From: Amorphoplanes friuliensis DSM 7358 | GTDB taxonomy: Bacteria > Actinomycetota > Actinomycetes > Mycobacteriales > Micromonosporaceae | Length of the DNA: 64,000 nucleotides | NCBI RefSeq assembly: GCF_000494755.1 | Contig: NC_022657.1 | Span: 4,750,001 to 4,814,000, forward strand | Reading direction: 5' to 3' | Part shown: positions 1 to 64,000 of the stretch, piece by piece | How positions within the stretch are numbered: position 1 is the stretch's first letter | Layout: each line of letters starts with the position of its first letter | Made by a program: the position numbers and the translations under genes | Notes under the pieces: model-generated | The model's input: only the letters and a program-made list of their open reading frames with translations | Told to the model about the DNA's origin: nothing | Database searches by the model: none

Positions 1-38
1 GGCGGCGAACGGGTGCCGGCGGGGACGGAGGGACCGAA

Positions 39-449
39 GTGGCCACCTGGGACGACGTCCGGCGGATCATGGCGGCGCTGCCCGCGACGACCGAGCGCGC
101 ACCCCGCGAGTGGCGGGCGCGGGACAAGAACCTGGCCTGGGAGCGCCCCCTGCGCAAGGGCGATCTCGCCGCCCTCGGCGACGACGCACCCTCCGGCGAC
201 ATCCTGGGCGTACGCGTGGAGGACGTAGGGGTCGCCGAGGCCCTGGTCGCGGACGACCCGGCGGTGTACTTCACGACGCCGCACTTCGCGGGTTATCCGG
301 CCGTGCTCGTCCGGCTCGAAGTGATCGAACCGGACGAGTTGCACGAGTTGCTCCGCGACGCCTGGCTGGCGCGGGCGCCCAAGCGCGTCGTCAAGGAGTT
401 CCTGGAGGGTCAGGGCCTCGCAGGCGGGGAAGGAACAGGACTGCGATGA
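39..449 (+). CDS. MmcQ/YjbR family protein
   Basis: Protein of 136 residues with the features of the MmcQ/YjbR family (PF04237-type, CyaY-like fold): an N-terminal helix (TWDDVRRIMAALP), a conserved aromatic/Arg stretch (KNLAWERPLRKGD) and a C-terminal helix ending in AWLARAPKRVVKEF. The family is small, cytoplasmic and sometimes called DNA-binding, but its biochemical role is not established. GTG start is preceded by a purine-rich GGACGGAGGGA. Its stop overlaps the ATG of the TetR gene by four bases, so the two are probably co-transcribed. Upstream sequence is cut by the window edge, so more operon members may precede it. Confidence 0.85.
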   Translation: MATWDDVRRIMAALPATTERAPREWRARDKNLAWERPLRKGDLAALGDDAPSGDILGVRVEDVGVAEALVADDPAVYFTTPHFAGYPAVLVRLEVIEPDELHELLRDAWLARAPKRVVKEFLEGQGLAGGEGTGLR

Positions 450-1009
450 GCGAGCGCCCGCTGCGCGCCGATGCCCGGCGTAACCGCGACCGGCTGCTCG
501 AGGTCGCCGTCCGGGCCTTCTCCACCGACGGCCCGGACGTGGCCCTCGAGACGATCGCGCGCAGCGCCGGGGTCGGCATCGGCACGCTGTACCGGCACTT
601 TCCCACGCGGGAGGCGCTCGTCGAGGCGGCCTACCGCAGTGAGCTCGACCGGCTCTGCGACTCGGCCGAGGAACTGCTCGCGTCCGGGGAGCCGGACCGG
701 GCGCTGCGGGCGTGGATGGACCGCTTCGTCGACTACCTCGCGACCAAGCGCGGCATGGCCGAGGCGTTGCGGATGGTCATCGTCTCGGGCGGCGACCCGT
801 TCGCGCACAGCCGGGAACGACTGACGGACGCCCTGACGATGCTGCTCGACGCGGGCATCCGCGGCGGCAGCCTGCGCGCGGACGTCCCGGTGCTGGACCT
901 CCTGACCGGCCTGAACGGCGTGGCGCTCGCGACCGGCAGCCCGGGACAGCGGGACCAGGCCGACCGGCTGCTCGACCTGATGATGGACGGGTTGCGCCCC
1001 CGCACCTAG
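446..1009 (+). CDS. TetR/AcrR family transcriptional regulator
   Basis: A 187-residue TetR-type repressor. The N-terminal HTH is clear (RNRDRLLEVAVRAF, then ETIARSAGVGIGTLYRHFPTREALVEAAY); the rest is the variable helical ligand-binding domain. The ATG was chosen because it makes an ATGA overlap with the preceding MmcQ gene and the protein then starts just before the HTH, as usual for the family. Ligand and targets cannot be read from the sequence. It is convergent with, and overlaps by four bases, the hydrolase gene on the other strand. Regulation of its own operon is plausible, but the promoter is outside the window. Confidence 0.9.
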   Translation: MSERPLRADARRNRDRLLEVAVRAFSTDGPDVALETIARSAGVGIGTLYRHFPTREALVEAAYRSELDRLCDSAEELLASGEPDRALRAWMDRFVDYLATKRGMAEALRMVIVSGGDPFAHSRERLTDALTMLLDAGIRGGSLRADVPVLDLLTGLNGVALATGSPGQRDQADRLLDLMMDGLRPRT

Positions 1010-1623
1010 CCGATCCGCGCGGCCAGCCAGTCGTGCAGAGCCGTGAGGGCCGGCGCGGCGATGCCGTGGCCACCCGGATCACGCCGGGCGGTCAGCGTGG
1101 CGCCGCTCTCGTCGTGCAGATAGGACCACGTCCGCGCCTGCAACTCCGGCGGGATCACCCGGTCCTGCTCCCCGTGGGCCAGAAACACGGGTACGCCGGG
1201 GAGGCGCCGTGGTGTCGTCGGCACACCCGCGTCGAACGGGAGTGTGCCGTACAGGATCGCCGTGCTCGCGAAGCGGGACGGCGCGTCCAGGAGCAGGCCA
1301 CCGGCGAAGGCCGCGCCGCCGCTGAAGCCGACGAGGTGCACCGGCCGCTCCCCCAGGGTGTCGAGCCAGCCGCGGAACCAGTCGATCGAGAGGCGCAGCG
1401 AGTCGGGCAGCGGGCGGCCGATGCCGCGGTTGGCGAACCAGGCGAAGCCACCACCCTCGGCGATCGGCGCGCGCACCGCGGCGTACGTGGGGCCGGGCGG
1501 GAGGTGGTCCGCCAGCGCGATGATCTCCTTCTCGTGCGACCCGCGGCCGTGCAGCAGCACGACCAGCGGGCCCGCGGTCCCGAGGTCACCGGCAACAGCG
1601 ACCTCGGGCGCGGGGTACGCCAT
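1006..1623 (-). CDS. Alpha/beta hydrolase (carboxylesterase/phospholipase-like)
   Basis: A 205-residue single-domain alpha/beta hydrolase. It has the oxyanion HGRGS motif near the N-terminus, the nucleophile elbow GFSGG, an acid region (LAHGEQDRVIPPE) and a catalytic His in PGGHGIAAP. It resembles the short carboxylesterase/phospholipase family (COG0400). No signal peptide, so probably cytoplasmic. The ATG overlaps the stop of the upstream reductase gene in an ATGA, which fixes the start and makes a two-gene operon. Substrate unknown. Confidence 0.85.
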   Translation of the reverse strand: MAYPAPEVAVAGDLGTAGPLVVLLHGRGSHEKEIIALADHLPPGPTYAAVRAPIAEGGGFAWFANRGIGRPLPDSLRLSIDWFRGWLDTLGERPVHLVGFSGGAAFAGGLLLDAPSRFASTAILYGTLPFDAGVPTTPRRLPGVPVFLAHGEQDRVIPPELQARTWSYLHDESGATLTARRDPGGHGIAAPALTALHDWLAARIG

Positions 1624-2261
1624 CAGGCGGTCGCGGTCGTCGGGCCGGCGAGCTGCCAGCCGGTCTGCCACACCCAGCCGTTGGCGGCGTTGACCGTGAT
1701 GTTGAGGAACGCCATCTCCTCGAGCGAGCGGGCCTTGCGCAGCCCGCCGACGTCGACCGGCCGCAGGCCCAGCGAGGCGGTGAACTCGGCGACACGCGCC
1801 TTGGCGCCCTCGTCGTCGGCGGCGATGAACGCGTCCAGCGGCCGGCCGTTCTCCTGCGGGTCGGCGTAGCGGCCGGCGAAGAGCGTGTTGAGCGCCTTCA
1901 CGACGGGCGCGCCGGGCACGACCTCCTGCAGCTCGTGCGCGAACGAGACACCCGCGATGTCGAGGCCGTCAAAGCTGGCGTTGATCGGGTTGGTCGCGTC
2001 CACGAGCGGGGTGCCCGCGAGCACTCCGGCCAGCTCGGCAGCCACACCGCGGGCGGCACCGGCCGGTACGGCGAGAACCACGAGGTCGGAACCCTGCGCG
2101 GCCTCGACGGCGGTGCCGGCGGCCTGCGCTCCGGTCGCGGCGGCGACGTCGGCGGCGTGCTCGGGGTGGGCGGCGGCGAGAGTGACGGTGTGACCGGCCT
2201 TGACGGCGGCAGTGCTCAGGGCGGACCCCACGTTGCCGGTCCCGATGATGGCGATGCGCAT
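1623..2261 (-). CDS. NADPH-dependent F420 reductase-like dinucleotide-binding protein
   Basis: A 212-residue Rossmann protein beginning MRIAIIGTGNVGSAL, the GxGxxG dinucleotide-binding loop of the COG2085/NADP oxidoreductase F420-dependent group. Later blocks (VVLAVPAGAARG, DATNPIN, KALNTLFAG) fit that family, whose members pass hydride between NADPH and F420 or an unknown partner. The ATG at 2261 is preferred over a GTG six bases upstream because AAAGGAG lies five bases before it. It is the first gene of a two-gene operon with the hydrolase. Two near-identical palindromes lie directly upstream, so it is probably repressed by a small-molecule-sensing regulator encoded elsewhere. Use of F420 rather than NADP alone is inferred. 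Confidence 0.85.
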   Translation of the reverse strand: MRIAIIGTGNVGSALSTAAVKAGHTVTLAAAHPEHAADVAAATGAQAAGTAVEAAQGSDLVVLAVPAGAARGVAAELAGVLAGTPLVDATNPINASFDGLDIAGVSFAHELQEVVPGAPVVKALNTLFAGRYADPQENGRPLDAFIAADDEGAKARVAEFTASLGLRPVDVGGLRKARSLEEMAFLNITVNAANGWVWQTGWQLAGPTTATA

Positions 2262-2272
2262 GACCACTCCTT

Positions 2273-2290
2273 TAGTTGAAGCTACAACTA
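2273..2290. promoter_or_regulatory. Palindromic operator, copy 1
   Basis: TAGTTGAAGCTACAACTA is an inverted repeat (TAGTTG/CAACTA) just upstream of the ribosome binding site of the reductase gene. A second copy lies 45 bases away. Size and symmetry suit a MarR- or HxlR-type winged-helix repressor; no such gene is adjacent. Confidence 0.6.
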
Positions 2291-2317
2291 CCTACGGACA
2301 ACCGTACGGCAGAGAGT

Positions 2318-2335
2318 TAGTTGAAGCAACAACCT
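2318..2335. promoter_or_regulatory. Palindromic operator, copy 2
   Basis: TAGTTGAAGCAACAACCT repeats 15 of the 18 bases of the site at 2273, in the same orientation and 45 bases (about four helical turns) away. It probably forms a paired operator for the minus-strand reductase/hydrolase operon. Confidence 0.55.
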
Positions 2336-2422
2336 ATGACGGCACTCTCAAGTCGCGGCCGCACCGTTCGATAGACAGGCTGCGGTACCCGGAGGGGGAA
2401 TCGCGGGCCTGGAGGAGCGACG

Positions 2423-4240
2423 ATGGTGCGGACGGCGCGGGTGCTGCCGGCGTTCCTCCGTGACCCCGGCATGCGCGCCCTGGCCGCGGTGCTCGTGCTC
2501 GGCAGCCTCTGGTACTCGTTCCCGGTCCTCGGGCTCGAGGTCCTGATCGCCGGCTTCTGGCCGATCCAGGTCGGCCTCGACGTCGTGCTGGCGCTGACCT
2601 CCTGGCGGGTGTCCCGGGATCCCGCGGCACCCGCGTCCACCCGGCGGTTCTGGCGCTCGATGGCCCTCGCCGCGGCGGTCTTCACCGTCGGCGACGTCGT
2701 CCAGACCGTGCAGAGTGCCGCCGATCTCACGGTCGGCGCGCTGCTCAGCGGCAATCTGCACCTGGCGTTCATCGTCATCGGTGTCTCGATGCCGCTCTGG
2801 GCGATGTTGACCCACCCGATCCGGGCCACCGGCCGCGAGCGGCTGCGGTTCTGGCTGGACGCCGCGACCGTGCTGACCGCCGCCGCGTCGTTCCTGTGGG
2901 CGTTCCTGATCAGTCAGCTGATGGGGGCCGAGCCCAGCCTGCTGGTGCTCAATTCGCTGCTCGCGACCATCATGCTGATCATCTTCTTCGGCATCGCCAA
3001 GCTCATCCTCGGCGGCAACGCGCCCTTCCGGCGGGTCGCCGCGACCATCGCGCTGGTCGGCGTCGTGCTGACCGCCATCGGCGCCGGGCTGGACGGGCTC
3101 GGGGCGACCGAACACCCCGCGTTGTTCATGCTGGCCAGTTTTGTGCCCTGCGTGATCATGGCCGCCTGCCCGCGGGCGCAGACCGTGGAGATGCGCCTGA
3201 CCGGGCCCGGCGAGGAGCGCCGCCGCCGCAAGCCGTTCAGCCTGATGCCCTACGGCGCCGCGCTGTCCATCTACGCGACCGGCCTGTTCAGCCTGGCCAC
3301 CGAGGGGCTCTCCCTCCGCAGCTGGGGCCTGGTGATCGGCTCGCTGGCCGTCACGCTGCTCGTCCTGGGCCGGCAGATCGCCGCGTTCCTCGACAACGCC
3401 ATGCTGCTGCGCCGCCTCGGCGAGCAGGAACGCCGCTTCCGCTCGCTGATCGAGCACTCCTCGGACCTCACGGTCATCACCGACCGGAGAGGCCTGGTGA
3501 CCTTCTCCAGCCCGGCGGTCACCCGCATGCTCGGGTACGCCCCGGAGGAGCTGCTGGGCTCCCCGATGCAGGCGCTGGTCCACCCCGACGACCTGCCCGC
3601 GCCGGCGGGTGGTCCCTGGCAGGGACGGGTACGCCACCACGACGGCACCTGGCGCTACCTCGACGTCATGGCCACCGACCGCTACGACGACCCCAGCGTG
3701 TCCGGCCTGATCTCCAACGCCCGCGACATCACCGAGGCGCGGGCGTTCCAGGAGCAGCTGCGCTTCGACGCCACCCACGACATGCTGACGGGCCTGGCCA
3801 ACCGCGCGCTGTTCCACCGCGGGCTCGACGAGGCGGACGGCGACGACCTCATCGGTGTCCTCGCGATCGACCTCGACGACTTCAAAATCATCAACGACAC
3901 GCTGGGCCACCACATCGGCGACCGGGTGCTGACCGTGGCGGCCGAGCGGCTGCGGGCCTGCGTCCGCGAGGACACCGATCTGGTCGCCCGCCTCGGCGGT
4001 GACGAGTTCGCGGTGATCCTGAGGGGAACGACAGCCGGGGAGGCCTCCGCCACCGCCGGCCGGATCGTCGCGGCCCTGATGGAGCCGGCCACGATCGAGG
4101 GCAACACGCTCGCGGTCAAGGCCAGTGTCGGTGTCGCCACCGGACCGGCCCGGACGGCACAGCTGCTGCTGCGGGCGGCCGACACCGCGATGTACGACGC
4201 GAAGCGCAGCGGCAAAGGCACCCTGGCGATCGCGGGCTGA
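2423..4240 (+). CDS. Membrane PAS-GGDEF diguanylate cyclase
   Basis: A 605-residue protein. Residues 1 to about 320 hold roughly eight hydrophobic segments, a MASE-like membrane sensor. A short coiled linker (LRRLGEQERRFRSLIEH) leads into a PAS domain (about 345-450: VITDRRGLVTFSSPAVTRMLGYAPEE), and a GGDEF domain ends the protein. The catalytic GGDEF motif is intact at residues 525-529, so it should make cyclic di-GMP from two GTP at the membrane. The five-residue-upstream RxxD inhibitory site is not present in canonical form (EDTD instead), suggesting no classical product inhibition. There is no EAL domain. The start follows GGAGGAG with six bases of spacing. It appears to be transcribed alone. 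Confidence 0.93.
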   Translation: MVRTARVLPAFLRDPGMRALAAVLVLGSLWYSFPVLGLEVLIAGFWPIQVGLDVVLALTSWRVSRDPAAPASTRRFWRSMALAAAVFTVGDVVQTVQSAADLTVGALLSGNLHLAFIVIGVSMPLWAMLTHPIRATGRERLRFWLDAATVLTAAASFLWAFLISQLMGAEPSLLVLNSLLATIMLIIFFGIAKLILGGNAPFRRVAATIALVGVVLTAIGAGLDGLGATEHPALFMLASFVPCVIMAACPRAQTVEMRLTGPGEERRRRKPFSLMPYGAALSIYATGLFSLATEGLSLRSWGLVIGSLAVTLLVLGRQIAAFLDNAMLLRRLGEQERRFRSLIEHSSDLTVITDRRGLVTFSSPAVTRMLGYAPEELLGSPMQALVHPDDLPAPAGGPWQGRVRHHDGTWRYLDVMATDRYDDPSVSGLISNARDITEARAFQEQLRFDATHDMLTGLANRALFHRGLDEADGDDLIGVLAIDLDDFKIINDTLGHHIGDRVLTVAAERLRACVREDTDLVARLGGDEFAVILRGTTAGEASATAGRIVAALMEPATIEGNTLAVKASVGVATGPARTAQLLLRAADTAMYDAKRSGKGTLAIAG

Positions 4241-4246
4241 GCCGCC

Positions 4247-4720
4247 TCAGGCCTGGATCAGGGCCCAGCACCAGGACCCGGCGGCCACAGTGCACAGCAG
4301 CGTACGGGCGTTGTTCCAGCGTACCCAGGGCTGCTCGAACGTCGCACGGGCCGCGACCGGATCGGTGAGGCCGGCCGCGTCGAGGCCGTTGTTGAGGGGG
4401 ACGTTGATCCGTCCCGTGATCACGAGCTGGGCGAGGTAGCAGGCCAGGCCCAGAACCGCCGGGATCAGCACGGCCGTGTCACCGTCGATCGCGACCAGGG
4501 CCACGGCCAGCGCGCCGGAGACGAGGGCGCCGACGAAGATCAGGAAGAACCAGCCGTTGAGGATCGCGCGGTTGATGCGTTGCATCACCTCGACGAGCAC
4601 GGCGTCACCGGTGCCGCGCAGGCCGGGCATCACCGAGAACGAGTAGGCGTGGAAGAAGCCCGCCATCATCGCCGTGGTCAGCGTCGCGGCGAGCAGGGCC
4701 GCAGTGCGCAGGGCGTCCAT
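4247..4720 (-). CDS. DUF1772 family membrane protein
   Basis: A 157-residue integral membrane protein with four hydrophobic segments. Family hallmarks are GFFHAYSFSVMPGL near the N-terminus, the middle QRINRAILNGWFFLIFVGA and the end segment INVPLNNGLD...WVRWNNARTLLC. This is the DUF1772/anthrone-oxygenase-like group. Some fungal members are oxygenases in polyketide pathways; bacterial members are uncharacterised, so no reaction is assigned. It lies downstream of the terminator at 4740-4775 and is probably transcribed separately from the glycosidase gene on the same strand. Confidence 0.8.
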   Translation of the reverse strand: MDALRTAALLAATLTTAMMAGFFHAYSFSVMPGLRGTGDAVLVEVMQRINRAILNGWFFLIFVGALVSGALAVALVAIDGDTAVLIPAVLGLACYLAQLVITGRINVPLNNGLDAAGLTDPVAARATFEQPWVRWNNARTLLCTVAAGSWCWALIQA

Positions 4721-4739
4721 GCGGGCACTCTATAGACGG

Positions 4740-4775
4740 CACGAGCCGCCCGGCAGGCCCGCCGGGCGGCTCGTG
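4740..4775 (-). terminator. Rho-independent-type hairpin
   Basis: A perfect 15-base inverted repeat (CACGAGCCGCCCGGC and its complement, loop AGGCCC) lies 15 bases after the stop of the minus-strand glycosidase gene. There is no U-tract, as is common in high-GC actinomycetes. Confidence 0.75.
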
Positions 4776-4789
4776 AGATCAGAAATTCG

Positions 4790-6490
4790 TCAGCGCAGCT
4801 TGACGTCGAAGATCTTGTCAGCGGCGAGGGTCTTGAACGCGGCCAGGGCCGTCTTCGTCGAGTCGATGCTGATGTCGCGGTCGCCCTGGTCGTCACGCTT
4901 GGTGTCGAAGTAGACGATCGCCTTGATGCCCGGGCGCTTCTTCAGCTCCGGCAGCACGCTCCTGAACCCGGCGGACTTGTCGGCGACCTTGCCGACGCGG
5001 TGGTAGACGCCCCACTCGGCAACCATGATCGGCTTGCTGGCGTGCTTGGTGGTGGCCCAGTCGTACCAGCCGAGGCCGCCGCCGGTCGGCTGACGGTCGA
5101 GCAGGTCGCCGAACAGACCGAAGTGGTAGTAGCCCTTCTCGGCGCTCACGTACGAGTCGAGACCCATCCAGTCGACGACGTCGTCACCCGGGTAGAGGTC
5201 CTTCCACCAGGACTGCGCCATCCACTTCTCGTTGCCCATGTAGGCCATGACGTTGATCGCGTTGCTGACACCCTTGGCGCGCAGGCGCAGGATCGTGTGG
5301 CGGTACATCGCGGCGAAGTCCTTCGCCTCCCAGCCGGAGCCGGACTTGGCGACGACGTCGTTCTCGGGCTCGTGGTTGAGGACGAGGTAGAACTTCTCCG
5401 GGAAGGTGCTCTTGATGCGGGCGGCGAACTTGTCGATGCGGGCGTCCTGCTCACCCTTGGCAACCTTGGCCCAGGTCGAACCGTACGCGATCTTCCAGTT
5501 GAGCAGGAGCACACGCGGCTTGGCGGCGTCGCGGGCCATCGCCATCTCGGACTTGGTCGGGAACGGCTCGTCACCCTTGTGGTACGCGTGGAAGATGCTC
5601 GCCGTACGCCCGCTGAGCTTCTCGAAGTCCTTCAGCGCCTGGTCACGCGGGGCGTCGGTGAAACCGCCGGCGGCGGCACCCCAGAGCACGCCGCAGGACG
5701 GCACGAGCAGCTTGTCGGTCACGCAGTCGCCGCCGGAAGGCGCCGGGGTCGTGGGCGCGGGCGTCGTGGGAACCGGGGTCGTCGTCGCGGGCGGCGGCAT
5801 GTCCTCGTCCTCGATCGGGGTCGCCGACGGCGGCACGACCTCGTCCGGCACGTAGTCGGTCGGGGGCTCGACCGGCACGGACGGCTGGGCCGGGGCGGTC
5901 TCGGCCGGAGCCGGCGTGGTCGCGGTGGTGGACACGAGCAGCGCGGGGGCGCCGCTCCTGCCCTCGGCGGACCGGATGCGGGTGACGGCGTTCGCGGCCG
6001 AGGACTGCAGGGCGAAGGAGTAGGCGCCCGGGCCGGTGACGACCGAGGCGAGGTCGAAGGTCAGCTCACCGGCGTCGGCCTTCGGGCTCACCGAGGCGAC
6101 GTCCGCACCCAGCGCCGGAGCGGTGGCGGCGGTGACGGTCTTCTCCGACCAGCTGCTGTCCGCGACCCGGCTCAGCGTGATCCGGCCCGCGATGTCGCCG
6201 ACGGTGACCAGCTTCAGCTTGGCGCCCGTGACCTTGACACCGGCCGGGACCAGGAACTTCAGGAAGCCGATCTTGGTGTCGCCGTCCATGCGGCCGATGG
6301 CCAGCTTGTCCTCGCCGCCGAAGCCGGCGTTCTTGCGGCCGCTCGAGACGTAGGTGTCGTCACCGGCAGCCAGCTTGAGCTCGGGGCCGGCCACGGCCGA
6401 CGCGGGCGCCGAGGCGACCAGCGCGGTCCCGGCACCGGCCACCAGAGCGGCCAGGGCGGTCACGGACTTCTGCAGCTTCTTGCGACGCAA
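4790..6490 (-). CDS. Secreted GH26-like glycoside hydrolase with N-terminal DNRLRE-type domain
   Basis: About 566 residues. The N-terminus is a Sec signal (RRKKLQKS, hydrophobic stretch, ASAPASAVA). It is followed by a beta-sandwich DNRLRE-like domain ([25 protein letters not shown], about residues 35-190), a Pro/Thr/Glu-rich linker and a C-terminal catalytic domain. The catalytic part has VLNHEPEND, placing a candidate acid/base Glu, and KPIMVAEWG, placing a candidate nucleophile Glu, as in GH26 beta-mannanases and related enzymes. It probably acts on plant or microbial polysaccharide outside the cell. A TTG start at 6490 is chosen because GGGGGAG lies eight bases before it; an in-frame ATG at 6520 lacks a good ribosome binding site. 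Family assignment is by motif only. Confidence 0.82.
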
Positions 6491-6730
6491 TGTCTTTCTC
6501 CCCCGCGTTGTCCGGCGCATGTCGGCCGGGCATGGAGAGAAGATTCCGGGGTCCCCGGTGCGCGGACCGTGCCCGAACAGGTGCCGCCCGGTTGCGAACG
6601 ACACGAACGGCGGGACTTGAGGATTCCTGGGCTCGTCCCGGCGCGCGAATCGCCCGCCGCCGGTCATATGCTGCGGCAGGAGATCATCAACCGTTCGGAG
6701 TGCCTGGCCCGTGACCTTCGAGGAGCAGCA

Positions 6731-7960
6731 GTGACCGTGGAACCCGCCCTGCGTGCCATGCCGGTGATCGACGGGCACAACGACCTGCCGATGGCACTGC
6801 GGGCCCGGGCCGGGTACAGGGTGACCGGGCTCGCCGCGGACCGGCCCGAGTTCCACACGGACATCGCACGGCTGCGTGCGGGCGGGGTCGGCGGGCAGTT
6901 CTGGTCCGTCTACGTGCCGTCGGACCTCAGCGAGCCCGAGGCCGTCGTGGCGACGATGGAGCAGATCGACGCCGTCTACCGGCTCGTGGCCGAGTACCCG
7001 GACGACCTGGCCGTCGCGTACTCCGCGGACGACGTCGAGGCGGCGATCGCCGGTGGCCGGATCGGGTCGCTGATCGGCATCGAGGGCGGGCACAGCCTGG
7101 CGACCTCGCTCGGGGTGCTGCGCGCGTTCGCCCGGCTCGGCGTGCGGTACGTGACGCTGACGCACAACCACAACACGTCGTGGGCGGACTCGGCTGCGGA
7201 CGTACCGGGAGTGGGTGGCCTCGACGACGAGGGCCGGGCGATCGTCGCGGAGATGCAGCGCATCGGGGTGCTCGTGGATCTGTCGCACGTGGCCGCGACG
7301 ACCATGCACGCGGCGCTGGACGTGGCGACCGCCCCGGTGATCTTCAGCCATTCGTCGGCGCGTGCGGTCGCGGACCACCGGCGCAACGCCGCCGACGACG
7401 TCCTGATCCGGCTCCGTGACAACGGTGGCGTCTGCATGGCGACGTTCGTGCCGCTCTTCGTCTCGGCCGAGGTCGCGGCCTGGGCCGAGGCCGCCGACGC
7501 GGAGTGGGCCCGGCTGGGCCTGCCCCCGGCGCCGGACTCCTGGCCGGCCGCACCCCGGCCGGGTCGCGAAGGCGTGACCGGGCCGGCGCCCGCCGGGGGC
7601 TCGTTCCTGTCGGGGCTGCCCGGGACCGAGGTGGCGCCGCCGGAACCGTTCAAGCCCTGGCTGGCCGCGAACCCGCGGCCCGAGGCGACGATCTCCCAGG
7701 TCGCCGATCACGTCGACCACCTCCGCGAGGTCGCCGGCCCCGACCACGTCGGGCTCGGCGGGGACTACGACGGCTGCGACCGGCTGCCCCGCGGGCTCGA
7801 GGACGTGTCCGGATATCCGCGGCTGCTGGAGGAGCTCGCCGGCCGCGGCTGGAGTCAGGACGACCTGGAGAAGCTCACCGGGCGCAACATCCTGCGGGTG
7901 CTGCGCGCGGCCGAGGAGGCCGCGGAGGAACCGCTCTGGCCGATGTCACCGGCGCGCTGA
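6731..7960 (+). CDS. Membrane dipeptidase (peptidase M19, renal dipeptidase family)
   Basis: A 409-residue zinc dipeptidase. The binuclear metal ligands are all visible and spaced as in mammalian membrane dipeptidase: His16 and Asp18 (DGHND), bridging Glu118 (GIEGGHS), His186 (DLSHVA) and His207 (FSHSSAR). A late LGGDYDG segment completes the barrel. The enzyme hydrolyses dipeptides, including D-amino-acid-containing ones. No signal peptide, so probably cytoplasmic. GTG start with GAGGAG six bases upstream. It is divergent from the GH26-like gene across a 240-base gap with no obvious shared operator. Confidence 0.93.
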
Positions 7961-7996
7961 CTCCCGAAGTGGCGCGGACAGGGTTGGATGATCGCC

Positions 7997-8650
7997 ATGA
8001 CCGCTCACGACCTCGCCGCCGCCCTGCCGGACATCGCGGCCCTGCGCGACCGCTGCCGCGCCCTGGCGGTGCTCGACGCCGTCCTCGACCCCGGGTCCGA
8101 CCTGCCGTACTACGGCTACGACGCGGCCTGGGGCCCGGGCGTCGAGCTCGCGTCGATGGACAACGGCAGCGGTGACAACTGGTCGATCGTCTTCGCGAAG
8201 ACCGGCGCGCTCCTCCGCGGTTTCGACCACGAGTCACCGATGAGCCCCGCGGTCAACGACGACGTGTGGCCCGGCGTGATCGACACCGTGCCGGCGGTCT
8301 TCGCCGAGCACCTCGAGGAGCCGGCGTTCCAGTTCGACGGCTCGTTCGCGGCGACCGTGTGCCTGTGGCGCCAGGCCGGTGACGACCGCTGGCACGCCGG
8401 CCCCATCAGCTTCCCGGAGGGTGCCGACCCGGACGGCGCCCGCTGGATGTTCCGGATGCTCACCGAGCCGGCGCCGGCGGCGTACCTGCGCTTCGCCCAG
8501 GACTACTACGAACGCGAGATCGACGCCGCGGCCGTCGCCGACGTGTACGCCCTGCGGCCCCTGACCGACGGGACGGTCCGGCGGCTCAACCCCGAGGTGT
8601 CCCTGGCCGAGCTGGCCCCGGACCTCGCCGCGATCGGCTACCCCGGGTAG
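7997..8650 (+). CDS. Conserved hypothetical protein
   Basis: A 217-residue soluble acidic protein that I do not recognise. It is rich in aromatic residues (DLPYYGYDAAWGPG, NGSGDNWSIVFAKTGALLRGFDHESPMSP, DDVWPGVIDTVPAVF), has no signal or membrane segment, and has a mixed alpha/beta look. An ATG at 7988 is possible, but TTGGAT at 7984-7989 stands seven bases before the ATG at 7997, fitting a leaderless start there. It begins 36 bases after the dipeptidase stop, so either read-through or its own promoter could drive it. Confidence 0.7.
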   Translation: MTAHDLAAALPDIAALRDRCRALAVLDAVLDPGSDLPYYGYDAAWGPGVELASMDNGSGDNWSIVFAKTGALLRGFDHESPMSPAVNDDVWPGVIDTVPAVFAEHLEEPAFQFDGSFAATVCLWRQAGDDRWHAGPISFPEGADPDGARWMFRMLTEPAPAAYLRFAQDYYEREIDAAAVADVYALRPLTDGTVRRLNPEVSLAELAPDLAAIGYPG

Positions 8651-8706
8651 GCCGGGTGCGGTGGCCGGTACCTGCCACCCACCTTCCGGCGGTCATCCGG
8701 CGTCCC

Positions 8707-8712
8707 TAGCGT
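8707..8712 (+). promoter_or_regulatory. Leaderless -10 box (TAGCGT)
   Basis: TAGCGT ends seven bases before the GTG at 8720, the spacing expected when transcription starts at the start codon. There is no ribosome binding site upstream of this GTG, which supports the reading. Confidence 0.55.
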
Positions 8713-8719
8713 CGGCCGC

Positions 8720-9499
8720 GTGCACCCCGACAAACCTGGCCCGCCCCTCGGCGCCGGTCCGCCCCGCCCACCCCGGGACGCGATCTCCGGCTTCCCCGAC
8801 GCGATCCTCGGCTTCCCCGACGCCTGCAGCTCGGTCGTGCCCCGGCGGCGACGGGTCCCGGCGACGCGTCCGGACCCGTGGCGGGTCACCGACTGGGAGC
8901 AGCCCGACCTCTCGTACGTCCGGCCGTTCGTCAGCGCCCGGTACCGGTCGTGGCCGCTCTACAGCCCCCGGATCGAACTCGTCCCGTGCGGCGAGAAGTC
9001 CAAGGCGGCGCTGTTCGTCCGGATACCCGGCGGGGAGTTCCCGCAGTGGTCACGGTCGGTCGTGCCCCGCCGATGGGAGTGGCGGTGGCTGGAACCCCGG
9101 AACCACCCGTACGTCGTGCTGCGCCTGACCGTGGACTTCGAGGACGTGTCCGGCACACCGATCGGGCTCGGCGTACCGAGCCGGCTGTCGAACACGACGC
9201 TGGAGGGCTTCCGGCACGCGCACCAGCTGCGGTGCGCAACGCCGTTCGATCCGGAGAACCGCGGCCACCGCGAGGCGATCGAGGCGTGGGTGACCGCGCC
9301 GTCCCCGGTGCTGATGATCTTCGTCGACGAGAACGACCGCGCGAGGGCTTTCGTCAGCCTCGACCAGGAGCACGACGGCGGCGCGCTCGGCCAGCTGGAA
9401 GAAGGCCGCCGCCACCTGAACGGCATCCCCGCGAACCGGCGCAGCACGTTCGCCGCGGCGGCGGAGGAGCTCGGCCTGCCGTGGATCGACCGGTGGTGA
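8720..9499 (+). CDS. Hypothetical protein
   Basis: A 259-residue protein of unknown function. The first 50 residues are Pro/Arg-rich and probably disordered, with an internal repeat (GFPDAI followed by GFPDAC) encoded by a tandem DNA repeat around 8790-8825. The remainder looks folded and contains VVPRRWEWRWLEPRNHPYVV and a C-terminal helix (GQLEEGRRHLNGIPANRRSTF). No signal peptide or membrane segment. The start is set by the leaderless TAGCGT box. Convergent with the response regulator gene. Confidence 0.65.
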   Translation: MHPDKPGPPLGAGPPRPPRDAISGFPDAILGFPDACSSVVPRRRRVPATRPDPWRVTDWEQPDLSYVRPFVSARYRSWPLYSPRIELVPCGEKSKAALFVRIPGGEFPQWSRSVVPRRWEWRWLEPRNHPYVVLRLTVDFEDVSGTPIGLGVPSRLSNTTLEGFRHAHQLRCATPFDPENRGHREAIEAWVTAPSPVLMIFVDENDRARAFVSLDQEHDGGALGQLEEGRRHLNGIPANRRSTFAAAAEELGLPWIDRW

Positions 9500-9505
9500 C
9501 CAGCC

Positions 9506-10165
9506 TCAGGCGAGTCCGGCGTCGTGGACGAGGAGCGCCACCTGGACGCGGTTGTTCAGGTCGAGCTTGACCAGCAGGCGGGAGACGTGGGCCTTGACCG
9601 TGGCCACGCTCATGAAGAGCTCGGCCGAGATCTCCGCGTTCGAGCGGCCCTGACCCAGCAGCAGGGCGACGTCGCGTTCCCGCTCGCTCAGCTGTCGCAG
9701 GGCCGCCGTCGCGCGGTGGCGGCTGCCGCCGGGGTCGGGTGCCGCCACGTGGGCGATCAGGCGGCGGGTGACCGTCGGGGAGAGCATCGCCTCGCCGTGC
9801 GCGACACGACGGACGGCGTGCAGGATCTCCACCGGTGGCGTGTCCTTGAGCAGGAAGCCGCTCGCGCCCGCCCGTAGCGCCCGCAGCACGAACTCGTCGG
9901 CGTCGAAGGTGGTCAGCACGATGACCTCGGGGGCGCCGGCGCGCTTGCGCAGGGTCTCGGTCGCCGCGAGGCCGTCGATGCGGGGCATGCGGATGTCCAT
10001 CAGCACCACGTCGGGGTGATGGGCCGCGACCGCCTCGGGCACCTCGCTGCCGTCGGCGGCCTCACCGACCACCGCGATGCCGTCCGCGCCGGAGAGGATC
10101 ATCGTCAGGCCCGCGCGGACCAGGGCGTCGTCGTCGACGATCAGGACGCGTACCGGAGGGGTCAT
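9506..10165 (-). CDS. NarL/LuxR-family response regulator
   Basis: A 219-residue two-component response regulator. The receiver domain (1-120) has the acidic pair VDDD, phospho-acceptor Asp in VVLMDIRMP, switch Thr in VLTTFD and Lys in FLLKDTPP. The C-terminal LuxR HTH (about 150-215) reads LSERERDVALLLGQGRSNAEIS...VATVKAHVSRLL. Its ATG overlaps the histidine kinase stop (ATGA), so kinase and regulator are co-transcribed and almost certainly partners. The divergent ABC transporter is the likely target, as in DesKR-like arrangements. Confidence 0.95.
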   Translation of the reverse strand: MTPPVRVLIVDDDALVRAGLTMILSGADGIAVVGEAADGSEVPEAVAAHHPDVVLMDIRMPRIDGLAATETLRKRAGAPEVIVLTTFDADEFVLRALRAGASGFLLKDTPPVEILHAVRRVAHGEAMLSPTVTRRLIAHVAAPDPGGSRHRATAALRQLSERERDVALLLGQGRSNAEISAELFMSVATVKAHVSRLLVKLDLNNRVQVALLVHDAGLA

Positions 10166-11442
10166 GCCGGGTCTCCCGCCGCGGGCCAGGGCAGCCAGGC
10201 GCTGAGGGCGAAATCGCCGTCGGGGGTGGGTCCGTGGACGAGCCGGCCGCCCGCCAGGGTGGCCCGCTCGGTGAGCCCGATCAGGCCGGTCCCGGTGCCG
10301 GGGATGGCCGGGGCCGAACGCCCGACCGGCCGGGGGTTGCGGATGTCGATGGTCAGCCCCGCACCGGCGGCCCCGGCGATCGTCACCCGCACCGCCGTCC
10401 CCGCAGCGTGCTTCCGCGCATTGGTCAGACCCTCCTGCACGATCCTGTACGCCGTCCGCCCCGTCCCCGCGGGCAGCACCCCGGACTCGTCGACCTGCAC
10501 GTCGAGGGTCACCTTCGCACCCGCGGCGCGGGACTCGTCGGCCAGGGCGGGCAGCTCCCGGAGCGTCGGCTGCGGGCGTTCCGGGGGGTCCTCACCGGCG
10601 GGCTCCCGCAGCACCCCGATGACCTCGCGCAGGTCCTGCAGGGCCTGGTGGGCGCTGGCCCGGATCACACCGGCCGCACCGGCCACCTCGGCGGGCGCCG
10701 CGTCGGGGCGGATCTCCAGGGCGCCGGCGTGCAGGCTGAGCAGCGAGATCCGGTGCGCCAGCACGTCGTGCATCTCGCGGGCGATGCGGGTGCGTTCCAG
10801 GGCCCGGGCCTGCACGACCCGCAGCTGCTGCTCGGACTCGGCGCGCTCGGCGCGGTCCCGCAGCGACACGACCAGTTCGCGCCGGGACCGCACGACCATG
10901 CCCCAGAGCAGCACGATCACGAGGATCACCGCACTCCAGGACATCGACTCCCAGAAGCTGGTGCCGAGCTCCGGGCGGATCAGGCAGAAGACGAGGGTGG
11001 AGAGCATCGCCCCGGCCGCCACCACCGCGGTCACGACGAACCGGCGGTGCACGGCGACCGTGAAGAAGACGATCAGGCCGGAGATCGCCCCAGCCACCGT
11101 GAACACGCCCAGCACCATCGTCAGCACCGCGAGGTGCACGGGCCAGCGGCGGCGCCACCAGAGCGCCACCGCGAGCACCACACCGGTGAACAGGTCCGTC
11201 CAGATGAGCCAGGCCGGATTGTGTTCCCACTGCGGCAGGACAGCCGGGTCGGGGTTCAGCAGGTCGATGCTGGCCAGCACGGTGAAACCCAGGCCGAGCA
11301 GAAAAGCGAGGACGTCGACGACCCAGTCGCGGGTCGAGCGGGGCGCGGGCGGGCGGTCGGGCTCGTCCAGCAGGCCCGCCGGCAGCAGCCACCGGTATTC
11401 CGACGGTCGCCCGCCGGTCCTCGGAACTGCCAGCTCCCCCAC
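10162..11442 (-). CDS. Sensor histidine kinase (HisKA_3 family)
   Basis: About 426 residues. Five or six membrane segments occupy the first half (including WVVDVLAFLLGLGFTV and VILVIVLLWGMVV), with little extracytoplasmic sequence, as in intramembrane-sensing kinases. A coiled stretch leads to the HisKA_3 phosphoacceptor ERTRIAREMHDVLAHR, then an HATPase domain with N-box QEGLTNARKHA and GTGTGLIGLTER. The GTG at 11442 is chosen because TAAAGT (11455-11450) lies seven bases upstream, giving a leaderless start. It phosphorylates the regulator encoded directly downstream. The 131-base divergent gap to the ABC ATPase gene suggests shared control. Confidence 0.93.
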   Translation of the reverse strand: MGELAVPRTGGRPSEYRWLLPAGLLDEPDRPPAPRSTRDWVVDVLAFLLGLGFTVLASIDLLNPDPAVLPQWEHNPAWLIWTDLFTGVVLAVALWWRRRWPVHLAVLTMVLGVFTVAGAISGLIVFFTVAVHRRFVVTAVVAAGAMLSTLVFCLIRPELGTSFWESMSWSAVILVIVLLWGMVVRSRRELVVSLRDRAERAESEQQLRVVQARALERTRIAREMHDVLAHRISLLSLHAGALEIRPDAAPAEVAGAAGVIRASAHQALQDLREVIGVLREPAGEDPPERPQPTLRELPALADESRAAGAKVTLDVQVDESGVLPAGTGRTAYRIVQEGLTNARKHAAGTAVRVTIAGAAGAGLTIDIRNPRPVGRSAPAIPGTGTGLIGLTERATLAGGRLVHGPTPDGDFALSAWLPWPAAGDPA

Positions 11443-11449
11443 GACGGTA

Positions 11450-11455
11450 ACTTTA
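11450..11455 (-). promoter_or_regulatory. Leaderless -10 box (TAAAGT) for the kinase/regulator operon
   Basis: TAAAGT on the minus strand ends seven bases before the chosen GTG of the histidine kinase gene. No ribosome binding site is seen. Confidence 0.5.
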
Positions 11456-11573
11456 CGGCCGGTGGTCGTGGCCCCGATACCGACCAAAGTCGTAGCCCGC
11501 GCTAGACCAAGGTTCGCGGGCGCCGACCGGCGGCCGACGCGGTGGACCACCCGGCGACGGCAGGCTGAGACGC

Positions 11574-12473
11574 ATGATCACGGTCGAACATCTGAGCAAA
11601 CGGTACGGGAGCCACCCGGCCGTCGACGACGTGTCGTTCACCTGCGAGCCCGGCACGGTGACCGGCTTCCTCGGCCCGAACGGCGCGGGCAAGTCCACCA
11701 CCATGCGGATGATCTGCGGGCTCACACCACCCACCTCCGGTACGGCCACGGTCGACGGGCAGCCGTACAAGCGGATGGGCAATCCGGGGCGGCGCATCGG
11801 GGTGCTGCTGGACGCCTCGGCGCAGCACTCCGGGCGTACCGGGAGGGAGGTTCTGACTCTCGCGGCGCTGACCATGGGGATCGACCGGCGGCGCGTCGAC
11901 GAGAGCCTGGACCGGGTGGGTCTCAACAAGACGGCGGCCAAGCGGCGGGTGAAGGCGTACTCGCTGGGCATGCGGCAGCGGCTCGGGCTGGCCTACGCCC
12001 TGCTGGGTGACCCGGGGATCCTCGTCCTGGACGAGCCGGCCAACGGCCTCGACCCGGAGGGCATCTTCTGGATGCGCGGGCTGCTGCGCGACTTCGCGGA
12101 CCGCGGCGGCACGGTGCTGCTCTCCTCCCATCTGCTGCGGGAGGTGGAGGCGGTCGCGGACAAGCTCGTGGTCATCGGCGGCGGCAGGATCGTCGCCGAG
12201 GGTGACAAGAACGAACTGCTCGCGGCGAGCGGCACGGTCGTCCGGGCGCTGGACATGGGCGCCCTGGACATGGTGCTGCAGCGTGTGGGCCTGACCGGCA
12301 CGAAGACGACCGACGGGGGCGTTGTCGTGCAGGCCGACGCGGAGGTGATCGGGCGTGCCGCCGCGGACGCGGGCCTGGTGCTGCTGGAGCTCAGGCCCGC
12401 CGGTGGCGGTGGCCTCGAGCAGATGTTCCTGACCCTGACCGCCGGTGACTCGGTGAAGGAGGCCGTCCGATGA
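11574..12473 (+). CDS. ABC transporter ATP-binding protein
   Basis: A 299-residue ABC-2-type exporter ATPase. Walker A is GPNGAGKST (residues 34-42), the signature region is LGMRQRLGLA, and Walker B is ILVLDEPANGLDPEG; the switch His is in LLSSHLLREVE. The C-terminal about 90 residues form the accessory domain common in BcrA-like ATPases. CAGGCT at 11561-11566 lies seven bases before the ATG, suggesting a leaderless start. Its stop overlaps the permease ATG (ATGA). With the divergent two-component system this looks like a stress or antibiotic detoxification module; the substrate is unknown. Confidence 0.94.
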   Translation: MITVEHLSKRYGSHPAVDDVSFTCEPGTVTGFLGPNGAGKSTTMRMICGLTPPTSGTATVDGQPYKRMGNPGRRIGVLLDASAQHSGRTGREVLTLAALTMGIDRRRVDESLDRVGLNKTAAKRRVKAYSLGMRQRLGLAYALLGDPGILVLDEPANGLDPEGIFWMRGLLRDFADRGGTVLLSSHLLREVEAVADKLVVIGGGRIVAEGDKNELLAASGTVVRALDMGALDMVLQRVGLTGTKTTDGGVVVQADAEVIGRAAADAGLVLLELRPAGGGGLEQMFLTLTAGDSVKEAVR

Positions 12474-13270
12474 CCGCCGTGCAGAACCCTCCGGCCGTTG
12501 CGCCCGGCGTGGAGCCACAGCGACCGACCGTGCGCGGCGGGATCCCGCTGTGGCGGCTCACGCAGGTCGAGCTGCGCAAACTCGCCGACACCAGGGCCGG
12601 CCTGTGGCTGCTGATCGTGATCGCGCTGGCCGCGGCGGCCACCGCCGCGATCCTGCTGGCCGCCGCTCCGGCCGAGGAGCAGAACTACGAGGAGCTCCTG
12701 TCCTTCGGCCTGCTGCCGGCGAGCATCCTGCTGCCGGTGCTCGGCATCCTCTCGATGACCAGCGAGTGGTCCCAGCGGACCGCGCTGACCACGTTCACGC
12801 TCGTGCCGGCCCGCGGCAAGATCATCGCGGCGAAGCTGATCGCGGCCGTCCTGATCGCGATCGCCACCACGGCCGCTGCGGCCATCCTCTCCGCGGCCGG
12901 CAACCTCGTCGCCATCGGTACGGGCGGCGACGGCAGCTGGCACCTCGAGGGCGCCCTCGTCGGGCAGCTGCTCGTCAACCAGATCGTCTTCGTGCTGATG
13001 GGCTCGGCGTTCGGCGCGCTGCTGATGAACTCACCGCTGGCGATCGTGCTCTACTTCGCCATCCCGACGCTGTGGTCGGTGCTCGGCGAGATGATCAAGG
13101 GTCTGCGCACGGCCGCGGGCTGGGTCGACATCAACATGACCTCGGTGCCGCTGAGCGAGCCCGGGATGACCGGCAACGAGTGGCTCCGGTTCGGGGTCGC
13201 GGCGCTGATCTGGGTGGCCCTGCCGCTCGCCCTCGGCACGGTCCGGGTGCTGCGGCGCGAGGTGTCCTGA
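12470..13270 (+). CDS. ABC-2 type transporter permease
   Basis: A 266-residue membrane protein with six hydrophobic segments, for example GLWLLIVIALAAAATAAILLAA and IIAAKLIAAVLIAIATTAAAAIL. The N-terminus is cytoplasmic and contains LTQVELRKLADTRAGLW, the typical ABC-2 opening. It forms the membrane half of the exporter with the ATPase encoded immediately upstream (four-base overlap). Several segments are unusually Ala/Ile-rich, consistent with the high GC content. Confidence 0.92.
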   Translation: MTAVQNPPAVAPGVEPQRPTVRGGIPLWRLTQVELRKLADTRAGLWLLIVIALAAAATAAILLAAAPAEEQNYEELLSFGLLPASILLPVLGILSMTSEWSQRTALTTFTLVPARGKIIAAKLIAAVLIAIATTAAAAILSAAGNLVAIGTGGDGSWHLEGALVGQLLVNQIVFVLMGSAFGALLMNSPLAIVLYFAIPTLWSVLGEMIKGLRTAAGWVDINMTSVPLSEPGMTGNEWLRFGVAALIWVALPLALGTVRVLRREVS

Positions 13271-13295
13271 CGCTGCGGGGCGGCGGCCGGGTGGT

Positions 13296-13301
13296 TAGGC
13301 T
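13296..13301 (+). promoter_or_regulatory. Leaderless -10 box (TAGGCT)
   Basis: TAGGCT ends six bases before the ATG at 13308; no ribosome binding site separates them. Confidence 0.55.
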
Positions 13302-13307
13302 CGATCC

Positions 13308-13574
13308 ATGCCGATCGGTCCTCAGCCACCCGGCCGCCACGGCACTGCCGACCGGCCCTACAGCGCGCTGAACCTGCGCCTGGTGCTGGCCGCCTTCGGC
13401 TTCGTGGTGTGCACGGTGCTGGCGATCGTGCTGTGGCAGCGGGGCTGGACCGTGCCGGGCTGGTTCCTGGCGGCGTGGGCGGTGGTCGCCCTGATCGATC
13501 TGGTGGTGGTGCAGCTGCGGCGGCGGGCCCGGCGGCGCGCCGACGGCGGCCGTGACCATTCCCTCTTCGAGTAG
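13308..13574 (+). CDS. Small two-TM membrane protein (DUF6343-like)
   Basis: An 88-residue protein with two membrane helices (LVLAAFGFVVCTVLAIVLW and WFLAAWAVVALIDLVVV) joined by a short loop, an Arg-rich C-terminal cytoplasmic tail (QLRRRARRRA) and a polar N-terminus ending in YSALNLRLVLAAFG. The SALNLRL opening before the first helix resembles small actinobacterial DUF6343 proteins; this is from memory and moderate in strength. Function unknown. Leaderless promoter as noted at 13296. Confidence 0.7.
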   Translation: MPIGPQPPGRHGTADRPYSALNLRLVLAAFGFVVCTVLAIVLWQRGWTVPGWFLAAWAVVALIDLVVVQLRRRARRRADGGRDHSLFE

Positions 13575-13661
13575 CCCGCGTCTTGCCCCTTTTGCACCCT
13601 TAGTACAGGTAGCGTCGCCTTCTGTGCGCGCCTCACCGGCGCGGCGCCGAAGGGAGTCCCC

Positions 13662-15752
13662 ATGGCCCGCCTCCGTCTCGCCGCGGTAGCCCTGCTCGTC
13701 CTACCCCTCCTGCCGCTCACCACGGCGGCCGAGGCCGCTCCGGCCACGGCCCGGCCACCGGCCGACGACACCCGGGAGCTGACCCGCGAGCGGCTCGACG
13801 TGTCGAAGCTCGGACCCACCGGCCAGGCCTTCGAGCGCAGGGCCCGGATCGCCGCGGCGCCGACCCCGCCCGTCGGCACGGTGCGGCAGTGGCTGGGGCT
13901 CGACGACGTCGACGGCGGGCTCTACCGCAAGGACTACACACTGCGCGGCGTCGGCGAGCACACCGAGGTGTGGGTGGCCAAGGACATCGCCTTCCCCGCC
14001 GGTGACTGCCGGGCGGCGGACTCCACCGAGATCACCGATCAGCAGGTCAAGGATCTGATCAAGGAGTTCGACACCAAGATCTGGCCGCGCGAGACCGCCG
14101 CGTTCAGTACGCCCCAGGAGCGCGACGGCACCGACCCGCGGTTGACCGGGGCCGACTACACCGGGGACGGCGCGAAGACGGTGACGCTGGTCGACAACGT
14201 CCGCGACGACAACTACTACGAGTTCCCGCAGGCGCCGACCTACATCGCCGGCTTCTTCTCCGCGCAGATCAACGAGCTGGTCGACCGCAACGTCATGACG
14301 ATCGACGCGTACGACTGGAAGCACCGGTCCGGGGCCAACCCGCCCGACCAGCCGACCGACGACCTGTGCACCAGCCGGCCCGCCCGCCCGCGGATGTACG
14401 AGGGCACCTTCGCCCACGAGTGGCAGCACCTGCTGCAGTCGTACACGGACCCGGGCGAGGACGTGTGGGTCAACGAGGGCCTGTCCGATTACGCGCAGTC
14501 CCTGGTCGGTTATGTCGACGGCAACGCGACCGTTCACCACGCCGGCAACGACACGCACCTCGCCTGCTTCCAGGGTTTCGGCGTGGTGAAGACGCCGTAC
14601 AACACCAACCCGCGGGACTGCGGCGGGGCACAGAACTCGCTGAACGTCTGGGACGAGGGCGCACCCTCCGAGGTGCTCGCCGACTACGGCAACACCTACC
14701 AGTTCATGCTCTACCTGCGGGACCGCTTCGGCGCCGCGGCGCTGTCCCGGCTGCACCGCGACGGCACCCACCAGGGCCTGGCCGGGGTCGCCGCCGCGCT
14801 GGGCGACGTTCAGCTCTACGGCGTGCTGCACGACTTCCAGACCATGACGCTGGTCGACAAGCTCATCGGTGACACGCCGCGCGGCACCATGATCGGTGTG
14901 CCGCACGCGCGGGTGACCACGCCGAGCGTGCGCTCGACCGTGAACCTCGCCAACCCCGCCTCGTACGACTACCCGGGTGCGGCCCCGAACGGTGCCGACT
15001 ACGTCCGGCTGCGCGACGCCAAGAACAAGTATCTGAAGGGCGCCGAGCTGAAGTCGGTCACCTTCACCGGTGCCACGACCCTGCCGCCGCAGACTCTGCA
15101 GTGGAAGGTCCAGGACGGCGCGCTCTTCTCGGGCAACACCAAGGACCTGGACGTGGCGGCGGTGACCGAGGTGACCGTGCCCGCGGCCGACCCGGTGCTG
15201 CGACTGCGCACGAAGTACGCGACCGAGGAGGGCTACGACTACGGCTACGTCACCGTGTCGATGGACGGCGGGCGCACCTACACCGCGATCGCCGGCGACA
15301 GCACGGTCGCGGCGCCCCTCGGACAGGCGATCAACGGCGACAGTGCCGGGTTCCAGCCCCGGACCTACGATCTTTCCGCGTACGCGGGCAAGAAGGTCCT
15401 GCTCGGCTTCCGGTACGTGACCGACAGCGCCATCGACGAGGGTGGCTGGTGGATCGACGACATCAAGGTCGGCGGCGCCGTGGTCAGCGACGGTGCCACG
15501 CTCGACGGCTTCCGCTCGCCGACGCAGATCGTGCCGCTGCGGGTGCACGCCTGGAACGTGCGCCTGGTCGGCCTGGACGAGAAGGGCCGCCGCGCGCGCC
15601 AGGTGCCGGTGGAGCAGTTCGCGGCGCTCAAAGGCTACGACAAGGTCGTCGCCGTCGTCGCCTACGACGAGCCGACCGGGCAGATCGAGCAGTACGCGCC
15701 GTACACGCTGACGGTCAACGGCGTCGTTCAGCCCGGTGGCAGGACGCCGTAG
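13662..15752 (+). CDS. Secreted zinc metalloprotease, immune inhibitor A (M6)-like
   Basis: A 696-residue secreted protein. The Sec signal is residues 1-27 (LVLPLLPLTTAAEAAPA). A propeptide-like region precedes the catalytic domain, whose zinc site is HEWQH (His252, Glu253, His256) with the third ligand likely Glu272 in WVNEGLSDY, a gluzincin-style HExxH...E arrangement. The C-terminal part (about 430-600) is a beta-sandwich with EGGWWIDDIKVGG, like the MAM/choice-of-anchor domains of InhA proteases. It probably degrades extracellular protein. A GAAGGGAG ribosome binding site precedes the ATG. The 3' end overlaps the convergent cyclase gene by 25 bases. Confidence 0.85.
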   Translation: MARLRLAAVALLVLPLLPLTTAAEAAPATARPPADDTRELTRERLDVSKLGPTGQAFERRARIAAAPTPPVGTVRQWLGLDDVDGGLYRKDYTLRGVGEHTEVWVAKDIAFPAGDCRAADSTEITDQQVKDLIKEFDTKIWPRETAAFSTPQERDGTDPRLTGADYTGDGAKTVTLVDNVRDDNYYEFPQAPTYIAGFFSAQINELVDRNVMTIDAYDWKHRSGANPPDQPTDDLCTSRPARPRMYEGTFAHEWQHLLQSYTDPGEDVWVNEGLSDYAQSLVGYVDGNATVHHAGNDTHLACFQGFGVVKTPYNTNPRDCGGAQNSLNVWDEGAPSEVLADYGNTYQFMLYLRDRFGAAALSRLHRDGTHQGLAGVAAALGDVQLYGVLHDFQTMTLVDKLIGDTPRGTMIGVPHARVTTPSVRSTVNLANPASYDYPGAAPNGADYVRLRDAKNKYLKGAELKSVTFTGATTLPPQTLQWKVQDGALFSGNTKDLDVAAVTEVTVPAADPVLRLRTKYATEEGYDYGYVTVSMDGGRTYTAIAGDSTVAAPLGQAINGDSAGFQPRTYDLSAYAGKKVLLGFRYVTDSAIDEGGWWIDDIKVGGAVVSDGATLDGFRSPTQIVPLRVHAWNVRLVGLDEKGRRARQVPVEQFAALKGYDKVVAVVAYDEPTGQIEQYAPYTLTVNGVVQPGGRTP

Positions 15753-16432
15753 ATCAGGGCCGTCGACCCGGAACCACCCTTGTTGATCTGCCCGCCACAG
15801 AGGATGTGGGCCCCCGTGGCGGGCAGCGCGCCGAGATCGGCCAGGACCTCCAGGCTGATCCGGTGCCGCTGGTAGACCAGCCGCGAGACCGCGTAGGTGG
15901 TGTCGCGGCCGGGGTCCGGCCCGAAGGTGTCCGTGCCGGTGCCGCCGCGGTGCCCGAGCCGGCCCGTCGCGGTCAGCCACTCGACGGCCTCGAGGCTGAA
16001 GCCGGGTTGGTGCACGACCCCGTCCTCGTCACGGTTGAGGTACGCCTCCGTCCCCCAGCGGGAGTCCCAGCCGGTCCAGAGGACAACCACGGACTCGGCG
16101 GGGATCCGGCCGTGCCGGCGTTCCCAGTCCTGCAGGTCCTGGACGGACAGCTCGAAGTCGGCGTCCCGGGCGCACTGCTCGCGGACGTCGATCTTGACGG
16201 CGGGCCGGCAGAGGTCGGCCGGTTCCAGATCGTCGGCCAGCGCGGCGCCGGCGGTGAAGTGACCGGGCGCTCCCCAGTGCGTGCCGGTGTGCTCACCCAC
16301 GCGGACGTACTGGAGGAAAAAGCCGTCGTCGCCGATCGTCGCGACGGTCTCCAGCTCGAACGGCGGATCACCCGGGTACACGATGGTCGTGGCCGGATCG
16401 TTGACGTGCGAGAGGCTGACCAGGTTGAGCAT
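15728..16432 (-). CDS. Cyclase family protein (kynurenine formamidase-like), altered metal motif
   Basis: A 234-residue protein of the cyclase/KynB family (COG1878), metal-dependent amide or lactone hydrolases. The core motif usually reads HxGTHxDxPxH; here it is HTGTHWGAPGH, so the metal-binding Asp is replaced by Gly. The C-terminal GAHILCGGQINKGGSG also diverges from the usual ligand region. The enzyme may bind metal differently or be inactive. ATG 16432 is chosen with CAGAAT six bases before it; a GTG at 16438 is an alternative. It is divergent from the P-loop kinase gene and its 3' end overlaps the protease gene. Confidence 0.8.
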   Translation of the reverse strand: MLNLVSLSHVNDPATTIVYPGDPPFELETVATIGDDGFFLQYVRVGEHTGTHWGAPGHFTAGAALADDLEPADLCRPAVKIDVREQCARDADFELSVQDLQDWERRHGRIPAESVVVLWTGWDSRWGTEAYLNRDEDGVVHQPGFSLEAVEWLTATGRLGHRGGTGTDTFGPDPGRDTTYAVSRLVYQRHRISLEVLADLGALPATGAHILCGGQINKGGSGSTALIYGVLPPG

Positions 16433-16499
16433 GGACACATTCTGGTAGCGGGCCCTCACGATCGGTGTCAACGCGGCCGGTAGTGGGGAAACCACGACC

Positions 16500-17111
16500 A
16501 TGGAGCCATGGCGAGTCGCGACGACCGACGAAGTGCTGACCCGGGTACGCCAGGCGGTGGGCGAGCCGGCGGACCGGCCGCCGGTGCTGGCGGTCGACGG
16601 CCGCAGCGCCGGAGGCAAGACGACCTTCGCCCGTCGTCTCGCCGCGGCCTGGCCCGGCGCCACCGTGATCCACACCGATGACATCGCCTGGAACCAGGCC
16701 GTCCTCGACTGGACCACCCTGCTCGTCGACGGTGTCCTGACACCGCTGCGCGAGGGCCGAGCGGTCTCCTACCGGCCACCGCAGTGGGACGCCCGCGGCC
16801 GCGAGGGTGCGATCGAGGTGTCCCACGACTGCACCCTGGTGATCGTCGAGGGTGTCGGGTCCGGCCGCCGCGAGCTGGAGCCGCACCTGGACGCAGTGGT
16901 CTGGGTCGAGACCTCCCAGGAGGAGACCGAACGCCGCGACGCCGTCCGGATCGCCGCCGGCGAGACGACCGAGGAGCTCTACGCACTGTGGATGGCCGAG
17001 GAAAACCCCTTTGTGGACGACCAGAAGACCTGGGAGCGCGCCGCGTTTCTCGTGTCGGGTGTTCCCGCGCTCCCCCACAACCCGGAAACCGAATTCTTGA
17101 TCTCCACCTGA
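16500..17111 (+). CDS. Uridine kinase-like P-loop nucleoside kinase
   Basis: A 203-residue P-loop protein with Walker A variant DGRSAGGKTTFA, substrate region HTDDIAWNQAVLDW and VIVEGVGSGRREL, the strand-plus-Glu typical of uridine kinase-like enzymes. A later Arg-rich stretch (ERRDAVRIA) resembles the lid. Actinobacterial members of this group are annotated as uridine kinase-like, but the phosphorylated substrate is unproven. Cytoplasmic. It lies 67 bases from the divergent cyclase gene. Confidence 0.8.
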   Translation: MEPWRVATTDEVLTRVRQAVGEPADRPPVLAVDGRSAGGKTTFARRLAAAWPGATVIHTDDIAWNQAVLDWTTLLVDGVLTPLREGRAVSYRPPQWDARGREGAIEVSHDCTLVIVEGVGSGRRELEPHLDAVVWVETSQEETERRDAVRIAAGETTEELYALWMAEENPFVDDQKTWERAAFLVSGVPALPHNPETEFLIST

Positions 17112-17203
17112 CCGTCCGGTCAAGCGACGCGAACTGTTCGGATATCGGGGCGGACGATCTTCGCAAAACTACGATCATGGCAACGTCGAAAACGGGGGTT
17201 GTC

Positions 17204-17815
17204 ATGAATTCCAGCGAACGGCAGATCCGGCGTAACAATGCACCGAACGCCGCCCGGCTGTGGCGCGAAGGCCACAATGCACCCCGCTCGATGCCTGCTC
17301 AGCGCCGACCTCAACCGGTGAAACCGCCGATGGTGTCCATCATCGAGGCGGTCGAGGTGATGCGGGAGGACCACCCGCGGATCGACGTCGGCGGCCTTTA
17401 TCAGCAATTCCGCTGCCGCGGCGGACGCTGGGCCCTCATCACCCGCGAGGACGTCCGGATCGCACTCGCCGGCCTCGAATGCGCGGCCCGCCAGGAATTC
17501 CCCGTCCCGCACCCACAACGCATTGTTCCCCGCACCCCCGAAGGCGCCTGGCCCCAATTCCAGCGCGCCGTCACCGACCTGCACACCACCGGCGGCCTCG
17601 ACGCGGTGGAGATCACCCGCCACTTGATCGACACCGGCTGGTCGCAGGTCGCCGAGGCCGACGTGACCGCTGTCCTGCGCCGCATCAGAACGGGCAACAC
17701 GGGCCGCCACTTCACGCCGGGCCGCTCCCTGCCCGCCCCGCGCCGGACCGTCCCGGAGATCTGCCCCTCCTGCGACGTCCGCATCACCGACCTGGGCACC
17801 TGCCGCTGCTCCTGA
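17204..17815 (+). CDS. Unknown protein with C-terminal zinc-ribbon-like motif
   Basis: A 203-residue protein that I do not recognise. The N-terminus is basic and Asn/Arg-rich (SERQIRRNNAPNAARLWREG), the middle has winged-helix-like segments (VDVGGLYQQF-type, ITREDVRIALAGLE, VEITRHLIDTGWSQVAEADV), and the C-terminus carries CPSC...CRC, a candidate four-Cys zinc knuckle. The start at 17204 is preferred because GGGGG precedes it by six bases and TACGAT at 17170-17175 could be its -10; an ATG at 17177 is also in frame. Codon use is slightly AT-richer than neighbours. A nucleic-acid role is possible but unproven. Confidence 0.65.
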   Translation: MNSSERQIRRNNAPNAARLWREGHNAPRSMPAQRRPQPVKPPMVSIIEAVEVMREDHPRIDVGGLYQQFRCRGGRWALITREDVRIALAGLECAARQEFPVPHPQRIVPRTPEGAWPQFQRAVTDLHTTGGLDAVEITRHLIDTGWSQVAEADVTAVLRRIRTGNTGRHFTPGRSLPAPRRTVPEICPSCDVRITDLGTCRCS

Positions 17816-17834
17816 CGGCGGCATGCGTCGACGT

Positions 17835-17859
17835 TGACAGTGTCACGGTGACAGTGTCA
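17835..17859. promoter_or_regulatory. Tandem palindromic operator (TGACAGTGTCA x2)
   Basis: Two copies of the perfect palindrome TGACAGTGTCA (17835-17845 and 17849-17859) lie 14 bases apart, between a TTGACA -35 (17834-17839) and a TATGGT -10 (17861-17866). The unusually long 21-base spacer fits MerR-type promoter control. Autoregulation by the adjacent MerR protein is inferred. Confidence 0.75.
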
Positions 17860-17879
17860 GTATGGTCGGCGTGTGGACG

Positions 17880-18458
17880 ATGGACGAGTTGGTGGAGCGG
17901 GTGGGCCGGGCTTTGGCGGCCGAATACCCCGGTGCGCCCAACGGCCGGGTCCGTGACGTTCCCGACCGCCGGGCCATCCGGTGGTACACGACGACGGGGC
18001 TGGTCGACCGGCCCGCCGGGATGCGGGGGCGGACGGCGCTCTACGGGCCGCGGCACCTGTTGCAGCTCGTGGCGGTCAAGCGGCGGCAGGCGCAGGGGCA
18101 CACCCTGGCGGCGATCCAGGCCGAGCTGGCCGGGGCCACGGATGACGAGCTGCAGGTGGCTGCTCGCGTACCGGAAGGGCTGTTGACCGTCGGGGCCGAG
18201 GATGCGGACGGTCCGGTCCGGCCACGGTTCTGGGCGGCTGCGCCGGCGGCGCCGTCGCCCGCTCCCCCGCCATCGGATGCCGCCCGGGCACACCCCGTGG
18301 GTGGGGTCGCTCTGGGCGGGGGCGCGATCCTGGTCCTTCCGGTACGCCCGGACGACGCCGATTACGCCGCCATCGCCACCGCCGCACGACCCCTGCTGGA
18401 CCTTCTCGCCGACCGTGGCCTGCTGAGGATGAACACCGACGATGGGAGCCCGTCATGA
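17880..18458 (+). CDS. MerR-family transcriptional regulator
   Basis: A 192-residue protein. An N-terminal MerR winged HTH spans about residues 20-90 (VRDVPDRRAIRWYTTTGLVDRP, then a Tyr-Gly-Pro wing and HLLQLVAVKRRQAQGHTLAAIQAEL). The C-terminal part is Ala/Pro-rich and ends in a small folded segment (GGGAILVLPVRPDDADYA), with no Cys cluster for metal sensing. ATG 17880 is preferred; GTG 17871 and ATG 17862 are in frame, but the latter overlaps the -10. Its stop overlaps the VIT/VWA gene start (ATGA), so the two form an operon controlled by the tandem operator upstream. Confidence 0.85.
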   Translation: MDELVERVGRALAAEYPGAPNGRVRDVPDRRAIRWYTTTGLVDRPAGMRGRTALYGPRHLLQLVAVKRRQAQGHTLAAIQAELAGATDDELQVAARVPEGLLTVGAEDADGPVRPRFWAAAPAAPSPAPPPSDAARAHPVGGVALGGGAILVLPVRPDDADYAAIATAARPLLDLLADRGLLRMNTDDGSPS

Positions 18459-20791
18459 CCTTGTCCGTCACCCCGATGGATGCGGTGGAGCTCGGCCGCG
18501 TCCGGATCCTGCCCGACGCCGGGATCGGCGCGCTGCGCACCGAGCGGGGCAACCTGCCGCTCGACCGCCTCGACGTGCAGGCCTCGATCAGCGGTCTGGT
18601 CGCCCGGACGACGGTGACCACCGAGTTCGTCAACGCCTTCGACACCGCGCTCGAGGCGACGTACGTGTTCCCGCTGCCGGACCGGGCCGCGGTCACCGGT
18701 CTGACCATGACGGCCGACGGGCGCAGCGTCGAGGCCGAGCTGCAGGAGCGGGCGGCGGCCCGGGAGACCTACGACCGGGCGATCGAGGCCGGTCAGCGGG
18801 CGTCGATCGCCGAGGAGGAGCGGCCGGACGTCTTCACGATGCGGGTCGGCAACATCCTGCCCGGTGAGCGGGTCACGGTGAAGCTGGCGCTGGTCGGCCC
18901 GCTGCCGTGGGAGGACGGAGCGGCCACGTTCCGGTTCCCGCTCGTCGTCGCGCCGCGGTACGTGCCGGGGACCCCGCTGCCGGGTCCGGCGGTCGGCTCC
19001 GGTCAGGCCTCCGACACCGACGCTGTGCCGGACGCCTCGCGCATCACTCCCCCGGTGCTGCTGCCGGGGTTCCCCAACCCGCTGCGGCTGACCGTCGGTG
19101 TCGACATCGATCCGGCCGGGCTGCCCCTGGGTGAGATCCGGTCGAGTCTGCACACCGTGACGACCGAGGGCCGGCACGTCACGATCGCGCCGGGTGAGCG
19201 CGCCGACCGCGACTTCATCCTGCGTCTGCCGTACGCCGGAGACGGTTCCGGCGCCGTGTGTGTCCCCGACGAGACCGCGGACGAGCCCGAGGGCACGTTC
19301 CAGCTGGTGCTGCTGCCGCCGGACGACACGACGACCGCCACCCGGCCCAAGGACGTCGTCCTGCTGCTGGACCGGTCCGGGAGCATGGGCGGCTGGAAGA
19401 TGGTCGCCGCCCGACGCGCCGCCGCGCGGGTGGTCGACACCCTGACCAGCGAGGACCGCTTCGCGGTGCTGACCTTCGACCACCAGATCGACCGGCCGGA
19501 GGAGCTCGGCCAGGGGCTGTCGGACGCGAGCGACCGCCACCGTTTCCGGGCCGTCGAGCACCTCGCCCGGGCGAACGCCCGCGGCGGCACCGAGCTGCTC
19601 GCGCCGTTGCGCGACGGACTGTCCCTGCTCGCCGACTCCGGGAAGCGCGACCGCGTGCTCGTGCTCGTCACGGACGGGCAGGTCGGCAACGAGGACCAGA
19701 TCCTCGCCGAGATCACGCCGCTGATCGGCAGCACCCGGGTGCACACCGTCGGCATCGACCGGGCCGTCAACGCCGGCTTCCTGGGGCGGCTCGCCGCGCT
19801 CGGCGCCGGACGCTGCGAGCTGGTCGAGAGCGAGGACCGGCTGGACGAGGCGATGGAGCAGATCCACCGCCGGATCGGCGCGCCGGTGCTCACCGACGTG
19901 ACCGTCACCGGGACGGGCTTCACGGTCGAGGCGGTGCCCCCGCAGACGGTGTTCCCCGGTGTGCCGCTGGTGGTGTTCGGCCGCTATGCGGGTACGCCGG
20001 GATCCGCTCTCAGCGTGCGCGGCCGCACCCGGGACGACCAGGACTTCGCCCGCGAGGTCCCGGTCCGCACCACGGCGGAGTCGGCGGTCACCGCCCAGTG
20101 GGCCCGGGCCCGCCTGCGGGAGCTCGAGGACCGGTACGCGACCGGGCAGCGCGATCTGGAGCCGCGCATCGTCGCCACCTCGCTGCGGTTCGGTGTGCTG
20201 TGCCGCTTCACCGCCTTCGTCGCGGTGGACAGCCGGGTGGTCAACGAGGGCGGTGAGACCCGGCGGGTGACGCAGCCCGTCGAGTCGCCGTCGGGCTGGG
20301 AGCCGATGCAGGACGTGTCGGCGCCCGCGTTCCTGGTCGCCGGGTCCGCATCGCCGATGCCGCCGCCGGCCGGTGCTCCCGCGCCGGGTTTTGCCCCGGT
20401 GCGGGCGGCCGCGGCGCGCAGTGGCCCCAAGCCGTTCGCGGCGGTCCCGTCCGGGATGATGGCCGCGGGCGGCCCGCGCTCCAAGATGGCGGCGCCGACG
20501 AGCTCGGTGCTGACCGTGGCGGACCTCAAGGCCATCGTCGAGATCGAGGCGAAGCGGCTGCGGGAGGCCGAGGGGCGGCCGGTGTTCGAGCGCCGGGACC
20601 TGCTCGCCGACCTTGGTAGCCGGCTCGGTGCGCTGCTGGAGGGCATGAGCGGTGACGAGCTGAAGGGTCTGCGCGACCTCGTCGAGCGGATCGAGGCCGG
20701 AGGCGACTTCGAGCAGCAGTGGGCTCTGGCCCGCGACACGCTCGCGCAGTTCGCCCCGCCGCCGGAGCGCAAGGCCTTCTGGAAGCGCTGA
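18455..20791 (+). CDS. VIT and von Willebrand factor A domain protein
   Basis: A 778-residue cytoplasmic protein resembling inter-alpha-trypsin inhibitor heavy chains. A VIT domain spans about residues 10-145 (VTTEFVNAFDTALEATYVFPLPD). A VWA domain at about 300-470 has an intact metal-ion-dependent adhesion site starting at Asp306 (DRSGSMGG) and VTDGQVGNE. The C-terminal third has a Pro/Ala linker and a coiled helical tail (AIVEIEAKRLREAEGRPVF). No signal peptide is seen, so an intracellular binding or scaffolding role is likely. It is translationally coupled to the MerR gene upstream and followed by a strong terminator. Confidence 0.92.
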   Translation: MTLSVTPMDAVELGRVRILPDAGIGALRTERGNLPLDRLDVQASISGLVARTTVTTEFVNAFDTALEATYVFPLPDRAAVTGLTMTADGRSVEAELQERAAARETYDRAIEAGQRASIAEEERPDVFTMRVGNILPGERVTVKLALVGPLPWEDGAATFRFPLVVAPRYVPGTPLPGPAVGSGQASDTDAVPDASRITPPVLLPGFPNPLRLTVGVDIDPAGLPLGEIRSSLHTVTTEGRHVTIAPGERADRDFILRLPYAGDGSGAVCVPDETADEPEGTFQLVLLPPDDTTTATRPKDVVLLLDRSGSMGGWKMVAARRAAARVVDTLTSEDRFAVLTFDHQIDRPEELGQGLSDASDRHRFRAVEHLARANARGGTELLAPLRDGLSLLADSGKRDRVLVLVTDGQVGNEDQILAEITPLIGSTRVHTVGIDRAVNAGFLGRLAALGAGRCELVESEDRLDEAMEQIHRRIGAPVLTDVTVTGTGFTVEAVPPQTVFPGVPLVVFGRYAGTPGSALSVRGRTRDDQDFAREVPVRTTAESAVTAQWARARLRELEDRYATGQRDLEPRIVATSLRFGVLCRFTAFVAVDSRVVNEGGETRRVTQPVESPSGWEPMQDVSAPAFLVAGSASPMPPPAGAPAPGFAPVRAAAARSGPKPFAAVPSGMMAAGGPRSKMAAPTSSVLTVADLKAIVEIEAKRLREAEGRPVFERRDLLADLGSRLGALLEGMSGDELKGLRDLVERIEAGGDFEQQWALARDTLAQFAPPPERKAFWKR

Positions 20792-20793
20792 GC

Positions 20794-20825
20794 ACACGAG
20801 GGCGCCCGAGCGGGCGCCCTCGTGT
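20794..20825. terminator. Bidirectional terminator hairpin
   Basis: A perfect 15-base inverted repeat (arms 20794-20808 and 20811-20825, GC-rich core GGGCGCCCG) lies between the convergent VIT/VWA and S33 peptidase genes, three bases from one stop and six from the other. Confidence 0.85.
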
Positions 20826-20830
20826 ACCGG

Positions 20831-22528
20831 CTAGAAGCGGCCGACGGGCGGGAGGAGCTGGGGCTCACCCTCGGCGGGCAGGCCCTCGGCGACGATCTCC
20901 GCCTTGGTGGCCGTCGCCAGGTCCAGACCCGGTGCCGCCTCCTTGGTGCCGTCCGAGAGCTTGTGCATGAAGGGCTGCTCGCCCTTGCACACGGTGCCGC
21001 GGGCCGGGAGCGCCTTGTAGAGCAGGTAGTGGTCCATCGCGCGGGTCGCGCACGTCGACGTCCCGTACGCGGTGTGGCCGAAGTTGTCGCTGCTCAGCAG
21101 GCGGCTGTTGGGCAGCTTCGCCGCCGACGAGACGGCCTCGTAGTAGTTCGTGGCCGGGTCCCAGTAGCTGCCGACGACCAGCACGGTGTTCCTGGTGCGC
21201 TTGGTGAACGGCCCGGTGTAGGCGTCCTCGTCGCGGACCTTCCAGATGTCGCGGGCGCACTGCACGCTCTGCCAGGCCCACAGCCGCCCGAAGTACGGTG
21301 CCCGCTTGTCGGCGCGCGCAGCCTTCGCGGGCCAGTTGGCGGCCTTGCCGGGGTGCAGGCCGTCGGTGCACATGACCGCGGCGTACGCGTCGGACGAGTT
21401 GTCGTACGGGAACGCGCGCCCGGTGACACTGCTCGCGGTGGCGGCCTTCGGGGTCGACGTGAGCTTCCACAGCTCGGCGGCCAGCATGGTGACGTCGGCG
21501 CCCGCGTCCACGCCGTAGAGCGCGTCGAGGGTCAGGCCGACGAACTCCGCGTACGTGATCTTGAAACCGTCGACGGTGACCGGTCTCGCCTTGAGCCGGC
21601 CCGCGAGGGTGGCGTACCGCTGCACCGGGTCTCCGGCCGCGAACGCGCACCGGGTCTCCCCGGCCTTGTCGCAGAGCTTCAGCACCCGGATCAGCGCCTT
21701 GTACGCCCCGTCCGCCGAGTGCAGCCGCTCGTCCTGGATGACGTTCTTCGACGCCTCGGAACCGACCCACGAGCGGGGGTTGATGACACCGTCGACGGCC
21801 AGGGCACGGAACCGGTCCGGGAACATGTTCGCGTAGTACTGGCCGAGGGCGGTGCCGTAGCTGAAGCCGAGGTAGGTCAGCTTCTTGTCACCGACGGCAC
21901 GGCGCATCACGTCCATGTCGCGGGCGACCTCGGCCGTGCTCATCGCGCCGGCCAGACTGCGCCCGGTGGTCGAGCAGCCCGTGGCGAGCTTCCTCGCACC
22001 GTTCAGGTACGCCTTGGTCTCCTTCGCGGTGACCGGGAAGGCGACGTTCATGCCCTTGAGAGCAGCGGTCTGCTTGCCCGTGTCGGCGAAACAGGCGACG
22101 TTGTCACTGGCGCCGATGCCGCGCGGGTCCATGCCGACGATGTCGAAACGCTGCAGCAGCGAGGCGCTCAGGAAGAACGGCGCCGCCAGGGCCATCGTGG
22201 TCGCGGAGCCGCCCGGGCCACCGGGGTTCACGAACAGGCTCCCGATCCGGTTCTTCTGGTCCTTCGCCTTCACCCGCAGCAGCGCGACCGTCGTCTGCGT
22301 GCCGTACGGGTGGTCGTAGTCGAGCGGCACCTTCGCCGTCGCGCACTGGGCCCAGCCGTAGCAGGCGTACCAGTGCAGGTCGGGCGTACGCACGCTGCCG
22401 ACCCGCCGGGCCTCGGCGGTGCTGGTGGTCGCATCCGCTCGTTCGCGGGCGACCGCCGGAGCTACGACACTCCCGGACAGGAGGAGACCGGCCAGACCGG
22501 CGGCGAGCAGGCGGGAGCGGAACCGCAT
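20831..22528 (-). CDS. Secreted alpha/beta hydrolase, S33 tripeptidyl aminopeptidase-like
   Basis: A 565-residue exported hydrolase. A Sec signal (RFRSRLLAAGLAGLLLSGSVVAPAVA) is followed by an alpha/beta-hydrolase fold: oxyanion NPGGPGGSAT, nucleophile GFSYGTALG, acid near VVGSYWDPAT and a catalytic His in NFGHTAYG. Size and the Cys-bearing C-terminal cap (STCATRAMDHYLL, TVCKG) match the Streptomyces SlpD/TAP family, which trims N-terminal tripeptides from secreted proteins. GAAGGG lies six bases before the ATG. Divergent from the ricin-lectin gene across 229 bases. Confidence 0.9.
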   Translation of the reverse strand: MRFRSRLLAAGLAGLLLSGSVVAPAVARERADATTSTAEARRVGSVRTPDLHWYACYGWAQCATAKVPLDYDHPYGTQTTVALLRVKAKDQKNRIGSLFVNPGGPGGSATTMALAAPFFLSASLLQRFDIVGMDPRGIGASDNVACFADTGKQTAALKGMNVAFPVTAKETKAYLNGARKLATGCSTTGRSLAGAMSTAEVARDMDVMRRAVGDKKLTYLGFSYGTALGQYYANMFPDRFRALAVDGVINPRSWVGSEASKNVIQDERLHSADGAYKALIRVLKLCDKAGETRCAFAAGDPVQRYATLAGRLKARPVTVDGFKITYAEFVGLTLDALYGVDAGADVTMLAAELWKLTSTPKAATASSVTGRAFPYDNSSDAYAAVMCTDGLHPGKAANWPAKAARADKRAPYFGRLWAWQSVQCARDIWKVRDEDAYTGPFTKRTRNTVLVVGSYWDPATNYYEAVSSAAKLPNSRLLSSDNFGHTAYGTSTCATRAMDHYLLYKALPARGTVCKGEQPFMHKLSDGTKEAAPGLDLATATKAEIVAEGLPAEGEPQLLPPVGRF

Positions 22529-22757
22529 TCGGCAACCCTTCGAAAGGTCCCGGATGCCCAATTTGCGCCGGGTATCAAAACGGTAGGGAATGGACGCACC
22601 GGAACGGAACGCCGTAACGGAGCGCACACCCTGGCCGTTCGGGTGGTCCGAGTCACACCTGTTTCCGCAGGTCACAGGGCTTACAACGGGGTACAGAACA
22701 TCGCTACCGGCCGGCAACCGGGTACGGTGCAGGTCGATCAACGACGGGGGTGACACG

Positions 22758-23642
22758 GTGCCGGACGACGACAACGATCCGCTGCTGGTGCGCCCGTACC
22801 TGGGTGGGGCCTCGGCGGAGACCTGGCCCGAGGCGGCCCCGCCCGCGGAACCCGGACCGCCGCCGGCCGACGTCACGGCACCGATCGCCCCCGTCAGCCA
22901 CGCGGCCCCCGCGCCCGCGCTGTGGCGGCGCCCGATGCTGGTGCTGGCCGTCGTGATCGCGCTGATCGTGGCCGGCGGCACCGGCCTGATCGTCGCCTGG
23001 TGGCCGGAGCCCGCTCCCCCGCGCGCCCTGCCCGCCGACGTGCCCCTGCCGCCGTTGCCGTCCTCCGCGCCGGCAGTGACACCCGGCACCGCCCCGGCCG
23101 GTCCCGTGCCCGTCACCACGGCGCCGCGCACCCGGGCCCCGAGCAGCCCGGCTCCGACCTCGACAAGCCCGAGTACGGCGTCGCCGTCGTCGGCGCCGTC
23201 CAGGACGACAAGTCCGGGCGCCACCACCACCCCCGCCCGGACCGCACCGCCGGCGGCCCTGGTGCCGCCGAACACCTCCAAGGTCGGCACCATCCGCGGC
23301 GACGGGGGCCTGTGCCTCGACCTCAACGGCGGTGTCCCGTTCGACGGCAACCACGTCCAGGTCTACGACTGCAACAGCAGCGTCGCGCAGATCTGGACGC
23401 TCGCCACGGACGGCACGCTGCGCGTCCTGAACATGTGCGCCTTCGCGGCCGGGGACTCCACCGTCCACATCGTGGGGTGCGACGGCCGGACACCCGCCCA
23501 GTGGCGCAGCAGGGACGGCTCGCTGGTCAACGTCGCCACGGGCGGCTGTCTGACCGATCCGTCCACCGGCACCCGCTCGGGCACCGGGGTCCGCGTCGCC
23601 GCCTGCACCGGCGGTCGCGACCAGGGCTGGAATCTTCCCTGA
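22758..23642 (+). CDS. Membrane-anchored ricin B-lectin (CBM13) protein
   Basis: A 294-residue protein. A Pro-rich cytoplasmic N-terminus precedes one membrane helix (about 60-82, VLAVVIALIVAGGTGLIVAWW). A roughly 80-residue Pro/Ser/Thr-rich spacer follows, and the C-terminal about 115 residues form a ricin-type beta-trefoil with CLDLNGG, QIWTL, QWRS and QGWNLP repeats and paired Cys. It would display a carbohydrate-binding domain outside the cell. No catalytic domain is seen. GTG start with GGGGG seven bases upstream. Confidence 0.88.
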   Translation: MPDDDNDPLLVRPYLGGASAETWPEAAPPAEPGPPPADVTAPIAPVSHAAPAPALWRRPMLVLAVVIALIVAGGTGLIVAWWPEPAPPRALPADVPLPPLPSSAPAVTPGTAPAGPVPVTTAPRTRAPSSPAPTSTSPSTASPSSAPSRTTSPGATTTPARTAPPAALVPPNTSKVGTIRGDGGLCLDLNGGVPFDGNHVQVYDCNSSVAQIWTLATDGTLRVLNMCAFAAGDSTVHIVGCDGRTPAQWRSRDGSLVNVATGGCLTDPSTGTRSGTGVRVAACTGGRDQGWNLP

Positions 23643-23662
23643 ACCCAGGGCCGCCGACCGAC

Positions 23663-23687
23663 GTTTGCGGAGAATCGCCCTGGGAAT
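23663..23687 (+). promoter_or_regulatory. Sigma-B-type promoter upstream of DUF4383 gene
   Basis: GTTT (23663-23666), a 15-base spacer and GGGAAT (23682-23687) match the general-stress sigma-B pattern (GTTT-N14-16-GGGTAT) of actinomycetes. It lies 31 bases before the DUF4383 ATG. Confidence 0.55.
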
Positions 23688-23718
23688 CCGCCTTGCCTCC
23701 TAGGGAAGTGAGGATTCA

Positions 23719-24168
23719 ATGGTCAGCAGAGCATCGGCGGGTGTCACTCCGGCGCGTTCCCTCGTGCAGACGACCGCCCTCGTGGTCGCGGGAGTGTTCC
23801 TCCTCGTCGGGGTGCTCGGGTTCATCCCCGGCATCACGACGGACTACAGCAGCATGAGCTTCGCCGGGCACCACTCCGAGGCGAAACTCCTGGGCGTCTT
23901 CCAGGTGTCGATCCTGCACAACATCGTCCACCTGCTCTTCGGCCTGGCAGGCTTCGCCCTGGCCCGCACAGTCTCCGGCGCCCGGTCGTACCTGATCGGC
24001 GGCGGTGCCATCTACCTGGTCCTGTGGCTGTACGGCCTGGTCGTCGGTCAGGACAGCGCCGCCAACTTCGTCCCGCTGAACGCGGCGGACGACTGGCTGC
24101 ACCTGTTCCTGGGCATCGGCATGATCGCGCTCGGTTTCCTGACCACCCCCAAGCGCGTCACGCGGTAG
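23719..24168 (+). CDS. DUF4383 family membrane protein
   Basis: A 149-residue four-helix membrane protein. Diagnostic features are the first helix TTALVVAGVFLLVGVLGFIPG followed by GITTDYSSMSFAGHHSEAKLLG, then FQVSILHNIVHLLFGLAGF and the final WLHLFLGIGMIALGF. This is the DUF4383 family, common in actinobacteria and often under general-stress control; function unknown. A GTGAGGA ribosome binding site precedes the ATG and a sigma-B-like promoter lies just upstream, which fits a stress role. Confidence 0.88.
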   Translation: MVSRASAGVTPARSLVQTTALVVAGVFLLVGVLGFIPGITTDYSSMSFAGHHSEAKLLGVFQVSILHNIVHLLFGLAGFALARTVSGARSYLIGGGAIYLVLWLYGLVVGQDSAANFVPLNAADDWLHLFLGIGMIALGFLTTPKRVTR

Positions 24169-24557
24169 GTGTTCGTTCCGCCCACGAACACGCATGAGGA
24201 CCTCCGGGTGAGGTGGAGCTTGTCCAAAGCTCCGCATCACCCAGGAGGTCCTCGTGCTTTCCGCCCACGCTCCGTCGACCGAGCCGGCCCGCTCCCTGCG
24301 CCGTCGATGACCAGGGCCGCGAAACGGTGAGCTGAGCTGAACCCGGGGAGCACCCGGCGGCGGGCGGGCGGCTTCGGAGATTCAGCCGGCGACGAGCGCC
24401 AGGCGTCTGGTGCCGAGGACCCGGCCAGGACCGGCGAAGTCTTCCTGAGAGCAATCACCCGCAGCTCGCCTCCCCCAAGGCCCAGCCAGCCATGGATGCG
24501 AGTGGCGGCCGACAGGACGCTTGGTCAGTGCCACGTCGGCGGTGTCGGGCCGGGGAG
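24169..24557. other. Gene-free interval with probable insertion-sequence debris
   Basis: Between the DUF4383 stop and the catalase terminator there is no convincing coding sequence. The left part holds a strong hairpin followed by GTG and an 18-codon frame that ends at once, looking like the truncated 5' end of a transposase gene. The rest shows nothing that I can assign. The IS interpretation rests on general resemblance and is tentative. Confidence 0.4.
24196..24253. repeat. Long near-perfect hairpin (possible IS leader)
   Basis: Arms starting GAGGACCTCC and ending GGAGGTCCTC enclose a second paired stretch (GGGTGAGGTGGAGCTT with AAAGCTCCGCATCACCC). The four-base loop is GTCC. The whole 58-base element folds into one stem of about 26 pairs with few mismatches, immediately before a GTG codon. 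Confidence 0.65.
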
Positions 24558-24603
24558 ACAACAGGAAACCGGGTCGCCGATGGGCGACCCGGTTTCCTGT
24601 TGT
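24558..24603. terminator. Strong terminator hairpin after manganese catalase
   Basis: Perfect 21-base arms (24558-24578 and 24583-24603) with a GATG loop, containing an AACCGGGTCGCC core. It lies 11 bases beyond the catalase stop on the minus strand and is the longest perfect stem in the window. Confidence 0.85.
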
Positions 24604-24613
24604 GCCGGGGTGA

Positions 24614-25531
24614 TCAGTCGAGGGCACCCTTGATCTTGTTGACCACGTTCGCCACGCCCTGGGCGTGGGCGCCGGCGCCGGTGCCCGGCTTGCCCTTGCC
24701 CATGTCGCCGGCGTACGTGACGTACAGCTTGGGGTCCGGGGCGGGTCCGAGCGGCTTGTCGTCGGTGAGCGGCACGGCGTCCGGGACGTACTCGATCTCT
24801 TCCTTGCCGATCAGGGCCGGGCCCCGCGCCCAGCGGCCCTCACCGGCCTTGCTCTCCGGGTCGAAGCTGTAGAACGTGTGGTTGGCGAAGTCCTTCTCGT
24901 CCTCGCCGTTGGAGTTCTCGATGCCGTGCTCGACGAACCCGTCCTCGATGAGCTGCTCGATGCCCAGCAGCCACTGCTGCTGGTGGTAGGTGTCGCGGGC
25001 CAGGTTGAACTGCAGCATGTCCTTGACACCACGGTCGTCGGTCATGTTGTAGACCCGGCTTGTCATCAGCCGGCTCTGCGCCTCGGCCGCCACGTTGGAG
25101 CGGAAGTCGGTCAGCAGGTTGCCGCTGGCGGCGATGTAGCCGGTGTTCCACGGCGTGCCCTCCGAGTCACGGGGCAGGGCGCTGCCGCCGCTGACGATGG
25201 CGTGCTGCGGGCTCATGCCGCCGAGGACGGCCGCGAGCAATGGGTTGGCGGCCGCGGCCTTCTCGGTCGCCTCGCCGGGGGCACCTTCGAGGAGGCGGGC
25301 GAGCATCGTGGTGAGCATCTCGACGTGACCGATCTCCTCGGTCGCGATGTCCATGATCATGTCCTTGTACTTGCCGGGCACACGGCACGACCAGCCCTGC
25401 CACAGGTACTGCATCATCACGGTCATCTCACCGAACTGGCCACCCACGAGTTCCTGCATCTTGCGGGCCAGCAGGGCGTCCGGCTTCTCCGGCTTCGCCT
25501 GGAACTGCAGGTAATCGACGTGCTTGAACAT
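24614..25531 (-). CDS. Manganese (non-haem) catalase
   Basis: A 305-residue dimanganese catalase, converting hydrogen peroxide to water and oxygen. The ferritin-like core shows the ligand pattern in ELVGGQFGEMTVMMQYLWQG, then EEIGHVEM (Glu and His ligands) and EAQSRLMTSRVY...RDTYHQQQWL. The C-terminal tail (KGKPGTGAGAHAQGV) is the Gly-rich extension of the family. Start at 25531: GGAGG lies five bases upstream, and the family start MFKHVDYLQF follows. No signal peptide; cytoplasmic. The NRAMP transporter 1.7 kb away could supply manganese. Confidence 0.95.
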   Translation of the reverse strand: MFKHVDYLQFQAKPEKPDALLARKMQELVGGQFGEMTVMMQYLWQGWSCRVPGKYKDMIMDIATEEIGHVEMLTTMLARLLEGAPGEATEKAAAANPLLAAVLGGMSPQHAIVSGGSALPRDSEGTPWNTGYIAASGNLLTDFRSNVAAEAQSRLMTSRVYNMTDDRGVKDMLQFNLARDTYHQQQWLLGIEQLIEDGFVEHGIENSNGEDEKDFANHTFYSFDPESKAGEGRWARGPALIGKEEIEYVPDAVPLTDDKPLGPAPDPKLYVTYAGDMGKGKPGTGAGAHAQGVANVVNKIKGALD

Positions 25532-25659
25532 CAGAACCTCCATCGGGGCGGAACGGGCACGCCGATGCACTACCCGTGCCCCTGGCCCGGCCGGGCCTGC
25601 GTCCGGCCCCGCAGGGCCGCGGCGAACATGAAACGGCCCGGTGCGGGTACGCGCCGGCC

Positions 25660-26142
25660 ATGACGAACCCTCTGCGCGCTCCCGGCCTGCTGCTCGGCGT
25701 GGGACTGGGCGGCTTTGTCGACGGCATCCTGCTGCACCAGATCCTGCAGTGGCACCACCTGTTGACCAGCACCGACTCCGACCGCATCGGCGTCCCGTTC
25801 TACCCTGCGGACACTGTGCACGGTCTACGGATGAACACCCTGTGGGACGGGCTGTTCCACGTGGTCACCTGGCTCTTCGTGCTCGCCGGCATCGGGCTGC
25901 TCTACTCGCGCCTCGGCCGGGACCGGCGCCCGCCCTGGACGTCGCGGGCGTTGTGGGGCTGGGCCCTGGCCGGGTGGGGCGTGTTCAACCTGGTAGAAGG
26001 TCTGATCGACCACCAGATCCTCGGCATCCACCACGTCCGGACCGGTCCGCACCAGCTGTGGTGGGATCTCGGCTTCCTGCTCCTCGGCGTTGTTCTGATG
26101 GTCGCCGGCTGGGCCGTCCAGCGCACCGCCGCGGCCCGGTGA
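25660..26142 (+). CDS. DUF2243 family membrane protein
   Basis: A 160-residue membrane protein with four helices. The conserved His-rich pattern GGFVDGILLHQILQWHHLL and LVEGLIDHQILGIHHVR identifies DUF2243. The paired His residues in membrane helices suggest metal or haem binding, but this is not established. Its stop overlaps the CtaG-like GTG by three bases, so the two are co-translated. DUF2243 and CtaG genes are often neighbours, hinting at a role around cytochrome oxidase or copper. Confidence 0.9.
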   Translation: MTNPLRAPGLLLGVGLGGFVDGILLHQILQWHHLLTSTDSDRIGVPFYPADTVHGLRMNTLWDGLFHVVTWLFVLAGIGLLYSRLGRDRRPPWTSRALWGWALAGWGVFNLVEGLIDHQILGIHHVRTGPHQLWWDLGFLLLGVVLMVAGWAVQRTAAAR

Positions 26143-26918
26143 CCGGGCACGCCGCCGGCAGCGGGGCGGCGCTGCTGCCGGTCGTCGCCGCGGTTCTCTA
26201 CGAGTGGTCGAGCCTGCGTGTGCCCCGGTGGCCGCCGTGGCGTGCGGCGGCCTTCATGCTGGGGTGCGCCACGCTGGTCCTCGGCCTGGCGCTGCCGGTC
26301 CACGATTTCACCGGCCACGCCGCCCAGCATCTGCTCGTCGCCATGGTCGCCCCGATCGGGCTGGTCCTGGGCGCCCCGGTCACCCTGCTGCTCAACGCCC
26401 TGCCGCTCCCGGCGGCGCGCCGCCTGTCCGGCCTCCTGCGGAGCCGGCCGGTCCGCCTCGTCAGTCACCCGCTCTGCGCCCTGACACTCACGGCCGGCGG
26501 CCTCGCCCTCCTCTACCTGACCCCCCTGTACGCCCACAGCCTCGCCGATCCCGCCCTGCACGACGCGACGACCGTCCACTTCGTCCTGTCGGGGTTCCTC
26601 TTCGCGTGGGTGGTCGCCGGCAGTGACCCGGCCCCGCACCGGCCCTCCGTGCCCGCCCGCCTGATCCTGCTGGGCGTGGCGATCGCCGTGCACGCCGGCC
26701 TCTCCCAGCTGCTGTACGCGGGCGCACTCGTCCACGTACCGGCCACGGAGGCGGACCGGCAGGCCGGGGCGACGCTGATGTACTACGGCGGTGACCTCGC
26801 CGAGCTGGCTCTCGCCCTCCTGGTGGTTCAGTCCCGGGCGACGACCCGGAAGGTCTCGAGCTTCGGGTCCGCCGCGTCCGGCAGGATCATCCCCGCGGCG
26901 AGTCCGGCGCGCAGGTAG
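26139..26918 (+). CDS. CtaG-like cytochrome c oxidase assembly protein
   Basis: A 259-residue membrane protein of the caa3-CtaG family (PF09678-type) with six or seven helices. Family marks are HDFTGHAAQHLLVAMVAPIGLVLGAPV, TPLYAHSLADPALHD and HFVLSGFLFAWVVAGSDPAPHR. These His/Asp-bearing loops are thought to handle copper for oxidase assembly. GTG start by overlap with DUF2243. The last about 30 codons (TTRKVSSFGSAASGRII) overlap the antisense decarboxylase remnant and look like read-through; the original end may have been nearer 26830. Confidence 0.88.
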   Translation: MTGHAAGSGAALLPVVAAVLYEWSSLRVPRWPPWRAAAFMLGCATLVLGLALPVHDFTGHAAQHLLVAMVAPIGLVLGAPVTLLLNALPLPAARRLSGLLRSRPVRLVSHPLCALTLTAGGLALLYLTPLYAHSLADPALHDATTVHFVLSGFLFAWVVAGSDPAPHRPSVPARLILLGVAIAVHAGLSQLLYAGALVHVPATEADRQAGATLMYYGGDLAELALALLVVQSRATTRKVSSFGSAASGRIIPAASPARR

Positions 26919-27173
26919 TCGACCACCGCCGGGGTGTAGCGCTCGCCGGGCAGGATCGCCGGCACGCCGGGCGGGTACGGGCTGATCATCTCGGCCGAGA
27001 TCCGCCCGTCCGGATCCGCGACCTGCTCGGTCCGCGCGAAGAAGGCATCACGCGGGCTCATCGCCTGCTCGAGGTTGAGCTCCTCCAGCCGCGGGACCCG
27101 CGGAGCCGGATGATCGGGCCGCGGCGGCGAGGCGGCCAGCGCCGACAGGCCGGTGAAGGTCCGGTTGAATCGT
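26828..27173 (-). pseudogene. Orn/Lys/Arg decarboxylase, C-terminal fragment only
   Basis: About 115 codons encode the C-terminal domain of PLP-dependent ornithine/lysine/arginine decarboxylases (COG1982): SPRDAFFARTEQV, GRISAEMISPYPPGVPAILPGE and a closing KLETFRVVARD. The catalytic PLP domain (normally about 350 residues upstream) is absent; the reading frame upstream is antisense to the NRAMP gene and does not resemble it. There is no credible start codon with a ribosome binding site. This is a remnant, probably left by a deletion or by the insertion that brought the NRAMP gene. Confidence 0.8.
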
Positions 27174-27232
27174 GTCCCGCCGGGGCCAGCCGCTGGCCCG
27201 CGGGTGACGCTTGCGGGGGAACTGCGCGAGCC

Positions 27233-28489
27233 ATGGTCGTCCTCGATTCCGCAGCTCAGCTGATGCTCCCGCTGCGCCGCCGCGTGGCGCGCGTGGCGCC
27301 GTGGTTCGGCCCGGCGTTCGTCGCCGCCATCGCCTACGCGGATCCGGGGAACTTCGCCACCAACTTCACCGGCGGCGCGACCTTCGGCTATCAGCTCGTC
27401 TGGGTGATCGTCGCGGCGAACCTCATGGCGATGCTCATCCAGTCGCTGTCGGCCAAGCTCGGGCTCGTGACCGGGCGCGACCTGGCCGAGCTGTGCCGCG
27501 AGCACCTGCCGCGGCCGGTCTCGCGGGGACTCTGGGTGCAGGCCGAGCTCGTCGCGATGGCGACCGACCTCGCGGAGATCATCGGTGGGGCGCTCGCCCT
27601 GTACCTGCTCTTCGGCGTACCGCTGCCGGTCGGCGGGCTGATCACCTGCGTCGTGGCGTTCGCGCTGCTGGGGCTGCAGCAGCGGGGCGTGCGGCGGTTC
27701 GAGACCGTGATCGCCGGTCTGCTCGGTGTCATCCTGCTCGGCTTCCTCTACACCGCATGGCGCTCGGGCGCGGACGCGGCCGGGGTGGCGGCCGGCATGG
27801 TGCCGTCGTTCGCCGGGGTGGACAGCTTGCTGCTGGCCACCGGCATCCTGGGTGCGACGGTCATGCCGCACGTCATCTACCTGCACTCGGCGCTGACCAA
27901 GACGCGGTCCGCGGCGACCGCGGATCCGGCGGAGCGGCGGCTGGCCCTGCGCTGCCAGCGGATCGACACCCTGGTCGCGCTCGGTGTGGCGGGCCTGGTC
28001 AACCTGGCCATGCTGCTGATCGCCGCCCGGCTGTTCTTCGGCTCCGGCATCCCTGGCACCGACACCCTCGAGGGCATCCACGCGGGCCTGGGTGTCAGCC
28101 TCGACCGGTACGCGGCGCTGGCCTTCGCGGTTGCGTTGCTCGCCTCGGGTTTTGCCTCCTCCAGCGTCGGCACGTACGCCGGGCAGGTCGTGATGCAGGG
28201 CTTCATCGGGCGCAGCATCCCGCTCACCCTCCGGCGTCTGCTGACCATGGCCCCGGCGATGCTGATCCTCCTGATCGGCGTGGACCCGACGGCGGCTCTG
28301 GTCTGGTCGCAGGTGGTGCTCTCGTTCGGCGTTCCCTTCGCCCTGATCCCGCTCGTGTGGCTCACCCGCCGCCGCGACATCCTCGGCGACCAGGTCAACC
28401 GGCGCTCGACCACCGTGGTCGCCTCCGTGGTCGCGGCGCTGATCGTGGCGCTGAACGTCTTCCTGATCGTCAGGACTTTCGCCGTTTGA
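27233..28489 (+). CDS. NRAMP-family divalent metal transporter (MntH-like)
   Basis: A 418-residue proton-coupled Mn2+/Fe2+ importer with about 11 helices. Metal-site motifs are present: DPGN in helix 1 (Asp37-Asn40) and MPH in helix 6 (Met211-His213). The rest follows the family (LSAKLGLVTGRDLAELC, YAGQVVMQGFI). ATG 27233 is chosen as the first Met before the conserved core. A GGGGGA lies 12 bases upstream, a little far, so another start is possible. Proximity to manganese catalase suggests manganese uptake under peroxide stress; no Fur/MntR box was recognised. Confidence 0.92.
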   Translation: MVVLDSAAQLMLPLRRRVARVAPWFGPAFVAAIAYADPGNFATNFTGGATFGYQLVWVIVAANLMAMLIQSLSAKLGLVTGRDLAELCREHLPRPVSRGLWVQAELVAMATDLAEIIGGALALYLLFGVPLPVGGLITCVVAFALLGLQQRGVRRFETVIAGLLGVILLGFLYTAWRSGADAAGVAAGMVPSFAGVDSLLLATGILGATVMPHVIYLHSALTKTRSAATADPAERRLALRCQRIDTLVALGVAGLVNLAMLLIAARLFFGSGIPGTDTLEGIHAGLGVSLDRYAALAFAVALLASGFASSSVGTYAGQVVMQGFIGRSIPLTLRRLLTMAPAMLILLIGVDPTAALVWSQVVLSFGVPFALIPLVWLTRRRDILGDQVNRRSTTVVASVVAALIVALNVFLIVRTFAV

Positions 28490-28528
28490 TGACGACATCG
28501 ACGGGAATCCGCGCGTCATGCCGACGCC

Positions 28529-29164
28529 TCAGAGCATCCCCGCCCGGCCGGCCAGCGCCGCGGCTTCCGTCCGGCTCGACACCCGCAGCTTGCGCAGCAG
28601 CGTCGCCGTCTGCCGCTTGACGGTGCGCTCCGAGACGTGCAGGTGCAGGGAGATCTCGGTCGTGGTGTCCCCGGCCGCGATCAGCTGCAGCAGTTGCCGT
28701 TCGGACTCGTCGAGATCCACCGGGGCGGGCTGCTCACGACCGGGACCGAGCAACGCGCCGAGCAGGTCGGCCGGGAGCACCGCCCAGCCGTCCAGAACGG
28801 ACAGCAGCGGTTGCAGCACGTCGGCGACCTCGGTGCTCTTCGGCAGGAACCCTTCCGCACCGGCCCGCAGTGCCGCCAGCGCCGAGGCCGCGTCGTCGTC
28901 GCCGGACATCGCGACGATCCGGGTCCGGGGTGTGGACCGCCGGATCGCGGCGATCGCCCGGACTCCCCCGGGTGCGGGCATGTGGAGATCGACAAGAACG
29001 AGGTCCGGGACGGTACGCCGGACGAGGCTCGCCGCCGACGCCGCGTCCCCGGTCGCCGCCACGACGGAGGCACGGCCGTCACTGGCCTCGGGCAGGAGCA
29101 GCTCGAGCCCGCGAACGAACAGCGGGTGGTCGTCGACCACCGCAACCCGGATGTCCTTCTGCAT
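28529..29164 (-). CDS. NarL/LuxR-family response regulator
   Basis: A 211-residue response regulator. The receiver has VDDHPLFVRG, phospho-Asp in LVLVDLHMP, VAMSGDDD and Lys in GFLPKSTEV. The C-terminal HTH (LDESERQLLQLIAAGDTTTEIS...SERTVKRQTATLLRKL) is a somewhat divergent LuxR type. It is divergent from a small histidine kinase gene with only 30 bases between the starts, so they are probably partners sharing a promoter region. Neither start has a clear ribosome binding site. Confidence 0.92.
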   Translation of the reverse strand: MQKDIRVAVVDDHPLFVRGLELLLPEASDGRASVVAATGDAASAASLVRRTVPDLVLVDLHMPAPGGVRAIAAIRRSTPRTRIVAMSGDDDAASALAALRAGAEGFLPKSTEVADVLQPLLSVLDGWAVLPADLLGALLGPGREQPAPVDLDESERQLLQLIAAGDTTTEISLHLHVSERTVKRQTATLLRKLRVSSRTEAAALAGRAGML

Positions 29165-29194
29165 GGGGTGCGCTTGCCCGGGCCGGAACCGGTC

Positions 29195-29848
29195 ATGCGT
29201 CTGCTGAGGCGCGAAACCCCACCCGATCCGGCCCTGCTGGTGCTGCGCAGTGTCTGTCACGAGCTCCGCCCGCCGGTCGCCACCCTGACGTCGCTGATGC
29301 GGGCCCTGCAGGACCAGCCGTCCGAGGTACGCCGGGGCGAGCTGGCCCGGCTCGCCGCCGAGCACGCATCCCACGCCCAGGCGGTCCTGATGCAGGCCGC
29401 GGCGGCCGCCTCCGGACTTGCCGGGCCGGTGGACGAACCCGCGCCGCTGCACCGGATCCTGCACTCCGTGGCCGTCGCGGTGCCGGCCGACCGGCTCACG
29501 GTGGCTGTCAGCCGGGCCGCCGGCAACTGGCCCGTCCCCGCCCGTCGGACCCGGCAGATCCTGCTCAACCTGCTGACCAACGCCGCCGCGTACTCCCCCG
29601 GGCGGATCCGCCTGCAGGGGGCCGTGCGGATGCGCAGACTGCGGCTGACCGTCGCCGACGAGGGCGCCCTGACCGCCGACCTGCTGCGGGCGTTGCGCCG
29701 GCCCGGCCCTCCGGAGGGCACCAAGGGGCTGGGCCTGTGGATGGTCCGGCAGCTCACCGCGGCGCAGGGCGGCACCGTCCGCGCCCGCGCGCTGTCACCA
29801 CACGGGGTGGCGGTGGAGGTGCAGCTACCGCGCAAGCGCAGGTCTTGA
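29195..29848 (+). CDS. Compact soluble histidine kinase without sensor domain
   Basis: A 217-residue protein with only kinase core. A HisKA-like dimerisation helix holds the phosphoacceptor in RSVCHELRPPVATLTSLMRAL, followed by a short HATPase domain: N-box QILLNLLTNAAAYSPG, a degenerate G1 box (VADEGALTAD, lacking DxGxG) and an intact G2-like GTKGLGLWMVRQL. There is no membrane or PAS/GAF sensing domain, so signal input must come from a partner. The neighbouring divergent response regulator is the expected target. Longer upstream starts run into the regulator gene and are rejected. Confidence 0.82.
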   Translation: MRLLRRETPPDPALLVLRSVCHELRPPVATLTSLMRALQDQPSEVRRGELARLAAEHASHAQAVLMQAAAAASGLAGPVDEPAPLHRILHSVAVAVPADRLTVAVSRAAGNWPVPARRTRQILLNLLTNAAAYSPGRIRLQGAVRMRRLRLTVADEGALTADLLRALRRPGPPEGTKGLGLWMVRQLTAAQGGTVRARALSPHGVAVEVQLPRKRRS

Positions 29849-29935
29849 CCCGGCCGGGCCGCCCGATGGCCTCGCGGGGCCACCCGGACGGGCATGCGGG
29901 TGCAGGACCCACCGTCGTTCCAGGAGGGATCAGAC

Positions 29936-30118
29936 ATGCGCACGGCACCGGTCATCCGCAGCCTTCTCGCCACCACCTACCTGCTGGCGCTCGTCCTGCA
30001 CGGCCGGTGGAACAGCCTCAGTGCTGTCCTCGCCGCATCGGTGGTCGCGGTGTGGGCGTTCCCGCTGATCCGCGATGCCCGTCTGCGCCGCGGCACGGAA
30101 CCGCTGTCACCGCAGTGA
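29936..30118 (+). CDS. Small single- or two-helix membrane protein
   Basis: A 60-residue hypothetical protein with two adjacent hydrophobic stretches (SLLATTYLLALVLHG and LSAVLAASVVAVWAF) and a basic tail (RDARLRRGTE). A clear GGAGGG lies seven bases before the ATG, which makes it a credible gene despite its size. Its last 12 bases overlap the convergent glycosyltransferase gene. Not recognised; it follows the compact kinase gene by 87 bases and may be co-transcribed. Confidence 0.65.
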   Translation: MRTAPVIRSLLATTYLLALVLHGRWNSLSAVLAASVVAVWAFPLIRDARLRRGTEPLSPQ

Positions 30119-30781
30119 CACTTCGTCGGCCAGGTCCGCGAGGTGGGCGGCAAATCCGGAGGGGGCCCGCGCATGCCGCCGGGAGCTGGTGATCACCGGG
30201 CTGCCGGCGTCGTAGCGCACACGAAGCTTGCCGGCGACGGCCCGCCTGACGAAGTCGACGTCCTCGTCGTGGGGCACCGCCGCGAACCCGCCCAGCCGGA
30301 GGTACGCCCGGGCATCACACCCGAGGTTCGCCCCGTGCACGTGCCTCAGCGCGGCCCGGTAGTGCCGTTCGTAGGCGTCCCGGACCGTCACCGGCCAGGG
30401 GGTCCAGTCGTCGACCCCGACCGTGCCGACGAGGACCTCCGTGCCCCGGGCAGCGTGCCCGGCGTGCCACAGCAACCAGTCCGGCGCCACGAGGCTGTCC
30501 GCGTCGGTGGTCGCCAGCCACAGCCCGTCGGTGCCGTGCCGGAGCGCATGAGCGAACCCGGCCGCCCGGGCGGCGCCGACACGACGCGCCGCCAGCCTGA
30601 CGACCTCGGCACCGGCGGCTTCCGCGACGGTCGCCGTGCCGTCGTCGCAGTCGTCGGCGGCGACGACCACCTCGGTCCGGCCCTCGAAGCGGCCCGCGGC
30701 GGCCTCGATCGCCTCGAGACAGTCCGGCAGCAGACCTTCCTCGTTGTGCGCGGGTACGACGACGGCCAGACGTTTCAGCAC
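30107..30781 (-). CDS. Family 2 glycosyltransferase
   Basis: A 224-residue GT-A-fold glycosyltransferase. It opens VVVPAHNEEGLLPDCL, has the nucleotide-binding VVVAADDCDDGT, the DxD motif in ATTDADSLV, and an acceptor/base region VPHDEDVDFVRRA. It lacks membrane helices, so transfer occurs in the cytoplasm. GTG start overlapping the stop of the methyltransferase gene by seven bases. It is the last gene of a four-gene overlapping operon with deacetylase, methyltransferase and acyl-CoA-dehydrogenase-like genes, suggesting synthesis of a small N-modified glycoside or glycolipid. Donor sugar unknown. Confidence 0.9.
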   Translation of the reverse strand: MLKRLAVVVPAHNEEGLLPDCLEAIEAAAGRFEGRTEVVVAADDCDDGTATVAEAAGAEVVRLAARRVGAARAAGFAHALRHGTDGLWLATTDADSLVAPDWLLWHAGHAARGTEVLVGTVGVDDWTPWPVTVRDAYERHYRAALRHVHGANLGCDARAYLRLGGFAAVPHDEDVDFVRRAVAGKLRVRYDAGSPVITSSRRHARAPSGFAAHLADLADEVSLR

Positions 30782-31383
30782 AGGCCCTCGCGTTGAGCCA
30801 CGGAGAGCGCACCCGGCGGAGTCCGGGAGAAGACCTCGAGCCGGAAGTCGTCCTCGACGTGCCGGACGGTCCGGGTCAGACCGGTGATCCCGGCCAGCAG
30901 CGCGTGCACCTCGTCACCCGGGCGGGCGTGCTCCGCGACGGGCCGCCGCCAGTGGACCGCGACCAGGTCGCCGCCCGGCTCCAGCGAGGCCGTGGCCCGC
31001 TCGAGCAGCCGGTCGAGGTCGGCATCGTCGAAGTAGTAACCGAGCTCGGAGAGGACGATCAGGTCGAAGGTGCCGTCCGGCCAGCCCTCGGGCAGCTGCG
31101 CCTCGGCCACCATGACATGCGGCTGGTCCTTCAGGCGGTCCGCCGTCGTCGCTACCGCGGAGGGCACCGCATCGACGGCCAGCAGGGCGTCGCACCGCGC
31201 GGCGAGACGGTGGGTGAGCCGGCCCGTCGAGCAGCCCGGCTCGAACGCCGACCGGTACCGGCGGCGGGGCAGCGCGGCGACGGTCAGGTCGTGTTTCCGG
31301 GTGTCGTACCAGCGGGTCTCGAAGCTCCACGGGTCCGGGTTGTCCGCGTACATCTGCTCGAAGTAGCTGACCGGCGTGCTCAT
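30775..31383 (-). CDS. SAM-dependent methyltransferase (NodS-like)
   Basis: A 202-residue class I methyltransferase. SAM motif I is FEPGCSTGRLTHRLA, motif II LLAVDAVPSAV, and the catalytic-face strand is FDLIVLSELGYYFDD. Size, the opening YFEQMYADNPDPWSFETRWYD and the LSELGYY motif fit the NodS-like group, whose founding member N-methylates a deacetylated glucosamine of Nod factors. The ATG overlaps the PIG-L stop (ATGA). With a deacetylase encoded directly upstream, N-methylation of a freed amino group is the natural inference. The true substrate is unknown. Confidence 0.88.
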   Translation of the reverse strand: MSTPVSYFEQMYADNPDPWSFETRWYDTRKHDLTVAALPRRRYRSAFEPGCSTGRLTHRLAARCDALLAVDAVPSAVATTADRLKDQPHVMVAEAQLPEGWPDGTFDLIVLSELGYYFDDADLDRLLERATASLEPGGDLVAVHWRRPVAEHARPGDEVHALLAGITGLTRTVRHVEDDFRLEVFSRTPPGALSVAQREGLC

Positions 31384-32102
31384 GCGAACACCACCTCGAA
31401 CGGGCGGCGGAACCGGGCCAGCACGTGTGGCGGAAGGATCGCGGCGTCGGCCGGATCCGGGCCCAGGTCCCAGATCTGGCTCGGAAAGGCCAGGATCGCC
31501 TCCTGCTTCGCCTCCAGGACATCCGGCGGCAGGTCGACGCGCCGGGCCCGGTTCCACGGGACTCGCTCGTCGTCCGGCTCCGCCCAGTGCCAGGTCCAGA
31601 TCGGATACTCGATGAGGCGCGCGCCGGTCGCCGCGCAGGCGGCCGCGGCAGCCCGGCCGACGGCCTCGTGATCGGGATGTCCGTCGCCGCGCCACGTCGC
31701 CAGGCACCACCGGTCCGGCGTCAGCAGCTCGCTCAGGATCGCGGTGAGGGCCTGCTCGTCGATGCCGCCGTCGGGCTGGCCGAGGTGCCGGACAGCCGTG
31801 CGGGGCAGCCCCAGCCGGTGCAGCGCCTCGGCGGTCTCCGCCCGCCGCAGCGCGGCCAGCTCCGCTTGCGTGTGGACCGTGGAGCCCGGGTGCGAAGCCT
31901 CCCCGTCGGTCACGGCCACCACCTCGGCGCCGGGCAGCAGCGCCAGCAGGCCGCCCACACCGAGGACCTCGTCGTCCGGGTGCGGGGCCACCACCAGCGG
32001 CGGGGACGGTGGGTCGAGGGTCAGCGCCGGCCAGCCGGTCACCGCCGGCCAGGTACGCCAGCGGGTGTCGTCGGTTCCGGTGCCTTCGATCGCGGTCACC
32101 AT
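31380..32102 (-). CDS. PIG-L family N-deacetylase
   Basis: A 240-residue zinc deacetylase of the PIG-L/MshB/LmbE family. Metal and catalytic motifs are present: APHPDDEVLGVGGLL near residue 40, and GDGHPDHEAVGRA in the middle. Members remove acetyl groups from GlcNAc-type residues in GPI, mycothiol and antibiotic precursors. The C-terminal stretch is short for MshB, so this is probably not the mycothiol enzyme. Overlaps on both sides place it second in the four-gene operon, acting just before the NodS-like methyltransferase. Confidence 0.9.
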   Translation of the reverse strand: MVTAIEGTGTDDTRWRTWPAVTGWPALTLDPPSPPLVVAPHPDDEVLGVGGLLALLPGAEVVAVTDGEASHPGSTVHTQAELAALRRAETAEALHRLGLPRTAVRHLGQPDGGIDEQALTAILSELLTPDRWCLATWRGDGHPDHEAVGRAAAAACAATGARLIEYPIWTWHWAEPDDERVPWNRARRVDLPPDVLEAKQEAILAFPSQIWDLGPDPADAAILPPHVLARFRRPFEVVFA

Positions 32103-33022
32103 GCGGGCGGGTTCTCCTTCAGCAACGTGCCGAGCTGGGCCAGGTCGGCCTCGGCGTGACTTTGGCGCAGATAGACGGTGAGGTCCGCGACCCGGCGCGC
32201 GTGGGCGGCGTCCTGGCAGAGCGGGCCGGCGCCGAGCGCACGGCCGACGTGGTCGAGGACCTGCGTCGCAACGCTGTCGACGACGGTCCGGACCCGGACG
32301 GCCAGCTGCTGGGCGTCGGCAGACGGTTCGGCGTCGATGCGCTCGGCGGCGTCACGCAGCGCCAGCCTGGCCGTGTGCAGCAGCCCGTCGACCGCGCCCA
32401 GGTGAGCGAGAGCATGCGGGTTCAGGTCACGCGTGCGGGCCGCCGCCAGCAGGGTGTCCGCGACCCCGGTCGCGCCGCCGTACCAGCAGGCCGCGACACC
32501 GACGCCGCCGTGCCAGAAGCCGGGTCGCCCCACGTAGTCGCCGGGACCACCGACGGGGCGGGCGGGGCAGTCGGCGAAGCGGACGGTGCGGCTGTCGCTG
32601 CCGGCCATCCCGACCGCGGGCCAGGTGTCGTCCAGCGGTGTCGCCGCCGGTTCGCGGACCTCGACGGCGAAGAGGCGTACGCCGTCCTCGGCGACCGCGG
32701 TGACCAGCGCGTGGGTGCACGAGCCGGCGCCTGAGCACCATGGGCGGTCGCCGCTCACCGACCAGGCACCATCCTCGGTCCGCCGGGCCTCGAGCGACGA
32801 GGGAACCGCCGCCCAGACTCCCCAGCGTTCGCTGTCGGGGTCGGCGGACGGCTCGTCCTTCAGCTCGGCGCGGATGGCGGTGGCGTCGGCGTGGCCTTCG
32901 GCCAGCCGCGCCAGGACCAGGTCGTCACGTCCGAGCGACGCCAGGCGCCACCAGCGTTCAGCTGTCTGTCCCGAGCCGGGTAACGGCAGGCCGGCCACCT
33001 GCTTCGAGAAGTCGTCTTGCAC
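32096..33022 (-). CDS. Acyl-CoA dehydrogenase-like flavoprotein
   Basis: A 308-residue protein, shorter than the usual about 380 residues of acyl-CoA dehydrogenases. The middle shows the beta-domain pattern (WSVSGDRPWCSGAGSCTHALVTA), and the C-terminal half is helical (LAHLGAVDGLLHTARLALRDA, VLDHVGRALGAGPLC). The N-terminal substrate-binding helices are abbreviated, and a catalytic Glu cannot be placed with confidence. It heads the operon; its stop overlaps the PIG-L start by seven bases. It could oxidise an acyl or aminoacyl intermediate. GTG start; a leader is barely present. Confidence 0.78.
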   Translation of the reverse strand: MQDDFSKQVAGLPLPGSGQTAERWWRLASLGRDDLVLARLAEGHADATAIRAELKDEPSADPDSERWGVWAAVPSSLEARRTEDGAWSVSGDRPWCSGAGSCTHALVTAVAEDGVRLFAVEVREPAATPLDDTWPAVGMAGSDSRTVRFADCPARPVGGPGDYVGRPGFWHGGVGVAACWYGGATGVADTLLAAARTRDLNPHALAHLGAVDGLLHTARLALRDAAERIDAEPSADAQQLAVRVRTVVDSVATQVLDHVGRALGAGPLCQDAAHARRVADLTVYLRQSHAEADLAQLGTLLKENPPAW

Positions 33023-33074
33023 TCCTACCCGGGTACCCGGGGGCGATCTTTCTAATCCGTGGCACCACGCGGTG

Positions 33075-33110
33075 TTGCAATGGCGCCATACTGATGCCAT
33101 GATGACGTCA
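33075..33110 (+). promoter_or_regulatory. Promoter with overlapping palindromes before the RHH gene
   Basis: TTGCAA (33075-33080) and CATGAT (33098-33103) are 17 bases apart, with the ATG six bases after the latter (leaderless). Two perfect palindromes overlap it: ATGGCGCCAT at 33080-33089 and TGACGTCA at 33103-33110. This is probably the autoregulatory operator of the ribbon-helix-helix protein. Confidence 0.6.
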
Positions 33111-33610
33111 TGGACCTCACCGCTTATGTCGAACGGCTCCGCGAGGAGCTGGCCGGGGCCGCCGAGCTCGGTGGCCCCGAGGCCCGCGCCCTCGCCGACC
33201 GGCTCACCGCACCCCTCGAGTCGGCCTTCCGGCTTGCCATGCTCGACGCCCTCTCCGCCGCCGCCGACGAGATCACCCAGGACCTGGCACCCGGTTCGGT
33301 CGAGGTCCGCCTGCGGGGCGGCTCGCCGGGCTTCGTGGTCACCCCGCCGCCGGCCGAGCAGGCCACGTTCGAAGCGGCTCCCCCGGCGGCCGAGCCCGTG
33401 GAGCCGGACGCCGACACCGCCGTCTCCCGCATCAACTTCCGGCTCTCCGACCAGCTCAAGTCGCGGATCGAGGAGGCCGCCGGCCGTGACGGGCTCTCGG
33501 TGAACGCCTGGCTGGTCCGGGCGGCCACCACGGCGGTGCAGACCGGCGGTCAGACCCGCACCACGCGCGCACCGGTCGGCGGGCAGCGCTACACCGGCTG
33601 GGCCCGCTGA
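33110..33610 (+). CDS. Ribbon-helix-helix (HicB/Arc-like) DNA-binding protein
   Basis: A 166-residue protein. The C-terminus (about 105-150) is an Arc/CopG-type ribbon-helix-helix: SRINFRLSDQLKSRIEEAA then DGLSVNAWLVRAA. The N-terminal 90 residues are helical and carry no HicB-type partial RNase fold that I can identify. No toxin gene is adjacent, so it is more likely a dedicated regulator of the DUF4097/ABC operon that follows 37 bases downstream. Its promoter overlaps two palindromes, consistent with autoregulation. Confidence 0.8.
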   Translation: MDLTAYVERLREELAGAAELGGPEARALADRLTAPLESAFRLAMLDALSAAADEITQDLAPGSVEVRLRGGSPGFVVTPPPAEQATFEAAPPAAEPVEPDADTAVSRINFRLSDQLKSRIEEAAGRDGLSVNAWLVRAATTAVQTGGQTRTTRAPVGGQRYTGWAR

Positions 33611-33647
33611 CCACCCCTCTTCCGTGCACCCCCGAAAGGACAAGACC

Positions 33648-34514
33648 GTGCCTACTTTTGAGACTCCCCGCCCGATCGAAGCGACCCTCGAGCTGGTTGT
33701 CGGTGACGCCCGGGTGACCGCCGGCGACCAGGCTCGGACCGTCGTCGAGGTCCGCCCGAGCAACCCCGGCACCGAGGCGGACGTCCGGACCGCCGAGCAG
33801 ACCCGAGTCGAGTTCAGCGACGGCCGGCTCCTGGTCAAGACCCCCAAGACGCTGCGTGGCGGGATCGGGCTGTTCGGCAAGACCGGCTCGGTCGACGTCG
33901 AGGTCTCGCTGCCCACCGGCTCCACGCTGCGCGGTGACGCCGCGGTCGCCGCCTTCCACTGCACCGGGACGCTGGGCGACACCCGGATCAAGACCGCTAC
34001 GGGCGACGTCCGCCTCGACCGTACGGGTGCGCTGGCCGTGACGACGTCAGGTGGTGCCATTGTGGCGTCATCCGTGGACGGGACCGCCGACCTGAAGACG
34101 GCCACGGGCCTGATCAGTGTCGGCGACATCACCGGCGGCGCCGTGGTCAAGAACTCCAACGGCGAGACCCGCCTCGGCGCGGTCGGTGGCGACCTGCGCG
34201 CCAAGAACTCCAACGGCGACATCGTCGTCGGTCAGGCGCGCGCCGGTGTCGACGCCGCGACGGCCAACGGCAGCGTCCGGATCGGCGCCGTGCACCGCGG
34301 CGCGGTCAGCCTGCGGACGGCCGCCGGGAGTCTCGAGGTCGGCATCGCCGTGGGCACGTCCGCCTACCTCGACCTGCACACGCAGTTCGGCAAGGTGCTC
34401 AACGAGCTCGAGTCGACGGGTGCGCCCGAGGCCGGCGCCCCGAGTGTCGAGATCAACGCCCGCACCTCGTTCGGCAACATCGTCGTGCACCGCGCACCCG
34501 CCGGGGAGAACTGA
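33648..34514 (+). CDS. DUF4097 beta-repeat protein
   Basis: A 288-residue protein built of short beta repeats, with recurring patterns such as IKTATGDVRLD, LKTATGLISVGD, VKNSNGETRLG and AKNSNGDIVVG, the parallel beta-solenoid signature of DUF4097 (putative adhesin). No signal peptide is visible, so it is cytoplasmic or exported by another route. GTG start with GAAAGGA eight bases upstream. Its stop TGA overlaps the ABC ATPase ATG. Function unknown; linkage with DrrAB-like transporters suggests a role in sensing or coupling. Confidence 0.88.
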   Translation: MPTFETPRPIEATLELVVGDARVTAGDQARTVVEVRPSNPGTEADVRTAEQTRVEFSDGRLLVKTPKTLRGGIGLFGKTGSVDVEVSLPTGSTLRGDAAVAAFHCTGTLGDTRIKTATGDVRLDRTGALAVTTSGGAIVASSVDGTADLKTATGLISVGDITGGAVVKNSNGETRLGAVGGDLRAKNSNGDIVVGQARAGVDAATANGSVRIGAVHRGAVSLRTAAGSLEVGIAVGTSAYLDLHTQFGKVLNELESTGAPEAGAPSVEINARTSFGNIVVHRAPAGEN

Positions 34515-35434
34515 TGATCACCGCGACCGGCCTGCGCAAGGCGTACGGCGACCACACCGTTCTCGACGGCATCGACCTCGACGTCCCGGCCGGCTCGGTC
34601 TTCGCCCTGCTGGGGCCGAACGGCGCCGGCAAGACCACCGCCGTACAGATCCTGACCACGCTGAAGAGCGCCGACGCGGGTGAGATCCGCGTCGGCGGGC
34701 ACGACCCGGCGACCGAGCCGGACGCGGTCCGGGCGGCGATCGGGGTCACCGGTCAGTTCTCCGCCGTCGACGCCCTGCTGACCGGGCGCGAGAACCTCCT
34801 GCTCATGGCCGACCTGCACCACCTGGGCCGGCGGGCCGGACGGCGTCGCGCGGACGAGCTGCTGGTGCAGTTCGACCTGGTCGACGCCGCGGGCAAGCAG
34901 GTGGCGGCCTACTCGGGCGGCATGAAGCGGCGCCTCGACATCGCCATGGGTTTGGTCGGTGACCCGCGGATCGTCTTCCTGGACGAGCCGACCACCGGTC
35001 TCGACCCGCGCAGCCGGCAGGCCATGTGGCAGACGGTCCGCAGTCTGGTCGCGGGCGGCGTCACGATCTTCCTCACCACGCAGTACCTGGAGGAGGCCGA
35101 CCAGCTGGCCGACAAGATCGCGGTGCTCGACGGCGGCCGGATCGTCGCCGAGGGCACCGCCGAGCAGCTCAAGCAGCTGGTCCCCGGCGGTCACGTCACG
35201 CTCCGGTTCGCCGAGGTGCAGGCGCTGCGGCTCGCCGCCACCGCCCTGGACGTCACCGAGGTCGACGCCGACCAGCTGACCCTGGACGTCCCCGGTGACG
35301 GCAGCGTGCGGTCCCTGCGGGCGCTGTTCGCCACCCTGGACGACGCGCGGGTCGAGGTCGACTCGCTGACAGTGCACACCCCGGACCTCGACGACGTCTT
35401 CCTGGCCCTCACCGAGAAGGAGCCCGCGTCATGA
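34514..35434 (+). CDS. Daunorubicin-resistance-type ABC transporter ATP-binding protein (DrrA-like)
   Basis: A 306-residue ATPase. Walker A is GPNGAGKTT (from about residue 34), signature YSGGMKRRLD, Walker B IVFLDEPTTGLDPRSR and switch His replaced by Gln in TTQYLEEAD, which is normal for the DrrA group. The C-terminal domain (SLTVHTPDLDDVFLALT) is the DrrA-type tail. It powers drug or lipid export with the permease encoded next (ATGA overlap). Placement after RHH and DUF4097 genes makes a four-gene operon. Confidence 0.95.
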   Translation: MITATGLRKAYGDHTVLDGIDLDVPAGSVFALLGPNGAGKTTAVQILTTLKSADAGEIRVGGHDPATEPDAVRAAIGVTGQFSAVDALLTGRENLLLMADLHHLGRRAGRRRADELLVQFDLVDAAGKQVAAYSGGMKRRLDIAMGLVGDPRIVFLDEPTTGLDPRSRQAMWQTVRSLVAGGVTIFLTTQYLEEADQLADKIAVLDGGRIVAEGTAEQLKQLVPGGHVTLRFAEVQALRLAATALDVTEVDADQLTLDVPGDGSVRSLRALFATLDDARVEVDSLTVHTPDLDDVFLALTEKEPAS

Positions 35435-36207
35435 CCACGCTCGCCCTGACCGTCCGCGACTCGAACACGATGCTGCGCCGCAACCTGCGCCACATGCTCC
35501 GATATCCGGCCCTGACCGTGATGCTCGCCGGCATGCCGGTGATCTTCCTGTTGCTCTTCGTCTACGTCTTCGGCGGCACGCTCGGCGCCGGCCTGGGCGG
35601 CGGCCGCAGCGAGTACCTCGCCTACGTCGTACCCGGCGTCCTGATGATGACCGTCGGCGGCGCGGCCACCGGCACCGCGATTTCGGTGGCGATGGACATG
35701 ACCGAGGGCATCGTGGCCCGCTTCCGCACGATGGCCATCGCCCGCGCCTCGGTGCTGACCGGGCACGTCCTCGGCTCGCTGATCCAGACCTTCATCAGCC
35801 TGCTCATCGTGCTCGGAGTCGCCCTCGCCGTCGGCTTCCGCCCGTCAGCGGGCCCGCTCGCCTGGCTCGGCATCGCCGGGGTGCTCGCCATGGCCACCTT
35901 CGCCCTGACCTGGCTGGCCACCGCGCTCGGCCTGGTCGCCAAGACGGTCGAGGAGGCCAGCAACACCCCCCTCCCCCTGACCCTGCTCCCGTTCCTCGGC
36001 AGCGGTTTTGTCCCCACCGATTCCATGGCGCCGGGCCTGCGGCAGTTCGCCGAATACCAGCCCTTCACCCCGATCATGGAGACGATCCGAGCCCTCCTGA
36101 CCGGTACGCCCGTCGGCGGCAACCTCTGGGCCTCGATCGCCTGGTGCGCGGCCATCGCCCTCGGCGGCTACCTGTGGGCCCGCCGCCGCTACAACGCCAA
36201 GGCCTGA
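35431..36207 (+). CDS. ABC-2 type transporter permease (DrrB-like)
   Basis: A 258-residue membrane protein with six helices: the first after LRRNLRHMLRYPALTVMLAGMPVIFLLLFVYVFGG, later LAWLGIAGVLAMATFALTWLATALGL. The ABC-2 signature around FLGSGFVPTDSMAPGLRQFAEYQPFTP is typical of DrrB-like drug exporters. It pairs with the ATPase upstream and ends the operon at a hairpin terminator. Substrate unknown. Confidence 0.94.
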   Translation: MTTLALTVRDSNTMLRRNLRHMLRYPALTVMLAGMPVIFLLLFVYVFGGTLGAGLGGGRSEYLAYVVPGVLMMTVGGAATGTAISVAMDMTEGIVARFRTMAIARASVLTGHVLGSLIQTFISLLIVLGVALAVGFRPSAGPLAWLGIAGVLAMATFALTWLATALGLVAKTVEEASNTPLPLTLLPFLGSGFVPTDSMAPGLRQFAEYQPFTPIMETIRALLTGTPVGGNLWASIAWCAAIALGGYLWARRRYNAKA

Positions 36208-36219
36208 GTGCGCGAGGTC

Positions 36220-36251
36220 GCCGGCGGCGGGTCACGCGACCCGCCGCCGGC
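36220..36251. terminator. Bidirectional terminator hairpin
   Basis: A perfect 14-base inverted repeat (GCCGGCGGCGGGTC with its complement, loop ACGC) sits between the convergent permease and esterase genes, 12 and 7 bases from their stops. Confidence 0.8.
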
Positions 36252-36258
36252 GCAACCG

Positions 36259-37497
36259 TCAGAAGCTGACTGTGTTGTCGCGCGTTGCGGCCGGGCTGGA
36301 CAGAACCACGTCAAAAGCTCGGCTCAGATCGGTGTCCATCACGGCGCTCTGTGAGCGGACATGGCTGAACGGTGACGTGGAGACGTGGAGGTCGGTCAGG
36401 GTGATCGATGTGCCGAGGCCCGCGTTCACCAGAGCCTTCTCGATGCTCCCGTCCGGGGGCGTGGGCAGGCCGACGTCTTCCAGGGTGAAACCCACCGGTG
36501 ACTTCTCGGCGGGGAAGGCCATCTCCGGCACGTGCCTTCCCGTATGGGTCAGAGCGATGCTGCGGTATCCCTTACCCAGGTTGCGGGCGAGGTAGTAGCC
36601 CATGGGCAGGGCTGTGAGTTCGCCGTCGAAGACCACGGTGGTCTTCTGAATGTGATTGTTGTGCGCTATGACGATGATGCGGGCGTCCACGGTCGTAGCG
36701 ACGAGGTCCTCCACGGATGCCGCCATGTAGTGCTCACGGAGCGACGGGTCGCAAGGAGCGCCGCCACCCGCAAAGAGGGCGTTCATGGCGCGCAGTTGGT
36801 AATCGGTGTGAACAGCTGCGCTGAGATGCCGGCGTGCGGTTGTGTAGGCGTCGATGCCTGATTGTTCGATGTAGAGCGGTCCCATGGCTTGCAGCCGTAG
36901 GAACAACCGGGCGAGGCCGGCGGTGAGGGCGTCCTGTTCAGCGGTGCCGAGGGCGCCCCACTGGGGTGCGGATATGACGGCTGAGCTGCCGGTGATGTGT
37001 CCGGCCGAGGGCAAGATGTCCTTCAGCACGGCGGCGGCTGACGGATCGACGCCGGCCAAGTAGGCATCGACCCGCGCGAGATCCGAGTTCAAGGTCAGCG
37101 TGTTGGGCAGGTCTACACCGTTGACCTGGAGTGGCTTCGGACGGCTCCGGTTGTAGTCGCGGAGCCAGCGCAGCAGCTGCCCGAACACGCCTACGGTCAG
37201 AGGCCCGACAAGCTGCGGCAGGCCGTCGTCGTCACCTTCTCCCGCCAGCCACGGATTGATGGCGGCGGCTTCGGCGTGGCCGCATTCGAGCGCCAGGGTG
37301 GTGAAGCCGCACTCTTCCACGAGGTATCGCACCAGGCGGGCGCGGGCGAGAGTGAACTCCTCGACGAAGTGAGCACCCTCGCCGACCCCGACGACATGGG
37401 CGCCGGCCAGCGCTTCTCGGAGCGGTTCAAGATCGGAAAGCTGTGGATCGGACGGATCCAAGGTGTTCAAGGTGACGGTGCCGATGAGCGAAGACAT
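36259..37497 (-). CDS. Erythromycin esterase family protein
   Basis: A 412-residue protein of the Ere/EreA-like family. Family blocks include VVGVGEGAHFVEEF near residue 40 (active-site Glu/His region), TTLALECGHAEAAAINPWL, a mid ARIIVIAHNNHIQKT and late PMGYYLARNLGKGYRSIAL. Proven members open macrolide lactone rings; many others have unknown substrates. The gene is visibly AT-richer than its neighbours and has poor ribosome-binding signals, suggesting recent transfer. It is adjacent to a block bounded by direct repeats, but lies outside it. Whether it gives macrolide resistance cannot be told from sequence. Confidence 0.85.
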   Translation of the reverse strand: MSSLIGTVTLNTLDPSDPQLSDLEPLREALAGAHVVGVGEGAHFVEEFTLARARLVRYLVEECGFTTLALECGHAEAAAINPWLAGEGDDDGLPQLVGPLTVGVFGQLLRWLRDYNRSRPKPLQVNGVDLPNTLTLNSDLARVDAYLAGVDPSAAAVLKDILPSAGHITGSSAVISAPQWGALGTAEQDALTAGLARLFLRLQAMGPLYIEQSGIDAYTTARRHLSAAVHTDYQLRAMNALFAGGGAPCDPSLREHYMAASVEDLVATTVDARIIVIAHNNHIQKTTVVFDGELTALPMGYYLARNLGKGYRSIALTHTGRHVPEMAFPAEKSPVGFTLEDVGLPTPPDGSIEKALVNAGLGTSITLTDLHVSTSPFSHVRSQSAVMDTDLSRAFDVVLSSPAATRDNTVSF

Positions 37498-37626
37498 GAC
37501 TGGAGCACTCGACTCTCTGTTCGAAGGGCATGGCAGCTGGACGCGCGGCGTGAGCCGCTGCGTCAGATGAGGACCGCTTCGCTCAGAGGTAGAGGATGCC
37601 AGGAAACACGTTCCGATCTTCCCGAA

Positions 37627-37642
37627 CCGGCTCAGTTCAGTC
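37627..37642 (+). repeat. 16-bp direct repeat, left copy
   Basis: CCGGCTCAGTTCAGTC, identical to 42400-42415 and embedded in a longer similar context (CTTCC-GA-CCGGCTCAG...). The two copies enclose the XRE-to-MFS block. Confidence 0.6.
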
Positions 37643-37720
37643 AACGGGTCTTTACCGAGCTGCGCGAGCCCTCAGCGTGCCGTGTCGATGTCCGCCGTGG
37701 GGTGACCTGGTAGTCGATCT

Positions 37721-38653
37721 CTATTCGCGCATGCCAGTGCGTCGCTCGCGTCGATGCGGGTGCGTTTTCACCGTATCGGAGAGCTCGGCGTCGCGCTGCT
37801 GGGTGGCGGTCCAGGCGGCCAGCAGGGAGAGGTTGTCGTGTGAGGGCGTGCCCGGCTCGGTGGTGTAGGCGACAAAAGTGAGGCCGGGTTCCGCGCTGAG
37901 CTGCATGACTTCGTAGCGCAGGTCCAGAACGCCGACCGCGGGGTGGCGTACCCGTTTGACGCCGCGGGGGTGGGCGCGTACGTCGTGGCGTGCCCACATG
38001 CGGCGGAACTGCTCACTGCGGGTGGAGAGCTCCCCGATCAGCTGGGTCAGGGCCGGGTCGTCCGGATCGGTGCCGGCGGCGGCCTGCAGGTGTCCGACGA
38101 AGTCATCGGCGACCTGATCCCAGTCGACCCAGAAGTTGCGAGCCCGCGGGTCCAGGAAGGTGAACCGGGCGAGGTTGGCCGGCCGGTCCGGGTCACTGTG
38201 CAGTTCGCTGTACAGGGCACGGCCGAGGTCGTTCATGGTGATCACGTCGAGGATCGGGTTGCGGACCAGCGCGGGCGCGCCGACCAGTGCGTCGAGCACC
38301 GCCTGCACGGGCGCCGCCACGGTGGCGGGAGTGGCGCGGCGAGGCCGGGCCGACGACGGTCGCCGCCCTGCTCGCGCCAGGTCGAACAGGTGGGCGCGCT
38401 CCACGGCGTCGAGGTGCAACGCACGGGCGATGGCTTCGATGACGGTGTCCGAGGCCGCGATCAGGGCACCGCGTTCAAGCCGGACGTAGTAGTCCACGCT
38501 GACCCCGGCCAGGCTGGCAACCTCCTCGCGGCGCAGCCCCGGTACCCGCCGCTTGCGGCCGGCCACCGGCAGGCCCACCGACTCCGGGCTGATCCGCGCC
38601 CGGCGTGACGACAGGAAGTCCTGGATCTGGCGCCGATGGTCCATGTCCTTCAC
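37721..38653 (-). CDS. XRE-family regulator with MmyB-like ligand-binding domain
   Basis: A 310-residue regulator. The N-terminal HTH (about 15-75: RKRRVPGLRREEVASLAGVSVDYYVRLERG) is followed by a C-terminal MmyB-like domain (NPILDVITMNDLGRALY, RARNFWVDWDQVADDFVGHLQ, LSTRSEQFRRMWARHDV), which resembles a PAS-like pocket that may bind fatty-acyl ligands. GTG 38653 is chosen because TATGCG lies seven bases upstream (leaderless); ATG 38644 is three codons later. It is divergent from an aldo/keto reductase gene with a perfect palindrome between them, so it is the likely repressor of that operon. Confidence 0.9.
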   Translation of the reverse strand: MKDMDHRRQIQDFLSSRRARISPESVGLPVAGRKRRVPGLRREEVASLAGVSVDYYVRLERGALIAASDTVIEAIARALHLDAVERAHLFDLARAGRRPSSARPRRATPATVAAPVQAVLDALVGAPALVRNPILDVITMNDLGRALYSELHSDPDRPANLARFTFLDPRARNFWVDWDQVADDFVGHLQAAAGTDPDDPALTQLIGELSTRSEQFRRMWARHDVRAHPRGVKRVRHPAVGVLDLRYEVMQLSAEPGLTFVAYTTEPGTPSHDNLSLLAAWTATQQRDAELSDTVKTHPHRRERRTGMRE

Positions 38654-38662
38654 GTTACGTCG

Positions 38663-38678
38663 CATACCGAGCGGTATG
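38663..38678. promoter_or_regulatory. Palindromic operator CATACCG-AG-CGGTATG
   Basis: Perfect seven-base arms with a two-base centre, overlapping the -10 region of the XRE gene. The position suggests that the XRE regulator represses itself and the divergent reductase operon through it. Confidence 0.65.
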
Positions 38679-38746
38679 GAGGACCTGCCAGTACCCCCTT
38701 CAACAAGTCCTGCCACACCGGCGGCCAGGGTGTTCTTGTGGATGGC

Positions 38747-38851
38747 ATGAACAGCAACGCCCACCCGCCACACCCGTCCGAGTCCTCCACTGCCGAACAC
38801 CTCGGCGCCCGGATCACCCAGCACGCCACCGTCGCCGCCGAGGAGAACTGA
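38747..38851 (+). CDS. Possible 34-residue leader peptide
   Basis: A short open frame (MNSNAHPPHPSE...) ending three bases before the aldo/keto reductase ATG. Composition is His/Pro/Ser-rich. It has no good ribosome binding site and no recognised relative. It may be only the transcribed leader of the operon. Listed because it fills the leader exactly and ends next to the reductase start. Confidence 0.3.
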   Translation: MNSNAHPPHPSESSTAEHLGARITQHATVAAEEN

Positions 38852-39841
<990 letters not shown>

Positions 39842-39871
39842 CCGATCCAGTCATCCCCGAGGAGCAGACCC

Positions 39872-40684
39872 ATGCCGCAGCAGGCCAAAGCCCCACCCAC
39901 GCAGCCTTTCGGCGCCGACGCGTTCGCGCCCTCCGACGACACGATCCTGCGCTGGCTCGGCATGGCCGGCTTCCTGATCAACAGCCGCGGCACGACCATG
40001 ATGATCGACCCCGTGCTGGGCGGGTTCGACATGCCGGTCATGATCGAGATGCCGGTCGCCGCCGCCGAGGTGCCGCACCTGGATGCCGTCCTGGTCACCC
40101 ACAGCGACAATGACCACTACAGCGTCCCGACCTGCCGGGACCTCGCCAAGGTCACCGACGCCCACCAGTCCACCCGGTACGTCGCCGGCCTGATGACGGA
40201 GCACGGTCTGCCCGCGCACGGTCACGATATCGGCGACCACTTCACCGTCGGAGCGGTACGCGTGCAGGTGACGCCGGCGGATCACGCTTGGCAGAACGAG
40301 TCTCCCGGCGCCGCCACCCGCGTCTTCCGGCCCGAGGACGCCTGCGGTTTCTGGATCACCACACCCGACGGCGTCATCTGGGCACCCGGCGACTCCCGCC
40401 TCGTCCCCGAGCACCACCTCACCCGGCCCGCACCCGACGCCCTGCTGTTCGACTTCTCCGACAGCGACTGGCACTTCGGTCTGGCCGGTGCCGTGAGGAT
40501 GGCCAACGCCTACCCCGGCACGCCACTGCTGCTGCATCACTGGGGATCGGTCGACGCACCCGACTTCCCACCCTTCAACGGCAACCCGCAGGACCTGTAC
40601 GACCTGGTCGAGAACCCGCGGCGCATCCACGTCCTCGCCCCGGGCCGGCCCTACCGGCTGCACCACTCATCGGCGCCAGCATGA
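39872..40684 (+). CDS. MBL-fold metallo-hydrolase (UlaG-like)
   Basis: A 270-residue metallo-beta-lactamase-fold protein of the UlaG/RNaseZ-like group. Strands ILRWLGMAGFLINSRGTTMMIDPVLGG and VLVTHSDNDHYSV give the metal motif (HSDNDH, a variant of HxHxDH); later ligands are in VTPADHAW, WAPGDSRLV and LLHHWGSVD. It probably hydrolyses a lactone or phosphoester. GAGGAG precedes the ATG by seven bases; the stop overlaps the MFS start (ATGA). It is in the same XRE-controlled operon. Confidence 0.88.
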   Translation: MPQQAKAPPTQPFGADAFAPSDDTILRWLGMAGFLINSRGTTMMIDPVLGGFDMPVMIEMPVAAAEVPHLDAVLVTHSDNDHYSVPTCRDLAKVTDAHQSTRYVAGLMTEHGLPAHGHDIGDHFTVGAVRVQVTPADHAWQNESPGAATRVFRPEDACGFWITTPDGVIWAPGDSRLVPEHHLTRPAPDALLFDFSDSDWHFGLAGAVRMANAYPGTPLLLHHWGSVDAPDFPPFNGNPQDLYDLVENPRRIHVLAPGRPYRLHHSSAPA

Positions 40685-42297
40685 CCGTGGCGGTCTCACC
40701 GTGGGCGCCGTTCCGGCACCGCGCGTTCTTCTGGCTCTGGCTCGGCGTCGTGGTCAGCAGCGTCGGCCTGTGGGCTCAGACGGTCGGCGCGCAATGGCTG
40801 TTCGTCGACGACCCGCACGCGGCGACCATCGTGACGCTGGTGCAGACGGCCACCACGCTGCCGATGATGCTCCTCGCCCTGCCCGCCGGCGTGCTCGCCG
40901 ACGCGTTCGACCGCCGCGCGCTGATGTTCGGCGTCCAGATCTATTTCGTCGCTGTGGCGATTCTGCTCGCCGTCCTGACCGCCGCCGGGTCGATGCCCCC
41001 GGCCCTGCTACTCACGTTCACCTTCGCCATCGGCGCCGGGCAGGCCCTGCTGTCGCCCACCTGGCAGGCCCTGATCACCGAGCTGGTGCCCCGTGCCGAA
41101 CTCGCCGCGGCCACCCGGCTCGACATGATCAGCGTCAACGTGGCCCGGGCCGCCGGCCCGGCCCTGGCCGGTGTCGTCATCGCCCGCTGGGGTGTCCCGC
41201 CGGTGTTCGCCATCACGGCCGCGGCGGCCGGGATCCTGACCCTCGTGCTGCTGGCATGGCGCCGGCCCCGCGTGAACCGCGGCGAGCGGGAACCGTTCCT
41301 CCCGGCCTTGCGCGCCGGCGGCCGGTACGTCCGGCACGAGCCGGTCGTCCGGCGGACCCTGGTGCGCTTCGCCGGTTTCCTGGCTCCCGCCTGTGCCGTC
41401 TGGGCCCTCCTGCCCCTGATCGCCAGCCGGCAGCTCGGACTCGGCGCCAACGGCTACGGTCTGCTGTTCGCCGCCCTCGGCCTCGGCGCGGTGGCCGGCG
41501 CCCTCGGTCTGGGCCGCATCACCCAGCACCTGTCGTCCAACGCGGTACTCGCACTGGCCGCGATCGCCTTCGGCCTGACCTTCGGCGCGCTCGCCCTGAC
41601 CTCCAGCCTGTGGGCCGCGGCGCCGCTGCTGGTCGTGTGCGGCTTCGGCTGGACCGCCACCGTGTCGACCGTCATCTCCGAACTGCAACTGTTCCTGCCC
41701 GGCTGGGTACGCGCCCGGGCCATCGCCATCTACCTGATGGTCTTCCTCGGTACCCAGGCCGTCTTCTCCCCGGTCTGGGGGCAGATCACCCAGCACCTCG
41801 GCCTGGACACGGCCATGTTCGCCGCCGCGGCCCTGGCCGGTCTCAGCGCGATCGGCGCCCTGACGTCGCCCGTACCCGACAATCAGCACCTGGACCGCTC
41901 CGCGCTGTCCTACTGGATCCCGCCGCCGGTGGCCCACGAGCCGAAGCCGGACGCCGGGCCCATCGTGGTGTCCATCGAGTACCAGGTCGCCCCCGATCAG
42001 GAGGCGCCGTTCCTGGCGGCCATGGCAGCGATGCGCCGCTCACGGCTGCGCAGCGGCGCCTCGCGCTGGGAGCTGTACCGGGTCGGTGAACACCCCGACC
42101 TGTTCACCGAGCAATTCCAGGTGCCGACCTGGCGGGAACACCAGCTCCAGCACGACGGGCGCCTCACCGCCGAGGACCAGGCCATCGAGGACGCCGCCTT
42201 CGCGCACATCATCGGCACACCCCGCACCCGCCACCTCATCACACCCGTCACCGCCCGGAACACCTCATCGCAACGTTCTCCGGACTACGACACGTAG
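40681..42297 (+). CDS. MFS exporter fused to a C-terminal monooxygenase-like domain
   Basis: A 538-residue protein. Residues 1 to about 415 are a 12-helix MFS permease of the MFS_3/EntS type (FWLWLGVVVSSVGLWAQTVGAQWLF, DAFDRRALMFG, TWQALITELVPRAEL). The last about 100 residues form a soluble ferredoxin-like domain (VVSIEYQVAPDQEAPFLAAMAAMRRSRLRSGASRWELYR...FQVPTWREHQLQH), like antibiotic biosynthesis monooxygenase (ABM) domains. It could couple chemical modification or sensing to export. Start fixed by ATGA overlap with the metallo-hydrolase gene. Confidence 0.88.
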   Translation: MTVAVSPWAPFRHRAFFWLWLGVVVSSVGLWAQTVGAQWLFVDDPHAATIVTLVQTATTLPMMLLALPAGVLADAFDRRALMFGVQIYFVAVAILLAVLTAAGSMPPALLLTFTFAIGAGQALLSPTWQALITELVPRAELAAATRLDMISVNVARAAGPALAGVVIARWGVPPVFAITAAAAGILTLVLLAWRRPRVNRGEREPFLPALRAGGRYVRHEPVVRRTLVRFAGFLAPACAVWALLPLIASRQLGLGANGYGLLFAALGLGAVAGALGLGRITQHLSSNAVLALAAIAFGLTFGALALTSSLWAAAPLLVVCGFGWTATVSTVISELQLFLPGWVRARAIAIYLMVFLGTQAVFSPVWGQITQHLGLDTAMFAAAALAGLSAIGALTSPVPDNQHLDRSALSYWIPPPVAHEPKPDAGPIVVSIEYQVAPDQEAPFLAAMAAMRRSRLRSGASRWELYRVGEHPDLFTEQFQVPTWREHQLQHDGRLTAEDQAIEDAAFAHIIGTPRTRHLITPVTARNTSSQRSPDYDT

Positions 42298-42399
42298 TCA
42301 CCGGCCCTCGGCAGCCCTCGCAGCAGCCGCCCACCAGGTTCGGCCGCTCGGCGCCGCTCGAGCTCTGCCCACTCGTGGGGCGTGACGACCCTTCCTGAG

Positions 42400-42415
42400 C
42401 CGGCTCAGTTCAGTC
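42400..42415 (+). repeat. 16-bp direct repeat, right copy
   Basis: CCGGCTCAGTTCAGTC, identical to 37627-37642 and in the same orientation, 4.77 kb away. The surrounding bases are also partly conserved (ACG-GTC after the core). Confidence 0.6.
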
Positions 42416-42469
42416 GACGTGTCGGTCTCCCGGGAGAACCACTGCGGCGCGCACTCGCTGAGCACGCGG

Positions 42470-42501
42470 AACGGCCCGCCCCGGTGTGGGGGCGGGCCGT
42501 T
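42470..42501. terminator. Terminator hairpin
   Basis: Perfect 13-base arms (AACGGCCCGCCCC and complement, loop GGTGTG) lie 21 bases beyond the stop of the minus-strand lectin/beta-helix gene. Confidence 0.8.
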
Positions 42502-42522
42502 GCTGTGCGCGTACCGGGAAGG

Positions 42523-44706
42523 TCAGGGACCGCTGACGATGCTGGTCACCTGGTGGCCGCTGTTGACGGCGGCGCCCGTGTTGTTGATGACGTGGGAGAT
42601 CGTGCCGACACCGCCGAGGGAGACGGTGACCATGTTGCGGAACTGGACGCCGGACTTGGCGGGGACCTCGAAGGCGCGGGCGTTGACCACACCGGGGTTG
42701 ACGTTGAAGTAGGCGTAGGAGCCGAGGCCCCAGGCCTGGTGGTTGTTCACCGAGTCGGCGACCTTGTACGCCGCCCACCCCTGCGTCGACCCGTTCATGT
42801 ACGCGGCCTGGTTCGGCGGGTCGTAGGGCATCTCGTTCTGGTAGAAGTACGTGCGCCCGTTCTCGCCGTTCCAGATGGTCTGGTACTGCTGGTAGTGCTC
42901 GACGAAGAGGCCGTAGAAGGTGACGTCGTCGCCGTTGACGATCAGGCCGTTCGCCGCGGTGTTGACGTTCCAGCCGACCGTGCCGCCGTTGCCGTGGTCG
43001 GCGCGCCAGATCCAGGCGTGGTCGCCGATGACGTCGTCGCTGTTGATGCGCAGGGACACCGAGGCCTTGCCGGCGATCGCGCCGCCGATGCGGAAGAACA
43101 CGTCGGACAGCACCGTCGGGTTGGCGGAGTGGTCGGCGGACGAGCCGGTCGGGCCGACCTCCATGAGCACCGGCGAGTTGGTCGTACCGGCGTCGAACAG
43201 GACACCGGCGACCCGGACGCCGTCGACGTCGGCGACGGTCATCGCTGTGATGCCGTTCTGCGGGACGAAGGTGGCCAGGCCCAGGCCGAGCACGACCGTG
43301 CCGGCGCGGGTCACGTTGAGCGTCTGGTTGAGGTTGTAGACACCCGGCGTGACGAGCAGGTTCTTGCCGGAGGCGAGGGCGGCGTTGATGTTCGCGGCGG
43401 TCTCGCCCGGCTTGACGACGAAGAACGAGCTGATCGGCAGCGACGAGCCGGCCGGGGTGCCGTTCGACCAGGTGGTGCCGCTCGAGTTGTTCCGCACGGC
43501 GGGCACGAAGACCTGGTAGTTGCCGCTGTTGTCGACGTACAGGTACGGCTTCTCGGCGACCTTCGGCGTCTGGGCGATGGTCGTGTAGGGCGGGTTCGGG
43601 AAGCTGTTGCCCGGCGAGCCCGGGGACCCGACGAAGACCTGGTTCCAGTTCGAGCCCGACCAGGAGCCCATCTGCGAGTTACGGGTGATCCACTGCTGCT
43701 GCGACCCGGACTGGATCTGGCCGTCGATCTTGGTGTCGGACATCCAGCCGCCGGAGGACCAGCCGCCGTCGGAGAGCGCCAGGTTGCCGCGCACGTGCAT
43801 GCGGCGGTACGGCGCGGCCTGTGAGACGGCCCAGCGGTCGAGGCCGCCGTTCGGGGTCACCGAGAGGCCCTCGGCCGCACGCCAGAAGTTCTGCGTGGCG
43901 TTCTGGGAGCCGTCCGGCCACCAGTCGGCCTCGGCGTGCACGGCACCGTTGATGTTGACGGCGTCGGGGACCAGGCCCAGCCCGGCGACCTGTGTGAAGA
44001 AGCCGACGTTGGCGTCGACGTTGTACGAGCCCGGCTTGAACAGCAGGGCGTACCGCTGGTTGCCGAACTGGTTCTGGACCTGCTGGTTGAAGACGGTGTT
44101 GAGGCGGTTCTGGATGGTCGACTGCGACATCGACGGGTCGAAGATCGACACGTTCGGGCCGAGGTCGGGGTTGCCGCTGCCCGGCGGCACGGTCGTCGGG
44201 GTCACCGGCGGGGTGGTCGGGGGCGTCGAGGCACCGTTGACCGTCCACTTCTGGTTGGCGCCGCCGCCGCAGGTCCAGAGCTGGAGCTTCGCGCCGTCGG
44301 CGAGGTTGTTGTCCTTGATGTCGAGGCACTTGTTCGCCTTGACGTTGACCAGGTCCTTGCCGGCCGTGTACGTCCACTGCTGGCTGGTCAGCCCGGCGAA
44401 GCAGTCCCAGAGGTGCACGGTGGCGCCGTCGGTGGTGGCGCCGTTGACGACGTCGAGGCACTTGCCCAGGCCCTTGAGCGACTTGTCGTCGCCGTAGGTC
44501 CAGGTCTGGTTGGGCCCGCTCGCGCAGGACCACATCTGGGGGAGGTTGCCGTTCGCGGTCGAGCCGTCGGTCACGTCGAGGCATTTGCCGTTGGCGGTGC
44601 TGACCACGGAGCCGGTGGTGGCCGCCATGGCGTTGGTGACTCCGACGACGCCGAGCACGCCGACCACCGCGGTGGTCACGAGCACGGCGAGGGTGCGCCG
44701 ATTCAT
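42523..44706 (-). CDS. Secreted ricin-lectin plus beta-helix protein (putative glycosidase)
   Basis: A 727-residue secreted protein. Signal peptide 1-28 (RRTLAVLVTTAVVGVLGVVG..AMA), then a CBM13 ricin trefoil (about 30-155) with three QxW repeats (QTWTY, QQWTY, QKWTV), a Thr/Pro linker, and a large right-handed beta-helix-like domain (about 175-727). The latter shows LLFKPGSYNVDANVGFFTQVAGLGL and VVLGLGLATFVPQNGITAM. Such proteins occur in Streptomyces under misleading names; GH55-like glucanase activity is possible. AAGGA precedes the ATG. It follows the alginate-lyase-like gene by 30 bases, so they form one operon. Confidence 0.8.
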   Translation of the reverse strand: MNRRTLAVLVTTAVVGVLGVVGVTNAMAATTGSVVSTANGKCLDVTDGSTANGNLPQMWSCASGPNQTWTYGDDKSLKGLGKCLDVVNGATTDGATVHLWDCFAGLTSQQWTYTAGKDLVNVKANKCLDIKDNNLADGAKLQLWTCGGGANQKWTVNGASTPPTTPPVTPTTVPPGSGNPDLGPNVSIFDPSMSQSTIQNRLNTVFNQQVQNQFGNQRYALLFKPGSYNVDANVGFFTQVAGLGLVPDAVNINGAVHAEADWWPDGSQNATQNFWRAAEGLSVTPNGGLDRWAVSQAAPYRRMHVRGNLALSDGGWSSGGWMSDTKIDGQIQSGSQQQWITRNSQMGSWSGSNWNQVFVGSPGSPGNSFPNPPYTTIAQTPKVAEKPYLYVDNSGNYQVFVPAVRNNSSGTTWSNGTPAGSSLPISSFFVVKPGETAANINAALASGKNLLVTPGVYNLNQTLNVTRAGTVVLGLGLATFVPQNGITAMTVADVDGVRVAGVLFDAGTTNSPVLMEVGPTGSSADHSANPTVLSDVFFRIGGAIAGKASVSLRINSDDVIGDHAWIWRADHGNGGTVGWNVNTAANGLIVNGDDVTFYGLFVEHYQQYQTIWNGENGRTYFYQNEMPYDPPNQAAYMNGSTQGWAAYKVADSVNNHQAWGLGSYAYFNVNPGVVNARAFEVPAKSGVQFRNMVTVSLGGVGTISHVINNTGAAVNSGHQVTSIVSGP

Positions 44707-44736
44707 AGAGATCCTTCTGGGGGACGGGGGTGGGGA

Positions 44737-45948
44737 TCAGGCGGGGTTGGCGGCGTGGGTGAGCGTCTCCCACGCGACGAACAGGTTGTTGCTGCCCTGC
44801 GGCCGCTTGGCGTTCGTGTAGGTCTCGGTGTTGGCCATCGCGATGCCGAGACGGTTGTGCAGGGCGTTGAAGGCGACCTCACTGATCGGGCCGAGGCCCT
44901 TGGTGACGCTGCCGCCGCAGATGGTCGAGGGCACGGCCGTACCGTTCTCGAACTTGGTGTGCAGCCCGAACGAGTGCCGCAGCCGGTCCTGCAGCTCGGG
45001 GTAGAGGTCGCCGCCCTGGATGCGAGTGGTCTCGGCGACGTGCGCGATCGCGGAGAGGCCGTACCCGGTGTGGACGAAGTCGCGGCAGGTCTCCTGGGAG
45101 AGCCCGTCGACGAAGGTGCTCTGGCCCTGCCAGAAGCTGATCAGCTCGGCGCGGGTGTCGATGCCACCGGCCGGCGGGTACTTCGGCTGCGAGCCGTCCG
45201 CGGTCACGTAGATGTACGAGGCGGCACGCAGCTTGAATCGGGCGATCGCGCGGTCGTAACTGGCCCGGTCGTCGAGGAAGACGGAGATGCCGACGGCGGC
45301 CTCCATCATCGACAGCTCCCAGTTGCCGTTGCTGCCGCTGCCGGGGATGACCACGGGCAGGTAGACCGTGCGCAGCATGGTGGCGAAGCGCCCCTGGTTG
45401 GGCCAGCTCGTGTACGTGTGCTTGATGATCTCCGCGGCGCGCGGCCAGACCGAACCGGCCCACGCCGTCTGCAGCGGCGCGTTGCTGTTGGTGTGGTTCT
45501 TGATCGTGGCCGACCAGGCGTCCATCAGCGCGATCGCCTTGGTCGCGTACGCGGCGTTCCCGGTGATGTACCAGGCCAGCGCGTCGGTGTACGCCGCGAT
45601 GGCGTCCTCACGCTCGTCGGTGCACCCGTTGTTCGGATTGGAGTAGGAGCCGCACTCGACGGTCGCGCGCGGCTTCGGTGTCCGCGTCAGTGAGGCGTAC
45701 CTGCTGGCCATCATCTGGTTGTAGGCGGCGGTCCAGGGCTGCGCCTTGGCGGCGACCCGGCCCTTGACGAAGTCCAGCTGGGGGCGGCTGAGCAGGACAC
45801 CGGGGTGGCTGAAGACGGCGGCGGCCGCGGTGGTCCGGGCGGGGACGACCGTGTCGGCGCTCGCGGCGAAGCGCACGCCGACCGTCGCCAGGACGGCGAG
45901 GACGACGGTGCCGGTCGCGAGCAGCACACGGCGGGGGGATCTCGGCAC
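44737..45948 (-). CDS. Secreted alginate lyase family polysaccharide lyase
   Basis: A 403-residue exported protein. Signal (RRVLLATGTVVLAVLATVGVRFAASA) then the alpha/alpha-toroid alginate-lyase fold (PF05426-like): HPGVLLSRPQLDFVKGRVA, AYTDALAWYITGNAAYATKAI, NGNWELSMMEAAVGISVF, and catalytic-region SQETCRDFVHTGYGLSAIAHVAE. The Tyr/His/Asn content of the motifs fits PL38-like lyases that cut uronate polymers. GTG 45948 with AGGGAG five bases before. First gene of the operon with the lectin/beta-helix protein; probable LacI-type control upstream. Confidence 0.85.
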   Translation of the reverse strand: MPRSPRRVLLATGTVVLAVLATVGVRFAASADTVVPARTTAAAAVFSHPGVLLSRPQLDFVKGRVAAKAQPWTAAYNQMMASRYASLTRTPKPRATVECGSYSNPNNGCTDEREDAIAAYTDALAWYITGNAAYATKAIALMDAWSATIKNHTNSNAPLQTAWAGSVWPRAAEIIKHTYTSWPNQGRFATMLRTVYLPVVIPGSGSNGNWELSMMEAAVGISVFLDDRASYDRAIARFKLRAASYIYVTADGSQPKYPPAGGIDTRAELISFWQGQSTFVDGLSQETCRDFVHTGYGLSAIAHVAETTRIQGGDLYPELQDRLRHSFGLHTKFENGTAVPSTICGGSVTKGLGPISEVAFNALHNRLGIAMANTETYTNAKRPQGSNNLFVAWETLTHAANPA

Positions 45949-46073
45949 TACGGACTCCCTGTGGGGGCGGGGAACCGGAAAGGGACTTAACAGTGCCGAA
46001 CTTAATCGTGGCGAATGGGACGTGGTCAAGCAGACATCGACCAACTTAAGGATGACGAAAGGTTCACCCGTCA

Positions 46074-46088
46074 GAGAGCGCTTTCTCG
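46074..46088. promoter_or_regulatory. LacI-type operator, copy 1
   Basis: GAGAGCGCTTTCTCG, an imperfect palindrome with the AGCGCT core typical of LacI-family sugar repressors. It lies 126 bases upstream of the lyase gene and is the exact reverse complement of the site at 46128. Confidence 0.65.
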
Positions 46089-46127
46089 TGCGACAGAGCG
46101 GGATCACCCGCCCGGAACCGGTTTCGG

Positions 46128-46142
46128 CGAGAAAGCGCTCTC
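46128..46142. promoter_or_regulatory. LacI-type operator, copy 2
   Basis: CGAGAAAGCGCTCTC, the exact inverse of the first copy, 39 bases apart and overlapping the stop of the YCII gene. The pair could allow looping or cooperative binding by a LacI-type regulator encoded elsewhere. Confidence 0.6.
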
Positions 46143-46473
46143 ACGGGGTCAGCAACCGACGCACATCGATCGGTGACGCCAGCGGTGCGCCGCCCGGACC
46201 CGGCGCCGCCGACGCTCGCGCCGCTATCCGGAGCGCACGGTCCTCCGTCTCGACGTCGACGATCCGGAACCCCGAGAGCGCGGGCAGCACACCCGCCACC
46301 CCGTCACCGGCGACCAGATGGGAGTCCCCGGCCAGCCCCTGGCTCTCCACCAGCTCCCCCGCCCGGTCGAGCTCGTCGTCGAGATCCCGCTGATAGTCGT
46401 AGTGGCGCTGCACGTCGGCGGGTGCCCACGTACCCATGGCGGTGTGATGCTGGATGAGCAGGAACTTCGTCAT
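46141..46473 (-). CDS. YCII-like domain protein
   Basis: A 110-residue YCII/DGPF-type protein (MTKFLLIQHHTAMGTWAPADVQRHYDYQRDL, dimeric ferredoxin-like fold; residues SQGLAGD and a late FRIVDVETEDRALRIAA). The family has unclear function; some are fused to sigma factors in actinobacteria. No sigma gene is next to it. It is divergent from a VOC-family gene with 45 bases between starts. Confidence 0.85.
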   Translation of the reverse strand: MTKFLLIQHHTAMGTWAPADVQRHYDYQRDLDDELDRAGELVESQGLAGDSHLVAGDGVAGVLPALSGFRIVDVETEDRALRIAARASAAPGPGGAPLASPIDVRRLLTP

Positions 46474-46518
46474 GCTCCTGGGTCGTGCCCGCCCCGCCGT
46501 TCTCGACATGGAGGACTC

Positions 46519-46926
46519 ATGCCCCTCGGCCGGCTCCACCACACGATCGTCGACTGCCCGGACCCCCTGGCGCTGGCGACGTTCTACAGCCACCTGCTGG
46601 GCACCCCGATCACCTACCGCGACGACGACTTCGCGGTCGTCTCGACCAGCGACCGGGCGTCCGGCCTGGCGTTCCAGCGCGCGCCGGACCACCGGGCGCC
46701 GACCTGGCCGGACCCGGCGGTCCCCCAGCAGATCCACCTCGACGTGATGGTCGAGGACGTCGCCGCCGCGTCCGCTGCGGTGATCGCCCTGGGCGCCACC
46801 CCGCTGCCCGGCACAGGCGTGTTCGCCGACCCCGCCGGCCACCCCTTCTGCCTGATCCCGCGCCCGCACTGGGCTCCGCCGATCCCTTTGGGACAATCGC
46901 CGGATGAAGATCACCGCACTGCGTGA
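46519..46926 (+). CDS. VOC-family (glyoxalase/bleomycin-resistance-like) protein
   Basis: A 135-residue VOC protein with two beta-alpha-beta-beta-beta modules: LGRLHHTIVDCPDPLALATFYSHLLG and QQIHLDVMVEDVAAASAAVIALGA, ending in FADPAGHPFCLIPRP. Metal ligands His and Glu are partly preserved (HHT..., HLD). Substrate unknown. GGAGG lies just upstream. The last 23 bases overlap the GNAT gene, indicating coupled translation. Confidence 0.88.
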   Translation: MPLGRLHHTIVDCPDPLALATFYSHLLGTPITYRDDDFAVVSTSDRASGLAFQRAPDHRAPTWPDPAVPQQIHLDVMVEDVAAASAAVIALGATPLPGTGVFADPAGHPFCLIPRPHWAPPIPLGQSPDEDHRTA

Positions 46927-47764
46927 GACCGGGTCCAGCTCCTCGTCGTACCGGCTGGCCTGGGTGGCCGCGACCGGCGACGGCTCACCGGCGGCGACGG
47001 CGTACCTGCGGGTCTTCACCGTGGCCGGGGCGGGGCACCGGGCCGAGGCCGAGATCTACGTGCACCCCGCCGAACGCCGCCGCGGCGTCGGCGGCACTCT
47101 GCTGGACACGGTCGTGGCCGCCGGCCGCGAGCTGGGGAAGCGCACCCTGATCGCCGGCCCGGTCGACGCCGGATCAGCCGGCGAGAGTTTCCTGACCGCG
47201 CGCGGCCTGCGCCCGGTCCTCTCCCTGACCTACACCCGGCTGGCGCTGACCGACGACCCGCCGCAGGTTGCGACGCCCGCCGGGTACAGGCTGATCAGCT
47301 GGGAGGGGACCGTCCCCGACGAGCTGGCGGCAACCTTCGCGGAGTCCCGGCGCGCGATGGACGACATGCCCATGGACGACGCCGACTTCGGCGTGGAGAC
47401 CTGGGACGTCGACCGCGTCCGCGCCATCGCCGCGGCCATCAAGGAACGCGGCGACATCCTCTGCACGGTCGCGGCCCTCGACGAGTCCGACGGCACGATC
47501 GCGGGCTTCACCGAGCTCGTCGTCCCGGGCAGCGGCACCGGCGACGCCCAGCACTACGGCACCGGCGTCCTGCCCGCCCACCGCGGCCACGGACTCGCCC
47601 GCTGGATGAAGATCGAAGCCATCCGCCACACCCGCACCCGCCATCCAGGCATCACCGGGTTGCTCGCGGACACCGCCGACAGCAACACCGTCATGCGGAA
47701 GATCAACGACTCCCTCGGGTACGCGCCGACCCACCGTTCCGTGCTGTTCCAGCTCGACCTCTGA
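46904..47764 (+). CDS. Tandem GNAT-family N-acetyltransferase
   Basis: A 286-residue protein with two GNAT folds. The first (about 1-115) has the acetyl-CoA loop HPAERRRGVGGTLLDTVVAAG; the second (about 125-286) has VLPAHRGHGLARWMKIEAI and ends in NDSLGYAPTHRSVLFQLDL. This two-domain layout is common among actinobacterial aminoglycoside or mycothiol-type acetyltransferases, but MshD has a distinct size and motif set. GACAAT six bases before the ATG suggests an additional leaderless promoter. Substrate not assigned. Its stop abuts the convergent gene at 47765 with no spacer. Confidence 0.87.
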   Translation: MKITALRETGSSSSSYRLAWVAATGDGSPAATAYLRVFTVAGAGHRAEAEIYVHPAERRRGVGGTLLDTVVAAGRELGKRTLIAGPVDAGSAGESFLTARGLRPVLSLTYTRLALTDDPPQVATPAGYRLISWEGTVPDELAATFAESRRAMDDMPMDDADFGVETWDVDRVRAIAAAIKERGDILCTVAALDESDGTIAGFTELVVPGSGTGDAQHYGTGVLPAHRGHGLARWMKIEAIRHTRTRHPGITGLLADTADSNTVMRKINDSLGYAPTHRSVLFQLDL

Positions 47765-48715
47765 TCACCGGCGCGCCCACGCCTCCCAGGCGGCCAGCCA
47801 CGAACGCTCCGCCAGCGCGCCCGCATCGAGGATCGCACCCCGCCGCGCCTGCCAGGCCAGCTGCGCCGCGCGGCTGGGAACACGGTCGCTGAGTCCGGTG
47901 CCGTGCAGAAGTGTCTCGGTGATCGCGCGTTCGCGCCGTTCGTCGTCGTTGCGGAACCACGCGGCCTGCTGCTGCAGATTGGCCAGATGCGCCACGATGT
48001 CACTCACGGCGTGCTCCGCAACGGGGACCGGCTGATCAGTGAGGTCACTCTGCCGCCGGACCGCGGCCTGCCACAAACTCCTCCAGTACGCCGGGAGCTC
48101 CGGCACCGGCCCGCCGTCCCGCCGCCACTCCGCCTGCGCCCGCCCGAACCGCAGCGACGCGTCCACGAGCTCCCGATGCGGCTCCCGCGTCAGCTCACCA
48201 GGGATCCCGGCCGGGCGGGGCTGAGGGCGTACCGAGGGCATCCGGGGCCGGGACAGCACGGGCAGCAGGTCGGCGACGGTCTCGAGCCGCACCCGGCCGG
48301 GATCCCAGTCCCGCGCGACCACGGTGAACTCGACACCCTCCCGCTCACAGCGCGCCGCCCACCACCGATCGCCGGCGCGCACGATCCGCGCGTCGAGCTC
48401 GGCACCGTCCAGGATCATGGTGGTCGCGTCCTCGGTCCAGCTCACGGCCGAGAGCCGGTCACCGTGCCCCCGCAAACACTCCTCGAGGACCTCCCGCACC
48501 GGCGTGGCCACCCGGATCCCGGTCCACCGCGCGGTGTCCACGGTCACGAACGGCCCGGCGTCCTCGTAGACGATGCTGACGCAGACCACACAGTCGTCCG
48601 ACCGCTCCATCCCGGCAAACACCGCCGCGCCCGGAACACCGTCCGGCGCGAGCCCGGCGACCGGGATCCCGCTGTCGAGCAACTCGCGCTGCATCCGGCT
48701 CTCGTAACTCCGCAC
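47765..48715 (-). CDS. Conserved hypothetical actinobacterial protein
   Basis: A 316-residue soluble protein that I do not recognise. The N-terminal half is beta-rich (VVCVSIVYEDAGPFVTVDTARWTG, LSAVSWTEDATTMILDGAELDARIV) and the C-terminal half helical, with LQQQAAWFRNDDERRERAITETLLHGTG. No signal peptide or membrane segment. The GTG at 48715 is chosen because GGGGGAGG lies five bases upstream. It is divergent from the DUF1963 gene, with 108 bases between. Confidence 0.7.
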   Translation of the reverse strand: MRSYESRMQRELLDSGIPVAGLAPDGVPGAAVFAGMERSDDCVVCVSIVYEDAGPFVTVDTARWTGIRVATPVREVLEECLRGHGDRLSAVSWTEDATTMILDGAELDARIVRAGDRWWAARCEREGVEFTVVARDWDPGRVRLETVADLLPVLSRPRMPSVRPQPRPAGIPGELTREPHRELVDASLRFGRAQAEWRRDGGPVPELPAYWRSLWQAAVRRQSDLTDQPVPVAEHAVSDIVAHLANLQQQAAWFRNDDERRERAITETLLHGTGLSDRVPSRAAQLAWQARRGAILDAGALAERSWLAAWEAWARR

Positions 48716-48823
48716 GGACACCTCCCCCGGTCCACCTCCAGTCACCGTAAGCACGCCGCCCCGCCCACCACCATCCACGAACCGTGCCGGATGCTGAACC
48801 ATCGGACCGTGAAGGAGAGCACC

Positions 48824-49576
48824 ATGGCGGAGTGGGCGGCCCTGCGCCGGAGCTCGTCGGCGGCCGGACCCTTCGACGCGTGGCTCGCGCCGCGGTCGGA
48901 GCTGACCTGGCGCCCGGCTCCGGAGCCCGTCACCGGTCCGGTGGCCAAGCTCGGCGGGCAGCCGGTCTGGCTGGACGAACCGTTCTGGCCGGTGTCGGCG
49001 ACCTCCGGCGAGCCGATGACCTTTGCCGGGCAGTTCCCGCTGCCCGGCCCGGACGTGCGTCTCGCCTACCTGTTTCTGACGCAGGACGAGGAGTGCCTGG
49101 CGGAGACGTTCGAGTTCGAGGGCGGCGAGAACGCCCTGCTCATCCAGCCGGGCGGGCGCATCCCCGGGTTCGTCACCGGAATCCCCCGGGCCACCGGACC
49201 GTCCCTGTGGCGCCGCGGCGCGAAATGGACCGACCGCGTTCCCGTGGAGTTGCTCCTCGACGTCCGTGAGCCGGACGCGGCCGCCCGGGTCCGGTTCGAC
49301 CGTGAGATCGCCGGTCAGGATGCCGTGCGCACCGGCGTGCATCGGGAGGAGGACGACGACGCGGAGGCCGACTGCCGCAGTTACGTCGGGGGCCGGCCGC
49401 TGTTCTGGCAGCCGTGGACCACCGTCGTCGACTCCGCCTGGCGCTTCTTCTTCCAGCTCGACGGCGCCGAGGGTGCCGACGGCGACGACTTCGCCCTCAA
49501 CTTCGGTGGTGGCACCGGGTATGCCTTCCTCAGCGAGGACGGACGCGAGGGCCGCTTCTTCTGGGACTGCGTCTGA
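48824..49576 (+). CDS. DUF1963 (YwqG-like) protein
   Basis: A 250-residue cytoplasmic beta-rich protein. Family marks include KLGGQPVWLDEPFWPVSA, FAGQFPLPG, an acidic middle and the ending FGGGTGYAFLSEDGREGRFFWDCV, all typical of the DUF1963/YwqG group. Function unknown; some members lie beside toxin-type genes, but none is obvious here. AAGGAG precedes the ATG by six bases. Its 3' end is two bases from the convergent TetR gene. Confidence 0.88.
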   Translation: MAEWAALRRSSSAAGPFDAWLAPRSELTWRPAPEPVTGPVAKLGGQPVWLDEPFWPVSATSGEPMTFAGQFPLPGPDVRLAYLFLTQDEECLAETFEFEGGENALLIQPGGRIPGFVTGIPRATGPSLWRRGAKWTDRVPVELLLDVREPDAAARVRFDREIAGQDAVRTGVHREEDDDAEADCRSYVGGRPLFWQPWTTVVDSAWRFFFQLDGAEGADGDDFALNFGGGTGYAFLSEDGREGRFFWDCV

Positions 49577-49578
49577 GG

Positions 49579-50157
49579 TCAGGCGCGGACTGCGGCGACC
49601 GCCTGGTCGTAGAGGATCTCGACGTCACCTTCGCCGCCGCGGCGGGCCCAGGCCTCGACTGCGGCGTCGAGGCAGGCCAGGGCGCTGGCCACCAGCGCCT
49701 GGGCGCGGGGGTCGGGGGCGCCGCCCGGCTCGATGCCGAGGCGGGTCTCGATGTGCGGGACGAGAAGCTCCATCCACTGCAGCTGCTTCTCGACGTGGCG
49801 GGCGCGCAGGGACGGTGTGCTGTGGAACATGTGGGAGATGCCGATTGCCGTCTCGACCGTGTAGGCGGGCTGCTCGGTGAGGACCACGAGCGCCGCCCGC
49901 AGCGCCTCCCACGGGCCTTCGCCCTCGGGCCGGGCGGCGAGGGCGGCCTGAACGATGCGGCCACGTTCGGCCAGGTCGCCGAGGACGATGTCCTCCTTCG
50001 TGGCGAAGTAGCGGAACAGCGAGCGGCGGGAGATGCCGACCTCGGTGGCGATCTGGTCCATCGTGACGGCGTCGAAGCCGTGGTCGAGGAAGAGCCGCAT
50101 CGCCGCCGCGGCGATGTCGGACTGGACGGCCTGTCGTGTTCGTTCGCGTAACCCCAC
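49579..50157 (-). CDS. TetR/AcrR family transcriptional regulator
   Basis: A 192-residue TetR repressor. HTH: RLFLDHGFDAVTMDQIATEVGISRRSLFRYFATKEDIV. The C-terminal ligand domain resembles MftR-type regulators (APDPRAQALVASALACLDAAVEAW). GTG 50157 is supported by TAGGAT seven bases upstream (leaderless); an ATG at 50223 is rejected because it would overlap the divergent gene start. A perfect palindrome covers both divergent promoters, so it should repress itself and the SDR gene. Confidence 0.92.
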   Translation of the reverse strand: MGLRERTRQAVQSDIAAAAMRLFLDHGFDAVTMDQIATEVGISRRSLFRYFATKEDIVLGDLAERGRIVQAALAARPEGEGPWEALRAALVVLTEQPAYTVETAIGISHMFHSTPSLRARHVEKQLQWMELLVPHIETRLGIEPGGAPDPRAQALVASALACLDAAVEAWARRGGEGDVEILYDQAVAAVRA

Positions 50158-50164
50158 GGGTGTG

Positions 50165-50170
50165 ATCCTA
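50165..50170 (-). promoter_or_regulatory. Leaderless -10 box (TAGGAT) of the TetR gene
   Basis: TAGGAT read on the minus strand ends seven bases before the GTG at 50157, abutting the palindrome. Confidence 0.6.
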
Positions 50171-50198
50171 CACTCGGTGCCACTCTGGCACCGAGTGT
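50170..50198. promoter_or_regulatory. TetR operator, perfect 12-base inverted repeat
   Basis: ACACTCGGTGCC, five-base spacer ACTCT, then GGCACCGAGTGT. It lies between the -10 boxes of the divergent TetR and SDR genes, ideally placed to block both. Confidence 0.85.
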
Positions 50199-50209
50199 CA
50201 ATCGTGTCG

Positions 50210-50215
50210 TACGGT
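50210..50215 (+). promoter_or_regulatory. Leaderless -10 box (TACGGT) of the SDR gene
   Basis: TACGGT ends six bases before the ATG at 50222; no ribosome binding site is present. Confidence 0.6.
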
Positions 50216-50221
50216 GTAACC

Positions 50222-51001
50222 ATGACTGCTGTCGACTACCGCAACCAGACCACCCTGATCACCGGCGCGAGTTCGGGGATCGGCACCGAGTTCGCCCGGC
50301 GGATCGCCGCACGCGGGTCCGATGTCGTTCTCGTCGCGCGGCGCCGGGACCGCCTCGAGAAGCTCGCCGCCGAGCTCGACGTGAAGGCCACCGTGATCCC
50401 GCTCGACCTGAGCCGGCCCGACGCCGGTCAGGCCCTGTCCGAGGAGGTCGCCGACCGGGGCCTCCGGATCACCAGCCTGATCAACAACGCCGGTTTCGGC
50501 ACCCACGGGCCGTTCCACGGCGAGGACCCGCAGCGGCTCACCGAGGAGCTCAACGTCAACATCGCCAGTCTCGTCGGGATCAGCCGGGCGTTCATCGAGC
50601 CGCTGCGCTCGGCGGGCACCGGCGTGCTGGTCAACGTCGCGAGCCTGGCCGCGTACCAGTCGAGCCCGAACATGGCCGTCTACGCGGCCACGAAGGCGTT
50701 CGTGCTGAGCTTCACCGAGGCGCTCTGGGGCGAGGCGCGTGGCACGGGGCTGCGCGTACTGGCCCTGTCGCCGGGGCTGACCCGCACCGAGTTCTTCGAC
50801 GTCGTCGGCACGGACGTGATGGCCCAGCGGGCGACGTTCCAGACGCCGGGCGAGGTGGCCGACTTCGGGCTGCGGGTGCTCGACCGGCGCAACCCGCCGC
50901 CGAGCGCGGTGTCGGGCCGGCTCAACCGGGTCCTGTCCACCGGCAGCCGGCTGCTGACACGCCGTCGCACCGTGGTCGTCTCCGGCATGCTGACCGGCTG
51001 A
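50222..51001 (+). CDS. Short-chain dehydrogenase/reductase
   Basis: A 259-residue SDR. Cofactor motif TGASSGIG (residues 14-21), NNAG in SLINNAGFGTH, catalytic Ser in NVASLAAYQS and YxxxK in VYAATKAF. ARRRD after strand 2 points to NADP preference. The family is broad, so the substrate is not assigned. Leaderless start with TACGGT upstream. Repression by the divergent TetR through the palindrome at 50170 is expected. Confidence 0.93.
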   Translation: MTAVDYRNQTTLITGASSGIGTEFARRIAARGSDVVLVARRRDRLEKLAAELDVKATVIPLDLSRPDAGQALSEEVADRGLRITSLINNAGFGTHGPFHGEDPQRLTEELNVNIASLVGISRAFIEPLRSAGTGVLVNVASLAAYQSSPNMAVYAATKAFVLSFTEALWGEARGTGLRVLALSPGLTRTEFFDVVGTDVMAQRATFQTPGEVADFGLRVLDRRNPPPSAVSGRLNRVLSTGSRLLTRRRTVVVSGMLTG

Positions 51002-51016
51002 GTAGACAGTGTCTAC
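51002..51016. promoter_or_regulatory. Palindromic operator GTAGACA-G-TGTCTAC
   Basis: A perfect 15-base palindrome directly after the SDR stop and 22 bases before the TetR ATG. A second half-site, GTAGACAGTG, overlaps the -10 at 51025-51034. Probable autoregulatory site of the TetR protein downstream. Confidence 0.75.
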
Positions 51017-51025
51017 GCGGGCTGG

Positions 51026-51031
51026 TAGACA
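51026..51031 (+). promoter_or_regulatory. Leaderless -10 box (TAGACA)
   Basis: TAGACA ends six bases before the ATG at 51038, overlapping an operator half-site. Confidence 0.5.
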
Positions 51032-51037
51032 GTGCCC

Positions 51038-51607
51038 ATGCCCGACGACTTACGGGCCCGGCTCGTGGACACCGGCGTCACGCTGGTCACGGAGCAGGGC
51101 ACCGAGGCACTGTCCCTGCGGGAGATCGCCCGCCACGCCGGTGTGTCCCACGGCGCGCCGCGGCGTTACTTCCCCACCCACCGAGACCTGCTGGCCGCCG
51201 TCGCCCGGGTCGGATACGAGCGGCTGGGCGCGCGGATCCACGCGCTCGGTCACGCCGACGATCCGCGGGCCGGGCTGCTCGCGCTCGGGCGGCTCTACCT
51301 CGACTTCGCGCGGACCGAGCGGGGCATGTTCGAGCTGATGTTCCGGCACGAACTGCTGCGGGGGAACAACGAGGGACTTCGCGCGGCCACCAAGCCCCTC
51401 TTCGCCGTACTGGTGGATCTGGTCGCCCGGGCGCGGCCCGGCACGGACGACGCGACGGTGACCGCCGGGGCGCTCTGGGCCAACCTGCACGGGCTCGCCC
51501 AGCTCTGGGTGTGGGGCAGCCTGCAGATGACGGTCGGCACCGAGGACGCCGACCTGCTGCTCCAGGCCGCCGTCGACTCCTACGTGGAGCGTTCCCATGC
51601 TGGCTGA
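51038..51607 (+). CDS. TetR/AcrR family regulator (TetR_C_13-like)
   Basis: A 189-residue TetR protein. HTH: TLVTEQGTEALSLREIARHAGVSHGAPRRYFPTHRDLLAAVA. The C-terminal domain (RLYLDFARTERGMFELMFRHELL, WANLHGLAQLWVWG) matches a widespread WHG-domain type. ATG 51038 is selected over GTG 51032 on the leaderless -10 position. Its stop overlaps the acyltransferase ATG by 11 bases, so they are co-transcribed and it probably regulates a lipid-related gene. Confidence 0.92.
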   Translation: MPDDLRARLVDTGVTLVTEQGTEALSLREIARHAGVSHGAPRRYFPTHRDLLAAVARVGYERLGARIHALGHADDPRAGLLALGRLYLDFARTERGMFELMFRHELLRGNNEGLRAATKPLFAVLVDLVARARPGTDDATVTAGALWANLHGLAQLWVWGSLQMTVGTEDADLLLQAAVDSYVERSHAG

Positions 51608-52259
51608 AGGCGCACGATCGGTGCTGGTCCCGGTGTCCCGGCTGTACTTCCGGCCGACCATCGAGGGCCGGGAGCACATCCCCCGCAGCGGCCCGGTGAT
51701 CCTGGCCGCCAACCACCTGTCCGCCCTGGACAGCTTCCTGATCCCGCTGGTGTCGCCGCGCCCGGTGGCGTTCCTGGCCAAGGAGGAGTACTTCACCCAG
51801 ACCGGCGCCAAGGGCTGGCTGATCCGCACGTCGCTGCTGGGCGTCGGCGCGGTCGGGGTACCCCGCGGCGCCCACCGGGCCGCGCAGGCTGCCCTCGAGA
51901 CGGCGCTCGCGGTCCTGCAGGAGGGCCGCATGTTCGGCATCCACCCGGAGGGCAGTCGCTCGCGGGACGGCCGGCTCTACCGCGGGCGCACCGGGGTGGC
52001 CTGGCTCGCGCTGGCGTCCGGGGCGCCGGTGGTCCCGGTCGCGGTCCTGGGCACCGAACACGCCCAGCCCGTGGGCACCCGTATCGCGCGGCCCCGGCAC
52101 GTGACCGTGCGCTTCGGCGCGCCGCTGCGCTTCGCGCCTCCGGCGGGGAGCGCGGGCAAGGCGCGTCGAGACGCCACCGACGAGATCATGGACGCGATCG
52201 CCGCCCTCTCCGGCCAGGTACGCGCACCCGGCTACAACGAACTGTCCGCGCTGCAGTGA
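51597..52259 (+). CDS. 1-acylglycerol-3-phosphate acyltransferase (PlsC-like)
   Basis: A 220-residue lysophospholipid acyltransferase. Catalytic HX4D is NHLSALD (His40, Asp45); the glycerol-phosphate-binding EGSRSRDG follows at about residue 120, and VPVAVLGTEHAQPVG is the third block. Short N-terminal amphipathic segment, so a peripheral membrane enzyme. It adds a second acyl chain to lysophosphatidic acid or a related acceptor. It is regulated with, and probably by, the TetR gene upstream; a hairpin terminator follows. Confidence 0.93.
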   Translation: MLAEGARSVLVPVSRLYFRPTIEGREHIPRSGPVILAANHLSALDSFLIPLVSPRPVAFLAKEEYFTQTGAKGWLIRTSLLGVGAVGVPRGAHRAAQAALETALAVLQEGRMFGIHPEGSRSRDGRLYRGRTGVAWLALASGAPVVPVAVLGTEHAQPVGTRIARPRHVTVRFGAPLRFAPPAGSAGKARRDATDEIMDAIAALSGQVRAPGYNELSALQ

Positions 52260-52265
52260 AGCGAG

Positions 52266-52303
52266 CACAGGCCGGGCACCACGGAAATGGCGTCCGGCCT
52301 GTG
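52266..52303. terminator. Terminator hairpin
   Basis: Ten-base arms CACAGGCCGG and CCGGCCTGTG with an 18-base loop, between the convergent acyltransferase and LLM genes. Confidence 0.6.
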
Positions 52304-52319
52304 TCGTTCGGAGAAGTGG

Positions 52320-53276
52320 TCAGCGCAGGGCCGGGAGGACCTTCGCGCCGAAGGCGTCGATGAACGGGTTCAGGTCCTGGCCGACGTGGTGCAGGTAGAT
52401 GCGGTCGAAGCCCAGCGCGGCGTACCCCCGCAGGAGTTCCGTGTGCTCCTCCAGGTCGGCGGAGACGTTGACGAGCTTGCGCACCTGGTCGACCGTCACG
52501 TTCTCCGAGACCACGTCGAAGTGCTCGACCGTCTCCAGGTCCCAGCAGACCGGCGGCGGGAAGATGTTGCTGCGCCACTGGTCGTGGGCGATGGCCTCCG
52601 CCTCGGCCTCGGTCGGGGCCCAGCTCAGGTGGACCTGCAGGCATACCGGGCCGGTTCCGCCCGCATCCCGGTACGCCGAGATCATCGCGCGCAGCTGCTC
52701 CTCCGGCGCGTTCACGGTGACCAGGCCGTCGGCCCAGCCGGCGCACCACGCCGCGGTCTTGGTGCTGACCGCGGCACCGATCAGCGCGGGCGGCGTCTCG
52801 GGGCGGGTCCAGAGGCGCGCGCGGTCCACCGTGACCAGACCGTCGCGGGTGACTTCCTTCCCGGCGAGCATGTCGCGGATCACGTCCACGCATTCGAGGA
52901 GCCGGGCCTCACGGACCTCCTTGCGCGGCCACGGGTCACCGGTGATGTGCTCGTTGCTGAACTCGCCGCTGCCCAGGGCCGCCCAGAACCGGCCGGGGAA
53001 CATCGCACCGAGGGTGCCGATCGCCTGCGCGATGATCGCCGGGTGGTAGCGCTGGCCCGGGGCGTTGACCACACCGAACGACAGGTTGGTGGCCTGCAGC
53101 GCCGCGCCCAGCCAGGACCACGCGAACGCGGACTGGCCCTGCCGGGCGCTCCACGGCGAGAAGTGGTCGGAGCACATCGCCGCCTGGAAGCCGGCGCGTT
53201 CCGCGGCGACCACGGCGGCGAGCAACTCGGCGGGCGGGATCTGCTCGTGCGAGGCGTGGATTCCGTACTCCGTCAT
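52320..53276 (-). CDS. LLM-class flavin/F420-dependent oxidoreductase (TIGR03885-like)
   Basis: A 318-residue luciferase-like TIM-barrel protein. Typical segments are IPPAELLAAVVAAERAGFQAAMCSDHFSPW, a SFGVVNAPGQRYHPAIIAQAIGTL block and FWAALGSGEFSNEHI. It resembles the TIGR03885 group (from memory), a sister of F420-dependent glucose-6-phosphate dehydrogenases. Cofactor (FMN versus F420) is not proven. ATG 53276 is the first start before the barrel. Divergent from nucleoside hydrolase. Confidence 0.88.
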   Translation of the reverse strand: MTEYGIHASHEQIPPAELLAAVVAAERAGFQAAMCSDHFSPWSARQGQSAFAWSWLGAALQATNLSFGVVNAPGQRYHPAIIAQAIGTLGAMFPGRFWAALGSGEFSNEHITGDPWPRKEVREARLLECVDVIRDMLAGKEVTRDGLVTVDRARLWTRPETPPALIGAAVSTKTAAWCAGWADGLVTVNAPEEQLRAMISAYRDAGGTGPVCLQVHLSWAPTEAEAEAIAHDQWRSNIFPPPVCWDLETVEHFDVVSENVTVDQVRKLVNVSADLEEHTELLRGYAALGFDRIYLHHVGQDLNPFIDAFGAKVLPALR

Positions 53277-53334
53277 ACGCGTCGTTCCTACCCACGGGGC
53301 ACACCCGGCAATCACGGTCCGCCATCATCACCCG

Positions 53335-54243
53335 ATGACCGCTTTTCATCTTGACTGTGACACCGGCATCGACGACGCGCTCGCTCTGGCGTACCTGCTG
53401 GGGCACCCGGGGGTTGATCTCACCGGTATCGGGACCGTGAGCGGCAACACCGCGGCCGGGCAGGCCGCCCGCAACACCCTGGACCTGCTGGCGCTGGCCG
53501 GGCGGGACGACGTCCCGGTCGCGACGGGTGCCCACCACCCCCTGGGCGGCGATTTTGCCGGTGGTGCCGGACCGGTGCACGGCAGCAACGGCATCGGCGG
53601 TGTGGAGCTGCCGCACACCACGCGGATGCCGGACGACCGCAGCGCGACCGACCTGCTGATCGAGGCGGCGCACCGGCACCCCGGCGAGCTGCGGGTGATC
53701 ACCACCGGGCCGCTGACCAACCTCGCGCTGGCCCTGCGCCGCGAGCCCGAGCTGGTCACCCTCGTCCACGACGTCACGGCGATGGGCGGCGCGGTCCGGG
53801 CACCCGGCAACATCACCGGGAACGCCGAGGCCAACATCGCCAACGACCCGGCGGCGGCCGCCGAGGTCCTCGGCGCGGGCTGGCCGGTGACGCTCGTGCC
53901 GCTGGACGTCACCATGCAGCACCGCTTCACGGAGCACGACCGGGCCGCGCTGGCCGGGCACGGCACTCCCCTGACCGCGGCGCTGGCCGCCATGCTGACC
54001 AGCTACTTCGACTTCTACGAGACCCGGTTCGGTGAGCGCCAGGTGCCGCTGCACGACCCGCTCGCCGCGGGGATCGCGACCGGAGATCTGGTACCCCTCG
54101 ACGCGCCGCTGCTCGGACTGCGGATCGAGAGCGACGGTCAGGTGGTCGAGGACACGGCGGCACGGCACCCGACCAAGGTCGTCTTCTCGCTGACCGGTGC
54201 GGCGGCGCCCGTCATCCGTACCCTGATCCTCGAGGCGGTGTGA
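53335..54243 (+). CDS. Inosine/uridine-preferring nucleoside hydrolase
   Basis: A 302-residue nucleoside hydrolase. The calcium-binding N-terminal motif DCDTGIDD (residues 7-14) is intact, and substrate segments GNITGNAEANIANDP and HDPLAAG follow in order. It cleaves the N-glycosidic bond of ribonucleosides for salvage. CATCAT lies six bases before the ATG, consistent with a leaderless start. It precedes an ECF sigma gene by 44 bases on the same strand. Confidence 0.93.
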   Translation: MTAFHLDCDTGIDDALALAYLLGHPGVDLTGIGTVSGNTAAGQAARNTLDLLALAGRDDVPVATGAHHPLGGDFAGGAGPVHGSNGIGGVELPHTTRMPDDRSATDLLIEAAHRHPGELRVITTGPLTNLALALRREPELVTLVHDVTAMGGAVRAPGNITGNAEANIANDPAAAAEVLGAGWPVTLVPLDVTMQHRFTEHDRAALAGHGTPLTAALAAMLTSYFDFYETRFGERQVPLHDPLAAGIATGDLVPLDAPLLGLRIESDGQVVEDTAARHPTKVVFSLTGAAAPVIRTLILEAV

Positions 54244-54287
54244 CCCAGCTCACGGGAACCTGAGGGCGCGGGCGGACAGGACTGAGT

Positions 54288-54860
54288 GTGGACCTACCCC
54301 TGAGAGCACGGCTACGCGCGGGCGACGCCGACGCTTTCGGCCGGCTCTTCGACGAGCACGCCGCGACGGTGTACCGCCACGCCGTCCGTGTCACCGCCGA
54401 CCGGGCCGGCGCCGAGGACGTCGTGTCGCTGACCTTCCACGAGGCGTGGCGGCTGCGCGCCCGGCTGCGCCCCGACGGTGACAGCGTGCTGCCCTGGCTG
54501 CTCGGCATCGCGACCAACGTGCTGCGCAACACCCGGCGAGCGGCCCGCAGGCACCAGGCCGCCCTCGCCCGGCTGCCGGTGCGGGACAGCGTGCCCGACT
54601 TCTCCGACGAGGTCGTGGACCGGCTGCGCGACGCCGAACACCTGAGGGCGGCCGCGGCGGCGCTCGCGCAGTTACGGCGTACCGAGAGGGAGGTTTTCAC
54701 GCTCTGCGTCTGGACCGGCCTGGACTATGCGGCGGCGGCCGAGGCGCTGGGGGTGCCGGTCGGGACGGTCCGGTCGCGGCTGTCCCGGGCGCGAGCCCGG
54801 CTCAGAACCCTCGCGGAAGCCGAACTCCGCCGCCCGCCTCTCAAGGAGAAGATCCGATGA
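54288..54860 (+). CDS. ECF-type RNA polymerase sigma factor
   Basis: A 190-residue sigma-70 ECF protein. Region 2 (about 5-85) has DAFGRLFDEHAATVYRHAVRVT, EDVVSLTFHEAWR; region 4 (about 120-175) has LRRTEREVFTLCVWTGLDYAAAAEALGVPVGTVRSRLSRARARL. GTG start. The stop overlaps the next gene in an ATGA; that gene encodes a single-pass membrane protein, so it may act as, or alongside, an anti-sigma factor. Confidence 0.94.
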   Translation: MDLPLRARLRAGDADAFGRLFDEHAATVYRHAVRVTADRAGAEDVVSLTFHEAWRLRARLRPDGDSVLPWLLGIATNVLRNTRRAARRHQAALARLPVRDSVPDFSDEVVDRLRDAEHLRAAAAALAQLRRTEREVFTLCVWTGLDYAAAAEALGVPVGTVRSRLSRARARLRTLAEAELRRPPLKEKIR

Positions 54861-55834
54861 CCGACCTGCTGCCGCCCGGCGACCCCGAGCTCTCCCCCGA
54901 CCGTGCGCGGGTGCTCAAGGAAGCGTTCCTGCAGGAGATCACCCGGCCCGGCGCCGCCCGCCGCCGGATCCCGGTCCTGCTCCCGGTGGCCGCCGCCGCA
55001 ACGGTCGTGCTGGTCACGCTGGTCGCCGGGGTCGCGCTGCACCAGGGCTCACCGGCCACACCGGCACCCGGTCCGGCACCCGTACGGGTCGCGGCACCGG
55101 TCATCGCGCTGCCGCCCGTCCACACCGACCGCGTCACCTCGCGCGCCGACAAGATCGCCACCGGGGTCACCCTGCCGCCGTCACCCACGATCCGGGCCGA
55201 CCAGTTCGTGTACGTCCGCAGCAAGGTCGGCTTCCAGCAGGTGGTCTTCGGTGGCGGGCCCGCGCCCTCCGACGGGTTCACCTCGGCCTCGGAGGGGGTG
55301 GTGACGCAGGCCCTCGAAACCATCCGCATCCGGGAGATGTGGTTGCCGCAGAAGGGCGACCGCGGATTTGTCCAGGACGGCAAGGAGTCGTTCGAGCTCG
55401 ACCCGATCTCCAACAGCGAGCACTCGGCCATCCCGGCCGACCCGGACCAGCTCCTGCGCAAGATCTACGCCGAGACGAAGGGCCAGGGCCCCGGCCCGGA
55501 CTACACGGCCTTCGACTGGATCGGCGAGAACATGTACGAGACGATGCTCCCGCCGCAGGTCTACGTCACCCTCTTCCGCGCCGCCGCCCGCATCCCCGGC
55601 GTTGTGCTCATCGACGACGCCGTCGACGGCGCCGGCCGCCACGGCGTCGCCGTCGCCTACGAGGACCAGGGCGAACGCCGCGAATGGATCTTCGACCGGC
55701 GCACCCTGGTCTACCTGGGGCAGCGCAATTACCTCGTCGAGGACACCCCCATGGGCAAGGCCGGCACCATCACCGGCATCACCGCCGTCCTCCAGCGGGC
55801 GGTCGTCGACCGTCAAGGCCAGAGGCCACGGTGA
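54857..55834 (+). CDS. Sigma-factor-linked membrane protein (CU044_5270-like)
   Basis: A 325-residue protein. A 40-residue cytoplasmic start (LSPDRARVLKEAFLQEITRPG) is followed by a single membrane helix (VLLPVAAAATVVLVTLVAGVAL) and a large exported domain (FVYVRSKVGFQQVVFGGG, PEQ-like PADPDQLLRKIYAETKGQG, AAARIPGVVLIDDAVDGAGRHGVAVAYED). Layout and position after an ECF sigma gene fit the family named CU044_5270 (from memory). It lacks a zinc-binding anti-sigma motif. Probably regulates or responds to the sigma factor from the membrane. Confidence 0.8.
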   Translation: MTDLLPPGDPELSPDRARVLKEAFLQEITRPGAARRRIPVLLPVAAAATVVLVTLVAGVALHQGSPATPAPGPAPVRVAAPVIALPPVHTDRVTSRADKIATGVTLPPSPTIRADQFVYVRSKVGFQQVVFGGGPAPSDGFTSASEGVVTQALETIRIREMWLPQKGDRGFVQDGKESFELDPISNSEHSAIPADPDQLLRKIYAETKGQGPGPDYTAFDWIGENMYETMLPPQVYVTLFRAAARIPGVVLIDDAVDGAGRHGVAVAYEDQGERREWIFDRRTLVYLGQRNYLVEDTPMGKAGTITGITAVLQRAVVDRQGQRPR

Positions 55835-55837
55835 CCC

Positions 55838-56479
55838 TCAGCGCGGGTGCTCGCCCAGCAACTTCGTGGCGAGCACCGCCGCCTGCGTACGCCGTTCCAG
55901 GCCCAGCTTCGCGAGCAGGCTCGACACGTAGTTCTTGACCGTCTTCTCGGCGAGGAACATCTTCCCGGCGATCTCCCGGTTGGTGAGCCCCTCGGCGACG
56001 TGCTCCAGGATCCGCCGCTCCTGATCGGTCAGCGACGCCAGCTCCCGCGGCTGCTCGACCCCGTGCCGGATCCGCTCGAGCACCCGCTGCGTGACGGCCG
56101 GATCGAGCAACGACTGCCCGCCCGCAACCCGCCGCACGGCGTCGACCAGGTCCGTGCCCCGGATCTGCTTGAGCACGTACCCCGACGCCCCGGCCATGAT
56201 CGCGGCGAAGAGCGCCTCGTCGTCCTCGTACGAGGTCAGGATCAGACCCTTGATCGTCGAATCGACGGCCCGCACGTCCCGGCACACGTCGATGCCGTTC
56301 CCGTCCGGCAACCGCGCGTCGAGAACGGCGACATCGGGACGCAGCGCGGGAATCCGCCGGGCGGCCTCCTGCGCCGACCCGGACTCACCGACCACCTCGA
56401 TGTCACCGGCCGCCTCGAGCAGCCCGGCCAGGCCACGACGCACGACCTCATGGTCGTCGAGCAGAAAAACACGGATCAT
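55838..56479 (-). CDS. DevR/DosR-like response regulator
   Basis: A 213-residue NarL-family regulator. Receiver: LLDDHEVVRRGL, phospho-Asp in VAVLDARLPDGNG, LTSYEDDEA, Lys in GYVLKQIRG. The HTH (about 148-205) is TDQERRILEHVAEGLTNREIAGKMFLAEKTVKNYVSSLLAKLGLERR, nearly identical in layout to mycobacterial DevR/DosR, including the KTVKNYVS recognition helix. The matching DevS-like kinase is 1.3 kb away. A GGGCCGAAAGTCCC box lies 37 bases upstream in the divergent gap, so it probably controls itself and the gene at 56567. Confidence 0.92.
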   Translation of the reverse strand: MIRVFLLDDHEVVRRGLAGLLEAAGDIEVVGESGSAQEAARRIPALRPDVAVLDARLPDGNGIDVCRDVRAVDSTIKGLILTSYEDDEALFAAIMAGASGYVLKQIRGTDLVDAVRRVAGGQSLLDPAVTQRVLERIRHGVEQPRELASLTDQERRILEHVAEGLTNREIAGKMFLAEKTVKNYVSSLLAKLGLERRTQAAVLATKLLGEHPR

Positions 56480-56515
56480 GCGTCCTTCCTACCGGCGCCG
56501 CCCGGGCCCCACCAA

Positions 56516-56529
56516 GGGCCGAAAGTCCC
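56516..56529. promoter_or_regulatory. DevR/DosR-type box 1
   Basis: GGGCCGAAAGTCCC; its complement GGGACTTTCGGCCC carries the GGGACTT half-site of DosR boxes. It lies in the 87-base divergent region between the DevR-like gene and the frameshifted gene at 56567. Confidence 0.75.
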
Positions 56530-56566
56530 GTGTCGCGGCGTTGCCCGCACCTGACACGCTCTCTGC

Positions 56567-57235
56567 ATGACCACCAAGGATGTCCTCCTGCTCGTCCTTG
56601 GAGCCCTCCTGGGGGCGCTGACCAATTCCGCCTACGAGGCCTTCGTGGGAAAGTCGTCGTTCGGCCTGCGGGCCTCTCTCATCGCTGCGCGACACCAGGC
56701 TTCACGACGAACACCTCACGGGCTTCTCCGCCGAGAAGCTCGGATCGCTCCGGCCCCAGGCGGTCGGCTGCTCCTGTGTCACCGTGTTCGACAGCGACGA
56801 GGGGCAGTTCCTGGCGATCGCCAATCGTTCCGGTGAGGTGCTCAATGCCCACAATGTCAAGGGCGTCGTGCCGACCCCGACTGGATCCTGACGCTGCCCC
56901 CGGTGCGCAAGCTCCTCGACGAGATCGACGGCGGCCGGTTCGAGATCTCGGTGACCGGTCTGTCCATCAGCCCGGGTGACGGCGCACTCAGTTGTTCGTT
57001 GCTGGCCCGGTCGTCGTCACCGGCCTTCTTCTCGTGGCTGCGCAGGGAGTTGCGCGCCAACTGGGAGGCTGCGGCGCCGGGTGACGAAGGGGCGCCGATC
57101 GAGTTCGTCAGGATCGACGACCAGCTCATCGACGAGTGGGCCGTTCAGGGGCGGCTCGATCCGTCGAGCATCATGGCGATCGATCTGGCGCGGAAGGCGC
57201 TGAACCGGCGGGACGACGATCAACGGGAGGACTGA
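56567..57235 (+). pseudogene. Frameshifted gene (two compensating shifts), unknown function
   Basis: Three reading-frame segments join into a plausible 222-residue protein. A membrane anchor MTTKDVLLLVLGALLGALTN opens it; around 56690 the sense continues one base out of frame (LRDTRLHDEHLTGFSAEKLG ... FLAIANRSGEVLNAHNVKG); near 56866 it returns to the first frame (DPDWILTLPPVRKLLDEIDGG ... DLARKALNRRDDDQRED). In the first frame a stop occurs at about 56834. Two small indels, or two sequencing errors, explain this. The start follows CACGCT by six bases. Its end overlaps the PPOX gene (TGATG). Not recognised. Confidence 0.75.
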
Positions 57236-57759
57236 TGGCAGGGCTGGAGATCTCCGGCGGCGAGCAGGAGGCGGTGCGCGCGGCGATGTGGGCGACCGTG
57301 CCGCGGTTGCTGGCTGAGCAGCACTACGTCGTTCTCGGGACCGCCGACGAGGAGGGCAGGCCGTGGGTCACGCCGGTGTTCTTCGCGGCCGAGGGTGAAC
57401 ATCGGATCCTGTGGGTGTCCGCGGCCGGCAGCCGGCATTCGCGGAACATCGGGGTGCGGGCCGAGGTGGCGTTGACCGTTTTTGATTCGCATGCGCCGAT
57501 CGGTGGGGCGGAGGCGCTCTATCTGGAGGCGACCGCCTCGCCGGTCGCCGGTCACGCCGATCTCGCCGTGCTCAACGCGCGGCTGCCCGAGCGGCAGCAC
57601 CTGGGTCCGGAGGATCTCGAACCGGCGGGGACGCTGCTGGTCTACCAGGCCCTGGTCAGCAGGCACTTCGTGCTGATCCGCGGGGGTGACGGCCGGTTCG
57701 ACAACATCACCGATGCCCGGCTCGAGGTCAGAGGTCCGTCACCTGACGGTGCAGGGTGA
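57235..57759 (+). CDS. Pyridoxamine 5'-phosphate oxidase-fold flavin/F420-binding protein
   Basis: A 174-residue split-beta-barrel protein: VPRLLAEQHYVVLGTADEEGRPWVTPVFFA, then ILWVSAAGSRHSRNIGVRAEVALTVFD. This resembles the PPOX-like family, which binds FMN, F420 or haem; several members belong to dormancy regulons in mycobacteria. GGGAGG lies five bases before the ATG. It sits between the DevR-like and DevS-like genes, supporting a role in the same redox response. The cofactor is not determined. Confidence 0.88.
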   Translation: MAGLEISGGEQEAVRAAMWATVPRLLAEQHYVVLGTADEEGRPWVTPVFFAAEGEHRILWVSAAGSRHSRNIGVRAEVALTVFDSHAPIGGAEALYLEATASPVAGHADLAVLNARLPERQHLGPEDLEPAGTLLVYQALVSRHFVLIRGGDGRFDNITDARLEVRGPSPDGAG

Positions 57760-57813
57760 TGCTGCGGGGCGGCGAGCTGCTGGTGCTTCACGCGGGCGAG
57801 TCCGGCACGCCGA

Positions 57814-59490
<1,677 letters not shown>

Positions 59491-59494
59491 ACGC

Positions 59495-59508
59495 GGGACC
59501 TTCGGCCC
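59495..59508. promoter_or_regulatory. DevR/DosR-type box 2
   Basis: GGGACCTTCGGCCC, one base from the consensus shared with the other two boxes, 55 bases upstream of the first Acg-like gene and directly after the DevS-like stop. Confidence 0.72.
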
Positions 59509-59563
59509 TGCCCGGCCCGGCACCCGGCGCGGACGGTGGAGGGGACCCGAGCAGGAGGCTCCC

Positions 59564-60526
59564 ATGATCACTCCGTCCGAGGCCCTCGAGGCGGCCGCCC
59601 TCGCGGCGCTGCACGCCCCGTCGGTGTACAACACCCAGCCGTGGCGCTGGCGGATCAGCGGCGACACGATGACGCTGCACGCCGACCACCGGCGTGAACT
59701 CGCTGTGGCCGATCCGGACGGGCGGCTGCTCCTGCTCAGCTGCGGCGCGGCCCTGCAGCACGCCCGGACCGCCCTGGCGGCGGCCGGATGGCAGGCCGCC
59801 GTCGAGCGGATGCCCGAGCCCGGCGTGCTGGCCCGGCTCACGTTCACCGGTGAGAAACCCGCCGACCCGCGGGCGCAGCGTCTCGCCGCGGCGATCGTGG
59901 TGCGGCACACCGACCGGCGGGCGTACGCCGCCCGGCCCGTACCGGAGCCGCTGCTCGACGGTCTGCGGCGGATCGTCGAGGCCGAGGGTGCGTACCTGCA
60001 CGTCGTCCGGCGTGACCAGGTGCCGCTGCTGGCTGTCGCCGCCGAGGCCGCCGGGAACACCGAGCTGGCCGACCCGGCGTACCGGGAGGAGCTCCGGCAG
60101 TGGACCTCACGTCCGGCCGCCGCGGGTGACGGCGTGCCGGCCACCACCGCCGTACGCCAGGAGCTGCGTCGTGTGCCGGTCCGCGACTTCGCGCCCGACG
60201 GTGACGCCGGGCTGAGCGCCGGGGACGGGCACGACACCGGCTCCGCGTACGTGGTGGTCTTCGGCTCGGGCGACCGGCCCCTGAACCTGCTGTGCGGCGG
60301 CGAGGCGATGTCGGCGCTGCTGCTGGCGGCAACCGCCGACGGTCTCGCGACCGCACCCCTCAGCGACACGATCGAGGTCGCGTGGTCACGGCAGCTGATG
60401 CGCGATCTGCTGTCCGGCGTCGGTGAGCCGTACCTGGCCGTCCGTCTCGGGTATCCCGCAGACGACGCCGAGCCGGGCACCGCACCCCGCCGCGCACCGG
60501 CCGACGTCATCGAGTTCGGCGACTGA
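59564..60526 (+). CDS. Acg-family nitroreductase-like flavoprotein
   Basis: A 320-residue protein with two nitroreductase-like halves. The opening EAAALAALHAPSVYNTQPWRWRI and the LCGGEAMSALLLAATADGLATAP block are hallmarks of the Acg/Rv2032/Rv3131 family, DosR-regulated FMN-binding proteins in mycobacteria. The lid covering the flavin in that family makes redox activity uncertain. GGAGG precedes the ATG. A DevR-type box lies 55 bases upstream; its stop overlaps the start of a second copy. Confidence 0.92.
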   Translation: MITPSEALEAAALAALHAPSVYNTQPWRWRISGDTMTLHADHRRELAVADPDGRLLLLSCGAALQHARTALAAAGWQAAVERMPEPGVLARLTFTGEKPADPRAQRLAAAIVVRHTDRRAYAARPVPEPLLDGLRRIVEAEGAYLHVVRRDQVPLLAVAAEAAGNTELADPAYREELRQWTSRPAAAGDGVPATTAVRQELRRVPVRDFAPDGDAGLSAGDGHDTGSAYVVVFGSGDRPLNLLCGGEAMSALLLAATADGLATAPLSDTIEVAWSRQLMRDLLSGVGEPYLAVRLGYPADDAEPGTAPRRAPADVIEFGD

Positions 60527-61470
60527 TGTCCGGGTACACCGGTGACGACCTGCGCCGGGCCGCCACCGCCGCGATCCGGGCGCCGTCGCTGCACAACAGC
60601 CAGCCGTGGTGCTTCCGGCTGCGGGACGGGACGATCGAGGTGCTCGCCGACCGGACCCGCCGGCCGGCCGTCGCCGACACCACCGGGTGGGCGCTGCGGC
60701 TCGCTTGTGGAGCCGCGACGTTCAACGCGCGGCTGGCGCTGGCCGCGGCGGGTACACCCGCGGACGTGCTGCTGCGTCCGTACGGGGAGCTGATCGCGAC
60801 CCTGACCCCGGCGCGGCGCAGGCCGCCGACCTACACCGAGCGGGACCTGGCCGCGGTGATCCCGCGGCGGCACAGCAACCGCAGGCCCTTCCGCCCGGAT
60901 CCGGTGCCTTCCGAGACCCGGGTACGCCTGATCGAAGCGGCCCGAGCCGAGGGTGCCCGCCTCGAACTGCTGGTCGGGACGACGGCGCTGGCCGGCTTCG
61001 GTGAGATCGCCCGCAGCGCCGACCGGGTGCTGCGCCGCGACCCCGCCTACCAGGCGGAACAGGTCACCTGGACCCACGCCGACCTGGCGCCGGACGGTGT
61101 GCCGGTCAGCGCCGGTGGGCCGCCCGCCGAACCCCAGGATCTGCTCCCCCAGCGCCCCTACGGCGAGCGCCGGCGTGCACCCGGCCGCGACTTCGAGCCC
61201 GAGCCGCTGGTCGCGGTGCTGGCCACGGCGGCGGACCGGCCGTTCGACCAGGTCCTCGCGGGTCAGGCGATGCAGGCCGTCCTGCTCACGGCCACGGACG
61301 CCGGGCTGGCGACCTCGTTGATCTCCCAGCCGATCGAGGTCCCCGCGGCACGGGACCACCTTCGCCGCTCCCTGCTCCGGTCCGGCATCCCGCAGATCGC
61401 GGTCCGCATCGGGTACGGCGACCCCGGGCGGCCGTCCCCCCGCCGCACCGTGGACGACGTGCTGCTCTGA
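60526..61470 (+). CDS. Acg-family nitroreductase-like flavoprotein, second copy
   Basis: A 314-residue paralogue of the preceding protein: RAATAAIRAPSLHNSQPWCFRL, RRPPTYTERDLAAVIPRRHSNRRPF and VLAGQAMQAVLLTATDAGLATSLISQPIEVPAAR. It is translationally coupled to the first (TGATG). Divergence between the two is substantial, so the duplication is old or they form a heteromeric pair. It ends at a hairpin that also holds a third DevR-type box. Confidence 0.92.
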   Translation: MSGYTGDDLRRAATAAIRAPSLHNSQPWCFRLRDGTIEVLADRTRRPAVADTTGWALRLACGAATFNARLALAAAGTPADVLLRPYGELIATLTPARRRPPTYTERDLAAVIPRRHSNRRPFRPDPVPSETRVRLIEAARAEGARLELLVGTTALAGFGEIARSADRVLRRDPAYQAEQVTWTHADLAPDGVPVSAGGPPAEPQDLLPQRPYGERRRAPGRDFEPEPLVAVLATAADRPFDQVLAGQAMQAVLLTATDAGLATSLISQPIEVPAARDHLRRSLLRSGIPQIAVRIGYGDPGRPSPRRTVDDVLL

Positions 61471-61472
61471 AG

Positions 61473-61506
61473 CACTCCACCCGGGCCGAAAGTCCCGGGT
61501 GGAGTG
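61473..61506. terminator. Terminator hairpin containing DevR-type box 3
   Basis: Perfect 13-base arms (CACTCCACCCGGG and complement) with loop CCGAAAGT. The sequence GGGCCGAAAGTCCC at 61483-61496 in its centre is identical to box 1. It may terminate the Acg operon, act as an operator for the DoxX-like gene 90 bases downstream, or both. Confidence 0.65.
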
Positions 61507-61585
61507 GTCCCACGACTCTGCTGCGGACCCGGCCCCGGGGCGCTGAATAGAGGTGCAGGAAGACATCAGGAAGGACGTGGACGAC

Positions 61586-62161
61586 ATGACCGCCGCCACC
61601 CACCACAACGGCACCGCCACCCACCGCACGGCCGTGAGCCCCCCGACCGCAGCACCGGTCACCGTTCCCGCGACGACGACCGCAGGTCGCTACGTTCTCG
61701 GTGGGCTCCGGCTGGCCCTGGGCTGGATCTTCCTCTGGGCGTTCCTCGACAAGCTCTTCGGCCTGGGCCACTCGACCCCCGCGGCCAACGCCTGGATCGA
61801 CGGCGGCAGCCCGACCGCCGGCTTCCTCGGCAAGGCGGTGAGCGGCCCGTTCACCGGCTTCTACCACGGCATCGCCGGCGCGGCCTGGGCCGACTGGCTC
61901 TTCATGCTCGGTCTCGCCGGGATCGGCCTCGCCCTGATCGCCGGGGTCGCCCTGCGCATCGCCGGAGCCGCGGGTGCGCTGCTCATGGTCATGATGTGGA
62001 CCGCCGTGCTGCCCCCGGAAACCAACCCCTTCCTCGACGACCACCTGATCTACGCCGGGGTCCTGGTCCTCTTCGCCCTGACCGCGGCCGGCGAGACCCT
62101 CGGGCTCGGCAAGCTCTGGAACCGCCTGCCGATCGTCCGCCGCCTCCCCTGGCTCCGCTGA
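61586..62161 (+). CDS. DoxX-like membrane protein
   Basis: A 191-residue membrane protein with four helices after a polar 30-residue N-terminus rich in Thr/His. GRYVLGGLRLALGWIFLWAFLDKLFGLG and the later GALLMVMMWTAVLPPETNPFLDDHLIYAGVLVLFAL are typical of the DoxX/DoxD-like family, associated with quinone-linked thiol or sulfur redox reactions. ATG 61586 is preferred with GAAGGA ten bases upstream; GTG 61553 is in frame. Its position after the Acg pair and a DevR-type box links it to the dormancy-like group. Confidence 0.83.
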   Translation: MTAATHHNGTATHRTAVSPPTAAPVTVPATTTAGRYVLGGLRLALGWIFLWAFLDKLFGLGHSTPAANAWIDGGSPTAGFLGKAVSGPFTGFYHGIAGAAWADWLFMLGLAGIGLALIAGVALRIAGAAGALLMVMMWTAVLPPETNPFLDDHLIYAGVLVLFALTAAGETLGLGKLWNRLPIVRRLPWLR

Positions 62162-62179
62162 TCCTCTCCCCGTACGCCA

Positions 62180-62205
62180 GGCGGCACCCCTCACCGGGTG
62201 CCGCC
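62180..62205. terminator. Terminator hairpin
   Basis: Ten-base arms GGCGGCACCC and GGGTGCCGCC with loop CTCACC, between convergent DoxX-like and PEBP genes; a T-rich CTTCGTCGTT follows on the plus strand. Confidence 0.75.
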
Positions 62206-62214
62206 CTTCGTCGT

Positions 62215-62688
62215 TCAGGCGGGCGGCGCCTCCGAGGTGCCCGTGAGCAGACCCCGGCCGAGCGTGTGCGGGATCATCAGAATCTGGACCAGCGCCAGGC
62301 TCGCACCCTCGGGGACGTCGAGGACGGCCACGTCCAGGGCGGTCGCGCAGAAGATCATGCGGTGGGTGCCCGTGCCGGGCGGCGGGTTCGCACCCGACCA
62401 GCCCGCCACACCCAGCGAGTTCGTCAGCGGTGTCGTGTGCTCCCCATGAACCGGCTGGACGTCTTTCACCGCCCAGTGCCAGAGCCCGCCGGGGATCGGC
62501 GCGTCCGCGTCGAACGCGGTGAGGACCAGGCTGCGGGTCCCGGCCGGCAGTCCGTTCCAGTACAGAACGGGTGGCCGGTTGCCGCCGCTCGCCAGGGCGG
62601 TCGCGGGCAGCGGGCCGCCGTCGGTGAAGTCGGGGCTGCTCAGCCGGAACGCAGCCGCGGGGAACGCCAGGGCGTAGGGGTCGTACAC
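62215..62688 (-). CDS. PEBP family protein (YbhB/YbcL-like)
   Basis: A 157-residue phosphatidylethanolamine-binding-like protein. Motifs: SSPDFTDGGPLPATA, PPVLYWNGLPAGTRSLVLTAFDADAP (family DPDxP as DADAP), GLWHWAVKDV and GVAGWSGANPPPGTGTHRM. Cytoplasmic. GTG 62688 is selected because GAGGAGG lies five bases upstream. It is divergent from a MarR gene with two palindromes between, so it is probably repressed by that regulator. Ligand unknown. Confidence 0.9.
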   Translation of the reverse strand: MYDPYALAFPAAAFRLSSPDFTDGGPLPATALASGGNRPPVLYWNGLPAGTRSLVLTAFDADAPIPGGLWHWAVKDVQPVHGEHTTPLTNSLGVAGWSGANPPPGTGTHRMIFCATALDVAVLDVPEGASLALVQILMIPHTLGRGLLTGTSEAPPA

Positions 62689-62708
62689 GTGAGCCTCCTC
62701 GAGAGATG

Positions 62709-62723
62709 TACAGCAGTGCTGTA
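62709..62723. promoter_or_regulatory. MarR-type operator, copy 1
   Basis: TACAGCA-G-TGCTGTA, a perfect palindrome in the divergent gap between the PEBP and MarR genes, close to the PEBP ribosome binding site. Confidence 0.8.
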
Positions 62724-62734
62724 GAAACGAACTG

Positions 62735-62749
62735 TACAGCCATGCTGTA
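62735..62749. promoter_or_regulatory. MarR-type operator, copy 2
   Basis: TACAGC-CAT-GCTGTA, 26 bases centre-to-centre from copy 1, touching the TAGATT -10 (62748-62753) that stands seven bases before the leaderless MarR ATG. Confidence 0.78.
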
Positions 62750-62760
62750 GATTTGCTCCT

Positions 62761-63177
62761 ATGAGCGACAGCACAGCCGAGCTCGCCGAGGAGCTGAGGG
62801 CCGCCGTCGGCGACTTCGTCCGGCGGATCCGCGTGCACGACGGGATGCCACCGGGCCAGGCCGCGGTCCTCGGGCGGCTCTCCCGCGGCGGGCCGTTGCC
62901 CATCGCGGAGTTGGCGCGCGGCGAGCAGGTGAAGCACCAGTCGATGACACGTACCGTGAATCTGCTGCGCGACCAGGGCCTGGTCTCGACGACGCCGGGC
63001 GAGACCGACCGCCGCCAGGTGGTCGTGACCCTGACCGGCGCGGGAGCAGACGCCCTCGACGGCGAACGGCACCGGCGGGCCGTCGGCATCGACCGGGCGT
63101 TGCGCGAGGACCTGACCGCCGAGGAACGCGAACTCGTCCGGCTCATCCCCGGCATCCTGCGCAAACTCGCCCGCTGA
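62761..63177 (+). CDS. MarR-family transcriptional regulator
   Basis: A 138-residue winged-helix repressor: RRIRVHDGMPPGQAAVLGRLSRGGPLPIAELARGEQVKHQSMTRTVNLLRDQGLVSTTPGETDRRQVVVTLTGAG, the full MarR HTH and wing. Leaderless start with TAGATT upstream. It should bind the two TACAGC-type palindromes and control itself and the divergent PEBP gene. No Cys redox switch of the OhrR type is present, so a small-molecule ligand is likelier. Confidence 0.94.
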   Translation: MSDSTAELAEELRAAVGDFVRRIRVHDGMPPGQAAVLGRLSRGGPLPIAELARGEQVKHQSMTRTVNLLRDQGLVSTTPGETDRRQVVVTLTGAGADALDGERHRRAVGIDRALREDLTAEERELVRLIPGILRKLAR

Positions 63178-63223
63178 CCACCGGTCTTGCGCCACCGGCC
63201 GGGGCGGGCCAGGCTCGGTGCTC

Positions 63224-63874
63224 GTGGAGAGACCAGAGGACTTGCTCGGCGAGCGGTACCGGCTCGTCGCGCCCGCCGGGTCGCGCGGCCTGTCCCGCGT
63301 GTGGGACGGCTACGACGAGGTCCTGCGGTGTCCGGTCACCGCGCACCTCGTGGAGGCGCCGGCGGCCGGGGACGATCCGCGGTCGTTCGCCCTCGATCTG
63401 CGCCAGGAGGTGACCGCCGCCGCCGGCCTGCGGCACCCCGGGATGATCGCGGTACGGGATCTCGGGCGTACCGGTGAAGGGCATTTTGTGGTCTGCGAAT
63501 GGGTGGACGCGGCGCCGGCCGGGCGGCTGTCGTGGGGTGACGTCACGCAGGTCGCGCAGGTTGTCCTGGCCGCGCACCGTGCGGGGATCGTCCACGGTGG
63601 CATCGGCGCGGAGACCGTGCTCCGCGACCGGGCCGGCGCGGTGCGGGTGGCCGATTTCGGGATCGCGACGATGGCGGGCCGCCGGCCGTGGCCCCTCGAT
63701 GTTCCCGTGCCACCGTTCATCTCGCCCGACCGGCTGCGCGGCGCGCCCGGACCGCAGGTCGACGTGTCCGCGATCCTCGAGCTGATGCGACCCCTGACGG
63801 CAGGCACACCGGAGGAGCTCGTCGGGCGGCGACCGACCAGTAATGATCTTGTGGAGTGGCTCGTGGGACGATGA
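63224..63874 (+). CDS. Probable pseudokinase (Hanks-type protein kinase fold)
   Basis: A 216-residue protein with kinase-like order but missing catalytic residues. ERYRLVAPAGSRGLSRVWDGYDEVLRCPVTAHLVEAP resembles the N-lobe, with the usual Lys replaced by His in TAHLV. The HRDxKxxN catalytic loop reads HGGIGAETVLRD, lacking the catalytic Asp and Asn; DFG survives in VADFGIAT. It is also short at the C-terminus. Soluble, no sensor domain. Probably a scaffold or ATP-binding regulator. GTG 63224 is preferred, with GTG 63218 possible. Confidence 0.8.
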   Translation: MERPEDLLGERYRLVAPAGSRGLSRVWDGYDEVLRCPVTAHLVEAPAAGDDPRSFALDLRQEVTAAAGLRHPGMIAVRDLGRTGEGHFVVCEWVDAAPAGRLSWGDVTQVAQVVLAAHRAGIVHGGIGAETVLRDRAGAVRVADFGIATMAGRRPWPLDVPVPPFISPDRLRGAPGPQVDVSAILELMRPLTAGTPEELVGRRPTSNDLVEWLVGR

Positions 63875-63877
63875 GAC

Positions 63878-64000
63878 GTGTCGATCGCCGAGTTCAGCCA
63901 GACGTTCACCGTGCCCGCGCCCGCCGCGAAGGTCTTCGCCCACCTGGCCGAACCGGAGAGCTACATCGGCCTGTCACCGCTGGTCGTCGCCGTCCGAGAC
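63878..64000 (+). CDS. SRPBCC (START-like) family protein, 5' part only
   Basis: The first 41 codons of a gene cut by the window end. FSQTFTVPAPAAKVFAHLAEPESYIGLSPLVV is the opening strand and helix of the SRPBCC/polyketide cyclase-like fold, a hydrophobic-ligand binding domain. GTG start three bases after the stop of the pseudokinase gene, so likely co-transcribed. Function cannot be judged from this fragment. Confidence 0.7.
   Translation, partial: MSIAEFSQTFTVPAPAAKVFAHLAEPESYIGLSPLVVAVRD

Follow-up and report, generated by a model that had tools for sequence, protein, structure and literature searches.

A four-gene cassette of Amorphoplanes friuliensis and other bacteria with a possible role in amino-sugar glycoside tailoring

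A compact four-gene unit in Amorphoplanes friuliensis

The DNA analyzed here, referred to as the window, is a 64,000-nucleotide stretch of the A. friuliensis DSM 7358 contig NC_022657.1. We verified four open reading frames (ORFs) in it, all on the minus strand and together spanning 33022 to 30107, which code for a flavoprotein with the acyl-CoA dehydrogenase (ACAD) fold, a PIG-L deacetylase, a NodS-like methyltransferase and a GT2 glycosyltransferase (Table 1). The overlaps between them, measured as 7, 4 and 7 bases, bear out the original prediction of four same-strand genes overlapping by 4–7 bases, and suggest that they constitute a single translational unit. A scan of the sequence for a consensus sigma-70 promoter and a terminator recovered neither. 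The GT2 protein has intact glycosyltransferase motifs and is apparently soluble.

Table 1. Genes of the four-gene unit and a catalase gene in the same window
Feature	Position	Strand	Details
ACAD-fold flavoprotein, first gene	32096..33022	(-)	308 aa; GTG start at 33022; Pfam Acyl-CoA_dh_M 3e-7
PIG-L/LmbE-family de-N-acetylase	31380..32102	(-)	240 aa; 7-base overlap with the ACAD-like gene; PF02585 (PIG-L) 1.8e-21
NodS-like SAM-dependent methyltransferase	30775..31383	(-)	202 aa; 4-base overlap with the PIG-L gene; PF05401 (NodS) 9.2e-13
Small GT2 (GT-A fold) glycosyltransferase, last gene	30107..30781	(-)	224 aa; GTG start at 30781; 7-base overlap with the methyltransferase gene; Pfam Glycos_transf_2 2.3e-16
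Mn-catalase	24614..25570		PF05067 1.1e-88; 4.5 kb from the operon

Distribution and linkage of the set

All four genes were matched in 40 of 46 actinobacterial loci (L016–L061) that had been located via the methyltransferase alone (tblastn, E <= 1e-5); some loci in the range L002–L012 duplicate genomes of this series and were left uncounted, and one locus (L052) holds the methyltransferase only. With the full set recovered at 40 of 46 loci from a methyltransferase query alone, chance falls far short of accounting for the arrangement. Most gene pairs measured are separated by gaps of −7 or −4. A wider set of 40 Actinomycetota loci, from 39 genomes, was taken from 51 methyltransferase places, leaving out 11 places (the window's own and ten others, including the four weakest). 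Among these 40, several of which are cut by contig ends, the ACAD-like gene is present in 38, a deacetylase in 39 (17 PIG-L and 22 CE4) and the glycosyltransferase in 37. Within the genus, 12 of 24 genomes, counting the window's own, have a PIG-L match at E < 1e-100.

Related sets are found on plasmids of Pseudomonadota, Deinococcota and one cyanobacterium, and the plasmids carrying the cassette include those of both environmental and clinical bacteria. We studied 23 plasmid loci, a non-random sample hand-picked from hit lists at one or two per genus; a second Acinetobacter copy (L070) was omitted, and L093 and L065 represent a single plasmid (100% identical and of equal length). Two of the plasmid loci (L074 and L125) are without a match to the cassette methyltransferase, L063 and L069 are without a PIG-L match, and L069 is also without an ACAD match. 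This gene-neighborhood comparison agrees with the statement in the original prediction that similar sets exist in other bacteria; since the set co-occurs widely, the objection that its genes do not keep company elsewhere fails.

The deacetylase, its CE4 stand-in and the methyltransferase

The window PIG-L protein scores 77.4 bits with Pfam (cut-off 28.2), and the residues of its metal/catalytic motif (HPDDE / HPDH; H41, D43, D44, H142, D144 and H145) are identical in 59 of the 59 aligned family members, a count from which L016 and L059 were excluded. Its matches include TT1542 (1uan, 3.7e-9) and PH0499 (3we7, 1.1e-6). While the cassette enzyme shares the complete motif with other PIG-L/LmbE deacetylases, such as BshB, MshB and diacetylchitobiose deacetylase, it differs from them in its operon partners and falls below the NCBIfam equivalog cut-offs, with 36.3 vs 182.5 bits for BshB1 and 34.8 vs 195.25 bits for BshB2; MshB is not among the three NCBIfam matches listed for it. 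On these equivalog scores, we reject its membership in the mycothiol/bacillithiol deacetylases.

A NodB-like CE4 deacetylase occupies the place of PIG-L in 22 of the 40 wider loci (Rubrobacter-type operons), with the TFDDG and HCxxH motifs intact in all 22; the single CE4 protein scanned comes nearest to NodB (113 bits vs a cut-off of 240). Further, PIG-L and the methyltransferase lie in one ORF in 11 of the 46 loci, two of which were Pfam-scanned (the methyltransferase ORF of L050, which also looks fused, was not picked, hence its place outside the 11), and one Sulfitobacter protein of 1026 aa is a fusion of GT2, NodS-like methyltransferase and CE4 domains. The fusions and the displacement of PIG-L by CE4 support a model in which the deacetylase and the N-methyltransferase would act on the same sugar, and they lend weight to the Nod-factor-like tailoring logic that had been proposed for the locus.

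The resemblance to rhizobial Nod-factor tailoring (NodC–NodB–NodS) lies in the union of a GT2-superfamily enzyme, a de-N-acetylase and a NodS-like methyltransferase in one unit, and in the NodB-like CE4 that replaces PIG-L in the Rubrobacter-type operons. Among PDB structures, the methyltransferase matches 4isc (1.9e-47) and NodS (3ofj, 2.5e-14), and the cassette methyltransferase has W19, E48, C51, G54, E113, Y116 and Y117 in common with two NodS proteins, whereas H144–W145, conserved in the cassette enzymes, is missing from both. The systems also differ in that the window deacetylase is a PIG-L protein, the window glycosyltransferase is just 224 aa long and the four-gene unit is without NodC, NodA and NodU. 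NodC has no match among the 11 NCBIfam hits of the glycosyltransferase, in keeping with the earlier remark that the set lacks a chitin synthase, and the methyltransferase misses the NCBIfam NodS equivalog cut-off (67.3 vs 300 bits); thus, this is not a Nod-factor system. The idea that NodS branched off from the methyltransferases of the cassette found no support in a 36-row tree, where NodS forms a long branch at an unresolved fork.

The ACAD-fold flavoprotein

The first gene had been described as a short acyl-CoA-dehydrogenase-like member. It is indeed short, though its AlphaFold model (pLDDT 92.2, pTM 0.91) displays a near-complete ACAD fold, with residue 1 of the model aligning at about 36–48 in many of the listed chains (VIA-align). 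This confident, nearly complete predicted fold rules out a fragmentary or truncated dehydrogenase. The window protein narrowly misses the gathering score of the Pfam Acyl-CoA_dh_M model (30.9 vs 33.3 bits), and other family members reach the cut-offs of other ACAD-domain models.

As to its biochemistry, the label of acyl-CoA dehydrogenase appears less apt than that of a flavin-dependent oxygenase-like protein. A profile of 25 diverse members ranks MsuC (1.2e-21) and DszC (4.9e-21) first and also recovers KijD3 (8.6e-15), DnmZ (8.5e-13) and the nitrososynthase 3mxl (9.9e-12). The window protein has four NCBIfam hits, all weak and all to monooxygenase or sulfur-oxidoreductase models. In a Foldseek search with the model, DszC is on top (3.3e-12), followed by DnmZ (4.9e-11) with dehydrogenases close behind. 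Some comparisons disagree: a narrower profile, built from actinobacterial members only, places 5gj7 and a Thermus ACAD at the head of its list. KijD3 and DnmZ are missing from the 50 VIA-align rows listed, which excludes nothing. Ser97 of a CSGA motif, as in DszC and MsuC, is kept in 59 of 61 family members (L016 and L059 again excluded). At position 288, aligned to the C-terminal YEGT motif that we take to be the dehydrogenase catalytic-Glu position, none of the 61 has Glu and the residues found are S, D, H, P, A, C, Q, N or G, in a register hand-set from alignments and with the alternative Glu site of the isovaleryl/long-chain enzymes judged by eye. The oxygenase His (DszC His391) is absent too, its aligned residue being Gln287 in 61 of 61 in a register set by eye from the MsuC alignment only.

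Group D oxygenases, KijD3 and DnmZ among them, are described as having the ACAD fold (PMC5481743). The cassette protein shares with the flavin monooxygenases of this group (DszC, MsuC) and its sugar N-oxygenases (KijD3, DnmZ) this fold, a CSGA-type motif and the top matches of the wide profile, but differs in its shorter N-terminus and the Gln at the aligned oxygenase His. An oxygenase-type (ferredoxin-reductase-type) NAD(P)H reductase gene is present in 20 of the 22 CE4 operons; the window's four-gene unit has no flavin reductase gene. On these comparisons, the flavoprotein, elsewhere annotated as an acyl-CoA dehydrogenase, is probably an enzyme resembling the group D flavin monooxygenases.

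Catalase, trehalose and stress genes in the neighborhood

As in the window, an Mn-catalase gene sits next to the operon or close by in the two loci most closely related to it (L016 and L017). A KatE-like catalase occurs in 5 of the 23 plasmid loci (L068, L076, L077, L120 and L121), with a weak 27% match in L066, compared to an expectation of 0.03 from the density in the collection or about 1.6 if there were one per plasmid, the catalase queries themselves being drawn from two of the same 23 loci. Other catalase types are seen in L069 and L074 (catalase family) and L122 (Mn). Trehalose-metabolism genes lie in or just upstream of the operon in three lineages: Comamonas has the order otsA–ACAD–PIGL–MT–GT–otsB, Legionella lytica otsB–GH65–PIGL–MT–GT–ACAD, and an actinobacterium a GT20 gene upstream of PIGL–MT–GT–ACAD; trehalose or a trehalose-derived sugar is therefore one candidate acceptor. 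These neighboring genes for catalase and trehalose metabolism, seen mostly where the cassette is plasmid-borne, are suggestive of a role in stress survival, and the plasmid neighborhoods point to this over signaling.

EcfG (general stress) promoters by the alphaproteobacterial cassettes were considered and rejected, with 4 consensus sites vs 4.4 expected in ten loci. One of the four stands some 60 bases ahead of the Roseomonas ACAD gene, on the opposite strand. The drying-induced genes reported for Curtobacterium include an acyl-CoA dehydrogenase and glycosyltransferases, which could not be linked to the cassette (PMC12029717). A set of the same four gene kinds (glycosyltransferase, methyltransferase, LmbE-like and acyl-CoA dehydrogenase/oxidase) is given beside blsA in Acinetobacter baumannii, there as flanking genes without an assigned function (PMC6240043).

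A candidate pathway and its alternatives

Taken together, we favor, at a probability of roughly 0.45, a mobile cassette that tailors an amino-sugar glycoside by combining glycosyl transfer, deacetylation, N-methylation and flavin-dependent oxidation, with a product probably protective under stress. As we infer it, down to substrate, order of steps, site of oxidation, product and stress role, the GT2 enzyme would attach a GlcNAc-like, N-acetylated amino sugar to its acceptor, PIG-L would strip the acetyl group from the amino sugar and the NodS-like enzyme would N-methylate the freed amine. The ACAD-fold flavoprotein, as a flavin-dependent oxygenase, would then oxidize what results, most likely on that nitrogen or beside it; the outcome would probably be a solute or glycoconjugate that is formed under stress and protects the cell. 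A more specific version is unlikely: an undescribed, horizontally spread pathway would make a stress protectant in the form of an amino-sugar glycoside, N-methylated, N-oxidized and perhaps built on trehalose, and rhizobial Nod-factor tailoring would be the same deacetylase/N-methyltransferase pairing deployed in a different setting.

We regard it as fairly unlikely that the cassette contributes to an envelope polysaccharide or oligosaccharide instead of a small solute, the stress genes being mere fellow travelers on plasmids. Novosphingobium and Paracoccus loci do have three further glycosyltransferases upstream of the ACAD gene, the trifunctional GT2–NodS–CE4 protein is encoded near an ABC transporter, a sulfotransferase and a polysaccharide-biosynthesis gene, and glf lies near the cassette in Deinococcus gobiensis; the window glycosyltransferase, however, is small and alone, and a survey of 86 actinobacterial loci, by crude and noisy ORF clustering with many ORFs in the wrong frame, found no fifth widely shared gene, for instance one for a polymerase or flippase.

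A true acyl-CoA or acyl-carrier dehydrogenase, in an operon for a glycolipid with a desaturated acyl chain whose sugar head is the target of the other three enzymes, seems unlikely given the Glu-less aligned position in all 61 proteins, the monooxygenases heading the wide family profile and a four-gene unit without an acyltransferase or acyl-CoA ligase. BshB/MshB-type PIG-L deacetylases act on GlcNAc glycosides, and the weak BshB1 and BshB2 matches (36 and 35 bits) might thus recall a low-molecular-weight thiol or aminoglycoside-type pathway with mycothiol/bacillithiol-like glycosyltransferase and PIG-L logic; yet these matches are far under the curated cut-offs, the unit is devoid of thiol genes such as that for a cysteine ligase, and MshA and BshA are GT4 enzymes as opposed to the GT2 of the cassette, making such a pathway highly improbable.

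The same small cassette thus recurs across Actinomycetota, Pseudomonadota, Deinococcota and one cyanobacterium with no reported product that we could find, as the original prediction had held; this is a weak negative, since "PIG-L" may not be workable as an index term and absence from print is therefore weakly tested, and a search by A. baumannii locus tags returned nothing. The presence of a NodB-like enzyme in the place of PIG-L gives a loosely worded annotation a reaction that can be tested, and the so-called "acyl-CoA dehydrogenase" could be a new oxygenase that modifies sugars. Should the product be a stress protectant, it would represent a new class among bacterial protective metabolites.

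A widespread cassette of four overlapping genes

As originally predicted, the window codes for an acyl-CoA-dehydrogenase-fold flavoprotein (ACAD)-like protein, a PIG-L deacetylase, a NodS-like methyltransferase (MT) and a GT2 glycosyltransferase (GT) in same-strand genes, with successive overlaps of 7, 4 and 7 bases. The genome is a single contig of 9.38 Mb, of which the window spans positions 4,750,001–4,814,000, and the closest named matches of the MT come from Amorphoplanes, Actinoplanes and Paractinoplanes.

Features of the window
Feature	Position	Strand	Basis
ACAD-like protein, 308 aa, GTG start	first gene of 33022 -> 30107	-	ORF
PIG-L deacetylase, 240 aa	second gene of 33022 -> 30107	-	ORF, Pfam
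NodS-like MT, 202 aa	third gene of 33022 -> 30107	-	ORF, Pfam
GT2, 224 aa, GTG start	last gene of 33022 -> 30107	-	ORF, Pfam
Nramp metal transporter, between Mn-catalase and operon	27110-28489	+	PF01566, 3.3e-117
Mn-catalase, 4.5 kb from operon	24614-25570	-	PF05067, 1.1e-88
Erythromycin-esterase family, near operon	36259-37644	-	PF05139, 4e-41
296-aa protein (no Pfam match), ABC transporter ATPase, further ORF (overlaps end of ATPase by 4 bases)	33624-36207	+ (opposite operon)	ORFs
Long ORF, second half a membrane dipeptidase	5000-7960	+	Peptidase_M19, 2.4e-108

The four-gene set is a real, widespread cassette. Its co-occurrence elsewhere was checked in 46 actinobacterial loci gathered with the MT alone: the other three proteins were also matched in 40 of them, and most gene pairs measured had gaps of -7 or -4. 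The MT was detected (E <= 1e-15) at 51 places in 49 of 396 sampled Actinomycetota genomes; among the 40 places fetched for neighbor counts, the ACAD was present in 38, a deacetylase in 39 and a GT in 37. Further, 19 of 23 plasmid loci, picked by genus from Actinomycetota and other phyla, combine ACAD, deacetylase and MT. The genera are Acinetobacter, Comamonas, Pandoraea, Legionella, Bradyrhizobium, Sulfitobacter, Sphingomonas, Novosphingobium, Paracoccus, Roseivivax, Roseomonas, Jiella, Methylobacterium, Deinococcus, Nostoc, Rubrobacter and Kitasatospora. The order of the genes is shuffled, with the GT being the most variable member. A similar gene set has been noted flanking blsA in one A. 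baumannii strain (PMC6240043).

Some versions carry additions. Rubrobacter-type operons have a rubredoxin/putidaredoxin-reductase-like gene, a candidate electron donor, between MT and GT (locus L065:7567-8769). The ACAD-like protein of two Deinococcus species is extended at its N-terminus by about 400 residues (loci L064:3899-6247 and L124:6597-8846), a stretch without a Pfam match at the cut-offs used.

In the MT tree, the window protein clusters with Amorphoplanes and Micromonospora relatives, while five beta-/gammaproteobacterial MTs form one group (98/94) within the actinobacterial part; the Legionella MT falls outside that group and the NodS branch has no resolved place. This grouping, together with plasmid carriage, suggests horizontal spread of the cassette, a tentative reading given the distant outgroups and a tree that leaves 15 of its 33 inner branches open.

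Proposed Nod-like tailoring logic

The proposed likeness to Nod-factor tailoring gained support from domain fusions and deacetylase exchange. PIG-L and MT form a single ORF in 11 of the 46 loci (Microbacterium, Curtobacterium, Amycolatopsis, Actinosynnema and one Microbacteriaceae isolate), with both domains confirmed by Pfam in the two fusions scanned. In 22 of the 40 Actinomycetota loci, a NodB-like CE4 polysaccharide deacetylase takes the place of PIG-L, and the fetched stretch has no PIG-L match. All 22 CE4 proteins have the TFDDG and HCxxH motifs; 21 belong to one family, including the Rubrobacter indicoceani plasmid copy (PF01522, 3.6e-26; best NCBIfam match NodB, at 113 bits under the 240 cut-off), and one to another. 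That two unrelated deacetylases occupy one slot points to de-N-acetylation as the common feature. A 1026-aa Sulfitobacter indolifex plasmid protein (L127:4393-7473, +) unites GT2, NodS-like MT and CE4 domains, apparently a Nod-like tailoring enzyme within one chain. The PIG-L motif residues are invariant across 59 aligned members, and the GT keeps its DxD and ED motifs in all 48 members aligned.

Trehalose, catalase and Nramp neighbors

Several cassettes lie with or near trehalose genes. On a Comamonas endophytica plasmid, otsA and otsB enclose the cassette (otsA-ACAD-PIGL-MT-GT-otsB; L072:6535-11503), all on the same strand and overlapping or spaced by a few bases. Legionella lytica has the order otsB-GH65-PIGL-MT-GT-ACAD, followed by an Nramp gene, and Acinetobacter has otsAB near the cassette. 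In one actinobacterium, a GT20 gene (8.2e-80) lies at least 0.6 kb upstream of PIGL-MT-GT-ACAD on the same strand.

KatE-like catalases occur in five of the 23 plasmid loci (L068, L076, L077, L120, L121), against 0.03 expected from the collection density (589 places per 7.3 Gb) and about 1.6 if each plasmid had one catalase at a random place. L066 has a weak KatE-like match, and L069, L074 and L122 have other catalase types. Of the two nearest relatives of the window operon, L016 keeps both Mn-catalase and Nramp genes, and in L017 the Mn-catalase match begins directly behind the GT. Across Actinomycetota, a catalase near the cassette is rare: KatE-like in 2 and Mn-catalase in none of the 40 wider loci, and either type in 3 of the 46 MT-derived loci. 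Given this rarity and the lack of EcfG promoter enrichment at the scanned cassettes, a stress role is at most suggestive.

Relation to known systems

Public annotation already names parts of the cassette, the trifunctional S. indolifex protein included. The accessible open literature found names no product or function for the set, a weak negative as "PIG-L" may not match when searched. Nod factors already provide a known case of glycosylation, de-N-acetylation and N-methylation as one logic; its combination with PIG-L and an ACAD-fold flavoprotein, and the setting, appear to be new.
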